DNA of 49,106 nt, taken from contig CADAJV010000004.1 of NCBI GenBank assembly GCA_902788275.1, forward strand, positions 1-49,106, given 5' to 3'. Positions within the stretch are counted from its first letter, which is position 1, and the number at the start of each line of letters is the position of its first letter. The position numbers and the translations under genes were made by a program. The DNA comes from an uncultured Bacteroidales bacterium (GTDB lineage: Bacteria > Bacteroidota > Bacteroidia > Bacteroidales > Bacteroidaceae). This document shows positions 1 through 49,106 of the stretch, piece after piece. Under the pieces are notes generated by a model that saw only the letters and a program-made list of their open reading frames with translations, had not been told where the DNA came from and did not search any database.

Positions 1-365
1 CACGGAGTTAAAACTTTTTTCAAGGGGATTAGATTAAACTTAGGCAATGATCACGCGAAAGACTCGGAATAAAAGTCTTATGTCTGTTCTAATCAACGCA
101 GTTATGCAATAAACATATAACTAACGCAGTCAGAATTGGCTGCATTATGAGTAATCTGTGCCAACATCTATATCATTACCTAAAATAAATGCATCGATAA
201 CCACAAGTCTCTGGATAAAGGATATCTCATCTAACATCGCAGCATAAACAATAAATGTCATGGCTAACACGGTGTAGATTTCCAAAGCATAGTGTTTGAT
301 AAACTTTATCTTGATTAAAAGTTGTGCAGGGATATTAGTATCATGGTATATTCAGACGTTTCCAC
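1..365. other. AT-rich stretch without a supportable gene
   Basis: This stretch is visibly more AT-rich than the genes around it and carries no complete gene I can support. On the minus strand one frame stays open from about 351 down to a TAA at 145. It could be read as a 38-residue hydrophobic peptide from an ATG at 259-261, beginning MTFIVYAAMLDE. It might be the eroded end of a lost gene, or chance. The first 12 bases (CACGGAGTTAAA) equal the core of the 21-bp repeat unit found near 38.9-39.1 kb, so an array of that family may end at the left edge. Confidence 0.4.
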
Positions 366-935
366 TTATACCTCTATCTTCTTGATGAACTTGGCCGGCA
401 CGCCGCCTACTATGGTGTCAGGCTCCACATCCCTGGTGACGACGGCACCGGCAGCTACCACTGCTCCGTCGCCGATGGTCACTCCAGCAAGGATGGTGGC
501 GTTGGCTCCCACCCAGACATTCTTGCCGATGTGAATGGGCGCATAACTCATGCTCTGCCGACGGGCGGGATGGAGGTCGTGGTTGATGGTGGCCAGCACC
601 ACATTGTGGCCGATGAGTGCACCCTCGTCAATGGTGATGCCGCCCTGGTCCTGAAACTTGCAGCCCATATTAATGAAGACTCGCTCTGCGACTACGGTGT
701 TCTTGCCGCAGTCGGTATGGAACGGCGGGAACAGGCCCACCGTCCGCGGTACTTTGCGTCCCCAAAGCTGCTCCAGCAAGTCGTGGAGCTGCTCCGGCGT
801 GTGATACTTGCCGTTAATCTCTGCCGTTATCTTCAGCGCCTCCTGCGACAGCTGATGAAACATCATGTGGACGTCGCTGCCGCCAACGACAGGCTTGCCC
901 GATGCCATATAGTCACGAAATTCCTGTATTGTCAT
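366..935 (-). CDS. Sugar/maltose O-acetyltransferase-like protein (left-handed beta-helix)
   Basis: Probable cytoplasmic acetyl-CoA-dependent O-acetyltransferase of the maltose/galactoside acetyltransferase (Maa/LacA/NodL) type, 189 residues, close to the usual length. The N-terminal third is helical, as in the Maa cap. From about residue 70 the sequence shows the hexapeptide pattern of a left-handed beta-helix (VFINMGCKF, ALIGHN, IHIGKNVWVGANATILAGVTIGDGAVVAAGAVVTRD split over turns). The conserved NHDLHP segment holds the likely catalytic histidine, and the end has the typical VGGVPAKFIKKI. The start is an ATG. It lies 16 bases after the stop of the PheC-like lipoprotein gene on the same strand, so the two are probably cotranscribed. 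The acceptor sugar cannot be told from sequence. Confidence 0.9.
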   Translation of the reverse strand: MTIQEFRDYMASGKPVVGGSDVHMMFHQLSQEALKITAEINGKYHTPEQLHDLLEQLWGRKVPRTVGLFPPFHTDCGKNTVVAERVFINMGCKFQDQGGITIDEGALIGHNVVLATINHDLHPARRQSMSYAPIHIGKNVWVGANATILAGVTIGDGAVVAAGAVVTRDVEPDTIVGGVPAKFIKKIEV

Positions 936-951
936 CGTCTCTTGGTATTAT

Positions 952-1854
952 TTAATATGCATAGACTAATCCATATTTCTCATGCAGGCGGCGGAGGGTG
1001 CCGTCAGTCTTCATCTGCCGGATGGCGTCATTAACGAAGCGCAACAAGTCGTCCTGTCCCTTGCGCATCAGCACGCCGATCTCTCCGCGAGTGAACGGCT
1101 CATTGAGGAGCGGAGCGGCAAGGCGGGCATCCGTCTGCACATAGTATGGGGCCTCCGTAATCTCCGTAATCATAACGTCGGCCTCCCCCTCGGCCACGAG
1201 TGAGGGTATTTCCTCGTTCTTCTGATGAACGATGATGGTGGCATGGGTGAGGTTGGCGTTGGCGAACTTCTCGTTCAGTCCGCCGGGGTTAACCATCACG
1301 CGCACTTCCGGATTGTCGATGTCTGCCAGCGACTTATAGCGCCCCTCTTCCGACTTGCGGCAGAGAATGGTCTTGCCGTTGGCCAGGTAGCCCTCGCTCA
1401 TGAGCATGATTTCCTGCCGGACCTCCGTGATGGTGATGCCGCCAATGGCGAGGTCGAACATCTGAGGCTCGGCCAGCACATCATCGGTCAGAGTGGGCCA
1501 GGAGGTCTTGACGAACTCCGCGCTCACCCCCAGCCTGGCGGCTATCTCGCGGGCCACCTCTATGCCGAAGCCCCAGTAGGTGCCGTCCGGCTCGCAGAAG
1601 GACAAAGGCCTGTAGTCGCCTGTGGTACCAATGAGAATCTTGCCGCGCCGCTCAATCCTGTCAATGGTTGGCCTTGCAGAATTGTCATCGTCGGAAGAAC
1701 ACGAGGCAACGCTTGCCACTCCGCAAAAGAAGAGAACGATTGCCAGCAACCATGCCAGCCCCTTCCCTGCCCTGCAAGCCCCCTCTAACTCCCCCTCAAG
1801 GGGAGAACTGGGGCCCCCGTCAAGGGAGGATGTCTGCCTTGTATAACGTGTCAT
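952..1854 (-). CDS. PheC-like periplasmic lipoprotein (SBP_bac_3 fold)
   Basis: Exported protein of 300 residues with a type-3 solute-binding fold. The body from about residue 65 resembles cyclohexadienyl dehydratase (PheC): GTTGDYRPLSF, then a G-I-T-I-T stretch, the NPGGLNEKFANANL segment and ADVMITE. It may therefore dehydrate prephenate/arogenate, or bind an amino acid for uptake; no permease gene is adjacent. A hydrophobic stretch (residues 32-50) ends in VASC, a lipobox with the lipidated Cys at about position 52. The n-region is abnormally long: residues 8-31 (with SSPLEGELEG) are encoded by a GC-rich repeat found elsewhere in the window. There is no Met codon between the repeat and the hydrophobic core, so ATG 1854 is the best start although TTG/CTG starts are possible. 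The acetyltransferase gene follows in the same direction. Confidence 0.85.
   Translation of the reverse strand: MTRYTRQTSSLDGGPSSPLEGELEGACRAGKGLAWLLAIVLFFCGVASVASCSSDDDNSARPTIDRIERRGKILIGTTGDYRPLSFCEPDGTYWGFGIEVAREIAARLGVSAEFVKTSWPTLTDDVLAEPQMFDLAIGGITITEVRQEIMLMSEGYLANGKTILCRKSEEGRYKSLADIDNPEVRVMVNPGGLNEKFANANLTHATIIVHQKNEEIPSLVAEGEADVMITEITEAPYYVQTDARLAAPLLNEPFTRGEIGVLMRKGQDDLLRFVNDAIRQMKTDGTLRRLHEKYGLVYAY
1776..1829. repeat. GC-rich palindromic element, copy a (in N-terminus of PheC-like gene)
   Basis: C-rich/G-rich palindromic sequence with cores CTCCCCTTGAGGGGGAG (minus strand) and a neighbouring GGGGGCCCC. It matches in layout the elements at 40601-40676 and 29071-29146, and it codes for the n-region of the signal peptide. 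Confidence 0.65.
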
Positions 1855-1866
1855 CTAAAGAAATAG

Positions 1867-1938
1867 TTGGTTTCTTCGCAACCACCTTTTCTCGCCATGG
1901 CAGACTTGATGCAAGCATCATTCTGCTCATTTGGCTTA
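1867..1938. repeat. 72-bp dispersed repeat, copy 1
   Basis: Seventy-two bases from TTGGTTTCTTCGCAACC to CATTTGGCTTA are identical to 4669-4740. Similarity fades on the right (GCGAAAAGG against TCGAAAACG). This copy lies just upstream of the PheC-like gene start. No protein-coding role is visible. Confidence 0.9.
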
Positions 1939-1988
1939 GCGAAAAGGTTGGTAAAATGGGAGTAAAAACGGAAATAACACAATATGAA

Positions 1989-2029
1989 AAACCCGCCAAT
2001 CTTGCATTGCGAGAAGGCTTGGCGGGTTT
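1989..2029 (-). terminator. Rho-independent terminator
   Basis: An 11-bp perfect stem (AAACCCGCCAA at 1989-1999, TTGGCGGGTTT at 2019-2029) is followed on the minus strand by a T run. It sits about 35 bases past the stop of the secreted protein gene at 2066 and terminates it. Confidence 0.85.
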
Positions 2030-2065
2030 GTGATTTAATGCGGAGACAGCATATTAACTGTTTCT

Positions 2066-2854
2066 CTACCTCACCCAAATCTTCTTGCCCTTGATAACAT
2101 AGACGCCCTTGGGCAGCTTGGCGAGGTCAGCAGGTACCACGCTCTTGGCAATGCGGACACCGGATACATTATAGACATCCACCGGTTGGTCGGCTGCATC
2201 GACTATGGCTGCGTCAACGCCGGTCATGTCGTAGTCTAGGTGGTTGGAGGTGAGCAGCTGGGTAAGCTCGCCATCGTTGAGTTTGATGTAGCAGCGCGAT
2301 GCATAGATCTGCGGCACTGTAGTGGCGTTGACAAAGGCAGCTGTGGCATTGTCCTTGGCAATGATGCCATACATACCCGCAGTGCCCTGCTTCTCGGTGG
2401 CGCCGGAGAACTGCACTGTGGTGCCGGTGTTGTCCTCAAAGCTGAGCTCCACCTCGCCGAGGGTGATGTAAGCATCGCTTACATTGATGGTGCGCACTCC
2501 GCTCTCCTTGGTGGAGAAAAGGATATAGGGCGTCTTGGCCTTGAGGCCGTCGCGCTTGACGTCCTTGAAATTGAGCTTGGTGGCGGTGCCTGTGTTCTCC
2601 ACTCCCACAAGGGTCTCCAGGCGGCACTCCTCGCCGAAGATTTCATTTATCTGTTCCTCGGTGAGGCTGAAGGGCAGACAGATGGTGTTCCAGCCTTTGT
2701 AGATGTAACGATAGACGGTGAGGTCAACGGTCTGCTGGTCATAGGCTGTGAGGTCCTTGGGGCTGACGGTGCTGGTGATAAGCTTGTCAGCGCTAACGGT
2801 GGTAGCCATCAGTATGGCGGCTGCCAAAATGAACAGTTTGGTAAAGTTTTTCAT
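2066..2854 (-). CDS. Secreted protein with short sorting-like C-terminus
   Basis: Unrecognised exported protein of 262 residues. Residues 1-22 are a clear signal peptide (MKNFTKLFILAAAILMATTVSA). The region from about 45 contains YKGWNTICLPFSLTEEQ, a motif common in uncharacterised Prevotella/Bacteroides surface proteins. The last 40 residues (VDVYNVSGVRIAKS ... LPKGVYVIKGKKIWVR) resemble the type IX secretion sorting-type C-terminal domain in shortened form, so surface delivery is likely. The ATG start follows the glycosyltransferase gene by 60 bases, with only a small GC hairpin between, so readthrough from that gene is possible. No catalytic motif is visible. A role on the cell surface is inference. 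Confidence 0.85.
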   Translation of the reverse strand: MKNFTKLFILAAAILMATTVSADKLITSTVSPKDLTAYDQQTVDLTVYRYIYKGWNTICLPFSLTEEQINEIFGEECRLETLVGVENTGTATKLNFKDVKRDGLKAKTPYILFSTKESGVRTINVSDAYITLGEVELSFEDNTGTTVQFSGATEKQGTAGMYGIIAKDNATAAFVNATTVPQIYASRCYIKLNDGELTQLLTSNHLDYDMTGVDAAIVDAADQPVDVYNVSGVRIAKSVVPADLAKLPKGVYVIKGKKIWVR

Positions 2855-2879
2855 AGCGGTAATGTTTTAATGTGTGTCC

Positions 2880-2896
2880 GCGCGGCCGAACCGCGC
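2880..2896. terminator. Small GC hairpin between two minus-strand genes
   Basis: GCGCGG (2880-2885) pairs with CCGCGC (2891-2896) around a five-base loop, downstream of the glycosyltransferase stop. There is no T run, so it is a weak terminator or an RNA-processing/attenuation hairpin. Confidence 0.3.
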
Positions 2897-2914
2897 AGCA
2901 CGGTGGTTATTGTC

Positions 2915-4483
2915 TTAACGGTTAGTGGCTTTAATTCTGGCGGGGGCACCGGTAGCTACGGTGAAAGGCGGGATACTGCGCGTTACGACAGCTCCGGCCC
3001 CGACCACGGCCCCCTTGCCAATGGTAACTCCGGGCAGCACAGTCACTCGCGGTCCGATGAGCACGTTATCCTCAATGCAAACGATGCCGCGAGTGTTGAG
3101 GTCGCGTTCGGCAGGGATAAGACGGAGGGTCTCGGCATCAGTCTTGCCAAACTGATAGTCAGTGATGAGCACATTGGGGCCAATCTTGACATTGCTGCCA
3201 ATCTTAACCTCGCGGATGACATTGATACGCACGTTGCGCTCCAAGTTGACATCGTCGCCAATGATAAGTTTGGGGGTGTAATTGCCTGTGTTGATACACT
3301 CCACATGGAGACCCGGCTTGGCGCAGAAACCCGTGCCAATAGCGATGTACCTGTTTCCCTCGGTATAGACGGGTCCCTCCACCACACAGCCAGCGCCCAC
3401 CTTGACACGATGGCGGAAACGGAAGGTGGTGAGATTCTTGCGGAAACGGGCGAAGGCTCTGGTAACGACGGTGTTGCAGACTATCATGACTATGATAGCC
3501 ACAACAACGGTAATTATCTTGCGCAGCACACGGCCGATGGCGCTCAGCACACGCCCCCACAGCTTGGCAGAGAAGCAGCGCTTGAATGCCGAGACTACGG
3601 GGCGGAAGCCCAAATTCTGCTTGACAATAGTACGGCTCACCTTGCCCTCAACGCCCTTGATGCTGCGACGCAGTACAAAGAGGCGGAAAATCTGCGGAAA
3701 CATGAAGTCGCTGACCTTCGACTTCATCTTCATGGTAGTGTAGGGGGATATGCATGATGGCTTATCCTCGTAGTAGTCATAGATGGCGAGGATGTTCTTT
3801 ACGTATGTGCGGATGGGGTCGTTGGCTTCAGCTACATAATCGATGGCGGCATCGTCAAACACCACGGGGTTGTAGATGAAATTCTGCTTGGCAGCCAGCA
3901 CAATATGGAGAAACAGCGGCACGGCAGGCATACCAGTGCCGGCTCCAAACTCCTTGGGATTGTAACCGCGAATCATGTCGGTACGCAAAATGTTACGGCT
4001 GACCTGGATAATGCCCATACCTACCTGCTGAAGGTAATCGTCGGCATCAACATACTGCACGGTTGGCTTCTTGGCATTCTCATTACCAAGGAGATGGATA
4101 AGGCCTATCTCGTTGCTCTCCAGCATTTCGAGCAGGGCAGAAAAGTGACCCACACGAACTATGTTGCGCGCATCAAGCATCCATATATACTTGCTGCGGG
4201 TGGCAATGGCTTGATTGAGAGCATAGGTGAAACTGTTGTCTTGGCTGAGGTTCTCAGTGTTACTGACGTAGTGGAACGGCACGCGGCCCTCGAAAAGTTT
4301 CACGGCATTGGAGGTGCCGTCGGTGGAATCATTGTCCACAATAATGATTTCGATGCGTTCAAGCACATTCGCATCAAGCAGAGCCAACTTTTGCAGTTGG
4401 TCCTTTATCTGCAGCTCATTATTGCGTGCGCTGATGCAGAGGGTCAGTGTCTTGCCATAGCTGAATGTTAATTGCGAAGGCAT
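2915..4483 (-). CDS. Glycosyltransferase family 2 fused to hexapeptide acyltransferase
   Basis: Two-domain protein of 522 residues. Residues about 10-240 look like a GT-A family 2 glycosyltransferase: [11 protein letters not shown] opening, [14 protein letters not shown], then WMLDARN where the metal-binding DxD-type motif is expected. A hydrophobic segment at about 322-342 ([15 protein letters not shown]) probably anchors it to the inner membrane. Residues about 360-522 form a left-handed beta-helix acyltransferase with hexapeptide repeats and the typical ending [19 protein letters not shown]. The enzyme would add a sugar and acetylate or otherwise acylate it, in polysaccharide or glycan synthesis. 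Such domains are usually separate genes; the fusion is notable. It stands alone, not in a recognisable polysaccharide cluster. The start is an ATG, with a promoter about 85 bases upstream. Confidence 0.88.
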
Positions 4484-4567
4484 CTTGCTATTATTAATAA
4501 AAGGTTAAAGAGTTAACGAACTTGCAGTTAATGCTAGCTACTCTACATTTCTATATATAATACCTTG

Positions 4568-4601
4568 CGAAAGTAGCAAAAAACTCCCGTATATGCACAA
4601 A
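4568..4601 (-). promoter_or_regulatory. Bacteroidetes promoter for the glycosyltransferase fusion gene
   Basis: On the minus strand TTTG (4598-4601), a 22-bp spacer and TACTTTCG (4568-4575), one base off TAnnTTTG. It points at the gene starting at 4483. Confidence 0.55.
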
Positions 4602-4618
4602 AAGATCTACACAAAATT

Positions 4619-4659
4619 AAAAAATCCTGCGCGAAACCTTTTTTCGTGCAGGATTTTTT
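4619..4659 (-). terminator. Strong terminator after valS-mazG
   Basis: An 18-bp stem (left arm 4619-4636, right arm 4642-4659, one G-U pair; core ATCCTGC / GCAGGAT) is flanked by A and T runs on both sides, so it could work in either direction. It lies about 190 bases past the mazG stop. Confidence 0.85.
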
Positions 4660-4668
4660 AGATTTTTC

Positions 4669-4740
4669 TTGGTTTCTTCGCAACCACCTTTTCTCGCCAT
4701 GGCAGACTTGATGCAAGCATCATTCTGCTCATTTGGCTTA
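4669..4740. repeat. 72-bp dispersed repeat, copy 2
   Basis: Identical over 72 bases to 1867-1938. It lies between the mazG stop and its terminator, so it is probably transcribed as part of the mazG 3' region. Confidence 0.9.
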
Positions 4741-4764
4741 TCGAAAACGTTCGTTTAATTTCAT

Positions 4765-4843
4765 CAACAGACGTTTTCTCGCCTCAGCATAGTTCATGCA
4801 AGCATGACTCTGCCTTTGGCTTATCGAAAACGTTGGTCTTGCG
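4765..4843. repeat. Degenerate third copy of the 72-bp repeat family
   Basis: Shares TTTTCTCGCC, ATGCAAGCAT, a CTCTGCC/ATTCTGCTC segment and TTTGGCTTATCGAAAACGTT with the exact copies, but has many changes. It sits next to copy 2. Together with copy 2 it fills the space between the mazG stop and the terminator. Confidence 0.65.
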
Positions 4844-4849
4844 CTGAAA

Positions 4850-5656
4850 TCAGCCTGCTTTTTCTGACTTGGCTCTGGAAACAGTCTTGGCCTCCTCCCA
4901 AATGGCATCCATTTCCTGAAGAGTCATATCCTTAAGATTGCGCCCTTGCTTTAAAGTCTTATCCTCAAGGTAATTAAAGCGACTTATAAACTTGCGGTTG
5001 GTGCGCTCCAGAGCATTATCAGGATTGATGTGGTATAGGCGTGCGGCATTGATGAGGCTGAACATTACATCGCCAAACTCAGCCTCGGCCTTGTCCTCGT
5101 CCATATTGACCACCTCAGCCTCAAACTCGGAGATTTCCTCCTTGACCTTAGCCCACACCTGCTCCTTCTGCTCCCAGTCAAAGCCCACATGACGCGCCTT
5201 ATCCTGGATGCGGTAAGCCTTTATGAGCGCGGGTAGAGCAGCAGGCACACCGGAGAGCACACGCTTATTGCCATCCTTCTCCTTCTGCTTAACCTGCTCC
5301 CAGGTGTCAGCCACTGCATCAGGGGTGTCGGCCTTGACATTACCATAGATATGGGGGTGACGGAAGATGAGTTTGTCTCTTACCTTCCGACAGACATCGG
5401 CGAAGTCAAACTCGCCCTTCTCCTCGCCAAACATGGCGTAGAAACAAACGTGCATAAGCACATCGCCCAACTCCTTGCATATTTCTTTCTGATCCTCGCG
5501 TGCCAGCGCATCGCAGAGTTCAAAAGTTTCCTCTATTGTATTGGCACGCAGGCTCTGATTAGTCTGCACCGAATCCCACGGGCACTTCTGTCGCAGTTCG
5601 TAGAGCACATCCAGCAGGTCATTGAATGCCTGCAACATCTCTTCGCGTGAATGCAT
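4850..5656 (-). CDS. mazG: Nucleoside triphosphate pyrophosphohydrolase MazG
   Basis: Cytoplasmic house-cleaning enzyme that hydrolyses nucleoside triphosphates to monophosphates and pyrophosphate. It has 268 residues, the usual length for the two-domain form. The N-terminal MazG domain shows KCPWDSVQTNQSLRANTIEETFEL, then KELGDVLMHVCFYA (metal-binding E/D residues) and the FRHPHIYG signature. The second domain has EISEFEAEV and EFGDVMFSLINAARL. ATG start. It lies 51 bases downstream of valS on the same strand, with no terminator between, so it is cotranscribed with valS and ended by the hairpin at 4619-4659. Confidence 0.96.
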   Translation of the reverse strand: MHSREEMLQAFNDLLDVLYELRQKCPWDSVQTNQSLRANTIEETFELCDALAREDQKEICKELGDVLMHVCFYAMFGEEKGEFDFADVCRKVRDKLIFRHPHIYGNVKADTPDAVADTWEQVKQKEKDGNKRVLSGVPAALPALIKAYRIQDKARHVGFDWEQKEQVWAKVKEEISEFEAEVVNMDEDKAEAEFGDVMFSLINAARLYHINPDNALERTNRKFISRFNYLEDKTLKQGRNLKDMTLQEMDAIWEEAKTVSRAKSEKAG

Positions 5657-5707
5657 TGTCTTTTCTTTGTTAGGGGGCTTATAAGGAATATCAGACTTTC
5701 CTTTTCT

Positions 5708-8422
5708 CTATTTGCGGAGGCTTGCCAACGTTTCCTTGATAGCTGCTATCTTCTGCTCGGCATCCGCCTGCTTCTTACGCTCAAGGGCTACCACCTGCTC
5801 GGGGGCATGAGCCACAAAATTGGCATTCTGCAATTTCTTCTGCACGCCGACGAGGAAGCCCTCCAGACGCTTGAGCTCGGCCTCTTGTTTCTGTATTTCG
5901 GCCTCAACATCAATAAGATTGCCGATTGGCACTGCATACTCGCTGGTGCCCACCAGGAACTTGACAGCACCCTCAGGGCTCTCGCTGCAAACTTCTATGG
6001 AAGAGAGGTTAGACATCTTCTTTACCACGGCATCAAATATCGCATAGGCGTTGCCGCCAAGACAAACAAGCGCAAGCTGCTCCTTATTGGCAATATTCTT
6101 CTGATTGCGCACGGCGCGCACACCAGCCACGACTTTCTTGACCTCCTCAAAAGCTGCAAGGAAAGATGCTTCATCTTTGTCCACAGTAAAGTGAGAAGAA
6201 GAGGAGGCGGTCATTATGCTCTCGCCGTCCTTGCGCTCATAGATATGCTGCCACAATTCCTCTGTGATGAAAGGCATGAAGGGGTGTACCAGTTTGAGCA
6301 GGCGATCAAAAAAACTGAGCGTAGCCTCATAGCTAACCTTATCGATGGGGTGCTGGTAAGCAGGCTTAACCATCTCCAGATACCAACTGGAGAATTCATC
6401 GGTGAAGAGCTTGAACACGGTCATCAGAGCCTCGTTGAGGCGGTATTTGCTATAGAGATCATCTAGCTCGGCAGCCGTATCACGCAGTTTGGCATCCAGC
6501 CAACGTATGGCAAGCTTATTAACCTCGGGCTGCTCCAGACCGTCTGCAGCCTCCCATCCCTTGACGAGACGGAAAGCGTTCCATATCTTATTGCAGAAAT
6601 TACGGCCCTGCTCGCATAGACTCTCAGCAAACAATATGTCATTGCCGGCAGGGGCTGCCAGCAACATACCCATACGCACGCCATCGGCGCCGTATTTCTC
6701 TATCAGTTCGATGGGATCGGGAGAATTACCCAACGACTTCGACATCTTACGACCAATCTCGTCGCGCACAATGCCGGTAAAATAGACATTGCGGAAAGGC
6801 ACATCGCCCATATACTCCATACCTGCCATTATCATGCGGGCCACCCAGAAGAAGATAATGTCAGGACCCGTAACAAGGTCGCTGGTGGGGTAGTAATATT
6901 TTATTTCGTCATTGTCCGGGTTGTTAATGCCGTCAAACAGAGAGATGGGCCAGAGCCATGACGAGAACCATGTGTCAAGCGCATCCTCGTCCCTGCGAAG
7001 GTCGGCAGCGGTGATTTTCTCAAAGCCCTCAATCTTATGGGCCTCAGCCACGGCCTCCTCCTCGCTGAGAGCGACAACATACTTCTCCTCCTCGCCCTCA
7101 GCACATGGCAGGAAATAAGCCGGTATCCTATGGCCCCACCATAACTGACGACTGATACACCAGTCCTGGATATTCTCCAGCCAGTTGCGATAAGTGGTAA
7201 CATACTTCTGCGGATGAAACTTAATCCTGCCATCAAGCACAGGCGGAAGAGCGATGTCGGCAAAATGCTTCATTGAGAGGAACCACTGCTTACACAGACG
7301 CGGCTCAACAGCCGTATCAGGATTGCGCTCTGAGTAGCCGACCTTGTTCTCATAATCCTCCACCTTCTCAAGTAAGCCAGCGGCCTCCAAGTCTTTGGCA
7401 ATCTGCTTACGCACCTCCATGCGGTCCATACTGACATATAGCGGACTCTGGTCGGAGATGGTGCCATCGGGATTGAATATATCTATTGTTTCGAGATTGT
7501 GGGTCTTGCCCAACTGATAGTCATTAACATCGTGGGCTGGTGTTACCTTGAGGCAACCCGTACCGAACTCAATGTCCACATAGCGGTCCTCAATAACAGG
7601 AATGACACGTCCTACCAATGGCACAATCACTTTCTTGCCGTGGAGCCACTGATTTTTGGGGTCTTTGGGGTTAATGCACATGGCCGTATCACCCATAATA
7701 GTCTCGGGACGAGTGGTGGCCACCACAGCATAGTAGCCTTTTCCGTCACGATGAACTACACTGCCCTGAGCAATCATTTCAGACAAGTCGGCCTGGTCAA
7801 GCATGTCCGCGACATAATATTTCAGATAATAGAGCTTGCTTTTCTCGTCACGATAGATTACCTCCTCCGTAGAGAGCACGGTCTGTGCCTTGGGATCCCA
7901 GTTGACCATACGAAGACCTCGGTAAATAAGTCCCTTGCGATAGAGATCAACAAAAACCTTGAGCACGCTTTCGGAACGAGTTTCATCCATAGTGAAAGCC
8001 GTGCGATCCCAATCGCAACTTGCACCGAGACGACGCAGCTGCTTAAGGATGATGCCGCCGTGCTCATGAGTCCAATCCCAAGCGTGCTGCAAAAACTCCT
8101 CACGAGTGAGGTCACGCTTCCTGATACCCTGTTCGGCCAGACGGTTAACAACCTTGGCCTCAGTAGCAATGGAGGCATGGTCGGTGCCTGGTACCCACAG
8201 AGCATTCTTGCCATCAAGGCGTGCCTTGCGCACCAAAATATCCTGAATGGTATTATTGAGCATATGTCCCATGTGAAGCACGCCCGTCACATTTGGCGGC
8301 GGAATAACTATTGTATAAGGCTCACGTCCGTCAGGCTTAGACTTGAACAATCCGTTCTTTATCCAATATTCATACCATTTGCCTTCAACCTCCTGGGGGC
8401 TATACTTCGTTGCAAGTTCCAT
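5708..8422 (-). CDS. valS: Valyl-tRNA synthetase
   Basis: Class I aminoacyl-tRNA synthetase that charges tRNA-Val, 904 residues from the ATG at 8422. [13 protein letters not shown] near residue 50 holds the HIGH motif, [13 protein letters not shown] follows, and [13 protein letters not shown] at about 559-563 holds the KMSKS loop. The editing domain includes [15 protein letters not shown]. The C-terminal 70 residues ([18 protein letters not shown] onward) form the tRNA-binding coiled coil. A TTG at 8440 in the same frame lies only a few bases from the expected transcript start, so I prefer the ATG (MELATKYSP, the form seen in related bacteria). Two promoters lie upstream; mazG follows. Confidence 0.98.
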
Positions 8423-8450
8423 AACTTTGGTGTTTTTCAAAATTTGACTG

Positions 8451-8481
8451 CAAAGTTAGTGCAAACTGAGCGGAAAACAAA
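8451..8481 (-). promoter_or_regulatory. valS proximal promoter
   Basis: TTTG (minus strand, 8478-8481), a 19-bp spacer and TAACTTTG (8451-8458): a full match to the Bacteroidetes consensus. Transcription would start about 25 bases before the valS ATG. Confidence 0.85.
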
Positions 8482-8532
8482 ATTTATTTGAGTTTTCCCG
8501 AAGTGTAGCCTAACTTGACTTTGAAAATAAGC

Positions 8533-8563
8533 CAAAGTTAGTACAAAACGAGCGGAGAGCAAA
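8533..8563 (-). promoter_or_regulatory. valS distal promoter, duplicate of the proximal one
   Basis: TTTG (8560-8563), a 19-bp spacer and TAACTTTG (8533-8540) on the minus strand. The 32 bases from 8533 match 27 of 32 bases from 8451, including the spacer, so the promoter was duplicated at a distance of 82 bp. Confidence 0.75.
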
Positions 8564-8596
8564 AGGAGCCTGTTGATTTTGTTCTGACCGACGAAA

Positions 8597-8621
8597 AAGC
8601 CACGCTGATTAAGCGTGGCTT
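8597..8621 (-). terminator. Rho-independent terminator of the sigma factor operon
   Basis: AAGCCACGCT and AGCGTGGCTT form a 10-bp perfect stem with a five-base loop, followed on the minus strand by TTTTT. It lies just past the stop at 8643. Confidence 0.88.
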
Positions 8622-8642
8622 ATAGGGCATGGATATCAATTC

Positions 8643-9107
8643 TCACTTCTTGGGAGAACGTGGAGCCATCTTGTGGAGCATCTTGCGTTCAAACTTCTTC
8701 TCGGCTATCTTTACTTTCAGATATTTAGAAGCGGGGATAACTTTGAGAATCTTCTTCTGGTACTCCTGCTCAATATCCGTCATCTGGCGGTCGATAGCCA
8801 ACAGACGTTCAAGGGTTTTGAGACTCTGCTTTTCATCGGGTTCATTCTTCAGCGCCTCACGTGCCAAGCGGCCCTTCTCATGCATCAGTTTGCGCTGCGC
8901 ATCGCGCATGGCATGATAAAGAGGCAAGAATTTCTGTGACTCCTGAGGGGTCAACTTGGCCTGGTCTGTGATGAAGCAATCACACTTCTGCACAAACTCT
9001 TCGGGCGAGAAGCGACGCTCGTCCTTGTGTTGGGGGTGTGCATATGCCATGAAGGGCATCATAACAGCAACCAATATAAAGCCTAAAATATGTCTAAGAT
9101 GTGTCAT
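8643..9107 (-). CDS. Periplasmic Spy/CpxP-like helical protein
   Basis: Small exported protein of 154 residues. The signal peptide (HILGFILVAVMMPFMAYA) ends near residue 23. The mature part is charged and almost entirely helical, with a repeated pattern (KLTPQESQKFLPLYHAMRDAQRKL, then LERLLAIDRQMTDIEQEYQKKILKVI) reminiscent of Spy/CpxP-type periplasmic chaperones, whose LTxxQ motifs appear here as LTPQE. It is the third gene of a run with an ECF sigma factor and a membrane protein, which suggests an envelope-stress output gene of that sigma factor. The gap to the upstream gene is 25 bases. The assignment to the Spy-like group rests on composition and context only. Confidence 0.75.
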   Translation of the reverse strand: MTHLRHILGFILVAVMMPFMAYAHPQHKDERRFSPEEFVQKCDCFITDQAKLTPQESQKFLPLYHAMRDAQRKLMHEKGRLAREALKNEPDEKQSLKTLERLLAIDRQMTDIEQEYQKKILKVIPASKYLKVKIAEKKFERKMLHKMAPRSPKK

Positions 9108-9132
9108 TAGTAATAATATTTATATGGTAAGG

Positions 9133-9582
9133 TTACTCATCATCGGTCACATAAGCCATTATATCGTGGCTATCAAGCATCATGTAGTCACAGGCATCAT
9201 CAATATATTCAGCCATTTCCTCCTGGGTAAGATCAACATTGGCATCTTTTTCTGTCTGCATAGCAAGGGTCTGAGCCTTCTCCGCCACTATGCGCTGCTG
9301 GTACTTATATATCCATATTCCGAAATAGAGACCACCAAACATTGCTGCCATATAAATGTATGGCTTTAGTTTGGCATAGAACTCCGTCTTATAGAACGGC
9401 AGTCTCTTTACCTTGCATTCATCAACACGGGTAGCCTCCTGCTGGTCTATGCGAGCCATTACCTGCTCAGTGAGATTATCAAAATATCCCTCTGGCACGC
9501 TAAACGGCTCTCGGCTGACAGCATTATTGAGATCAATACTTTTCATGTTGTTTTTCTTCTGTTTCTTTGACATCGTTTTCAT
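9133..9582 (-). CDS. Single-pass membrane protein, candidate anti-sigma factor
   Basis: A 149-residue protein with one membrane segment at about residues 73-91 (YIYMAAMFGGLYFGIWIY). The cytoplasmic N-terminus carries FSVPEGYFDNLTEQVMARI, a motif seen repeatedly in Bacteroidetes membrane proteins encoded next to ECF sigma factors. The C-terminal part is acidic and rich in Met/Asp (ending MLDSHDIMAYVTDDE) and would face the periplasm. The start is the ATG eight bases past the sigma factor stop, so the two are translationally close. A role as anti-sigma factor or regulator of the sigma factor is inference from position and topology; it lacks a recognisable zinc-binding anti-sigma HxxxCxxC motif. 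Confidence 0.75.
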   Translation of the reverse strand: MKTMSKKQKKNNMKSIDLNNAVSREPFSVPEGYFDNLTEQVMARIDQQEATRVDECKVKRLPFYKTEFYAKLKPYIYMAAMFGGLYFGIWIYKYQQRIVAEKAQTLAMQTEKDANVDLTQEEMAEYIDDACDYMMLDSHDIMAYVTDDE

Positions 9583-9590
9583 AGAAAGGT

Positions 9591-10178
9591 TTAATTGCGA
9601 CTGCTAAAAAAATCCTCTATCTTCTTGGCTGCGATATGGTAGGAGGCCTTCAGAGCGCCTACAGAAGTGTCAAGCATTTCGGCCATATCCTCATATTTAA
9701 CCTGGTCATAGTATCTAAGGGTAAACACCTGCCTCTGCTTGGGCGGCAGTTCGTTGAGAGCCTGCTGCAGGAGGCGTTCCGTCTCATCACCATCAAAGAA
9801 AGGGTCGCTCTCCAGGGCGTCAACCCCTGCCTCGGCACTGTCCAGTGACAAAGTTTCACTCCGTTGCTGCATGAAGGTAATACTCTCGTTGGCAGCAATA
9901 CGATATAGCCACGTGGAGAGCATTGAGTCGCCGCGAAAGTTGTCAAGCGCCATCCATGCCTTGACAAACGTGTTTTGCAACACATCATTGGCATCGTCAT
10001 GATATGTTACCATGTGGCGTATCTGCCAATAAAGCTTCTGGCCGTACTTCGCAACCACGGATTCAAAGGCAGTACGACGCGTGGATGGTTCGCGTAGTTG
10101 CTGTACTAGCTGGCTGTCGGTGGGATAGTGCGGCATGTTATTTGACAGGTGTTTCTTTTGTTGGACAACTGAAGGCAT
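9591..10178 (-). CDS. ECF-type RNA polymerase sigma factor
   Basis: Sigma-70 family factor of about 195 residues (181 if translation begins at the second ATG at 10136, MPHYPTDSQ). Region 2 covers KYGQKLYWQIRHMV through NDVLQNTFVKAWMALDNF and STWLYRIAANESITF. Region 4 covers LNELPPKQRQVFTLRYYDQ and MLDTSVGALKASYHIAAKKI, a helix-turn-helix that binds the -35-type element. There is no region 1 or 3, so this is group IV (ECF). It heads a three-gene run with a membrane protein and a Spy-like periplasmic protein, which suggests response to envelope stress. The promoter is not clear. Confidence 0.93.
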   Translation of the reverse strand: MPSVVQQKKHLSNNMPHYPTDSQLVQQLREPSTRRTAFESVVAKYGQKLYWQIRHMVTYHDDANDVLQNTFVKAWMALDNFRGDSMLSTWLYRIAANESITFMQQRSETLSLDSAEAGVDALESDPFFDGDETERLLQQALNELPPKQRQVFTLRYYDQVKYEDMAEMLDTSVGALKASYHIAAKKIEDFFSSRN

Positions 10179-10216
10179 TAAAAGTTTAATTTCCCCACTT
10201 CTTTTTTACAGAGAAA

Positions 10217-10257
10217 GAGAGCAATCAGGTTTAAGTTTACTTAGCCTAATTGCTCTC
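10217..10257. terminator. Hairpin between secreted protein gene and sigma factor gene
   Basis: GAGAGCAAT (10217-10225) pairs with ATTGCTCTC (10249-10257), with partial inner pairing. It lies past the stop at 10285 on the minus strand. The T run after it is weak. Confidence 0.55.
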
Positions 10258-10284
10258 AAGTATATATGGTTATGTAATTAAAGA

Positions 10285-10605
10285 CTACGAAATAGAGACC
10301 TTGCGCACCACCTTGCCAACCTTAAGCAGATAAACACCTTTCTGCAGGTTAGTAGTGATGGTCTGGTCTTCAGTCTCGATGGCGTAGCTTGCTGCCTTGG
10401 TGCCGGTTACATAGTAAACGACAAGAGTCTGCTTGGCTGCGCCAGCCACACGAATGGAATTGCCCGAAACAACGATGCTAACTTCCTGACCATCGGGCGC
10501 GGCTACAGACATAAACTCCGTTTCCGTTAAGGCTGCATAAGCAGGCGCAACGGAGAAGCTCATGGCCATACCGAGGGCGATTATCAAGGTGTTAATGCGT
10601 TTCAT
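10285..10605 (-). CDS. Small secreted protein with sorting-like C-terminus
   Basis: Unrecognised exported protein of 106 residues. The signal peptide (MKRINTLIIALGMAMSFSVAPAYA) runs to about residue 24. The mature part, only about 80 residues, is mostly one short beta-rich domain: VVSGNSIRVAG, LVVYYVTGTKAASYAIE and NLQKGVYLLKVGKVVRKVSIS. The end resembles the shortened type IX sorting-type C-terminal domain also seen at 2066 and 35298, so this protein may be little more than such a domain. It has its own strong promoter and a hairpin behind it, so it is probably monocistronic. Function unknown. Confidence 0.8.
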   Translation of the reverse strand: MKRINTLIIALGMAMSFSVAPAYAALTETEFMSVAAPDGQEVSIVVSGNSIRVAGAAKQTLVVYYVTGTKAASYAIETEDQTITTNLQKGVYLLKVGKVVRKVSIS

Positions 10606-10632
10606 ATTCGCGTATTTCTTCTTTTATCAATG

Positions 10633-10664
10633 CAAAAATAGCACTTTTTCCAATACAAGCCAAA
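10633..10664 (-). promoter_or_regulatory. Promoter of the small secreted protein gene
   Basis: TTTG (10661-10664), a 20-bp spacer and TATTTTTG (10633-10640) on the minus strand, a full consensus match. The start codon is about 28 bases downstream. Confidence 0.85.
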
Positions 10665-10727
10665 CTTTTACACAATTTTTTTCCCTTTTTCGCGTTATAG
10701 GCGTTTTTTAATGATAAAAAAGCAGGC

Positions 10728-11732
10728 TTATTCCTTTGTTTTGGCTATTTTATTGCCAACCTTCATAAGGGCGAGGCCGATGATAATCCATATCATCTCG
10801 CGCACTCTGGTGATAAGACTGGTATATACGCCATAGGCCCCGCTGATAGAGAGGGCGCTGACGGAAAGGGCAAAGCCTCCTTCACGGGCACCAAGCTGCA
10901 TGGGCGAGAAGAAAAAAATGTTGCCAAAAAGCGAAGTGAAAGCCATAATCAGCACACAGTCGAAGAAATTGACGTCGCTGGTAAGGATGCGCAGGATGAA
11001 GTAAATCTCCAAAGCAGTAAGCACTCGTGCAGAGAACTCGAAGATAAAGGAAGTGTAAAAGCTAACACTGTGCTTGGAGTGGAGTTCAGCTATCTGTTGG
11101 TCAATCTGCATAAGCTGCTCCTGTTTCTTCTCGGAGAATCGGCAGGCATACTTACCCAGCCAAGGTATGCGGCCTACAACACGGAGTGTCTTTATTATCA
11201 TGCCGTGCTTGTAGCCCTTGACAAAGAAATAAATAGCAAAAAGGCAGAAGGCAGCCACAGCGATTAGCAACAGCCACATCGCAACATCAGCCTTATACAA
11301 CACTATAAACAGCACCACCGATACAAGCCAGAAGCATATATGACTGAATATATGCATCATCACATAGAGTATTACGCTGCTCGTAGCCCGGTTAGTGCCA
11401 ATAATGGGACTCAGCTCCATGATTCGGTAGGGCTCGCCGCCCATTAAGCCACAGGGAGTAGCATAGTTAAGAGCAAAGCCTGAGATCGTGAGTTTATACA
11501 CCTTGCTCAGCGTAACCGGTGAATGGCTCTCGCCGTTGCGAATAATGCAATACCAGCTGACTGCGTTGAAGAAATATATCACAATCCAAACTCCCACCAC
11601 AGCAGCAAACCACCACCCGGCACGGCGGATATGGGCCCACAGTTCAGAGTAGTCCATGTCGAAGGTGAGCAGCATTATTACCACAGCCACGGCACCCAGT
11701 AGAAAAAAGATGTTGCGATATAGAGGTTTCAT
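10728..11732 (-). CDS. Lysylphosphatidylglycerol synthase-type integral membrane protein (UPF0104)
   Basis: Polytopic inner-membrane protein of about 334 residues with seven or more hydrophobic segments. It matches the flippase-like domain found at the N-terminus of MprF and in free-standing UPF0104 proteins: GFALNYATPCGLMGGEPYRIMEL in the first half, and FFFSPMQLGAREGGFAL near residue 285, both typical family signatures. The synthase domain of MprF is absent, so a role in moving lipids or lipid-linked molecules across the membrane is the likely one; the substrate is unknown. I chose the ATG at 11732 (MKPLYRNIFFLLG). A TTG nine codons upstream is in frame but unneeded. It lies downstream of RNase Z across 243 bases of repeat-rich DNA. 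Confidence 0.85.
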   Translation of the reverse strand: MKPLYRNIFFLLGAVAVVIMLLTFDMDYSELWAHIRRAGWWFAAVVGVWIVIYFFNAVSWYCIIRNGESHSPVTLSKVYKLTISGFALNYATPCGLMGGEPYRIMELSPIIGTNRATSSVILYVMMHIFSHICFWLVSVVLFIVLYKADVAMWLLLIAVAAFCLFAIYFFVKGYKHGMIIKTLRVVGRIPWLGKYACRFSEKKQEQLMQIDQQIAELHSKHSVSFYTSFIFEFSARVLTALEIYFILRILTSDVNFFDCVLIMAFTSLFGNIFFFSPMQLGAREGGFALSVSALSISGAYGVYTSLITRVREMIWIIIGLALMKVGNKIAKTKE

Positions 11733-11872
11733 GTGGTTTGATATTATAGGTTTAGCCAAGTCCTAAGGTAATTACAAAAGCCGAAAGCTTCGTGAGAATA
11801 TGCTCTTTCGAGTAAGGCTCTCTTTGAGTGAAGGCTCTGTCAATGGTCGGCAAAGTCTTCGCGATACCAACT

Positions 11873-11933
11873 GCACTCCCCGAAAGGCCCCGCCTAGAGA
11901 GGGGGAGTCGGCTCTCGGCAATCTTAGGCCCCA
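11873..11933. repeat. GC-rich palindromic element, copy b (intergenic)
   Basis: CTCCCCGAAAGGCCCC followed by GAGAGGGGGAG, and a second part ending AGGCCCC: a diverged copy of the GC-rich family. Just before it, AAAGTCTTCGCGAT (11852-11865) is also found at 28079-28092. The 243 bases between the two genes hold only such repeats. Confidence 0.5.
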
Positions 11934-11975
11934 AAGACTTGTCAATTGCAAATAAGAAGCCTCATCAACTACGAC

Positions 11976-12905
11976 TCAGACCTTCACCGTTAGGCCTTCG
12001 TTGGCGGCAATGGTGTTAGGAAAGACCTCGCGAGCCTGCCTTAACAAAAGCGATGCATCATCGTAGCTGGCGGAATAGTGGCCAATCATCAGGCGGCGCA
12101 CTCCCGCCTGCTTAGCAATACTTCCAGCCTGACCGGCAGTGGAGTGACCATGGACAGTGGCCTTCTTCTCCTTGCTATTGTCATAGGTCGTTTCGTGGTA
12201 TAGCAGGTCCACGCCTTTTATAAGCGGGATAAGCGTAGGGCAGTAGGCAGTATCTGAACAATAGGCATAGCAGCGAGGCGCAGCAGCAGGCTTTGTCAGA
12301 CGCGCATTGGGAATCACACGACCATCGGGCATCACCCAGTTTTCGCCAGCCTTGATGTTGTTAAGGTAACAAACGGGGATTCCGTAGGCGTCAGTCATCT
12401 CACGATTGATATGTGGCAGGGCGGGTTTCTCCTTAAACAGGAAGCCATTGCACGGCATGCTGTGCTTCAACGGCAACGTCCACACCTCCATGCTACGGTC
12501 TTCGTAGATAAGAGCATGGCTCCCAGGGTCAACAGCATGGAATACCACCTCAAAATCCAGCGCGTGGCAGAACAACTTGAGCTGAGCCTCCAGCAGGGGC
12601 TGCAACTCAGCATGGGCATAGACATGGAAATCCATGGTGCGCCCTAGCAGCCCATACGATGAGATGAGGCCAACCAGTCCTAAGCAGTGGTCACCATGCA
12701 GATGTGAAATAAACACATTACGCAAAGCCATAAACTTCTGTCTGCATGTGCGCATCTGCAGTTGGGTACCCTCACCGCAGTCAATAAGCGACAGCTTGTC
12801 GTGGATATTGACAATCTGTGCCGACGGGTTATGCCGCGGAGTGGGTGTGGCACTGCCGCAGCCCAACACCGTAACCTCAAATTTCGTCTTAGGAGTCTTT
12901 TCCAT
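11976..12905 (-). CDS. rnz: Ribonuclease Z
   Basis: Zinc-dependent endonuclease of the metallo-beta-lactamase superfamily that trims the 3' end of tRNA precursors. It has 309 residues, the usual length of the short bacterial form. The opening VTVLGCGSATPTPRHNPSAQ is characteristic. The metal-binding motif SHLHGDH lies at about residues 67-73. Further ligands are in CYCSDTAYC (Asp), the ETTYDNS segment, and GHYSASYDD (His) near the end; HGHSTAGQAG is also conserved. The start is the ATG at 12905; a GTG two codons upstream is in frame. The gene follows rpsA on the same strand with about 210 bases between. Confidence 0.96.
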   Translation of the reverse strand: MEKTPKTKFEVTVLGCGSATPTPRHNPSAQIVNIHDKLSLIDCGEGTQLQMRTCRQKFMALRNVFISHLHGDHCLGLVGLISSYGLLGRTMDFHVYAHAELQPLLEAQLKLFCHALDFEVVFHAVDPGSHALIYEDRSMEVWTLPLKHSMPCNGFLFKEKPALPHINREMTDAYGIPVCYLNNIKAGENWVMPDGRVIPNARLTKPAAAPRCYAYCSDTAYCPTLIPLIKGVDLLYHETTYDNSKEKKATVHGHSTAGQAGSIAKQAGVRRLMIGHYSASYDDASLLLRQAREVFPNTIAANEGLTVKV

Positions 12906-13059
12906 TCTCACGCGCGAACATTATAATATATATATAAGTCGAAGACTTCGCGAGCGGCTCGCCAGTGGTCGCGCCTTTGGCACGGACAGGCTTAAAGAGC
13001 CACGAGAGCGCAGTGGCAAAATTCGAACTTTTAATCCTCTATTAATTATTAAAGCCCCT

Positions 13060-13086
13060 AAGGACCTTAAGGACCCTAAGGACTTT
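13060..13086. repeat. Three 9-bp repeats downstream of rpsA
   Basis: AAGGACCTT, AAGGACCCT and AAGGACTTT start at 13060, 13069 and 13078, an exact 9-bp period. They lie between the rpsA stop and rnz. The rest of this gap (12940-13020) holds inverted-repeat-like sequence (GAAGACTTCGCGAGCGGCTCGCC). Confidence 0.7.
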
Positions 13087-13117
13087 AATAATCTTTATTG
13101 AATTCAGAGAATCGGCT

Positions 13118-14899
13118 TTACTCTGCTCCTCCCTGCTCAGCAAGCTTTGCCTTGAGCTCAGCAAGAGCGTCATTGTCGGCCAGAGAGTTGGCAGCTGCCT
13201 GGTTCTGAATCTCAGGAGTCTCAGCCTGCGGCTTGCGCGGGGCAGCAGCCTTGCGCTCAGCACGCTGCTCATCCTCAAATACACGGCTATGGCTGAGGAT
13301 GATGCGGCGGGTCATCTTGTTAAACTCAAGCACCTTGAAGGGCAGCTTCTCATTGAGCTGGGCCTTAGTCTTGTCCTCCTTAACGAGATGCTTAGGAGTG
13401 GCGAAGCCCTCAATGCCGTACTCCAACTGGATTACGTCACCCTTGTCGTGCTCCTCTATGATGGTACCCTCATGGATGGAACCAACAGTGAAGATGGTCT
13501 CAAATACATCCCAGGGATTCTCCTCGGTCTGCTTGTGGCCAAGGCTGAGGCGGCGGCTCTCCTTGTCAATCTCCAGCACTACAACATCAATGTCTGCACC
13601 AATCTTAGTAATCTCAGAGGGGTGCTTAACCTTCTTAGTCCAGGAGAGGTCGGAAATATGGATAAGGCCGTCAACTCCCTCCTCCAGTTCAACGAATACA
13701 CCGAAGTTGGTAAAGTTGCGTACCTTTGCAGTGTGCTTGCTTCCCACGGGATAGCGCTCCTCGATGTTCTGCCATGGATCCTCCTTAAGCTGCTTGATGC
13801 CAAGCGACATCTTGCGCTCTGCACGGTCCAGGTTCAGCACTACGGCCTCCACCTCGTCGCCAACCTTGAGGAAATCCTGAGCAGAGCGGAGGTGAGTGCT
13901 CCAACTCATCTCGCTGACGTGGATAAGGCCCTCCACACCGGGAGCCACCTCAACGAATGCACCGTAGTCGGCCATCACTACAACCTTACCCTTAATCTTG
14001 TCGCCAACCTGAATGTTGGGGTCAAGAGCCTCCCAAGGATGCGGAGTAAGCTGCTTCAGGCCAAGGGCGATACGCTGCTTCTCCTCATCAAAGTCAATGA
14101 TAACAACGTTGAGCTTCTGGTCCAGCTGCACAATATCATGGGGGTCACCCACGCGGCCCCAGGAAAGGTCGGTGATATGGATGAGACCGTCAACGCCGCC
14201 CAGGTCAATAAATACGCCGTAGGAGGTAATATTCTTAACAACGCCTTCGAGCACCTGACCCTTCTCCAGTTTGGAGATAATCTCCTTCTTCTGGCTCTCC
14301 AGTTCAGCCTTAACCAGCGCCTTGTGGCTTACCACCACGTTGCGGTACTCCTGGTTAATCTTGATAACGAGGAACTCCATAGTCTTGCCCACAAAGATGT
14401 CGTAGTCACGGATGGGCTTAACGTCAATCTGGCTGCCAGGCAGGAATGCCTCAATGCCAAATACATCAACAATCATACCACCCTTGGTGCGAGCCTTAAC
14501 AAAGCCCTTAACGACCTCCTTGTCTTCCATGGCCTTGTTAACGCGATCCCAGCCCTGCTTGGCGCGAGCCTTGCGGTGGGAAAGAATCAGCTGTCCTTTT
14601 TTGTCTTCGCCCTTCTCAATGTAAACCTCTACCTTGTCACCAGGCTTCAGGTCAGGGTCATAACGGAACTCGTTAGCCGAGATAACACCGTCAGACTTGT
14701 AGCCTATGTCAACCATCACTTCGCGCTTGTTGACCGAGATTACCGTGCCCTCTACCACTTCGTGGTCGTTAACCTGGTTGAGGGTCTTGTCGTAGGCCTG
14801 TTCAATCTCTTTCTTTTCTGTTTCTGCCACTGCAGCACTGTCAGCATAGGACTCCCAGTTGAAATCCTCGAGCGGCTGAATCTCCTTTAAATTGTTCAT
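13118..14899 (-). CDS. rpsA: 30S ribosomal protein S1
   Basis: RNA-binding ribosomal protein that helps the 30S subunit take up mRNA. It has 593 residues with six S1 (OB-fold) repeats, starting at about residues 45 (VVEGTVISVNKREVMVDIG), 127, 212 (VLEGVVKNITSYGVFIDLG), 297, 384 and 470. Repeats 3 to 5 are the best conserved, with GLIHISDLSW-type ends. The N-terminus (NNLKEIQPLEDFNWESYAD) is typical of Bacteroidetes S1. The C-terminal 50 residues are a low-complexity Ala/Glu/Lys-rich tail. ATG start. The leader from the candidate promoter is about 95 bases long, which leaves room for the known S1 autoregulation, though no structure is proven. Confidence 0.97.
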   Translation of the reverse strand: MNNLKEIQPLEDFNWESYADSAAVAETEKKEIEQAYDKTLNQVNDHEVVEGTVISVNKREVMVDIGYKSDGVISANEFRYDPDLKPGDKVEVYIEKGEDKKGQLILSHRKARAKQGWDRVNKAMEDKEVVKGFVKARTKGGMIVDVFGIEAFLPGSQIDVKPIRDYDIFVGKTMEFLVIKINQEYRNVVVSHKALVKAELESQKKEIISKLEKGQVLEGVVKNITSYGVFIDLGGVDGLIHITDLSWGRVGDPHDIVQLDQKLNVVIIDFDEEKQRIALGLKQLTPHPWEALDPNIQVGDKIKGKVVVMADYGAFVEVAPGVEGLIHVSEMSWSTHLRSAQDFLKVGDEVEAVVLNLDRAERKMSLGIKQLKEDPWQNIEERYPVGSKHTAKVRNFTNFGVFVELEEGVDGLIHISDLSWTKKVKHPSEITKIGADIDVVVLEIDKESRRLSLGHKQTEENPWDVFETIFTVGSIHEGTIIEEHDKGDVIQLEYGIEGFATPKHLVKEDKTKAQLNEKLPFKVLEFNKMTRRIILSHSRVFEDEQRAERKAAAPRKPQAETPEIQNQAAANSLADNDALAELKAKLAEQGGAE

Positions 14900-15001
14900 T
14901 AATTAGTAAATTAAATTAGTTAGATAAGTTAGACATTATGTTGTAAAAACACGCTGTTTCATTTTTTCGCGCGGCGAAGTTACAACTTTTTACCTTCACG
15001 G

Positions 15002-15009
15002 CAAAGATA
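15002..15009 (-). promoter_or_regulatory. Candidate -7 element of rpsA promoter
   Basis: TATCTTTG on the minus strand matches TAnnTTTG, about 95 bases upstream of rpsA. The TTTG element is not at the usual distance (TTTG with about 26 bp spacing), so the call is tentative. Confidence 0.4.
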
Positions 15010-15082
15010 TCAGAGCATATTTTTCCTTTTTCACACAAAAAGGGGTGCCTGACCCTTCTGTTCAAACAAAACACCCTGTCTT

Positions 15083-15116
15083 TTTGCCTGTAAACAGATA
15101 ATTATTACTAACTTTG
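15083..15116 (+). promoter_or_regulatory. Promoter of the DUF3472-type surface protein gene
   Basis: TTTG (15083-15086), a 22-bp spacer and TAACTTTG (15109-15116). The ATG is at 15213, so the leader is about 90 bases and contains a GC-rich palindromic element. Confidence 0.65.
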
Positions 15117-15143
15117 GCGTCATCATTGGATTTAAACTTTGAA

Positions 15144-15186
15144 AGCCCCGCCCCTCCCCGATGAGAAGGAGTTATAGGGGGCTTAC
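15144..15186. repeat. GC-rich palindromic element, copy c (5' leader)
   Basis: AGCCCCGCCCCTCCCCGAT and GAAGGAGTTATAGGGGGCTT form an imperfect palindrome in the leader of the gene at 15213. It may form an RNA hairpin upstream of the start codon. Confidence 0.5.
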
Positions 15187-15212
15187 CTCCGAACTCTAAC
15201 ACTTAGCCACAT

Positions 15213-18200
15213 ATGAAAAGATTTTTTTTCCTCATTGCACTGACCATAATGATTAATGGTCAACTCTCAACCGTCAATGCTCAAAACTGGCAGAGTCAGA
15301 CCGACAAGATGTGGGGCAACTACTGCTACCGCGAGAAAGGTGACCGCTATCTCGATGCCCTTACCAACCAGGGCGTTATGTCCGTCATGCCCAGCGATGA
15401 CAACATACAGCTGGCTTACTACTGGCGCATCCCCAAGGGCAAGGTCAGGGCCGACATCGTATGGACCAACAACTTCGCCCGCTTTGCCGCCATGGACATA
15501 GTGCTTACCTATCCCCAGACCGGCGACACTCTGGCCGTCAGCCACGTCAGCAACTCAGCCATCAAGTCAGAAACCCACACCGATGACCTCTTCGGCGGCG
15601 TGGTGGACTTCCCCGAGGATGACTTCTACCGCGTGGAGATTCGCTCACCCAAGTGGAGCTATATCAAAAACATACAGTACTTCACCTTCCAGCGCGAGAG
15701 CACCGACCCCGTCATGATACCGCGCAACTTCGGCGGCACCTCAGCCCACCTTTTCGGCATACGCAGCACCGACCCCGAGGCACCCGCCGGCGGAGCCTAC
15801 GACTGGGGCTACGTTGAGTGCATGGCCCCCTCCAAATACCTGTGCCAGGGCACCTATTTCATGACAATGGGCCCCATGAACGCCTATATGGGCATGCAGA
15901 CCTCCAGCCCCCACGGCGACAACGACTTCAACAAGAGTGTGCTCTTCTCCGTTTGGGACAACGGCAACACCGACGACGACCCCAACCTCTCGCTCTATCT
16001 GCAAAGCCGCGTAATGGACGGCAACAGCCAAGCTGTCCACACCCATGCCGGCGGCGAGGGCTCCAGCGCCTCAGTCATGTTCAAGGACCAGCCCAACTGG
16101 TGGCGTCAGGACCACTGGGTGCAGTTCCTACTCAACACCCGCCCCGAGACAGTCACCGTCACAGTCAAGGACAGCAAAGGCCAGGACTCCACCTTCTTCT
16201 ACGACAACATACTTATGTCCACATGGTATAAGGTTGACACCATGCCCGAGTGGCGATATATGGCCACCATACGCTCCTCAGGCCAGAGCAACCTCCTCTC
16301 CAGCTGGTATTGTTTCATCGAACCCTTCACCTCCTATGCAGGGCAGAAACTGCACCGCGTATTCTATCGCAACGCCATGCGCCGCGCCGCCAACAGCGGC
16401 AAGTGGTACAGCAGCAACAAGTGCGACCTCACCAACGACCGCTACGAGCGTGACTTCCACTACGACTTTGGGCGCGGCGCCAGCCAGGAGTACCCTGGAG
16501 CCTTCTTCCTCGACATGGGAGCCTACATACACCAGCACGACAGCGCCTCAGCCATGCCCCTGGTGACCGACAAGACCTGCGTTGATACCATCCAGGTGGA
16601 CCGTCTCCTCGACCGCGTGGAGCAAGCTGTGCTGCGCGACAGCCGACTTGACAAGAACTGGGCCGTCAACCTCACTGCCGACCCCATACCCTCCTCCACA
16701 TGGACCATACTCACCAACCAGAGCTACCGCACCAACGTATATGGAGACCTCAGCGCTCTCTTCGACGACGACGACCTCACCCACTGCTCCGCCAGCCCCA
16801 GCGGCAGCTCCCACGCCGACTTCCGCCTCAGTCTTCAGGCACCACAGCCCGTCGAGGTTAGCTCACTATCCATCTATTGGGCCCACAAATACTCCTGGCG
16901 CACCAAGTACGCCGACATACTAACCTCTACCGACGGACAGAACTGGACCCTCGCCTTCGAAAGTCTCCTCATACGCTGCGAAGACAACACACAGGTATCC
17001 TTCCCCCACCCCCTCACCACGCAATATCTACAGGTGCGCTTCCACCAGGGCTACGACTCCAACGGATTGTCAATCAACACACTTACCTTCCGCGGCTCAT
17101 TCAACCTCGACAAGCTCAAGGCCATGGCCCGCGAGCAGATAGACCACGCAGGCACCTTCACCTACTTCCCCTCCGCCGACCTGACAGACCTCAAGGCAGC
17201 CTATGCCAATGGCGCAGCCACTGATGCCAATGCCATCGCCATCGCCCTGCGCAATCTCTTCAACGACCACCAGCCCATCAACTACTCGCGCCTGCATAAC
17301 CTCAGCCACATCAGCAGCCACCGCGCATACTGCCTGCAGAACATGAACGGCTACGGCACCCTCACTGCCAACGCCGCAGGCACCGCCCTCACCGCTGCCT
17401 CTGCCAGCGCCACCGACAGCCGGGCCCAGTATCGCGCCCACCAGGACGTCACCGACCCCATGGCCAACTGGCTCATCATTCACGACGAGAACCTCTCCGG
17501 CTACTACCTATATAATATAGGAGCCCACAAGTTCCTCAACCTCAACGCCACCGGACTGCTCTCCGCCCAGCCACAGAGCCTCACCATGCGCGCCTACGGC
17601 CAGGGCTACTACTTCTCCGCCGGCACCCAGTCGGCAGGAGTCACCCCCACCGACGGAGCAGCCGCCGTCAGCAACGCATCGGCCTACAGCCAGTTCTATG
17701 TCTATGACAACTATCAGCAGCGCCAGCCCACCCAGCTGCGCGACAGCCTCATGGCCCTCGTCGTGCCCCAGGGCAAGGTAGAGAGCTACCGCAAGAACTT
17801 CAATCAGATGATCAGCGCCCCCGTGGGAGTAGTAGGCGGCTTCACCAGCGAAGACGCCCGCACCGCTCTGCAGCAGGCCTACGACAATCTGGCCACTGAC
17901 CCGCAGGGCTTCATCCAGGCTGTCGAGAATGCCGACATCATAGCCTTCGACCCCGACAACACCGTCTATCGCATCCGCTCGGCCTATGACGGCCTCAGCG
18001 CAACACCCTACCTCACCGCCGACCCCACCCTGCGCCTCTACACCAAGGCTGCCAGCAACGCCTACGACCAGATATTCCGCCTGCAGACCCGCAACTACGG
18101 CTACTCCATCCACTCGCAGGGCACCAGCCTCAAGCCCACCGAGGCAACCTACAGCCACACCATCGCCACCACCACCGACCCCGCCCAACGAGGCACCTAC

Positions 18201-18920
18201 ACCTTTGAGGAGAAAGAGTGGGGCCGCTTCCTCATTGGCCCCGCGCAGAATGTTCACGCCATGATCAACGGCACCGCCTCGCCCGTCAAGACCACGGCCC
18301 TCAATGCCGACGGCACACGATGGTATCTCGAGCCCTGCACCACCATCAGCCTCGCCATGAACTCCGCCGGAGTGGCCGGAGCCTATTTCGACTTCGCCAT
18401 ACAGCTGCCCGAGGGACTCCAGGCATACACCGTCAACCATGTCACCCCCGACGGAGTCATCAAGCTCACCGAGCTGCAAGGCATCATACCACCCGGCACA
18501 CCCGTCATACTGCGCGCCTCAGCATACCAGAAGTTTGACGTACCCATCCTCAACACAACCGAGACCATCACAGCCGCCAACAACCTACGGGGCGTGTATA
18601 GCCGAACCACCTCGCTGCCCAAAGGCACATTCTACACACTCAACACCGCCGCAGGACAGCCCGTCATGAAGCGGCCGTCCATCTCCCTCGTTGCCGCCAA
18701 CACCATCTATCTGCCCTTCGAGCAAGGCTTCATGCCCGACCTCGACACCTACACCTTCGACTTCGACGACCTCGTGGACGCCGTCAGCCCCCTCCAGACC
18801 GATGGTCAATCATCAATGGTCAATGGTCAATCAACCTACGACCTCCAGGGCCGACCCGTGCAGACCACAGTCAAAGGGCATATCTACATACGCAACCACC
18901 AAAAAATCATCGAGCAGTAA
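15213..18920 (+). CDS. Large secreted DUF3472-type protein with discoidin-like module
   Basis: Exported protein of 1235 residues with a signal peptide ending near VNAQ (residue 24). Residues about 30-150 (WGNYCYREKGDRYLDAL onward) look like the DUF5077 beta-sandwich, and about 200-400 like DUF3472 (YMGMQTSSP, VLFSVWDNG, and HTHAGGEGSS; then WYKVDTMPEWRY). Residues about 545-650 resemble an F5/8 type C (discoidin) carbohydrate-binding module (ADFRLSLQAPQPVEVSSLSIYW, YLQVRFHQGYD). The rest is unassigned, and the end (TYDLQGRPV ... GHIYIRNHQKI) is a shortened sorting-like tail. Heptanucleotide repeats encode part of the signal peptide and of the linker before the tail. The next gene begins 37 bases on without a terminator, so they form an operon. 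A glycan-binding or glycan-degrading surface role is inference. Confidence 0.82.
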   Translation: MKRFFFLIALTIMINGQLSTVNAQNWQSQTDKMWGNYCYREKGDRYLDALTNQGVMSVMPSDDNIQLAYYWRIPKGKVRADIVWTNNFARFAAMDIVLTYPQTGDTLAVSHVSNSAIKSETHTDDLFGGVVDFPEDDFYRVEIRSPKWSYIKNIQYFTFQRESTDPVMIPRNFGGTSAHLFGIRSTDPEAPAGGAYDWGYVECMAPSKYLCQGTYFMTMGPMNAYMGMQTSSPHGDNDFNKSVLFSVWDNGNTDDDPNLSLYLQSRVMDGNSQAVHTHAGGEGSSASVMFKDQPNWWRQDHWVQFLLNTRPETVTVTVKDSKGQDSTFFYDNILMSTWYKVDTMPEWRYMATIRSSGQSNLLSSWYCFIEPFTSYAGQKLHRVFYRNAMRRAANSGKWYSSNKCDLTNDRYERDFHYDFGRGASQEYPGAFFLDMGAYIHQHDSASAMPLVTDKTCVDTIQVDRLLDRVEQAVLRDSRLDKNWAVNLTADPIPSSTWTILTNQSYRTNVYGDLSALFDDDDLTHCSASPSGSSHADFRLSLQAPQPVEVSSLSIYWAHKYSWRTKYADILTSTDGQNWTLAFESLLIRCEDNTQVSFPHPLTTQYLQVRFHQGYDSNGLSINTLTFRGSFNLDKLKAMAREQIDHAGTFTYFPSADLTDLKAAYANGAATDANAIAIALRNLFNDHQPINYSRLHNLSHISSHRAYCLQNMNGYGTLTANAAGTALTAASASATDSRAQYRAHQDVTDPMANWLIIHDENLSGYYLYNIGAHKFLNLNATGLLSAQPQSLTMRAYGQGYYFSAGTQSAGVTPTDGAAAVSNASAYSQFYVYDNYQQRQPTQLRDSLMALVVPQGKVESYRKNFNQMISAPVGVVGGFTSEDARTALQQAYDNLATDPQGFIQAVENADIIAFDPDNTVYRIRSAYDGLSATPYLTADPTLRLYTKAASNAYDQIFRLQTRNYGYSIHSQGTSLKPTEATYSHTIATTTDPAQRGTYTFEEKEWGRFLIGPAQNVHAMINGTASPVKTTALNADGTRWYLEPCTTISLAMNSAGVAGAYFDFAIQLPEGLQAYTVNHVTPDGVIKLTELQGIIPPGTPVILRASAYQKFDVPILNTTETITAANNLRGVYSRTTSLPKGTFYTLNTAAGQPVMKRPSISLVAANTIYLPFEQGFMPDLDTYTFDFDDLVDAVSPLQTDGQSSMVNGQSTYDLQGRPVQTTVKGHIYIRNHQKIIEQ
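15260..15287 (+). repeat. Heptanucleotide repeat in signal-peptide codons
   Basis: TCAA-type units begin at 15260, 15267, 15274 and 15281 (TCAACTC, TCAACCG, TCAATGC, TCAAAAC), an exact 7-bp period inside the signal peptide of the gene at 15213. The units are degenerate. Confidence 0.6.
18806..18833 (+). repeat. Heptanucleotide repeat in C-terminal linker
   Basis: TCAAT begins at 18806, 18813, 18820 and 18827, giving TCAATGG-type units at an exact 7-bp period. They code for a Gln/Ser/Asn-rich linker (DGQSSMVNGQST) before the sorting-like tail. Confidence 0.75.
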
Positions 18921-18957
18921 AACAATTACAAAACAACAATAAAAGAAAAAAACAACA

Positions 18958-21900
18958 ATGAAAAACAAACTATTACTATTGATTGCACTTGCCTTGACAT
19001 CCTTGGCATGGACAACGGCAAACGCCAGATGGATAGTAGGCGAGCGCAAGAATGCCAGCCAGATTCACGCAGGCGACACCGTAGTGCTGCAGCTGGCCTA
19101 CAGACAACTTTACTCAGACCGCTACCTGCAGATAGCTGACGAGAATTACCCCGACCTTGACCTCATGATTGCCCCTGGCCTCGGTGTAGGCAGCGCCGCC
19201 GTCATCACCTTTGAGGAAGGTCCTAACGACATCCGCACCGACAGCCCCACTTTATATATAAAGATGGTGGCCAACGACAAATACATTGCCAACAAGTACT
19301 ACAACTGGTACGACAAAGGCATGGAGCTTACCGACAACATTGACCAGGCGGCCCCCTTCCAGGTGCTCAACTGCGGCGAGGAGATTCCGTGGTACGACGA
19401 AACGGCCGACAATCCCGAACGCAGAAGATGGAACAGGGAAGATGACGCCATCTGGGACGACAACTCCGTGGGGTTCTCCGTATCGCCCAGCGAGACAACC
19501 TTCGCCTATCTGTCGTTCTGGAGCTACAGCAAGACCATTCCTCGCGCTATCACATGGAGCTACAGCAGCGGCAACCAATGGAACGCCTACGCCGTAACCT
19601 ACGAAGAAGACCTGCGCGAGGATCTGCAGAAGCTTATCGATGCCTATACTGCCGATGCTGAATACATCGGCGGCACCGACCCCGGCTTCTACGCCCAGGA
19701 CAAGGTGGAAGCCTACGAAAGAGTTCTGGAGAACGCACTGCTCATCAGTTATGACCCCAGTTCATCAGACGAACTGCTGCGCAGCACCTACGACGACCTC
19801 AAGGCTGCCCGACTGGACATGATGGCCTCACTCATCCCCATGCAGGAAGGATATTACTACATCCTCAACGATGATGAGAACATTGCCAACAACGGCATTA
19901 CGCCCAAGGCCATGTTCGTCAACGAGATATCCAACAACTATTACTATGGCCCATTCGACGAAAACGACATAAAATTTGTCTATAAGGTTTCGCCGAGAGA
20001 GGATGGCTTCTGGGATGTGCAAAACCTCAAGTCAGACTACATGCTCGGCATTGCTACCGAATTTACCGGCCTCTTCACCGCCACCAACGACCGGTCCTAT
20101 TACACCAAGCTCACCTGCTGGCAGGGCACCGGCTCATGGTATATCGAGACCCACAACGGCACCCGATTCTGGGCGATGACGGCTCGCAACAATCCTGCCG
20201 AATCAGATGAGACCGTTGGCCAGGTTTATGCCTACAACGGCGCAGAGGTAACCAACGCGCCCCACCTACGTTGGGGCTGGCGATTCCAGCGCCTCACTGA
20301 CGAGCAGATGGCCAAGTTCCAGAACGAGAAGGAGCAAGTGGACCGCACCGCTGAGCTAAATGAGCTAGTAAGCGAAGCCAACGACATCTACGCCAAACTG
20401 TTCAACTACACCGTGGGCGACGAAGGCCTCATCAAGGTTGTCAACGGCGGTGCCTACGAGGAGCCCACCGATGAGAGCCAGATAAGGTTTGGCACCGCCA
20501 GAGGAGACGGCGCAAGCTATCTCTACATGGCTGGCAAGTATGAATACCTCATTGATGAGCATGACTCCACCTATATCAAGTGTGGCGATTATATCGACAT
20601 CGATGTCAAGACTCCCGTACAGACCGTTACCTTCAAGTGGGAAACCCGCTGCGCCAGCATGCAGCACGGCACAGCCAATCAGCATAAGTGGGGTGTGGAG
20701 GAGCGTCCCAACCAGATTGAGATCTACGCCTCCAACGACACCGTGGGCGGCAACTGGACCAAGGTGGGCGGCAACACCTTCGGCGGAGTAACCGACGAAG
20801 AGCGCGTCAATCCTTTCCCGCCTGTTGTCTATACCATTGACTTGGGCGAGCCCTACAGATATCTGCGCTACGCCATCATCAGCAATGCCAGCGGAGGCAC
20901 CAGCGCAACGCTGGCCGGTTTCCAGGTTTACGGCTCCGTCATCGACAAGGCCACCTCACAATACTACACCACCGAGGGCATGAGCGATAAGGCCGAGGCT
21001 CTGAAAACCCTGGCCCAAGCCAGCGCTGCCATAGTGGAGGCCAACACCGCCACCGACGAGGATATTCAGAAGATGAAGGATGCTCTGGCAGCAGTAAAGG
21101 AACTCTATGCCGACACCACAGCCCTGGCTGCCCTCATCAGCGAGTGCGAGGTGCTGCTCAGCGGTGTGCAGGTGGGCGACGGCATGGGCCAGCTCAGCGA
21201 CGAGAGCCTCAAGACCAACCTTGAGCAAGCCATCAGCGACGCACGCAACAATGCTTTTACAACACCTGTGTCTGTCAGTGCAGTCAAGGCTGCCGAGGCT
21301 GCCATCAAGGAGGCCAAGTCTGCCTTCATAGCCGGCCTCAACAGCTTTGAGGTGGGCAAGTGGTACTTCATCACCAACCTCGACACCGAGCGCACCGGCG
21401 ACGAGACTGCCGATGACGCATACTGCTATGGCTCAGCCATCTACCTCAACAACAAGCGCCCGGGCAGCAGCGTGACCAAGTGGGGCCTCTTCGACAAGAG
21501 CAGCATGACGCTCAACGCCGACGGCAACCCCAAGGCCATGTGGCGTTTCGTTCCCGTGGAGGGCACCGAATATTACGCCATCCAGAATATGTACAACGCC
21601 TACTACCTGGGCGACTTCGCCGGCGACAATATCAACCTGCCCATCAGCGAGACCCCTGTGCCTTACGATGTTGCATACGTGGGCAACGCCCAGTTCACCC
21701 TCACCCCCATGACCGCCAGCAACAAGGCTGGTGCCAACCTGTGGCCCGAGGGAGCAGCCAACGATGTGGTATGCCACGCTCCCGGCACTCCCGCTTCGGC
21801 ATGGACCTTCGTGGAGGTTATACCCGAGGAGCAGGAGGCCATCTCCATCAGCGACTTCCCCATGAACTACATCGACGTAATGGCCCTGCCCTACAACATC

Positions 21901-22845
21901 AGCGACATTGCCACCTACAACGATGATGTCCACACCTATGCCATCCGCAAGATTACCCAAGAGATGGACGGCGAGGAGACAGTCACCACCGTTGAGCTAT
22001 ACGAAAAGAATGAGTTCGCTGCCGGCGAGCCCTGCATCATTGTGCTGGGCGACACCGCCACCGACAAGGAAATGGAGGACTTCGACCTCATCATACCCTT
22101 CCCCAACGAGATGCTCGACCACAGCAGCTCATTTGTCAGCAACGGTATCCTGGGCGCACTCCATGACCTCAAGTGCAACGACGGCACTGCCATCTGCTCC
22201 GACGGCAAGCACTTCACCGCAGTAGTTGGCGAGGGCCACGGCTTCGGCGCACAGACCGGCGTCATCGACCTCTCCACCTACAGGGGCGAGGTAGCCGACC
22301 AGGAGACAGCCTACACCCTCGTTATCCGCGGAATGGCCAAGCTAAACAATACCCCTGGCGACGTTGACGGCGACGGCAATGTCAACACTGCCGACGTGGT
22401 GGCCGTATATAACTTTATCATCCAGGGCGAGGCCTCCAGCATCACCAAGCAGGCAGCCGACGTTGACGGCGACGGCGATGTCAACTCCGCCGACGTGGTG
22501 GCCATCTATGCCGCCATCATTGGCCCCGTCACCACCGTTCTTGAGACTGCCGACATAATGCCCGAATACCCAGGCGGAGGAGAAGCATGCGCACAGTTCG
22601 TTGGCAACAAGCTGCGCTACCCCATAGAGAGCATAAATAACAATGCCACAGGCATGGAGCTCGCTCGCTTCGTAGTGAATGAAGACGGCACCATCGGCGA
22701 CATAGAAATACTGAAAAGCGTAGATCTGTATTGCGATGCCGAAATAATCCGCATCATCAAGCTGCTGCCCAACTTCACCCCCGGCCAGCAAGACGGCAAG
22801 CCCGTCAAAGTTTGGTACACCCTCCCCGTCACCTTTAACATGTAA
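18958..22845 (+). CDS. Large surface protein with dockerin repeats and TonB C-terminal domain
   Basis: Exported protein of 1295 residues. The signal peptide ends near TTANA (residue 22) and the mature protein starts RWIVGERKNASQ. Segments in order: a repeated beta-rich N-terminal half; a discoidin-like module at about 530-660 (FKWETRCASMQHG, PNQIEIYASND, YRYLRYAIISN); FIVAR-like three-helix modules at about 675-800; a beta-rich block with WRFVPVEGTEYYAIQNMY; two dockerin type I repeats at about 1133-1190 (GDVDGDGNVNTADVVAVYNF and DVDGDGDVNSADVVAIYAAI); and a C-terminal TonB-type domain at about 1197-1295 (PEYPGGGEACAQFV ... LRYP, VVNEDGTIGDIEIL). It is a paralogue of the gene at 23503, which lacks the TonB part. 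No cohesin gene is visible here. It ends at a strong terminator. Confidence 0.85.
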   Translation: MKNKLLLLIALALTSLAWTTANARWIVGERKNASQIHAGDTVVLQLAYRQLYSDRYLQIADENYPDLDLMIAPGLGVGSAAVITFEEGPNDIRTDSPTLYIKMVANDKYIANKYYNWYDKGMELTDNIDQAAPFQVLNCGEEIPWYDETADNPERRRWNREDDAIWDDNSVGFSVSPSETTFAYLSFWSYSKTIPRAITWSYSSGNQWNAYAVTYEEDLREDLQKLIDAYTADAEYIGGTDPGFYAQDKVEAYERVLENALLISYDPSSSDELLRSTYDDLKAARLDMMASLIPMQEGYYYILNDDENIANNGITPKAMFVNEISNNYYYGPFDENDIKFVYKVSPREDGFWDVQNLKSDYMLGIATEFTGLFTATNDRSYYTKLTCWQGTGSWYIETHNGTRFWAMTARNNPAESDETVGQVYAYNGAEVTNAPHLRWGWRFQRLTDEQMAKFQNEKEQVDRTAELNELVSEANDIYAKLFNYTVGDEGLIKVVNGGAYEEPTDESQIRFGTARGDGASYLYMAGKYEYLIDEHDSTYIKCGDYIDIDVKTPVQTVTFKWETRCASMQHGTANQHKWGVEERPNQIEIYASNDTVGGNWTKVGGNTFGGVTDEERVNPFPPVVYTIDLGEPYRYLRYAIISNASGGTSATLAGFQVYGSVIDKATSQYYTTEGMSDKAEALKTLAQASAAIVEANTATDEDIQKMKDALAAVKELYADTTALAALISECEVLLSGVQVGDGMGQLSDESLKTNLEQAISDARNNAFTTPVSVSAVKAAEAAIKEAKSAFIAGLNSFEVGKWYFITNLDTERTGDETADDAYCYGSAIYLNNKRPGSSVTKWGLFDKSSMTLNADGNPKAMWRFVPVEGTEYYAIQNMYNAYYLGDFAGDNINLPISETPVPYDVAYVGNAQFTLTPMTASNKAGANLWPEGAANDVVCHAPGTPASAWTFVEVIPEEQEAISISDFPMNYIDVMALPYNISDIATYNDDVHTYAIRKITQEMDGEETVTTVELYEKNEFAAGEPCIIVLGDTATDKEMEDFDLIIPFPNEMLDHSSSFVSNGILGALHDLKCNDGTAICSDGKHFTAVVGEGHGFGAQTGVIDLSTYRGEVADQETAYTLVIRGMAKLNNTPGDVDGDGNVNTADVVAVYNFIIQGEASSITKQAADVDGDGDVNSADVVAIYAAIIGPVTTVLETADIMPEYPGGGEACAQFVGNKLRYPIESINNNATGMELARFVVNEDGTIGDIEILKSVDLYCDAEIIRIIKLLPNFTPGQQDGKPVKVWYTLPVTFNM

Positions 22846-22880
22846 GCCATGCCTTAATGGCCACTACGCATTCCGACAAC

Positions 22881-22920
22881 CAGTCCCCGCAGGCCCACAA
22901 TCTGCGGGGACTGTTTTTTT
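22881..22920 (+). terminator. Strong rho-independent terminator
   Basis: CAGTCCCCGCAG (22881-22892) and CTGCGGGGACTG (22902-22913) form a perfect 12-bp stem with a nine-base loop and seven T's. It ends the 15213-22845 operon. Confidence 0.95.
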
Positions 22921-22960
22921 CCCATCAGACATAACAAAGGGGCCTCGCCGCAGAAACAAA

Positions 22961-23023
22961 CTCCGAGCACGCGCAAACAAACTCCAAGCACACGCAATTT
23001 AACTCCGTGCTCACGCAAAAAAA
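22961..23023. repeat. 21-bp tandem repeats, three units
   Basis: CTCC begins at 22961, 22982 and 23003, exactly 21 bp apart (units CTCCGAGCACGCGCAAAC, CTCCAAGCACACGCAATT, CTCCGTGCTCACGCAAAA, shown truncated). A worn fourth unit follows. The unit resembles the reverse complement of the GCACGGAGTTAAA unit at 38.9 kb. Confidence 0.8.
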
Positions 23024-23042
23024 GCCCCATCTCACAGTAACG

Positions 23043-23196
23043 CTCCCGCGGGAATAATTTGAAACTCCCGCGAGAATAAACTTTAACTCCCGCGGGAATA
23101 ATGTTTAACTCTCGCGGGAGTTTTAAATTGCTCTCGCGAGTGTTTTAAATTACTCTCGCGGGAGTTTCAAATTATTCCCGCGAGTGTTTTGATTTT
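23043..23196. repeat. 22-bp tandem array with palindromic cores, seven units
   Basis: Units begin at 23043, 23065, 23087, 23109, 23131, 23153 and 23175, exactly 22 bp apart. Each has a core such as CTCCCGCGGGA or CTCTCGCGGGAG, which is self-complementary or nearly so, followed by an AT-rich half (AATAATTTGAAA, TTTTAAATT). No spacers separate the units, so this is not a CRISPR. The rest of the gap up to 23374 holds worn GAG/CACGGGC pieces and no gene. Confidence 0.9.
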
Positions 23197-23374
23197 TGCA
23201 CGGGCTTTTTTGGCGTGAGCTCGGAGTTTCATTTCTTTTCCACGGGCTCTGTTTGAATTTCCGCGCTCTTAGTTTTTTTCTCATTTTTGGTTAAAAACTT
23301 CGACAGGCTCAGTTTTTCTCCTTTGCAGCCGAATAATACGAATTTTTGCCTAATTTTCAGAAAAAGGGGATATG

Positions 23375-23409
23375 TTTGCCATCTGATTACGAATATATTT
23401 GTAACTTTG
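23375..23409 (+). promoter_or_regulatory. Candidate promoter of the second dockerin protein gene
   Basis: TTTG (23375-23378), a 23-bp spacer and TAACTTTG (23402-23409). The spacer is longer than the usual 19-21, and the ATG is 93 bases downstream. Confidence 0.5.
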
Positions 23410-23502
23410 GCAATTGATTGAATATACACGCGAATAACTATTCTGTTAAAATCGTGAAATAGTCTAATTGTCAAATAAATTAACATTTAAACACTTTACT
23501 TA

Positions 23503-26500
23503 ATGAAAAAAATCTTTACCCTTTTGGCTCTCGCCACTATGGCAGCCTCATGGACTACCATGAGTGCACGCTGGATAGTAGGCGAGCGCAAGAGTGCCGA
23601 CCAGCTCAAGGTGGGCGACACTGTGGTGATTGAGCCTGCCAGCCAGGACCGCTGGGCAGGATGGTATCTGCAGGCTGCCGACGATGCCCACAAGGGCTAC
23701 GGCGTGATGGTGAGCGAGGGTCTCGGCATTGGCGACGCAGCTATCATTACCCTGGAGCAAGGTCCTAACGACATCCGCACCGACTCCCCCACTGTGCTGC
23801 TCAAGTTGGTGGGCACCGACGAGTATGTGGACAATCACTACTGGGACTGGCCCGGCGGCGGTTTCCACGCTACTGCTAACATTGAGAAGGCTGCTCCCTT
23901 CCAGTTGCTGACCTGCGCCGAGCCGGCACCGTGGTACGACCCTGCCAAGGGCGACGACTTCGTCAACTGGGGCAACGCGCCCTGGGTAGCTAAGGACGAT
24001 GCCGCGTGGGACGAGAAGTCGGTGGTGCTGAGCGTCTCGCCCAGCGAGACGGACTTCGGCTATGTCAGCTTCAGCAGCGACACGCAGAACTGGGCCGGCG
24101 GCGGCCATATCATTCTGAGCCACTGGACTCACTCCTGCCAGTTTAATTTCTATGAGGTGAAGTATGAGAAGGAGCTGCGCCAGGACCTGGAGGAGCTGAT
24201 CAATGCTTACACCTCATCGGCCATGGACTATGCCGGCGGCTCTGACCCGGGCTACTACGCCCAGGAGGCCATCGACAACTATGAGAGTCTGCTGGAGCAG
24301 GCTATGATGGTCTGCTACGACGCCTCGGCTACTGACGAGCAGGTGGTCAGCATCGGTCAGCAACTCAAGGCCGCACGCGAGGCTATGCTGGCATCGAGCA
24401 TCCCGATGAGCGAGGGCTACTACTATATTATTAATGATATGGAGGAGACCGTCAATCAGGGCGTGGCCGAGAAGGCTATGTATTTCAACGAGGACCGCAA
24501 CCAGATATGGTGGGGTCCCTTCAAGGAGGGCGACATCAGGTTTGTGTTCTATGTCAAGCAGTATGAGGACGGCGAGAACTGGCTGGTGCAGAATCTCAAG
24601 ACTAACCAGTACTTCGGCCCCACGGACGGATACACCAAGCCTTTCGCACCGGCTGTGGAGAACACGTTCTACACTAAGTTTATCCCCTACGAGGGCACGG
24701 GCTCATGGTATCTGCGCACGCACAATGGCGCTGGCCTCTGGGGCATGGGTGCCTATGGCGACCCCAGCTCGTCGGACGACGCCAACAACTATGTCTATGG
24801 CTACAACGGTGCCGAGATTAAAAACAAGCCTCACCAGAAGTGGACCTGGCGCATGAGGAAAATCACTGACCAGGAGACCATCGACAAGTTTATGGAGTAT
24901 AAGAAGCAGGCCGACCGCACCAGCGAGCTCAACAGCCTGGTGAAGGAGGGTACCAGCCTCTATGCCAAGCTCTTCAACTTCACCACCGACACCAGCGAGG
25001 GCCTCATCAAGGTGGCCACCGGCGGCATTGACGAAGAGCCTACGGCTGACAACCAGATAACATTTGCTTCCATCATCAAGGAAGGTCCCGCATGGGCCGA
25101 CAAGTATCAGTTCCTCATTGACGAAAGCGACACTACCTATATGAAGGGCCGCGGCTATATCCAGATTGATATCAGCCAGACCCCGCAGAGCATGGTAAGT
25201 TTCTTCTATCAGCGTCGTGGCGCCAACCAGAAGTATCCCAATGCCGGTGAATGGGGCGAGCAGGAGCGTCCTGCCCAGACCACCATCTATGCTGCCAACA
25301 CCCTGGAGGACGGCGGCGACTGGACACAGGTGGGCACCCTCGACATGAGCGAGCTCGCAGACCCCATCATCGCCTCTATCAACATGGGCAAGGAGTATAA
25401 GTATCTGCGCTATCAGGTTGAGGCCAATAAGACTGGCGGCGGCTTTTTCACCCTGGGCGGTTTCCAGGTCTATAAGGCCAACATCGACGAGGCTACCTCG
25501 CAGTACTCTACCACCGAGGGCCTCAAGGATAAGGCTGACGCTCTGGCTGCCAAGCTAGACGAGAGCAAGGCCATCGTGGCTGCCGACAATGCCACCGAGG
25601 ATGACATCCAGGCTCTGCGCCAGGCCATCAACGCCGTGAGCGAGCTCTATGCTGACACCACTGACCTGGCTAACCTCATCAACGAGTGTGAGGTGCTGCT
25701 TGACGGTGTGCAGGTGGGCGATGGCATGGGCCAGCTGAGCGATGAAGCTCTGGCCACCACGCTCAGGCAGGTGATTGACGCAGCACGCGAGGCGGCTTTC
25801 GTAAGCCCCGTCAACGTGCAGGTTGTCAAGGCCAGCACCGCGGCTGTCAAGGAGGCCAAGGATGCCTTCATGGCAGGCCTCAACAGCTTTGAGGTAGGCA
25901 AGTGGTACTTTATCACCAATCTCGACGACGAGCGCGCCGGCGAGGACGGTGCCGAAGATGCTTTCTGCGGCGGCTCAGCCATCTATCTGGACAAGAATAC
26001 GCCCAATGCCTCCGTCACCAAGTGGGGTCTCTTTGACCGCGCCAGCATGAGTCTCAGCGCCGACAACAACCCCAAGGCTATGTGGCGATTTGTTCCCGTG
26101 GAGGGCACCGAATACTACGCCATCCAGAATATGTACAACGGATACTATCTGGGCGACTTCGCCGGTAACAATATCAATCTGCCCATCAGCGAGAAGCCTG
26201 TGGCCTACGACGTTGCATATGTGGGCAACGCCAAGTTTAACCTCATACCTAAGACCCGCTCTAACAAGGAGAACTACGCCCTCTGGCCCGAGGGTTACGA
26301 GGCTGACGTGGTTTGCCACGTGGCCGACAACGCCGCCGCATGGACCTTTGTGGAGGTTATTCCCGAAAAGCAGGAATCTATCGTGCTCTCTGACTTCGCC
26401 TTCAACCTGCTTGACGTGATGACCGTGCCCTACAACATCAGGGACATTGCCGAGTATAACGAGGACGTTCACACCTATGCCATCAAGAAGGTAACACAGG

Positions 26501-27117
26501 AGGAGAATGGCGAGGGTGAGCTGATTACCACCATCGAGTTCTATGAGAAGAACGAGTTTGCCGCCGGCGAGCCTTGCCTCATCGTGCTGGGCGACACAGC
26601 CAAGGACAGCGAGTTTGAGGACTACGACATGGTTATCCCCTTCCCCACCGAGTTTGTTGAGGATGCTCACGGACACGAGTTTGTAAGCAACGGCATCGTG
26701 GGTGGTCTCCACTCCTACGCTGCTGCCGAGGGTACAGCCATCTCCAGCGGCAAGAACTTCTTTGCCGTTGACGCCAAGGGCAATGCCTACGGCGCACAGA
26801 CCGGTATCTTCGACCTCTCAACCTATAAGCGTGCCATCGAGGACCAGGAGACTGCCTACACCCTCGTCATACCCGGCATGGCCAAGCTGACCAACTCTGC
26901 CGACGTTGACGGCAACGGCGATGTCAACACCGCCGACGTGGTAGCCGTCTATGGATTTATCATCCAGGGCGAGGAGTCTGGCTTCACCGCCAAGGCTGCC
27001 GATGTCAACGGCGACGGCGAGGTCAACTCTGCCGACGTGGTGGCTATCTACACCGCCATCGTAGGCCCCGAGGGTGCCGCAAGCCCCATCTTCAAGGCCC
27101 AGATGCTCAAGAACTAA
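23503..27117 (+). CDS. Large surface protein with dockerin repeats (paralogue)
   Basis: Exported protein of 1204 residues, collinear with the product of the gene at 18958. They share the opening ARWIVGERK, the GPNDIRTDSPT stretch, the discoidin-like module, the FIVAR-like helices, the KWYFITNLD segment, the WRFVPVEGTEYYAIQNMYN block and the dockerin pair. The signal peptide runs to about residue 22. The dockerin repeats lie at about 1131-1190 (DVDGNGDVNTADVVAVYGFI and DVNGDGEVNSADVVAIYTAI) with intact Asp/Asn calcium-binding positions. The protein ends soon after, in PIFKAQMLKN, without the TonB-type domain of its partner. It has its own promoter, and a 22-bp repeat array separates the two genes. 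A structural or glycan-binding role at the cell surface is inference. Confidence 0.85.
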   Translation: MKKIFTLLALATMAASWTTMSARWIVGERKSADQLKVGDTVVIEPASQDRWAGWYLQAADDAHKGYGVMVSEGLGIGDAAIITLEQGPNDIRTDSPTVLLKLVGTDEYVDNHYWDWPGGGFHATANIEKAAPFQLLTCAEPAPWYDPAKGDDFVNWGNAPWVAKDDAAWDEKSVVLSVSPSETDFGYVSFSSDTQNWAGGGHIILSHWTHSCQFNFYEVKYEKELRQDLEELINAYTSSAMDYAGGSDPGYYAQEAIDNYESLLEQAMMVCYDASATDEQVVSIGQQLKAAREAMLASSIPMSEGYYYIINDMEETVNQGVAEKAMYFNEDRNQIWWGPFKEGDIRFVFYVKQYEDGENWLVQNLKTNQYFGPTDGYTKPFAPAVENTFYTKFIPYEGTGSWYLRTHNGAGLWGMGAYGDPSSSDDANNYVYGYNGAEIKNKPHQKWTWRMRKITDQETIDKFMEYKKQADRTSELNSLVKEGTSLYAKLFNFTTDTSEGLIKVATGGIDEEPTADNQITFASIIKEGPAWADKYQFLIDESDTTYMKGRGYIQIDISQTPQSMVSFFYQRRGANQKYPNAGEWGEQERPAQTTIYAANTLEDGGDWTQVGTLDMSELADPIIASINMGKEYKYLRYQVEANKTGGGFFTLGGFQVYKANIDEATSQYSTTEGLKDKADALAAKLDESKAIVAADNATEDDIQALRQAINAVSELYADTTDLANLINECEVLLDGVQVGDGMGQLSDEALATTLRQVIDAAREAAFVSPVNVQVVKASTAAVKEAKDAFMAGLNSFEVGKWYFITNLDDERAGEDGAEDAFCGGSAIYLDKNTPNASVTKWGLFDRASMSLSADNNPKAMWRFVPVEGTEYYAIQNMYNGYYLGDFAGNNINLPISEKPVAYDVAYVGNAKFNLIPKTRSNKENYALWPEGYEADVVCHVADNAAAWTFVEVIPEKQESIVLSDFAFNLLDVMTVPYNIRDIAEYNEDVHTYAIKKVTQEENGEGELITTIEFYEKNEFAAGEPCLIVLGDTAKDSEFEDYDMVIPFPTEFVEDAHGHEFVSNGIVGGLHSYAAAEGTAISSGKNFFAVDAKGNAYGAQTGIFDLSTYKRAIEDQETAYTLVIPGMAKLTNSADVDGNGDVNTADVVAVYGFIIQGEESGFTAKAADVNGDGEVNSADVVAIYTAIVGPEGAASPIFKAQMLKN

Positions 27118-27130
27118 TTCAAACTATACC

Positions 27131-27168
27131 GAGCCCCCTATGTCTTTACAACTGAGCATAGGGGGCTC
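27131..27168 (+). terminator. Hairpin terminator after the second dockerin gene
   Basis: GAGCCCCCTATG (27131-27142) and CATAGGGGGCTC (27157-27168) form a perfect 12-bp stem. The T run after it is short (TGTTTT), so partial readthrough into the YARHG gene is possible. Confidence 0.75.
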
Positions 27169-27205
27169 AATGTTTTCTGTAAACAATAACAAAAACTCAA
27201 ACAGT

Positions 27206-27601
27206 ATGAAACACCGCATCTTCATTTTCGCCATGCTGACCGCATTCGTGCTAGCAGGCTCTGTCTCGGCCCAGGTACCGTCAATACCGCGTAAGACCAC
27301 CACAACCAAGCGTACCACCACTACCACGCAACGCAACCCCAACGTGGCATGGGGCACACAGTACGACTGGCTCTCCACACGCTACGCCACCTACGATGAC
27401 ATCCGCAACTATGACCGCGGCCAAGTCCGCGTGCTTAAAAACTCTATCTATGCCCGCCACGGACGCAGGTTCAAGGATGCCAACCTACGCTCATACTTCA
27501 ACTCGCAGTCATGGTACAAGCCGCGCTACGACGAAGTGCCCACCAAACAATTCAACAAGTATGAGAACGCCAACATAGCGTTCCTGAAAAAATATGAATA
27601 G
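27206..27601 (+). CDS. Secreted YARHG-domain protein
   Basis: Small exported protein of 131 residues. The signal peptide (MKHRIFIFAMLTAFVLAGSVSA) is followed by a Thr/Arg/Lys-rich linker. The C-terminal domain holds the signature NSIYARHGRRFKDANLRSYF, then SQSWYKPRYDEVP, which is the YARHG domain, an extracellular module of unknown function that probably binds cell wall material. I chose the ATG that begins the signal peptide. It lies behind a hairpin after the dockerin gene and directly abuts the lipoprotein gene downstream, so these two small genes are likely cotranscribed. Confidence 0.88.
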   Translation: MKHRIFIFAMLTAFVLAGSVSAQVPSIPRKTTTTKRTTTTTQRNPNVAWGTQYDWLSTRYATYDDIRNYDRGQVRVLKNSIYARHGRRFKDANLRSYFNSQSWYKPRYDEVPTKQFNKYENANIAFLKKYE

Positions 27602-27607
27602 TTGAGT

Positions 27608-28000
27608 GTGAAGACAGTCTTTATTGTATGCATTTCTGCCGCCCTGTCTTTCGCAGCATGCGGCAAGTCGGCTCCTGCCTATAAGGAAAAAACGCAACAG
27701 GAGCGCACCGAAAGCTACCATCGCGACCTCACCACTCCCGACCTACAGCTCTTCAGACTGCGCGGCAATGTGCTGTCGGCCGAGGCCATGCTAACCAAGG
27801 GGGCTGCCAATGGCCAGAGCATATACCTCAGATTCATGCCCAACGGCATGCTGGAGAGCATCATCTATGGAGGTGACAGCCTCACCATTGTGCGCAACAA
27901 CTCTGGCGAGGTACTGCAGATGCTCTCACCTTCCGGCCAGGATGTCAAGCCCGAAATAATCAACGGCTATGACTCCCTCAGCCACGTCATATACTATTAG
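27608..28000 (+). CDS. Small lipoprotein of unknown function
   Basis: Unrecognised protein of about 130 residues. The N-terminus (KTVFIVCISAALSFAACGKSAP) is a lipoprotein signal with the lipobox FAAC and Cys at about position 18. The mature part is predicted beta-rich (FRLRGNVLSAEAMLTKG, IYLRFMPNGMLESIIYGGDSL), reminiscent of beta-strand repeats seen in lipoproteins with YD-type motifs. There is no ATG: the frame opens with TTG at 27602, and a GTG at 27608 gives the better signal peptide. It starts a few bases after the YARHG stop, so translation may be coupled. Convergent with the gene ending at 28154. Confidence 0.7.
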   Translation: MKTVFIVCISAALSFAACGKSAPAYKEKTQQERTESYHRDLTTPDLQLFRLRGNVLSAEAMLTKGAANGQSIYLRFMPNGMLESIIYGGDSLTIVRNNSGEVLQMLSPSGQDVKPEIINGYDSLSHVIYY

Positions 28001-28002
28001 AG

Positions 28003-28151
28003 TTCGGAAGTAGTAAAGTTGCCGCTTCGCTCTCAGACTTTCTTGATATGTTGGCACCGGCTGCGCCGACAGCTAACGAAAGTCTTCGCGATGCCTGTGG
28101 CATTCGAGATTTCGAAAGTAGTAAGGTTAAAGTGTCCTAACTTTACTACTT
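28003..28151. repeat. Element with inverted ends between convergent genes
   Basis: AAGTAGTAAAGTT (28008-28020) is inverted exactly at 28139-28151. An inner pair GACTTTC (28036-28042) / GAAAGTC (28078-28084) and a direct repeat of the left end (28111-28126, GAAAGTAGTAAGGTT) lie inside. AAAGTCTTCGCGAT at 28079 recurs at 11852. It fills the whole space between two convergent genes and may serve as their terminator. Confidence 0.7.
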
Positions 28152-28153
28152 TT

Positions 28154-28588
28154 TTATTCTTTCATAAGTTGCTCAAGGAAATTGTCAAGGTCTTGGTCAA
28201 GGCCCTGCATCAGTTGCTGAGAATCAAACACCATCAACTGATCGTCAACTAGGTAAAGCTCTGCCAACGTCTCCTTGTCTTCATCAACCAACAAGAAACT
28301 GTACGGCTTGAGCAGCGACAGGGCATCCACTTCCGTCTTATGGCTGGCAAGGTGTTTGCGAATGGCGGCAGCTACCTCAGTGGTATCGTCCTGCCCTATC
28401 CATTCCTCAACGATGGCAGAATATATCTCGTTGTCATCATCATCATAGATGGTCAACTGCCCTGTGTCGCCATTCACCTGAATCAGCACATCACTCATCA
28501 CAGGGTCATCGGCTCCGGCAGGATAGCGCCGGACTATCGCGCTGAGAGCATCGTCTAAGATCTGCATAATCTGATTGTCTTGAGCCAT
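28154..28588 (-). CDS. Acidic cytoplasmic protein of unknown function
   Basis: Unrecognised protein of 144 residues with no signal peptide or membrane segment. It is strongly acidic (stretches such as IYDDDDNEIYSAIVEEW and LDQDLDNFLEQLMKE). The pattern of short strands and helices suggests a compact alpha/beta fold. The segment LIQVNGDTGQLTIYDDDDNE followed by a helix and LVDEDKETLAELYLVDDQ suggests two related halves. It follows the zinc-ribbon membrane protein gene by 48 bases on the same strand, so the two probably form an operon and may work together. The ATG start is clear. Confidence 0.75.
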   Translation of the reverse strand: MAQDNQIMQILDDALSAIVRRYPAGADDPVMSDVLIQVNGDTGQLTIYDDDDNEIYSAIVEEWIGQDDTTEVAAAIRKHLASHKTEVDALSLLKPYSFLLVDEDKETLAELYLVDDQLMVFDSQQLMQGLDQDLDNFLEQLMKE

Positions 28589-28636
28589 AGTAAAGTTAAC
28601 GGTTATTGTGGAACAAGCCTCTGTCTGTTATTCACG

Positions 28637-29299
28637 CTAAAGAGCACCTCCCCCTTCGGGAGTGGCAGCCGGGGTCGGTGTCGGGGCTGGTGCCGGCTCT
28701 TCGCTGGCTGATGGTGCTGCAGCCGGGGCTTCTATCTCTATCTCCTCACTCTCTGCGGGAATCTCCTCCGGCACTTCTGTACGAATCACAGGCTTTGCCA
28801 CGGGTTCCTCCACCACCCTGGCCGGTGTGGTGTCGGGGGGCAGAGTCTGCATTGTGGCTACGCTGTCAACCTCCTCTGCATCATCGTTGTTAAGCACTCC
28901 CGAGGTGGTGAACACCAAGGCTATACACACAATGGCCAGCACTATGACTGCCACTATCAGAATGTATGTCAACAGGTTGCGCTGTTTCTTGGGCTCCACG
29001 CTGTGTTCCTCGTAGTGCGGAGGATAATATGGTGGCTGAATAGGCTCAAGCTTAGGGGCATGAGCCGTAGTCTCCTCTAACTCCCTATTTGGAGAGAGTA
29101 CTCTGGCGCCAGTCTCTCCCTCTGTTGAGGGTTGAGTTGGGGATGGACTTGGTGCTTCGGGGCTCGGTGCCTCGGAGAAGATTGCCGGGGTGGATGTTAT
29201 CATCTCCAGCGCATCGCTGGTTGGCAATCCACACTGCGGACAGTGGGCGGCGCGGTCGGAGAATACCTTGCCGCATTCAGGACATTTTATTAGTGACAT
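28637..29299 (-). CDS. Zinc-ribbon membrane protein with low-complexity tail
   Basis: A 220-residue protein. The N-terminus has a zinc ribbon with CPEC (Cys 6, 9) and CPQCG (Cys 20, 23). A Pro/Ser/Glu-rich linker follows, then one membrane segment at about 108-131 (LLTYILIVAVIVLAIVCIALVF) and a Pro/Glu/Ala-rich C-terminal region outside the membrane. The type is common in Bacteroidetes, with no defined role. Linker residues about 52-77 (SPSPTQPSTEGETGARVLSPN) come from a GC-rich repeat also present in ileS in the opposite orientation. ATG start. Confidence 0.82.
   Translation of the reverse strand: MSLIKCPECGKVFSDRAAHCPQCGLPTSDALEMITSTPAIFSEAPSPEAPSPSPTQPSTEGETGARVLSPNRELEETTAHAPKLEPIQPPYYPPHYEEHSVEPKKQRNLLTYILIVAVIVLAIVCIALVFTTSGVLNNDDAEEVDSVATMQTLPPDTTPARVVEEPVAKPVIRTEVPEEIPAESEEIEIEAPAAAPSASEEPAPAPTPTPAATPEGGGAL
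29071..29146. repeat. GC-rich palindromic element, copy d (in zinc-ribbon gene)
   Basis: It shares ACTCTGGCGCCAG (29100-29112) exactly with 40628-40640 and matches the ileS copy along most of its 76 bases (CTCCCTATTTGGAGAGA before; CTCTCCCTCTGTTGAGGG after). It is read in frame on the minus strand. Confidence 0.8.
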
Positions 29300-29524
29300 A
29301 TTGCAGTTTAACTATTTCACTGTTATCATTGCATCCTTCATGACCATCTTTACCTTTTCGTTCTTGCTATTAGCTCGCGATGCCTTCGGCTTAATCGCCG
29401 CTATGCTCTGATAGTCATATTTCGGTGCGAAGATATGATTTTTTTGTGTAAAAGGCTTAAACTTTACCTCTTTTTATTATCATGAAGTGCATTTTTACCT
29501 TTTTCTCTACCGATTTTCAGCATT

Positions 29525-31264
29525 TTAGCGGGTAATGAAATGCTGCATGATACCATCGGTATTGCGCAGCGACTCTATTTTGCGCAGAGATTCCTCACTC
29601 ACTACCACCTTGCCGTTGAGCATTCCTCTGCTCGTGGCAGCAACAAAACTGCCGTTGTTGTCTAAGTTAAGAGTTTTGTTTTCCTTATTCACCGCATTGT
29701 TTCTAACACCCTTCAGCATGGTGGGCGCAGCCGCCTTGAGCAGGACGTTCTGGCCGAGGCGGCACTGGTTGTCACCGCCCTCGCGCCCCTCAAAGCGTAT
29801 AGGGCCGTCTATCACATTGTCATAAATTCTGTTGTTGACATTCACTATGGCCGTCTTGCTCTCTCGGCTCTTCTCTATGTTAGGCGTATAGCGTGAGTCT
29901 ATCGAGTAGCCGTTGGAGGTGTTAAGTATTACGTTTCCATAAATCTGGAAATTGTATGCGCCGTCATCGCAGTAGATGCCGTTATTGTCGCAAGCTCCGT
30001 TGTAATCGTGAATATAGTTGTGACGCACTGTCACATCGTCGTTCTGCGTGTAGATATAGATGGCACCGGTGTCCATCGTTGAGTGACTGAGCCAGTCGGC
30101 CATGTAGAAGGGCGTAAAGTAGAGTTCATTGTTCTCCACTATGCCTGTCTCCTCGGTGCGTTTGTCAGCCTTCCACCATGTGCCTACGGCAATGCCGCAG
30201 GAGCCAAAGTTACGCAGTTCGTTGTCGGCCACGTAATAGTCTTTACCGGAGCAGCGTATGCAGAAGGTGTTGGTGCTGGCCAGGCTCATATCCTCAAACT
30301 TGCAGCCAGCCACCCTGGTGTTAAAGGAATAGGCAGCGTTGACACCATAGTTGTAGCATCTGTTAAAATGGCAGCGCTCCACATTTACATTCTCGCTGCC
30401 TCTCACCTCTACCACCCTGCTGCGGATGCCCGTAAAGCGGCAATTGCTCAGAGTGATGCTGTTGGCCTTAGCCTTACTTATATATATAAGGTGGCCGCCC
30501 TCTGGTGTCGGCGTCTCGCCGTTGCCGCCAATCCTGACTCCGCGCATCTCAAACGAGCCGAAGGTGCTGCTGTCGATGGTCAGGAAGCGCGTCGGCACCT
30601 TCTCTTCGTCGTCAGTGGCATTAGGGTACTCCAGTCTGAAGCGCGGCATCACCTCTTGGCCGGGGATTCTCTTGTGGGTGTAGCCGTAATCCAGATTTAC
30701 GTTATAGCTGTTGTAGCTCTTGTTGAATGCAAGGTCACTGGCTATAAAGTATATCCAATTCTTACTTATGCGCTCCACGCTATAGATCAGCGACTTAAAC
30801 CACTGAGTAATTCGGATTGCCAACCTGCCATCGGCTCCCGAACCTTCGAGCTCCCGAACTCTCGAGCTCTCCCGTCCCTTCGGTACATGCACCCGGCAGA
30901 GCTTGCTCTCCTCGTCCACCACCTCTATGAGCCGGTCACTCTCAATAAGACCGTCGGGCATTAGCGTATCGGTCTCCACCATCGGCAGGAGCAGGCACCC
31001 ATTGCCTCTGATGCTGATATCCACGTCATCCCAATGCTTGCTGGAGAGCGTAAGGTGCCTCTCCCTAAACCGAAACGTGTTGCTGCCGAGATCCACCACC
31101 ACGCTCTTGGCGCCACTCTTGACAGCAGCATCAATCTTGCGGCTAAGCACATTAAAATCCTCCTGCGTACAGATTAGCAGGGTGTCTGCCGGGGCAGCCC
31201 ACATGGGCAGTGACAACAACAGCAGGAAAAAAGAAGTGAGATATAAGGCAATAGATTTCATCAT
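29525..31264 (-). CDS. Secreted right-handed beta-helix protein
   Basis: Exported protein of 579 residues with signal peptide (IALYLTSFFLLLLSLPMWA). From about residue 240 to 480 it shows parallel beta-helix (pectate-lyase-like) repeats with Asn ladders: SITLSNCRFTGIRSRVVEVRG, VNVERCHFNRCYNYGVN, DYYVADNELRNFGSCGI, VTVRHNYIHDYNGACDNNGIYCDDG. This resembles right-handed beta-helix proteins that bind or cleave acidic polysaccharides, such as the PL6 family; a catalytic Lys/Arg pair cannot be assigned. Residues 130-147 (KGRESSRVRELEGSGADG) correspond to a TCGAG-rich repeat. The gene begins immediately after the DUF4298 stop, and the pair follow the histidine kinase gene. Confidence 0.85.
   Translation of the reverse strand: MMKSIALYLTSFFLLLLSLPMWAAPADTLLICTQEDFNVLSRKIDAAVKSGAKSVVVDLGSNTFRFRERHLTLSSKHWDDVDISIRGNGCLLLPMVETDTLMPDGLIESDRLIEVVDEESKLCRVHVPKGRESSRVRELEGSGADGRLAIRITQWFKSLIYSVERISKNWIYFIASDLAFNKSYNSYNVNLDYGYTHKRIPGQEVMPRFRLEYPNATDDEEKVPTRFLTIDSSTFGSFEMRGVRIGGNGETPTPEGGHLIYISKAKANSITLSNCRFTGIRSRVVEVRGSENVNVERCHFNRCYNYGVNAAYSFNTRVAGCKFEDMSLASTNTFCIRCSGKDYYVADNELRNFGSCGIAVGTWWKADKRTEETGIVENNELYFTPFYMADWLSHSTMDTGAIYIYTQNDDVTVRHNYIHDYNGACDNNGIYCDDGAYNFQIYGNVILNTSNGYSIDSRYTPNIEKSRESKTAIVNVNNRIYDNVIDGPIRFEGREGGDNQCRLGQNVLLKAAAPTMLKGVRNNAVNKENKTLNLDNNGSFVAATSRGMLNGKVVVSEESLRKIESLRNTDGIMQHFITR
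30836..30875. repeat. TCGAGCTCCCGAAC-type short repeat in the beta-helix gene
   Basis: Two tandem units of about 16 bp (CTTCGAGCTCCCGAAC, TCTCGAGCTCTCCCG) encode SSRVRELE. A 29-base stretch matches the reverse complement of ileS 42297-42329 at 22 of 29 positions. Confidence 0.5.
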
Positions 31265-31573
31265 TTATTCTTTTGAAAGTTCAGCCATTCGCTCCAGTAT
31301 TTCGCGGTAATGAGCAAGTGTGTTCCATATTCCGTCTTCGGAGAGCACCCCGCGTTTTAGATTGTAAGGCAGCAGCCCGGCCTCATCGGCCTCCATATCC
31401 TCGCGCCACTCCGGTCCGTGATAGTATTCCGTTAGTTGGCGTACAGCATCTCTGGCACTCTCAAGTCTCCCGAGAGCGCAATCCGTATCGTGGAGTACAG
31501 ACTGCACCTCGTCCAGCAACTGCTCCATTGCCTTAATACGGCTAATCATCTGGTTATTCTGACCACTCGGCAT
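31265..31573 (-). CDS. DUF4298 family protein
   Basis: Small cytoplasmic protein of about 102 residues, helical N-terminal half (ISRIKAMEQLLDEVQSVLHD, then LESARDAVRQLTEYY) followed by the conserved segment WREDMEADEAGLLPYNLKRGVLSEDGIW, which is characteristic of DUF4298. The function of this family is unknown to me. The start is the ATG at 31573; a GTG two codons earlier is in frame. Its stop lies directly against the start of the beta-helix gene, and the histidine kinase gene ends 79 bases upstream, so all may be one transcript. Confidence 0.85.
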   Translation of the reverse strand: MPSGQNNQMISRIKAMEQLLDEVQSVLHDTDCALGRLESARDAVRQLTEYYHGPEWREDMEADEAGLLPYNLKRGVLSEDGIWNTLAHYREILERMAELSKE

Positions 31574-31652
31574 AATCACTCAACGTAACATCTCACACTC
31601 AGTCACAAACCTCCATTGGAGGTGCGACTGTACGACAGTTATCGGTTTTTTA

Positions 31653-32570
31653 TCAGCTATTTATCTTTAGCGTAAACACAAAGCGCAGCCCGCCCTCCAG
31701 CGGAGCCTCAGCCCTGATTGTTCCGCCGTGGAGCATCACGGCATTCTTGACGATAGCCAGGCCCAGGCCGGTGCCGCCCTGCTGACGGCTGCGCCCCTTG
31801 TCCACACGGTAGAAGCGCTCAAACAGGCGCTCCAGGTGCTCAGGGGCAACGCCCGCCCCGTTATCAGCATAGGTAAAGAGCCACTCCGCTCCGTTCTTCT
31901 CAGCCGCAATCTCAATGGTGGTTCCCTTGCCGGCATGACTGATAGAGTTGTCAATAAGGTTGCTGAATATGCTGTGCAGCAGCATAGCATTGCCATTCAG
32001 CACAATGCTCTGCGGCAGGCAGTTGCGTATCTTCATCTGTCTATTCTCCAGGCGCAGTGAACTGTCCTCAACAATCTCTTCCACCAGGCTGGAGACGTCC
32101 ACCCTTTCGCGGCTAAGGCTGTTGGCGGCATAGTCCATGCGGTTAAGCACCGCAAGGTCCTGTAGCAGGGCCGTAAGCCGCTGAGCCTGGGCGTAGGTGC
32201 GCTCAACAAACATATTGCGTTTCTCTGCATCGATGTCGGGATTGTCAATCAGTGTCTCAGTGTAGCCCAGAATGCCAGCCACAGGGGTCTTGAGCTCATG
32301 GGCGATATTCTGTGTCAACTCGCGGCGCATAATGGCCTGCCGCTCCTGCTTCTCGCGGCGGATGCGTTCATCCATGCGGCGGGCATATCGCAACAGTAGC
32401 AGCGACAGTCCAACCATCACCACCAGCGAGAAGATGAGCAGATGCCAGTCGCTGGCCTCGTTGAAAGGCTTAATAAACTTGCGGTCGTAATCTTCAAAAA
32501 TAATAAAGATTACGGCATAGATGACAAAAATTGCCATCACGCTCCAAAACATTTTCTTGCCTTCACTCAT
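31653..32570 (-). CDS. Sensor histidine kinase, PhoR-like
   Basis: Membrane sensor kinase of 305 residues. Two membrane segments (about 8-26 and 43-61) enclose a short periplasmic loop of about 16 residues, so there is no extracellular sensor domain and no PAS domain. The dimerisation helix has AHELKTPVAGILGYTE with the phosphorylated His at 91. The ATPase domain shows NLIDNSISHA (N box), YADNGAGVAPEHL (G1), LFERFYRVDKGRSRQQGGTGLGLAIVKNAV (F and G2). Its start overlaps the response regulator stop by four bases (ATGA), so the two are translationally coupled. A Na/Pi transporter with a PhoU-like tail lies upstream in the same direction, which fits phosphate sensing, as in PhoR. Confidence 0.92.
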   Translation of the reverse strand: MSEGKKMFWSVMAIFVIYAVIFIIFEDYDRKFIKPFNEASDWHLLIFSLVVMVGLSLLLLRYARRMDERIRREKQERQAIMRRELTQNIAHELKTPVAGILGYTETLIDNPDIDAEKRNMFVERTYAQAQRLTALLQDLAVLNRMDYAANSLSRERVDVSSLVEEIVEDSSLRLENRQMKIRNCLPQSIVLNGNAMLLHSIFSNLIDNSISHAGKGTTIEIAAEKNGAEWLFTYADNGAGVAPEHLERLFERFYRVDKGRSRQQGGTGLGLAIVKNAVMLHGGTIRAEAPLEGGLRFVFTLKINS

Positions 32571-33205
32571 AGCTCATAAACATATCCATAGCCTTGGCGT
32601 GCCACTATGCGGGCGGCATATGGGCCCAGCTTCTTGCGCAGCCTGGTGATGTTAACATCCACTGTGCGTGCGGTAACCACAAAGTCCGGCCATACAGACT
32701 CCATCAACTCCTGACGCGAGAGCACCTGTCCCTGCCGACTCGTCAGCAGATGCAGCAGCTCAAACTCCGTCTTGGTCAACAGTATGGGCTTGCCGTCAAC
32801 CAAGGCCGTCTTAGCCTCGGCATTGAGCTCCACGCCCTCGTTGCGGGCGGCACCGCCGATGCGGCTGAGCACCGCTTTCACCCGGGCCATCACCTCGCGA
32901 ACGGAAAACGGCTTGGTGATATAATCGTCGGCACCCAGACGAAAGCCCTCCAGCTTGTCCTCCTCCTCACCCTTGGCCGTAAGGAAGATGATGGGCACGT
33001 CAACCCTCTGCGCCATCTCATAGCCTGACATGCCGGGCATCATCACGTCAAGCAGCAGCAGGTCAACATCCCCGAGGTTCATGCTCATGGCCTCCTCGGC
33101 CGAACAGGCCGTGTTCACGGCATAGCCCGCCGCCTCAAGGTTAAAGCGCAGAATCTCGCATATATCCGGCTCATCGTCAACCACTAAAATATGCCATTGT
33201 GCCAT
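32567..33205 (-). CDS. OmpR/PhoB-family response regulator
   Basis: DNA-binding response regulator of 212 residues. The receiver domain has the acidic pair D10/D11, phosphorylation site D53 (LLLLDVMMPGMSGYE), T76 (FLTAKG) and K98 (YITKPFS). The C-terminal winged helix (about 125-212) includes LLTKTEFELLHLL, SRQELMESVW and VDVNITRLRKKLG, as in the PhoB/OmpR group. ATG start. It is translationally coupled with the kinase gene. The neighbouring Na/Pi transporter gene is a plausible target; no phosphate box is recognised. Confidence 0.95.
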   Translation of the reverse strand: MAQWHILVVDDEPDICEILRFNLEAAGYAVNTACSAEEAMSMNLGDVDLLLLDVMMPGMSGYEMAQRVDVPIIFLTAKGEEEDKLEGFRLGADDYITKPFSVREVMARVKAVLSRIGGAARNEGVELNAEAKTALVDGKPILLTKTEFELLHLLTSRQGQVLSRQELMESVWPDFVVTARTVDVNITRLRKKLGPYAARIVARQGYGYVYEL

Positions 33206-33340
33206 AGTCGGTAAAAAAGGAACAAGCGTTTTGATTAAGACATAGACAGGAAGTTTGCTTTATGTCATGGCGGATAATGCCGAAAGTATCGCGAGCGAAT
33301 AGCGAGAACGAAGCGGCAAACGTCTGTTGATAAAAATGAG

Positions 33341-35056
33341 TTATTTTCCAAACCGGGCCTCTGCAACGTTCACAATATAATCGCCCAGTTTCTCCAGGTG
33401 ACTGATAATGTCAGCATAGGCCGTTCCCTGCACATAGCTGTAGCGGTGTTCGTTGACAGCAGTAATATTGTCTGCCTTCAGCCGGCGGGCCATGGCGTTG
33501 ATGCAGTTCTCCAGGCGGAATGTCTCGCGTATGTCGTTCTCCTCTCGCGGGCTACTCAACAGTTTGTTCATCTGGCTGAGCGCCTCGTCGCATAGCTGCA
33601 TCATCTCGTGCAGGCCGTCCACCTGCTCGGCCAGCAGTTCTTTGCCCGAGTGCAGTCGTTCCAGGGTGCGTCCCACGTTGTAGCAGGCATCGCCGATGCT
33701 CTCCAGTTCGCTCACCTCGCGCATCATCTGGCGGATCTTAGTCTTGGTCTCAGCCGATAGGTGGTCGTCGCTCACCTGCGCCAAGTAGTTGGCAATGGCC
33801 AGCTCGGTCTGGTCGGTAGCATCCTCCTCGCTCTCTATCTGGCTGAAGAGCCGCGAGAAATGCTTGCCGTTCTTTTCGTCAAGCAAGTTGCGCACCATGC
33901 CAAACATGCCCTGCACCGTCTGGCCAAACAGCGTTGTCTCCTTCTGCGCCTGCAGCACGGCAATCTCAGGCGTCTGCACCAGGCCGTTGCCGATATACTG
34001 CAGTCGGTTGCTAATGCTGTCGGCCTCCTTCTTACCCTTTATAACCCAGCATACAATCCTCTCAATTTGGGGAATAAACCCTATGAGCACCGCAGTATTG
34101 GCAATGTTGAAACACGTGTGGAACGTAGCCAGCACCACGCTCAGCTTGGCGGCGTTCTGCATAAAGGCAGCGTTGCCCACCGCCTCACGCGTCATAGCCG
34201 AGTCGTAGCCCACCAAGCCGCAGACCATATCCACAAACGGGTGAAACACCAGCAGCATCCAGCATACGCCAAACACATTAAAGAACATATGGGCAAAGGC
34301 AGCCCTGCGGGCCTGAGTGGAGGCCGACAACGCCGCCAGGTTGGAGGTGACCGTGGTACCGATATTCTCACCCATCACCAGCGCTATGCCCTGATAGATA
34401 GGCAGCGCACCGGAGGAGCAGAGTATCATCGTAATGGCCATCACCGCCGCGCTCGACTGCACACACATGGTCAGCACGCCGCCAATGAGCAGGAACAGCA
34501 GCGTTGTGCCCATGCTGTTAGGGTCGAAGGAGCTGAAGAAGCCCAGCACTGCCTCATTCTCGCCAAGATTCATGTCTGAGCCCGTCTGGCGCAAGGTGCC
34601 GAGGCCGAGCAGCAGGAAAGCCATGCCAAAGAGGAAATAGCCGCCCGTTTCATGCCTTTTCTTGTAAATGAGAAACATGGCAATGATAAACAGGGGCCAC
34701 ACGAAGTCAGTGATGTTAAACGACAGTCCCGCCGACATAATCCAGGCCGTCAGCGTGGTGCCGATGTTGGCACCCATGATGATGCTGATGGCCTGCGCCA
34801 GAGTCAGCAGAGCCGCATTGACAAAGCTCACCGTCATCACCGTAGTGGCCGTGGAGCTCTGCACGGCGGCAGTCACCATCACGCCCGTCAGCATACCGGT
34901 GAAGCGGTTGGTGGTCATCCGCGCCAGCACATGCCTGAGCTTAGGCCCCGCCATTTTCTGCAGCGCCTCGCTCATCATCTTCATACCAAAAATCAGCAGT
35001 CCCAGCGAGCCCACCAGCCTCAGGGCAGCGCTCATATAGTCTAGGTTAGCATCCAT
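33341..35056 (-). CDS. Na+/phosphate cotransporter with PhoU-like domain
   Basis: Inner-membrane protein of 571 residues of the NptA/PNaS family, which imports phosphate with sodium. The membrane part (about 1-345) has the two family QSS repeats: AAVQSSTATTVMTVSF (Q66) and CVQSSAAVMAITMIL (Q200), plus two GANIGTT/GENIGTT motifs. The C-terminal about 190 residues are helical and PhoU-like (EVSELESIGDACYNVGRTLERL, HLEKLGDYIVNVAEARF). It is the first gene of a run with the PhoB-like regulator and PhoR-like kinase, 135 bases upstream of the regulator. ATG start. Confidence 0.94.
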   Translation of the reverse strand: MDANLDYMSAALRLVGSLGLLIFGMKMMSEALQKMAGPKLRHVLARMTTNRFTGMLTGVMVTAAVQSSTATTVMTVSFVNAALLTLAQAISIIMGANIGTTLTAWIMSAGLSFNITDFVWPLFIIAMFLIYKKRHETGGYFLFGMAFLLLGLGTLRQTGSDMNLGENEAVLGFFSSFDPNSMGTTLLFLLIGGVLTMCVQSSAAVMAITMILCSSGALPIYQGIALVMGENIGTTVTSNLAALSASTQARRAAFAHMFFNVFGVCWMLLVFHPFVDMVCGLVGYDSAMTREAVGNAAFMQNAAKLSVVLATFHTCFNIANTAVLIGFIPQIERIVCWVIKGKKEADSISNRLQYIGNGLVQTPEIAVLQAQKETTLFGQTVQGMFGMVRNLLDEKNGKHFSRLFSQIESEEDATDQTELAIANYLAQVSDDHLSAETKTKIRQMMREVSELESIGDACYNVGRTLERLHSGKELLAEQVDGLHEMMQLCDEALSQMNKLLSSPREENDIRETFRLENCINAMARRLKADNITAVNEHRYSYVQGTAYADIISHLEKLGDYIVNVAEARFGK

Positions 35057-35095
35057 TTATGTAATTATCGTTTAACCCGTTATCGTTTTATTCTG

Positions 35096-35130
35096 CAAAG
35101 ATACGCAAATATCTTTCATACAGCGGCAAA
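35096..35130 (-). promoter_or_regulatory. Candidate promoter of the Na/Pi cotransporter gene
   Basis: TATCTTTG (35096-35103, minus strand) fits TAnnTTTG; TTTG at 35127-35130 lies 23 bp upstream, slightly long. The ATG is 40 bases downstream. Confidence 0.5.
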
Positions 35131-35218
35131 AAAGGATACATTTTTGTTGCATGATGGTGGAAACAATGACAAAAGGAAGGCAGCGGAGTGTCACAGCGTG
35201 AATTTATTATTATAAAAT

Positions 35219-35249
35219 TTTGTCAAATGAAACAAAAACCATATTTTTG
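35219..35249 (+). promoter_or_regulatory. Promoter of the secreted protein pair
   Basis: TTTG (35219-35222), a 19-bp spacer and TATTTTTG (35242-35249): a full consensus match. The ATG of the first gene is 49 bases downstream. Confidence 0.85.
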
Positions 35250-35297
35250 TCGCAGAGAAACAAACACAATTTTTTCAACCGCAAAACAGAAGGACAG

Positions 35298-35780
35298 ATG
35301 AAGACGAGAACAATCACGCTGATGCTCCTGCTCCTCTCCACACTCACATCGTGGGCCGATAATGAGACGCAGCGCCTTGTTGTTTGGCAGAAGGGTGGGC
35401 AGAAGGTTTACTTTAACCTTACCGAGGAGCCTGAGACCACCTTTGAGGGTGGCAATCTGGTTATCCGCACCAGCCGCACTACGGTCAGCTACCCACTGAC
35501 CAACGTACTGCGCTACACCTATGAGGGCGGCACCATCACCGACGTGGGCGAAGCCAAGGTGCACCCTGGCGAGATGCGCTTTCTTCAGAACGACGACACG
35601 ATGGCTTTCGACGGACTGCCCGAGGGCATGCGCCTCGACGTCTATACCCTCGACGGACTGAAGGTCAAGACCGTGCAGGCCCAGAGTGGGCAGCGTACGG
35701 TAATCTCTCTTGCCGACCAACCGGCCGGCACCTACATTGTCAAGGCAGGCGATGCAACCTTTAAATTTCTGAAGCGATGA
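35298..35780 (+). CDS. Secreted protein with sorting-like C-terminus
   Basis: Exported protein of 160 residues. The signal peptide (MKTRTITLMLLLLSTLTSWA) starts at the ATG 49 bases past the promoter; an in-frame upstream ATG would lie at the promoter and is rejected. The first half reads QRLVVWQKGGQKVYFNLTEEPETTFEGGNLVIRT, a small beta-rich domain I have often seen in Bacteroidales proteins with a VWQKxG opening. The end (LDVYTLDGLKVKTVQ ... PAGTYIVKAGDATFKFLKR) resembles a type IX sorting-type domain. Its stop overlaps the next start by four bases (ATGA), so it is coupled to the large secreted protein. Function unknown. Confidence 0.82.
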   Translation: MKTRTITLMLLLLSTLTSWADNETQRLVVWQKGGQKVYFNLTEEPETTFEGGNLVIRTSRTTVSYPLTNVLRYTYEGGTITDVGEAKVHPGEMRFLQNDDTMAFDGLPEGMRLDVYTLDGLKVKTVQAQSGQRTVISLADQPAGTYIVKAGDATFKFLKR

Positions 35781-38446
35781 AGACTCTACATTATATATAT
35801 AGTGGCGCCGTCAGGAACTGGAAGTTGCTCCTGCTCTTTATAATGGTCAATTGTCAATGGTCAATTGTCAATCAGGTTTCTGCGCAGGACGCATTCTACA
35901 TCTACCGCAACGACGGCGACTTCAACGGATTCTTCTTCGACGAGGTGCTGAGGATGGGCTATTCCAGGATTGACCTCGACTCCATTGAGCACGACGTCTA
36001 TGTAGTGCAGGAGATAGAGCTGGCCGACACCACCTACCGCATACCCCTGGCCGTCATCGACAGCATCGGCTTCCAGCAGCCGGAGATTAAGATGAACCCC
36101 AGGCTCACAATTCTCAACGGCAGCGAACTGGAGACTTATCTTAAATGGACAAACAACGATAATGGCACCATGTCCTTTAATCGGCTTCCCGCCAACCTCA
36201 AGCCGAAGGTGGGCGACGTACTCGTAGGCTACGACGATGACTCCGACCAAGCCTGGAAACTCTATGGCAGCGGCTTCGGAGGCGTGGTGGAGAGCGTTGA
36301 GGACCTTGACGAATACTCTGGGCCGACAACGAGGGTATTCTGCCGCGCCATCGAAAATATGGGCGAGGTGTTCGAGCAGTTTATCACTGTGGAGAAGCTG
36401 ACCGTTGACCAGCACGGCAACATGAGCCGCCGCCTGGCCGGAGTGAAGCCCGACGGCAAGAACTACCCGGAGGCCTCAGGCTCAGCAGAAGTTAACCTCA
36501 TCGACTTCACCGCCAACCTGACGCGCGAGTGGCACCCAAGCGAAGGATCCAACATCAACCTCTCAGCGGAGGTGGGCGTCAAGTTCCGCGTACGCGTCAC
36601 CTACGACATAGGCTGGACCAAGATGTTCGTCAAGCTAACCCGCGACCTCATTATTGACGCCAAGCCCTCGCTGGGCATGGCTGTGTCGAGCAGCTTCAAC
36701 GTTGATGTCAGCGACCTCATACCCCTGCCCCGAATAATCTTCCCCGCCACATGCCCCATCTTCGAGACCGAGCCCTTGCCCACGTGGTTCATCCGCGGCG
36801 AGGGCAAGGTGGAGGCCAACCTCAACTTCCCCAAAGTGCACCTGGGCCTGGGCGAAGACATCATCATCGACACGCGACGCCTCTTCCCCATCGACTACGA
36901 CCTCTACTGGGTGCCCGAGGAGAACAAGGGCAATGACCAGGTGATAGACATCGGCTCCACCAATGTGGTCTTCTCCGGCTACCTGCAGACGGGCATCAAG
37001 TTCTCGGCCAACGTTTATACCGCCAGCTGGTACAAGAAACTGCTCACCGGCGACATCAGCCTCGACCTCTACGCTGGCCCCAAAGTCAAAGCAAGTCTGG
37101 AGTTCAGCACCGACTGGCTCAACGAGCCCAGCTCCACGTACTATTGGCTCCGCGACCAGGTGCTCACCGCCAGCTGGCTCTCGCTGGACCTTGAGGCCTC
37201 GGCCAGCGCCGCCGTGCTATGGAAAGACCCCGATCGGAAGACCTTCTTCTCAAAGAACTGGTCATTCTTCTGCGACACCCTGCGTCAGGTGCCAAGGATA
37301 GAGTCGATTGACGTGGAGGTGAAGAACGGCAAGGCCAAGTTTACCGTCAACACCAAGCGCGACCTTGTACCCGCCCACGACGTGCTGTACGTCGATCTCT
37401 ACCGAAACGACAAGAAGGTAAAGACCGTGGAGGTAGGCCCCTACAAACGCGACGGCGGCCCCTTCACCACCACCATCTCCACCGACGGCATGCTGGGCGG
37501 CAAATACACAGCCGTGGTCTGCGTCTCGTGGGGAAGCTTCGGTACATATCCCACCAGTGTACGGACAGGATTCCAAATCCCATACACCATAGAAGTCAAC
37601 AAAAACAATCTCCACTTCGCCAACTCCGGCGCAGGGCTTGTGCAGAGAGTGCGCTTTACTACCAACGCCCCCAAGGAGGAAATAGGAGTTTGGAACGGAA
37701 GCAATTTCCCCGTCGATTTTGAGATAAAGACCATCAGCGAGAGCGCCGGCGAATACGAGGCAGTGTTCACCAGCAAGACCCACTACGACCTTTTCCCCCT
37801 TAAGGCCGAGCTGGTGCTGTACGCAGGAGACTATTATCCCGCGCGTGATACAATAACCTGCACGCAGGACACCACCCTCGGGAATATGGTGACAACCACA
37901 GCTCATGCCTGGTTTGAGGACAGCAAAGGTGAACGGCACAGCAGCGGATCGACCTTAGGGGTTAATTTTCCTAATGAACCCACCGTACCCCTGACACTGA
38001 CAAGAGACGCAAGCGGCAACGTCACAGTCACCGGCGTCCTGACAGAGGAGAAGGATGGCTACACACGCACCACAAACATCAGCATTATCCTTGTGCCTTA
38101 CCATAGCGAGGAAAGCGGTGCCCGCTATACCCCTAAGAGCGGAACCCTCTATACTCGCACACGCCGTAGTGATTCTGAATATGTTACCTTCACAGCCAAC
38201 CTTGTTCCCGAATACTACGGGGAAGAGGGCTCAAGTATTTCGAATAATGGCTACTCCAGTTGGGGCTTAGACGATCTTTCATGTTTCACTGAGCGCGACA
38301 AGCTGTTATGGCATTGGTATTTCGATCTGGAGGGTGCGAACTACCATTACCATCACATATATGGCTATAGTGATAAAAGCGAGAACTACACCCAGCAGCC
38401 GGGACAGAAATCCAGTTGCATCATAAAAATTACATATCCCAAATAA
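35777..38446 (+). CDS. Large secreted protein with repeat in signal peptide
   Basis: Unrecognised exported protein of 889 residues. The N-terminal 37 residues (WKLLLLFIMVNCQWSIVN, ending VSAQ) form an unusual signal peptide whose second half is coded by a 14-bp exact duplication. The mature part begins DAFYIYRNDGDFNGFFFDEVLRM, a motif common in Bacteroidales adhesin-like proteins, then shows beta-rich modules (NLSAEVGVKFRVRVTYDIGWTK near 270, KNGKAKFTVNTKRDLVPAHDVLYVDLYR near 515, and a sandwich-like segment near 610-700). There is no catalytic motif I recognise. It is translationally coupled to the smaller protein before it and ends at a strong terminator. A surface role is inference. Confidence 0.78.
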   Translation: MKTLHYIYSGAVRNWKLLLLFIMVNCQWSIVNQVSAQDAFYIYRNDGDFNGFFFDEVLRMGYSRIDLDSIEHDVYVVQEIELADTTYRIPLAVIDSIGFQQPEIKMNPRLTILNGSELETYLKWTNNDNGTMSFNRLPANLKPKVGDVLVGYDDDSDQAWKLYGSGFGGVVESVEDLDEYSGPTTRVFCRAIENMGEVFEQFITVEKLTVDQHGNMSRRLAGVKPDGKNYPEASGSAEVNLIDFTANLTREWHPSEGSNINLSAEVGVKFRVRVTYDIGWTKMFVKLTRDLIIDAKPSLGMAVSSSFNVDVSDLIPLPRIIFPATCPIFETEPLPTWFIRGEGKVEANLNFPKVHLGLGEDIIIDTRRLFPIDYDLYWVPEENKGNDQVIDIGSTNVVFSGYLQTGIKFSANVYTASWYKKLLTGDISLDLYAGPKVKASLEFSTDWLNEPSSTYYWLRDQVLTASWLSLDLEASASAAVLWKDPDRKTFFSKNWSFFCDTLRQVPRIESIDVEVKNGKAKFTVNTKRDLVPAHDVLYVDLYRNDKKVKTVEVGPYKRDGGPFTTTISTDGMLGGKYTAVVCVSWGSFGTYPTSVRTGFQIPYTIEVNKNNLHFANSGAGLVQRVRFTTNAPKEEIGVWNGSNFPVDFEIKTISESAGEYEAVFTSKTHYDLFPLKAELVLYAGDYYPARDTITCTQDTTLGNMVTTTAHAWFEDSKGERHSSGSTLGVNFPNEPTVPLTLTRDASGNVTVTGVLTEEKDGYTRTTNISIILVPYHSEESGARYTPKSGTLYTRTRRSDSEYVTFTANLVPEYYGEEGSSISNNGYSSWGLDDLSCFTERDKLLWHWYFDLEGANYHYHHIYGYSDKSENYTQQPGQKSSCIIKITYPK
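35845..35873 (+). repeat. Heptanucleotide repeat in the signal-peptide codons
   Basis: GGTCAATTGTCAAT occurs twice in tandem (35845-35858 and 35859-35872); TCAAT begins at 35847, 35854, 35861 and 35868, a strict 7-bp period. It lies in the signal peptide, where a gain or loss of one unit would shift the frame. Confidence 0.85.
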
Positions 38447-38489
38447 TCCCGAGGGGCAGCAGCACGCCGCCCCTATCTCTCCACAACAC

Positions 38490-38530
38490 AGCGCGGAGGG
38501 CCCAACCAAGGCCCTCCGCGCTAATTTTTT
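38490..38530 (+). terminator. Strong rho-independent terminator
   Basis: AGCGCGGAGGGCC (38490-38502) and GGCCCTCCGCGCT (38510-38522) form a perfect 13-bp stem, with a run of T's at 38525-38530. It ends the secreted-protein pair. Confidence 0.95.
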
Positions 38531-38638
38531 AGTTACCATTTCGCAGGCAAAGATAGTAATATTTTTTATATAAATGAATAGCACCAGAAAAACAAAGCGA
38601 AAATCCGATTTCTTAAAGAGAGAAGCCAAAATCTAAGT

Positions 38639-39118
38639 GCGAGGAAGTCAAATCTAAGCGCGAGGAAGTCAAATCTAAGCGCGAGGAGCCGTGTTTTTAC
38701 TGCGAGGAGATGAAATTTTATCGCGATGAGCTGAGAAAATTCAACTTAAATTTTAAATAAATCAAGTTGAATTATAAATAAATCAAGTTGAATTATAAAA
38801 AAATCAAGTTAAATTATTTTTAATTCAACTTAAATTATTACATTTGCTCAGAGATAAATCTCGGCTCCTCGGATTTAGAATGGGGCTGCACGGAGTTAAA
38901 TTTCATTTGTACGGAGTTAAATTTCATTTGCACGAAGTTAAATTTCATTTGCACGAAGTTAAATTTCGTTTGCACGGAGTTAAATTTCGTTTGCACGAAG
39001 TTAAATTTCATTTACACGAAGTTAAATTTCATTTGCACGGAGTTAAATTTCATTTGCACGGAGTTACAATTCTCTTGCATGGAATTAGGGTGCCTGGGCA
39101 CGCTATTAAAACTGCCGA
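38639..39118. repeat. Phased 21-bp tandem array upstream of the HU-like gene
   Basis: Units of exactly 21 bp. GCGAGG/GCGATG starts at 38639, 38660, 38681, 38702, 38723. After a shift of 3 bases, TCAA starts at 38741, 38762, 38783, 38804 and 38825 (TCAAGTTGAATTATAAA). The same phase then carries on at 38846 and 38867 (worn) and at 38888, 38909, 38930 and every 21 bp to 39098 as GCACGGAGTTAAATTTC-type units. About 23 units in 480 bases; the sequence changes but the spacing does not. The frame 38844-39161 is open because 21 is a multiple of three; it would give a 7-residue repeat (LHGVKFH) and I do not regard it as a gene. The stretch 38531-38638 holds nothing recognisable. Confidence 0.93.
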
Positions 39119-39149
39119 CCACAGCCTTAGCTCTGGCGAGGTGACAGAT

Positions 39150-39163
39150 TATCAAATTTGATA
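39150..39163. promoter_or_regulatory. 14-bp palindrome upstream of the HU-like gene
   Basis: TATCAAATTTGATA is a perfect palindrome that lies 28 bases before the ATG at 39192 and could be an operator. A second TATCAAA follows at 39172. Confidence 0.4.
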
Positions 39164-39191
39164 CAATTAACTATCAAAAATATACTGCATT

Positions 39192-39782
39192 ATGGAATTG
39201 AAGTGTTACTTAGTTCACAACAAGCTGCTGAACAGCAAGGGCAGCGAGAAGATTTTTCCGAAGGTGGCCAACTACAAGCCGCTGGACGGCGACGATTTTA
39301 TTGACAAGGTGGCTGAGAGCCAGCATCTTGGGCGCGCGGTTATCTGCGGCGTGCTGGCGGCTGTGGCCGAGGAGCTGGTGACCTGGATTGGCAACGGCCA
39401 TGCGGTGACCATTGAGAACCTGGGCACTTTCAGCGTGGGCATGAAGGGCGACGTGGAGCCCGACAACCGCGGGGTGCTGCAGCTGAAGGACGCCAAGGTG
39501 TCGAAGGTGAATTTCATTCCCAGCACGCGGCTGAAGAATAAGCTCTCGAAGGTGAAGTTCACGCTTATCAACCACAATGTCAACGTGGTAACTCGGCCCG
39601 CCGACGATGAGCTGATGGATGCCGCCCGCCGCGTCACCAATGAGTACGGCTATTTTGTCCGCGCGGACTTTGCCGAAGCCGCAGGAATCAGCTATAACTA
39701 CGCCGGCAAGGCTCTCAAGCGCCTGGCCGGCGAGGGCAGGCTGACTGACGACGGCAGCGGGCACTACAGGGTGGCAGAATGA
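39192..39782 (+). CDS. HU-family DNA-binding protein with C-terminal extension
   Basis: A 196-residue protein. Residues about 1-125 match the HU-related proteins of Bacteroidetes (histone-like family): helical DDFIDKVAESQHLGRAVICGVLAAVAEEL, then GNGHAVTIENLGTFSVGMKG with the HU-type GTF signature and a variable arm. Residues about 130-196 are an extension (ELMDAARRVTNEYGYFVRADFAEAAGISYNYAGKALKRLAGEGRLTDDGSGHY) that looks like a winged helix, with a helix-turn-helix pattern, suggesting a second DNA contact. The typical role is to bend and compact DNA. It is preceded by a 480-base array of 21-bp phased repeats. The ATG is the only sensible start. Confidence 0.9.
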   Translation: MELKCYLVHNKLLNSKGSEKIFPKVANYKPLDGDDFIDKVAESQHLGRAVICGVLAAVAEELVTWIGNGHAVTIENLGTFSVGMKGDVEPDNRGVLQLKDAKVSKVNFIPSTRLKNKLSKVKFTLINHNVNVVTRPADDELMDAARRVTNEYGYFVRADFAEAAGISYNYAGKALKRLAGEGRLTDDGSGHYRVAE

Positions 39783-39856
39783 TACTTGCAATGTTTTTTT
39801 CGCTGCCTTATATATAAAATAAGGTACATGACACTCGTTATTCGGAATTGTTTTTG

Positions 39857-39864
39857 TAATTTTG
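39857..39864 (+). promoter_or_regulatory. Candidate -7 element for ileS
   Basis: TAATTTTG fits TAnnTTTG; a matching TTTG at the usual distance is not present. The ATG is 57 bases downstream. Confidence 0.45.
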
Positions 39865-39920
39865 CAGACTAATAAATAACTGATAATTTCAAATTAACAA
39901 AAAGTATTGAAATTTGCATC

Positions 39921-42900
39921 ATGAGCAAAAATAAATTCACCGAATATAAGGGGCTCAACCTGCCGGATATCAACCGCGAGGTGCTGGCCCAGTGGATGAA
40001 GGAGGACCTCTTTGGCGCCAGCCTCAGGCAGAGCGAGGGCAAGCCCACGTTCGTGTTCTTTGAGGGCCCTCCCTCGGCCAACGGCCACCCGGGTATCCAC
40101 CATGTGCTGGCCCGCACCATCAAGGACACGGTGTGCCGCTATAAGAGCATGAAGGGCTACCACGTGCCGCGCAAGGCGGGATGGGACACCCACGGACTGC
40201 CCGTGGAGCTGAGCGTGGAGAAAACCCTTGGCATCAGCAAGGAGGACATCGGCAAGAAGATTTCGGTTGACGACTACAACAACCAGTGCCGCGCCGACGT
40301 GATGAAATATACCGCCGAGTGGCGCAAGCTCAGCGAGGAGATGGGCTACTGGGTGGATTTGGACCATCCTTACGTTACCTACGAGAACTCTTACATCGAG
40401 TCGCTGTGGTGGCTCTTGCAACAGCTCTACAAGAAAGGGCTGCTCTATAAGGGCTACACCATCCAGCCCTACAGCCCCGCCGCCGGCACCGGCCTCTCCA
40501 GCCATGAGCTGAACCAGCCGGGCTGCTACCGCGACGTGAAGGACACCACGGTGACGGCGCAGTTCAGGGTGAAGGAAGCTCTCTCCATCTCTCAGCCCCT
40601 CTCTGACTCCCCCCTCAAGGGGGAGGACTCTGGCGCCAGGACTCCCCTCCTTTTGGGAGGGGTTGGGGGTAGGCTCCCAATCTATATCCTGGCGTGGACT
40701 ACCACCCCGTGGACCCTGCCCAGCAACACGGCGCTCTGCGTGGGCCCGAAGATTGACTACGTGGCCGTCAGGGGCAAGAACCCCTACACGGGCGAGGAGG
40801 CCATCTACATTGTGGCCAAGGCCCGCAAGGATGTCTATTTCCCCGAGCCTAAGGAGGAGGGCGACTACAAGCCCGAGATTGTGGGCGAATGGAAGGGCAG
40901 CGAGCTGGTGGGACTGCACTATGAGCAGCTCTTCCCGTGGGTGAAGCCCTGCGCCCTGGAGGACGGCCGCGCCGTTGACAAGAGCGCCGATGCCTTCCGC
41001 GTAATCCCCGGCGACTACGTGACCACCGAGGACGGTACGGGCATCGTACACATAGCGCCCACCTTTGGTGCCGACGATGCCAAGGTGGCCAAGGATGCCG
41101 GCATACCCTCGCTGTTTATTATCGACAAGGCCGGCGACACACGCCCGATGGTGGACTTCACCGGCAAATACTTTGTCAAGGAGGACATGGATGCCGGCTT
41201 CATGGAGACCTGCGTCAACGACAGCTACTGGCACCACGCCGGCGACTTTGTGAAGAATGCCTACGACCCCAAGTATGCCGACCTCGACGAAAAGGCCCTG
41301 CAGAAGACCGAGGACCTCAACATAGTGCTGTGCATGGAGATGAAGCAGGAGGGCACAGCCTTCCGCATTGAGAAGCACGTACACAACTACCCCCACTGCT
41401 GGCGCACCGACAAGCCTGTGCTCTACTATCCGCTCGACAGCTGGTTTATCCGCTCCACGGCCATGAAGGAGCGCATGATGGAACTCAACAAGACCATCCT
41501 GTGGAAACCCGACTCGACGGGCACCGGCCGCTTCGGCAAATGGCTGGAGAACCTCAACGACTGGAACCTCAGCCGCTCGCGCTACTGGGGCACGCCGCTG
41601 CCCATCTGGCGCAACCGCGACACCCGCGAGGAGATTTGCATCGGCAGCATCCAGGAGCTCTACAACGAGATTGAGAAGAGCGTCAAGGCCGGCCTCATGC
41701 AGAGCAACCCCCTGAAGGACAAGGGCTTCGTGCCCGGCGACTATAGCCAGGAGAACTATCACAAGATTGACCTGCACCGCCCCTACGTGGACCAGATTGT
41801 ACTCTGCAGCCCCACCGGCCAGCCGATGAAGAGGGAGCTCGACCTTATCGACGTATGGTTTGACAGCGGCGCCATGCCCTACGCACAGATTCACTACCCC
41901 TTTGAGAATAAGGATGCCCTCGACCGGGGACTCTGCTACCCCGCCGACTTCATTGCCGAGGGCGTTGACCAGACGCGCGGATGGTTCTTCACCCTCCACG
42001 CCATAGCCACCATGGTGTTTGACAGCGTGGCCTACAAGGCCGTCATCTCCAACGGACTGGTGCTCGACAAGAACGGCAACAAGATGTCGAAGCGCCTGGG
42101 CAATGCCGTGGACCCCTTTGAGGCTATCAGCAAGTATGGCAGCGACCCGCTCAGATGGTATATGATTACCAACTCGCAGCCCTGGGACAACCTCCGCTTC
42201 GACGAGAAGGGCGTGCAGGAGACGGCCCGCGGCCTCTTCAGCAAGCTATACCAGACCTACAGCTTCTTCGCCATGTATGCCAACGTGGACGGATTTGACA
42301 GTTCGAAAGTCCGGGAGTTCGAAAATCCAAATGTTGTGGCCAGCGGCCAGAACATCGACCGCTGGATAGTCTCAGCCCTCAACACCCTGGTCAAGAAGGT
42401 GACCGCCTGCTACGAGGACTACGACCTGACCACCGCCGGCCGCCTGATAGAGGCCTTTGTCATTGACGACCTCTCCAACTGGTATGTGCGCCTCAACCGC
42501 AAGCGCTTCTGGCGCAGCGGCCTTGACGACGACAAGCTCAGCGCCTACCGCTCGCTCTACACCTGCCTTGAAACCGTGGCACGCCTGATGGCTCCGCTGG
42601 CGCCCTTCTACTCCGACAAACTCTACCGCGACCTCTGCGGCCAGGAGCAGAGCGTACACCTGCAGGCCTACCCCGAGGCCGACGAGAGCCTGATAGACGA
42701 GGCCCTGGAGGCACAGATGCTCAAGGCGCAGAAGATTGTGTCGATGGGCCTGTCGCTCCGCAAGAAGGAGAAAATCATCGTGCGCCAGCCCCTGCAGTGC
42801 ATCATGATACCCGTAGGCAGCGAGGCCGAGCAGCAGAGCATCGACGAGCTGAGCCCCATCATCACCAGCGAGCTCAACGTCAAGGAGATACGCTACGTGG

Positions 42901-43433
42901 CCGGCATCAACCTGGTCAAGACCGTCAAGTGCAACTTCCGCGTGATGGGCAAGAAGCTCGGCAAGCTGATGGGCCCCGTCTCCAAGGCCGTGAGCGCCCT
43001 CAGCCAGGAGCAGATTGGCCAGCTGGAGGCCGACGGCAGACTGCCGATTGAGGTGGAAGGCCAAAGCGTGGTGGTGGAACGTGACGACGTGGAGATATTC
43101 AATCAGGACATCCCCGGATGGAGCGTAACCAATGAGGGCACCCTGACCGTGGCCCTCGACCTCACCGTGACCGACGAGCTCCGCAAGGAGGGCATGGCTC
43201 GCGAGGTGGTGAAGCGCATCCAGACCTACCGCAAGGAGCAGGGATTTGAAATTACCGACCACATCAGCATCACCCTGGAGGACAACAGCGAGGTGCGCGA
43301 CGCCGTGGAGGCCCACCGCGACTTCATCCTGACCCAGGTGCTGTGCGACAAACTGACCTTCGCCCCGCAACTGGAGGCCGACAAGCTGGACTTTGAGGAC
43401 TTTGTGCTCAATGCCAAAATAGAGAAAATATAA
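39921..43433 (+). CDS. ileS: Isoleucyl-tRNA synthetase with in-frame repeat insertion
   Basis: Class I synthetase that charges tRNA-Ile, 1170 residues, the long form common in Bacteroidetes. The HIGH-type motif is HPGIHH in GPPSANGHPGIHHVLART near residue 57. The editing domain has LAWTTTPWTLPSN, and the KMSKS-type loop is NKMSKRLGNAVDP near residue 717. Residues about 227-252 (DSPLKGEDSGARTPLLLGGV) are encoded by a GC-rich palindromic repeat inserted at the start of the editing domain, just before the editing core. The frame is kept and the rest is intact, so the enzyme is probably active. A second short repeat-like stretch lies at 42297-42329. Next gene: a DksA-like protein 102 bases on. 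Confidence 0.97.
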   Translation: MSKNKFTEYKGLNLPDINREVLAQWMKEDLFGASLRQSEGKPTFVFFEGPPSANGHPGIHHVLARTIKDTVCRYKSMKGYHVPRKAGWDTHGLPVELSVEKTLGISKEDIGKKISVDDYNNQCRADVMKYTAEWRKLSEEMGYWVDLDHPYVTYENSYIESLWWLLQQLYKKGLLYKGYTIQPYSPAAGTGLSSHELNQPGCYRDVKDTTVTAQFRVKEALSISQPLSDSPLKGEDSGARTPLLLGGVGGRLPIYILAWTTTPWTLPSNTALCVGPKIDYVAVRGKNPYTGEEAIYIVAKARKDVYFPEPKEEGDYKPEIVGEWKGSELVGLHYEQLFPWVKPCALEDGRAVDKSADAFRVIPGDYVTTEDGTGIVHIAPTFGADDAKVAKDAGIPSLFIIDKAGDTRPMVDFTGKYFVKEDMDAGFMETCVNDSYWHHAGDFVKNAYDPKYADLDEKALQKTEDLNIVLCMEMKQEGTAFRIEKHVHNYPHCWRTDKPVLYYPLDSWFIRSTAMKERMMELNKTILWKPDSTGTGRFGKWLENLNDWNLSRSRYWGTPLPIWRNRDTREEICIGSIQELYNEIEKSVKAGLMQSNPLKDKGFVPGDYSQENYHKIDLHRPYVDQIVLCSPTGQPMKRELDLIDVWFDSGAMPYAQIHYPFENKDALDRGLCYPADFIAEGVDQTRGWFFTLHAIATMVFDSVAYKAVISNGLVLDKNGNKMSKRLGNAVDPFEAISKYGSDPLRWYMITNSQPWDNLRFDEKGVQETARGLFSKLYQTYSFFAMYANVDGFDSSKVREFENPNVVASGQNIDRWIVSALNTLVKKVTACYEDYDLTTAGRLIEAFVIDDLSNWYVRLNRKRFWRSGLDDDKLSAYRSLYTCLETVARLMAPLAPFYSDKLYRDLCGQEQSVHLQAYPEADESLIDEALEAQMLKAQKIVSMGLSLRKKEKIIVRQPLQCIMIPVGSEAEQQSIDELSPIITSELNVKEIRYVAGINLVKTVKCNFRVMGKKLGKLMGPVSKAVSALSQEQIGQLEADGRLPIEVEGQSVVVERDDVEIFNQDIPGWSVTNEGTLTVALDLTVTDELRKEGMAREVVKRIQTYRKEQGFEITDHISITLEDNSEVRDAVEAHRDFILTQVLCDKLTFAPQLEADKLDFEDFVLNAKIEKI
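40601..40676. repeat. GC-rich palindromic element, copy e (in ileS)
   Basis: CCCCCCTCAAGGGGGAGG, then ACTCTGGCGCCAG (40628-40640) and CTCCCCTCCTTTTGGGAGGGG: three nested palindromes in about 76 bases. It is the best-preserved copy of the family in the window. Confidence 0.88.
42297..42329. repeat. TTCGAAAGTCCGGGAGTTCGAA-type stretch in ileS
   Basis: It codes for SSKVREFE and matches the reverse complement of the SSRVRELE-coding stretch at 30836-30875 (22 of 29). It lies in the linker region before the anticodon-binding part of IleS. Confidence 0.4.
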
Positions 43434-43535
43434 AACAAACGGTTATAGAACAACGTTTCGACCATGCCTAAAGGAGAAGCAAAGCCGGCTTTGATTATCC
43501 TGAGGCGGATAGACTAACCATTAATCAATATCATT

Positions 43536-43922
43536 ATGGCAGAGAAAAAACGCTACAGCGATGAAGAACTCCAGGAGTTTAAGGAGATTATTCTTCAGAA
43601 ATTGGAAGTGGCTCGCGCCGACTACGATCAGATTCTTGCAGCGCTTACCCACCGAGATGCTAACACCGTTGACGACACCTCACCAACCTACAAGGTGATG
43701 GAGGAAGGCTATTCCACGCAGAGCAAAGAGGAGCTCAACACCCTCGCTGCCCGTCAGAAAAAATTTATCGACAATCTGCAGAACGCGCTCATCAGGATTG
43801 AGAATAAGACCTACGGCATCTGCCGCGTAACCGGCAAGCTCATACCCAAGGAGCGCCTGCGCGCCGTGCCCCACGCCACCCTCAGCATCGAGGCCAAGCA
43901 GATGAAGAACCGCAAAGACTAA
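43536..43922 (+). CDS. DksA/TraR-family protein with incomplete zinc finger
   Basis: A 128-residue protein with a helical N-terminus (YSDEELQEFKEIILQKLEVARADYDQIL) and a coiled-coil-like middle, as in DksA-type regulators that enter the RNA polymerase secondary channel. The C-terminal motif TYGICRVTGKLIPKERLRAVPHATLSIEAK is typical of the family, but only one (Cys 96) of the four usual zinc-binding cysteines remains; the others are Thr, Ala/Val and Thr-type residues. The same reduction is common in Bacteroidetes members, so the fold may hold without zinc. It lies between ileS and lspA, a conserved order. Confidence 0.92.
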   Translation: MAEKKRYSDEELQEFKEIILQKLEVARADYDQILAALTHRDANTVDDTSPTYKVMEEGYSTQSKEELNTLAARQKKFIDNLQNALIRIENKTYGICRVTGKLIPKERLRAVPHATLSIEAKQMKNRKD

Positions 43923-43931
43923 TCATCACCG

Positions 43932-44576
43932 ATGACCATAAGCACAGCAACAAAGAAGAAGCTGGCGGCCCTGGCCGTTGTGTTGCTTATTCTGTGCATT
44001 GACCAATGGCTGAAGGTGTGGGTCAAGACCACCCTGTGTCCGGGCGAAAGCATCCGTCTGGCCGACTGGGCCTACATAGCCTTTGTGGAAAACAAGGGCA
44101 TGGCCTTCGGCATGCAGTTCATCGGCACACTGATGCTAGCCACCTTCCGCCTGGTGGCCGTAGGCCTGCTGGCGTGGATGCTGTGGCGCATCACCAGCAC
44201 CAACCGCGTCAAGTGGGGCTTTGTGCTGCTACTCTCGATGGTGATGGCCGGAGCCATGGGCAACATTATAGATAATATGTTCTACGGCCTCATCTTCTCC
44301 GACAGCAACGGCCTGACGCCAGCCACCCTTGTGCCACTGGGCCATGGCTACGGCAGCCTGATGGAGGGCCGCGTGGTAGATATGTTCTACTTCCCCATCA
44401 TCAGCACCGAGTGGCCCCAATGGGTGCCCATAGTGGGCGGCGACCACTTCACGTTCTTCAGCCCCATCTTTAACTTCGCCGATGCAGCCATCACCACAGG
44501 AGGTGCACTGCTTGTCATCTGCTACTATAAGACCCTCAACCAACTGCTCACTCGCAAGAAGACAGACATCGACTAA
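43932..44576 (+). CDS. lspA: Lipoprotein signal peptidase (signal peptidase II)
   Basis: Inner-membrane aspartic protease that cleaves the signal peptide of prolipoproteins before the lipidated Cys. It has 214 residues with four membrane segments. Family motifs: DQWLKVWV with Asp 24; VENKGMAFGM; GAMGNIIDNMFYG with catalytic Asp 114; and FNFADAAIT with catalytic Asp 184. The insertion between the last two (about 125-170, with MEGRVVDMFYFPIISTEWPQW) is usual in Bacteroidetes. It starts nine bases after the DksA-like gene and is followed four bases later by a DUF4296 lipoprotein. Confidence 0.96.
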   Translation: MTISTATKKKLAALAVVLLILCIDQWLKVWVKTTLCPGESIRLADWAYIAFVENKGMAFGMQFIGTLMLATFRLVAVGLLAWMLWRITSTNRVKWGFVLLLSMVMAGAMGNIIDNMFYGLIFSDSNGLTPATLVPLGHGYGSLMEGRVVDMFYFPIISTEWPQWVPIVGGDHFTFFSPIFNFADAAITTGGALLVICYYKTLNQLLTRKKTDID

Positions 44577-44580
44577 ACCC

Positions 44581-45507
44581 ATGCGCCATCTGCTCTACAT
44601 ATCAGTCGTTATCCTATTGGCGGCCTGCAAGGTCGGCAAACCGAGCGGCATTTTGAGCGAGAGCAAGATGGAGAGAATACTCTACGAGTACCACCTGGCC
44701 CTGGCAACGGCCAAAGGCACCGACAGCGCCGAAATAAAAGGCCGCGCCTACGTGCTGGCATGCCTGCGCCACAACGGGGTGAGCGAGGCAGAGTTTGACA
44801 GCTCGCTCGTATGGTACTACCAGCACATGGAGGTGCTGCAGAAAGTCTATAAGCGCATCGGCGAGCGCCTGCACACCGAACTGGGCGACGTCGACCAGGC
44901 CGACAACGACGTCAACCGCTACTCAGCCCTTTCCGCTACGGGCGACACGGCCAATGTTTGGAACGGCCACAATTATTACCTGCTCAGCGGCAACGGCTTC
45001 AACAATCGTATAACCTTTGAGGTCCAGGGCGACACCACCTTTAAGCCCAACGACCAGATTATGCTCAACTTCCGCGCACAGTATGTGCAGAAGGAGGGCA
45101 CACGTCATGCCGTGGCCGCACTGGCAGTGCAGTATGAAGGCGACAGCGTGTCCCACACCGAACGCCATGTCTATGGCAGCGGCGACATATCCCTCACCGT
45201 GGAGGCCATCAACCGCCCCATCAAGCGCGTCTATGGCTACATATATATGATTAGCGAGTGGAACATCAATCCCCGACTGCTCTTCATATTCAGCCCCTCC
45301 CTCGTAAGAATGCACAGGGAGGTTAAGGCCGAGACACCCGCCCCGCTCCCCCAAGGGGAGGGCAAGAACCAAACCTCCACCGACACCGCAGCAACCACAC
45401 CGCTGCCTGCCGGAGAAGGACTGGGGGCAGGGTCTTCGCTCGACCCCTCGCAGATGCACTCGCGCCCCATGCCCAAGGCAGCCAAGAGCATGATGCCGAA
45501 AAGATAA
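44581..45507 (+). CDS. DUF4296 domain lipoprotein
   Basis: Lipoprotein of 308 residues. The signal has the lipobox LAAC with Cys 16 (MRHLLYISVVILLAACKVGKP). Residues about 25-110 form the helical DUF4296 domain (SKMERILYEYHLALATAKG, GVSEAEFDSSLVWYYQHMEVLQKVYKRI). A second beta-rich domain follows (about 140-250, NRITFEVQGDTTF, VEAINRPIKRVYGYIYM). The C-terminal 50 residues are low complexity, with PLPQGEG and PLPAGEGLGAG derived from a GC-rich repeat. The start is the ATG at 44581, four bases after lspA; an earlier in-frame ATG lies within lspA and is rejected. It is likely matured by the neighbouring LspA. Function unknown. Confidence 0.9.
   Translation: MRHLLYISVVILLAACKVGKPSGILSESKMERILYEYHLALATAKGTDSAEIKGRAYVLACLRHNGVSEAEFDSSLVWYYQHMEVLQKVYKRIGERLHTELGDVDQADNDVNRYSALSATGDTANVWNGHNYYLLSGNGFNNRITFEVQGDTTFKPNDQIMLNFRAQYVQKEGTRHAVAALAVQYEGDSVSHTERHVYGSGDISLTVEAINRPIKRVYGYIYMISEWNINPRLLFIFSPSLVRMHREVKAETPAPLPQGEGKNQTSTDTAATTPLPAGEGLGAGSSLDPSQMHSRPMPKAAKSMMPKR
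45338..45433. repeat. GC-rich palindromic element, copy f (in DUF4296 gene)
   Basis: CTCCCCCAAGGGGAGGGC and CCTGCCGGAGAAGGACTGGG, separated by a 45-base stretch coding NQTSTDTAATTP. A diverged copy, in frame, at the C-terminal tail. Confidence 0.6.
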
Positions 45508-45537
45508 CAACCACAAACAAATAAACTCCACACCACA

Positions 45538-48500
45538 ATGAAATCCAATCTCAAGAAAGTGCTCGTGCTTGGCAGCGGCGCACTCAAAATCGGCCAGGCC
45601 GGCGAGTTCGACTACTCTGGCTCGCAGGCTCTCAAGGCCCTCCGCGAAGAGGGTATCAGCTCCGTGCTCATCAATCCTAACGTGGCAACCATCCAGACCA
45701 GCGAAGGCATTGCCGACAAGGTCTATTTCCTGCCCGTCAACACCCACTTCGTTACCGAGGTAATCCAGAAGGAACGCCCCGACGGCATACTGCTGGCCTT
45801 TGGCGGACAGACAGCCCTCAACTGCGGCACCGAGCTCTATCAGAGCGGAGTGCTCAAGGAGTACGGTGTTGAAGTGCTCGGCACCGGCGTTGAAGCTATC
45901 ATGGACACCGAGGACCGCGACCGATTTGTCAAGCGACTCAATGAGGCCGACCTCAAGGTGCCTGTCAGCCAAGCCTGCGAGACCATGGACGAGGCCCTGG
46001 CAGCCGCGCGCCGCATCGGCTACCCCATCATGATTCGCTCGGCCTACGCACTGGGCGGACTGGGCAGCGGCGTGTGCCCCGACGAGCAGACCTTCCGCGA
46101 GATAGCAGAGAGCGCCTTTACCTTTGCACCGCAGGTGCTGGTAGAGGAGTGCCTCAAGGGCTGGAAGGAGATTGAGTTTGAGGTTATCCGCGACAGCAAC
46201 GACCACTGCTTCACCGTAGCCTCGATGGAGAATTTCGACCCCCTCGGCATCCACACCGGCGAGAGTATCGTTGTAGCCCCTACCTGCTCGCTTACCGACG
46301 GGCAGGTCAAGTACCTGCAAGACCTCGCCATCAAGTGCGTACGCCATCTTAACATTGTGGGAGAGTGCAACATACAGTACGCCTTCAACGCCGAGACCAA
46401 TGACTACCGCATCATAGAAATCAATGCCCGCCTCTCGCGCAGCTCTGCCCTCGCCAGCAAGGCCACCGGCTATCCCCTGGCGTTTGTGGCTGCCAAGATT
46501 GCGCTGGGCTACACCCTCGACCAGATAGGCGAGATGGGCACCACCAACTCCGCCTATGTGGCTCCCTCGCTCGACTATCTCATCTGCAAGATTCCCCGCT
46601 GGGACCTCACCAAATTTCAGGGCGTCAGCCGCAAGATTGGCTCCAGCATGAAGTCAGTGGGCGAGATTATGAGTATCGGCCGCAGCTTTGAAGAAGTAAT
46701 CCAGAAAGGCTTGCGCATGATTGGCCAGGGTATGCACGGATTTGTGGGCAACCGCCATATGCACTTTGACAACCTCGACGACGAGCTGGCCAACCCCACC
46801 GACCTCCGCATCTTCGCCATCGCACAGGCGCTGGAGGAAGGATACACTATCGACCGCATCTACCAACTCACCAAGATAGACCCCTGGTTCATCGAGCGGA
46901 TGAAGAATATCGTTGACTGGGAGCACAAACTGCAAGCCTACAACAGCCTTGACGAAATCGATGCCGCCACTATGCAGCAAGCCAAGGCCCTTGGTTTCAG
47001 CGACTTCCAGATAGCACGCTTCGTGCTTGGCAACAACGGCCCCGTGGGCGAGAAGGACAACCTCGCCGTGCGCAGCCGTCGCAAGCAGCTCGGCGTTGAG
47101 CCCGCCATCAAGCGCATACCCACCGTGGCCAGCGAGCATCCCGACCTTACCAACTACCTCTACGTCACCTACGCCACACAGGGCCACGACGTCAACTACT
47201 TCAAGAATGAGAAGTCTGTGGTTGTACTCGGCTCGGGAGCCTACCGCATCGGCAGCAGCGTAGAGTTTGACTGGTGTTCCGTCAATGCCGTGCAGACAGC
47301 ACGTAAGCTCGGCTACAAAAGCATCATGATCAACTACAATCCCGAGACCGTCTCCACCGACTACGATATGTGCGACCGCCTCTACTTCGACGAACTCACC
47401 TTTGAGCGCGTGCTCGACGTCATTGAGCTTGAGCAGCCGCGCGGCGTCATCGTCAGCGTCGGTGGTCAGATACCCAACAACCTCGCCATGAAGCTACACC
47501 GCCAGTCGGTGCCTATCCTTGGCACATCGCCCGTCAGCATCGACCGCGCCGAGAACCGCAACAAGTTCTCTGCCATGCTCGACCAGCTCGGCATCGACCA
47601 GCCCCGATGGAGTGCCCTTACCTCCGTTGATGATATCAAGAAGTTTGTTGACGAGGTAGGCTACCCCGTACTTGTGCGGCCCAGCTATGTGCTCAGCGGC
47701 GCTGCCATGAATGTATGCCATACTGACGAGCAGCTGCGCCGCTGCCTTGAGCTGGCCGCCGAGGTCAGCCAGGACTACCCCGTGGTGGTTAGCCAGTTTA
47801 TGCAGGAGACTAAAGAGATTGAGTTCGACGCCGTGGCCGACCACGGCGAGATAGTGGAGTACGCCATCAGCGAACATATCGAGTACGCCGGCGTACACTC
47901 CGGCGACGCCACCATGGTGTTTCCTGCACAGCAAATCTACTTCTCCACAGCACGCCAGATCAAGAAGATAAGCCGCGCCATAGCCAAGGAACTCAATATC
48001 AGCGGCCCCTTCAACATACAATACCTTGCCAAGAACGGCAGCGTCAAGGTCATCGAGTGTAACCTCCGCTCCAGCCGCTCCTTCCCCTTCGTCAGCAAGG
48101 TGCTTAAGCGCAACTTTATCGACACTGCCACCCGCATCATGCTTGATGCTCCCTACCAGCGGCCTGACAAGTCGGCCTTCGATATCGACCGCATCGGCGT
48201 CAAGGCCAGCCAGTTCAGCTTTGCCCGCCTACAGAATGCCGACCCCATCCTGGGCGTTGACATGAGCTCCACCGGCGAGGTAGGCTGCATGGCCGACGAC
48301 TACAGCGAGGCACTGCTGCTCGCCATGCTCGCCACCGGCTACAAGGTGCCATCCAAGGACAAGGCCGTCATGATATCCTCCGGCGAGGCCAAGTCAAAGG
48401 TTGAGCTGCTTGATGCCGCACGCCTGCTCTACAAGAACGGCTACGCCATCTACGCATCAGCCGGCACCGCCAAGTTCCTACGCGACAACGGCATCGAGGC

Positions 48501-48768
48501 CACCGCCACACTATGGCCCGACGAGGATAGCCAGAGTCCCCTCAACGTGCTCACCCTCATCGCCCAGCACCGCTTCGACCTCATCATCAACATTCCCAAA
48601 AACCATACCAACCGCGAGCTCACCAACGGCTACCGCATACGCCGCGCAGCCATCGACCACAACACCCCGCTCATCACCAACGCACGCCTCGCATCAGCAT
48701 TCATCAATGCCTTCTGCACCGTGCCCCTGAGCGAAGTGCACATCAAGAGTTGGCAGGAGTTTGAATGA
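45538..48768 (+). CDS. carB: Carbamoyl-phosphate synthase large subunit
   Basis: Makes carbamoyl phosphate from bicarbonate, glutamine-derived ammonia and two ATP, for arginine and pyrimidine synthesis. It has 1076 residues, the usual length. Two related halves each contain an ATP-grasp domain: opening VLVLGSGALKIGQAGEFDYS and repeated as VVVLGSGAYRIGSSVEFDWC near residue 560; ATP-site motifs AYALGGLGSG (about 165) and YVLSGAAMN (about 720). The C-terminal about 130 residues are the MGS-like regulatory domain (LYKNGYAIYASAGTAKFLRDNGIEA, ending with the IINIPKN region). No carA lies next to it here; Bacteroidetes often carry it elsewhere. It follows the DUF4296 gene by 30 bases without a terminator. 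Confidence 0.97.
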   Translation: MKSNLKKVLVLGSGALKIGQAGEFDYSGSQALKALREEGISSVLINPNVATIQTSEGIADKVYFLPVNTHFVTEVIQKERPDGILLAFGGQTALNCGTELYQSGVLKEYGVEVLGTGVEAIMDTEDRDRFVKRLNEADLKVPVSQACETMDEALAAARRIGYPIMIRSAYALGGLGSGVCPDEQTFREIAESAFTFAPQVLVEECLKGWKEIEFEVIRDSNDHCFTVASMENFDPLGIHTGESIVVAPTCSLTDGQVKYLQDLAIKCVRHLNIVGECNIQYAFNAETNDYRIIEINARLSRSSALASKATGYPLAFVAAKIALGYTLDQIGEMGTTNSAYVAPSLDYLICKIPRWDLTKFQGVSRKIGSSMKSVGEIMSIGRSFEEVIQKGLRMIGQGMHGFVGNRHMHFDNLDDELANPTDLRIFAIAQALEEGYTIDRIYQLTKIDPWFIERMKNIVDWEHKLQAYNSLDEIDAATMQQAKALGFSDFQIARFVLGNNGPVGEKDNLAVRSRRKQLGVEPAIKRIPTVASEHPDLTNYLYVTYATQGHDVNYFKNEKSVVVLGSGAYRIGSSVEFDWCSVNAVQTARKLGYKSIMINYNPETVSTDYDMCDRLYFDELTFERVLDVIELEQPRGVIVSVGGQIPNNLAMKLHRQSVPILGTSPVSIDRAENRNKFSAMLDQLGIDQPRWSALTSVDDIKKFVDEVGYPVLVRPSYVLSGAAMNVCHTDEQLRRCLELAAEVSQDYPVVVSQFMQETKEIEFDAVADHGEIVEYAISEHIEYAGVHSGDATMVFPAQQIYFSTARQIKKISRAIAKELNISGPFNIQYLAKNGSVKVIECNLRSSRSFPFVSKVLKRNFIDTATRIMLDAPYQRPDKSAFDIDRIGVKASQFSFARLQNADPILGVDMSSTGEVGCMADDYSEALLLAMLATGYKVPSKDKAVMISSGEAKSKVELLDAARLLYKNGYAIYASAGTAKFLRDNGIEATATLWPDEDSQSPLNVLTLIAQHRFDLIINIPKNHTNRELTNGYRIRRAAIDHNTPLITNARLASAFINAFCTVPLSEVHIKSWQEFE

Positions 48769-48847
48769 TTACCTGCGCCTTATTATTAAATAATGTACGC
48801 GCGAGAAGGAACTTGAGAAATAATGATTTCTTCAGGTCCGACATTAG

Positions 48848-48904
48848 ATACTGAAAGAAATTGCCAGAAATTCCTGAAATAATTTCTGGCAATTTTTCAG
48901 TATA
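48848..48904 (+). terminator. Long inverted repeat after carB
   Basis: AAATTGCCAGAAATT (48858-48872) and AATTTCTGGCAATTT (48881-48895) form a perfect 15-bp stem with an eight-base loop, extended outward by ATACTGAAA / TTTCAGTAT with a two-base bulge, to about 24 bp. It has a T run inside the right arm. It is either the carB terminator or a small mobile palindrome. Confidence 0.75.
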
Positions 48905-48930
48905 TGCCGCTAGACCCTGCGCCGCAAGTG

Positions 48931-48995
48931 GCCCGTTTTGCAACGTGGGAGGGCTGTTTTTGCCATGTGGCGTTTACTTTTGTGGCGGCAAAGGG
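48931..48995. repeat. Worn short repeat units past carB
   Basis: GTTTTGCAACGTGG (48935) and GTTTTTGCCATGTGG (48956) lie 21 bp apart, with a weaker third unit near 48977. Possibly another member of the 21-bp family. Otherwise the 338 bases after carB hold the hairpin and an outgoing promoter only. Confidence 0.35.
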
Positions 48996-49044
48996 TACAT
49001 TTCGGCCGTTTTCTGAAAAAAGATGAAAAAATGTCACGGAAATG

Positions 49045-49076
49045 TTTGGCCGTTTCGGGGGAAGTCTGTACCTTTG
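49045..49076 (+). promoter_or_regulatory. Promoter pointing out of the window
   Basis: TTTG (49045-49048), a 20-bp spacer and TACCTTTG (49069-49076): full consensus match. It starts a gene beyond the right edge, which cannot be identified. Confidence 0.82.
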
Positions 49077-49106
49077 CACTCGCTTTCGCTCAAAAATCAG
49101 GGGCAC

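Follow-up and report, generated by a model that had tools for sequence, protein, structure and literature searches.

The array of 21-bp repeats upstream of an HU-like gene in the window, by which we mean the whole stretch of 49,106 nucleotides analyzed here, is probably a row of sites for dimers of the protein encoded by that gene, which would control its own gene through the array and mark dispersed chromosomal sites. We refer to this protein, an HU domain (approximately residues 1 to 124) fused to a C-terminal winged helix (approximately residues 138 to 196), as HU-W. An earlier note, made from the letters of this DNA alone, had proposed an architectural site or binding array, perhaps for the HU-like protein. 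Our comparison with related genomes supports that proposal, and it is from the pairing of arrays with HU-W genes and from their co-occurrence that we infer binding.

The gene upstream of the array ends at 38446 and is followed by a terminator-like hairpin on the + strand (38490..38525; a 13-bp perfect inverted repeat, then a T-rich stretch) that forms the left edge of the intergenic region, then by the array, and then by the HU-W gene (39192..39782, + strand, 196 aa). The phased 21-bp array (about 23 units) described in the earlier note is real. It occupies 38629-39097 with a period of 21 and three unit families (A, P, and B), and TRF made period-21 calls at 38629-38687, 38695-38734, 38741-38838, and 38887-39071. 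A lag of 21 was the strongest self-match in the 600 bases upstream of the HU-like gene, with a score of 233 across -598 to -104 compared to a top score of 18 among 20 block shuffles. Sub-array A (38629..38733) consists of five 21-bp units with the consensus AAATCTAAGCGCGAGGAAGTC, which decays rightward. Sub-array P (38741..38845) consists of five 21-bp units of the TCAAGTTGAATTATAAATAAA type and is near-palindromic (AAATCAA-G-TTGAATT, arm pairs 6/7 as counted by eye), and sub-array B (38888..39097) consists of ten 21-bp units with the consensus GCACGGAGTTAAATTTCATTT, the final two of which have diverged. Between P and B, two poorly matching units keep the 21-bp register (38846..38887), with CGGCTCCTCGGATTTAGA resembling, by eye, the inverse of sub-array A. 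The array overall is non-palindromic (p 0.47, column permutation). The exact spacing previously claimed for 18 units held in that the 21-base register could be traced across 18 unit starts from 38741 to 39098 despite the changing unit, although the letters match poorly in the final units and in the two that start at 38846 and 38867. Similarly, five units beginning at 38629 do precede a break in the register, but the 3-base size given for this break varies with the choice of unit start. The sole TANNTTTG on this strand between the two genes, which we take to be a Bacteroidetes -7-like motif, is TACATTTG at 38839..38846 (+ strand); by eye, no convincing -33 partner for it was found.

A coding reading of the array was also considered, given an open frame at 38844-39161 (105 aa) with heptapeptide repeats. 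This was rejected because the frame starts with TTG and because the 22-bp arrays found elsewhere would break such a frame. A second, smaller array in the window (22954-23260), with periods of 21 and 22 and units of the GTGCTCGGAGTTTGTTTGC and CTCCCGCGGGAATAATTT types, has no adjoining HU gene; it lies between a terminator-like hairpin on its 5' side and an unrelated gene on its 3' side and has CGGAGTT in common with sub-array B.

The suggestion that the next gene encodes a DNA-bending protein with an extra DNA-binding-like domain was borne out. The window protein passes the Pfam family HU-HIG (PF18291) with 68.9 bits against a cut-off of 26.2, and its similarity to HU_rel (TIGR01201) is partial, with 50 bits against a cut-off of 68.6, which it fails; among six HU-W proteins tested, only that of L130 passed this model (83.7). 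In the AlphaFold model (pLDDT 86.5, pTM 0.57), helices at 138-152, 157-164, and 168-180 follow the HU part. The HU-W profile also matches ribosomal protein S25, itself a winged helix, at 120-194. The top Foldseek match is BVU_2165 (PDB 4fmr; E 1.4e-5, TM 0.46-0.48 on the query), a protein of low identity to the window protein (13-14%) whose title gives no function. Pfam found HU-type domains only, plus DUF5817_CT below the cut-off. The one-line family descriptions of PF18291 and TIGR01201 mention neither an array nor a cognate site, and Burroughs and colleagues reportedly treated HU/IHF clades in a 2017 paper. The HU-W profile matched 244 of 301 genomes of the family at an E value of 1e-8, some of them perhaps through the HU part alone, and a search of phage records (n = 50,697) with the HU-W protein of L152 gave one weak, partial match.

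To score periodicity, we searched the intergenic region upstream of each gene for its best-scoring lag in the range 8 to 60, compared this score with those of 20 block shuffles, and called a region periodic when its score was at least 20 and above every shuffle; genes were called by a simple codon model. The own-genus set comprised 44 of 118 PF18291 matches, selected largely because they had a long open frame or scored strongly, and yielded 26 HU-W genes by eye (22 of the 26 periodic) and 24 by profile. The set from other genera (n = 58) comprised the 18 best-scoring loci and 40 loci spread over genomes, picked before the upstream DNA was inspected. Excluded before the count were 35 of 646 other genes with a divergent region common to an HU-W gene and, next, regions shorter than 80 bp (319 of the 611 remaining other genes and 1 of 82 HU-W genes).

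Across many genera of the Bacteroidaceae, 69 of 81 HU-W upstream regions were periodic (own genus, 21/24; other genera, 48/57), all with a lag of 21 to 23 or its double, compared to 10 of 292 other genes with periodicity of this class (own genus, 10/205; other genera, 0/87; Fisher 3e-51 overall). The search of relatives for 21/22-bp arrays near HU-type genes that the earlier note called for thus found the predicted association, which persisted among regions of at least 200 bp (HU-W, 66/77; other genes, 9/183). The best lags of the 69 periodic regions were 21 (47 regions), 22 (12), 42 (5), 23 (3), and 44 (2) and no other, so the arrays of other periods that the note had named as evidence against its proposal were absent from these regions. 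Even among the 12 of 81 HU-W regions below the threshold, the best lag still fell in this class for 11. Several of the 10 positives among the other genes were pairs with a common region, and one region was common with an HU gene lacking the winged helix. Of the HU genes scored without a winged helix, 4 of 16 had an array of this class, and one of these four (L148) is an HU-W gene whose end was lost at a contig end.

The limited range of lags bears on whether these arrays are functionless minisatellites produced by slippage, which we regard as extremely improbable. The repeats do run head to tail, and units are homogenized within each array, as slippage would produce. This reading is already contradicted, however, by the restriction of lags to 21 to 23 or doubles in 69 arrays, given that the period does not vary freely between loci. 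When other genes had periodic regions at any lag (24 of 292; own genus, 20/205; other genera, 4/87), the lags were mixed, e.g., 8, 10, and 14. The palindromic units, the near-fixed unit number, and the tie to one gene family described below and above also argue against slippage.

The gene after the HU-W gene is presumably ileS-like, as judged from its sequence and from relatives found by search. Its closest named relatives come from rumen metagenome assemblies labeled Bacteroidaceae or Prevotellaceae; no relative of the window protein itself was found in named genomes. None of 80 named ileS loci carried an HU-W match within the flanks available, some of which were short, and HU-W therefore seems to be no fixed neighbor of ileS. 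In these same 80 loci, 21 of 302 intergenic regions carry arrays of the same class, among them an array with a 22-bp period (score 62) that precedes ileS in one of the named relatives (L255, 4313-4991). The readers of such arrays, if any, would sit elsewhere in those genomes. The ileS-like gene of the window also contains an in-frame insertion rich in CCCCTC/GAGGGG (40585-40675; approximately residues 215-262), of which 66 of 79 aligned relatives lack at least 15 residues and in which L293 and L254 carry other letters.

The letters of the repeat unit, in contrast to its length, are unrelated between most HU-W genes, in agreement with the earlier observation that spacing is kept better than sequence. 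We compared 76 arrays scoring at least 16, whose proteins fall into 52 clusters at 60% identity. Clear 7-mer sharing was seen in 15 of 24 array pairs with proteins at least 70% identical, in 5 of 11 at 60-70%, and in 1 of 64 at 50-60%; at lower identity, it was seen in 12 of 211 (40-50%), 35 of 865 (30-40%), and 17 of 1162 (below 30%) pairs. The identities of the HU part, the linker, and the winged helix each tracked operator sharing equally. The HU-W protein of G256 (L200), which is 60% identical to that of G205, differs from it in operator but not in operator geometry. In other genera, four units are typical (31 of 53 arrays, as length over period), and the unit is often a palindrome of approximately 13-17 bp plus a short spacer, e.g., GTTCATAAGTTATGAAC or ACACGGGCGTGT. 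Among the 70 of 76 arrays with at least three units, the column permutation test found palindromic units at p<0.05 in 26 of 48 arrays from other genera (combined p 1e-29) and in 6 of 22 from the own genus, in which an asymmetric longest sub-array is common.

The position of the arrays relative to the candidate promoter element suggests that HU-W controls its own expression. TANNTTTG occurred inside the array or at most 45 bp away on the gene strand in 55 of 76 cases and on the opposite strand in 9. An alternative use of this position is that the array acts as RNA, with tandem hairpins in the HU-W leader tuning translation or stability. At some loci of other genera the palindromes lie 3' of TANNTTTG and would be transcribed, which fits such a role, whereas own-genus arrays often lie 5' of it (judged partly by eye). 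RNA hairpins would not need a 21-base spacing, and dispersed copies of the arrays occur between ordinary genes in all orientations. We therefore consider an RNA function highly unlikely and favor DNA sites for HU-W.

These dispersed copies were found in three genera, where the units of HU-W arrays turn up again at 3 to 15 other positions in the genome concerned. All of the sites were located in draft genomes with unordered contigs. One HU-W array of G205 has a unit that is repeated, in closely spaced pairs, at 16 places, one of them its own HU-W gene, with a pair spacing of 21 (20 for one pair). The search for this motif covered 17 genomes, namely G000, the genome of the window, and 16 of the genus of G205. 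The motif was present in G205, G179, and G290 and absent from the other 14, and the three with the motif are exactly those of the 17 that have an HU-W protein at least 70% identical. G179 has three array places, none on the contig of its 77% identical HU-W gene, which reads with one internal stop. The motif of G287 was found at 11 places in that genome, including its own HU-W gene, and in none of 19 congeners (20 genomes searched); the comparison with HU-W co-occurrence covered the G205 and G307 motifs. G307 and G081, whose HU-W proteins are 80% identical and have the same operator, each contain 4 places, including their own HU-W genes. The strict pattern found none in 18 congeners (20 genomes searched), and zero counts in these motif searches are lower bounds given that this pattern (g13) missed G161, where an HU-W protein of 83% identity has the same operator, with diverged or weaker units, at its own gene. 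Reversed-pattern controls for the G205, G287, and G307/G081 motifs gave 0 every time. In G205 (L336-L350), many of the dispersed GTTGC arrays have CCCCTAGGGG- and CCCTTAAGGG-like palindromes on their flanks, which by eye also seem to be about 21 bp apart.

In G000 (2.48 Mb draft, 93 contigs), a unit like the first of the window array (A-like) occurs at at least 41 places, as counted by eye with 100 of 109 matches listed, and a B-like unit adjoins the A-like unit in 19 of 20 stretches examined. The dispersed elements and the window array have 36 8-mer positions in common, compared to at most 14 for 25 other HU-W upstream regions and 13 in 200 shuffles; the best single 21-mer identity failed to set the window array apart from other HU-W upstream regions. 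On C11, C13, C15, C33, C36, C41, C58, and C69, elements were seen no more than about 100 bases from the end of the contig; such elements probably break the assembly and are hence undercounted. Contigs C2, C3, C5, C38, C41, and others also carry heptamer arrays, (GGAGTTA)n, of which three units make 21 bases and whose heptamer is the core of the B unit. Arrays with 9-base units (TGTTACGTT, TGTAACAAA) stand beside some dispersed 21-bp elements (L056, L058; L034, L038), and an HU gene that lacks the winged helix lies close to those of L056 and L058. By simple gene calling, the dispersed elements are mostly intergenic, and they sit between ordinary genes in every orientation with no clear preference for promoters. 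A rough count of neighboring genes across genera gave 3 in common (an aminotransferase, a glnS-like gene, and a murF-like gene, named by eye) against approximately 1.5 expected, which is not significant.

Dispersal of this kind raises the question of whether the elements are non-autonomous mobile repeats of the MITE or REPIN type, of which the array at the HU-W gene would be one copy and HU-W a host factor or co-opted neighbor rather than a reader. That G000 and G205 each carry near-alike copies at numerous places would fit such an origin, as would the many G000 copies at contig ends. There is also a described precedent in Porphyromonas gingivalis. The BrickBuilt element, a 23-nt tandem repeat with 19 intergenic copies, has been called a MITE, with a leader, a tail, short terminal inverted repeats, some target duplications, and a repeat number per copy that ranges from 1 to 22.8, according to the part of the account considered here (PMC4596501). 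However, chance insertion fails to account for arrays of mostly unrelated letters before 69 of 81 HU-W genes. Mobility also does not readily explain the near-fixed number of units. Of the 16 dispersed sites in G287, G307, and G081, 14 have four units and 2 have three; of the 15 in G205, 12 have three units, 2 have four, and 1 has two. In addition, one site lies at the same pair of genes in G205 and in G290, with the arms GTTGC..GCAAC kept and the inner bases changed. We consider a purely mobile origin unlikely and prefer to see the dispersed elements as further sites for HU-W.

BrickBuilt itself may be the same kind of element as the HU-W arrays, a proposal we make from its published description. 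Like them, it has intergenic tandem units of about two helical turns, and one copy, BrickBuilt_14, adjoins a gene for a DNA-binding protein with PF00216 (PMC4596501, in the part considered). It differs in being described as a MITE and in that this part of the account draws no link to an HU protein. Compared to a MITE of the BrickBuilt type, the HU-W arrays have several to many copies per genome, are mostly intergenic, and have a unit of 21 or 22 with other letters. Within the portion of the literature covered, our search found no published link between such phased arrays and HU proteins.

On whether the arrays bend DNA, as the earlier note expected, curvature predictions gave a mixed answer. 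Computed with wedge parameters, predicted curvature was high in sub-array P (97th percentile of the window; shuffle p 0.057) and in sub-array B (99th percentile; 0/300 shuffles) but low in sub-array A (3rd percentile), and it exceeded shuffles at p<0.05 in 46% of the 76 arrays. Predicted curvature adds up in P and B because 21 bp corresponds to two turns at 10.5. The idea that A/T-rich halves all face one side does not extend to the arrays of 22 and 23 bases, which are common and have no strict 10.5-base face; a fixed footprint or site size, or a wrapped path, fits equally and may matter more.

The model that we infer for the dimer geometry, autoregulation, and architectural role of HU-W is as follows. 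HU dimerizes, and HU-W is thus probably a dimer through its HU part; each dimer would read one palindromic site of approximately 13-17 bp per 21-23 bp. Neighboring dimers, about two helical turns apart, would stack into a compact, bent assembly. At the array near the core promoter of its own gene, such an assembly would most likely control HU-W expression. The near-fixed set of sites at further places in the genome suggests an architectural or global role and would make HU-W a sequence-specific protein of the nucleoid type with a private address list. A constant spacing of 21-22 with varying letters points to a little-known chromosome-binding protein with a private site set.

We give roughly even weight to a broader reading, in which the Bacteroidaceae, and perhaps the Bacteroidales as a whole, encode HU-winged-helix proteins as a family, commonly with several members in one genome, and each member has private, fast-evolving, phased palindromic arrays spread over the chromosome. 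This would be a modular system of nucleoid addressing that conserves spacing and unit number, leaves the letters free to change, and has orphan repeats such as BrickBuilt as its sites. If true, our findings would give a testable role to the large, uncharacterized HU-W family and also to dispersed repeats so far taken as mobile debris. HU-W genes would offer many natural pairs of protein and array, in which specificity has seemingly diverged while the geometry was kept, and how HU-fold proteins acquire sequence specificity would become directly testable. It would also suggest that, in addition to a general HU, dominant gut bacteria organize their nucleoid by means of private site sets.

Two groups of known systems invite comparison. 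Iteron-binding Rep proteins and ParR/parC resemble HU-W in that phased repeats, with a period of about two turns or of one, accompany the gene for their binding protein, and this likeness to iteron origins and to parC of plasmid R1 could mean that the HU-W array is a segregation or origin site traveling with its gene. Such a role has little probability in our view, given that Pfam detected neither a Rep domain nor a partition ATPase domain in the window protein, the neighboring gene is ileS-like, the L152 query had 0 matches among 72,556 plasmids, and the sites are several and dispersed. HU-W as a proposed reader of chromosomal sites has a parallel in MatP/matS and Noc, where, as proposed here, one protein is matched to dispersed chromosomal palindromes. 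The HU-W sites differ from those of MatP and Noc in forming phased multi-unit arrays and in having letters that turn over between species, and a single genome can contain several HU-W paralogues.
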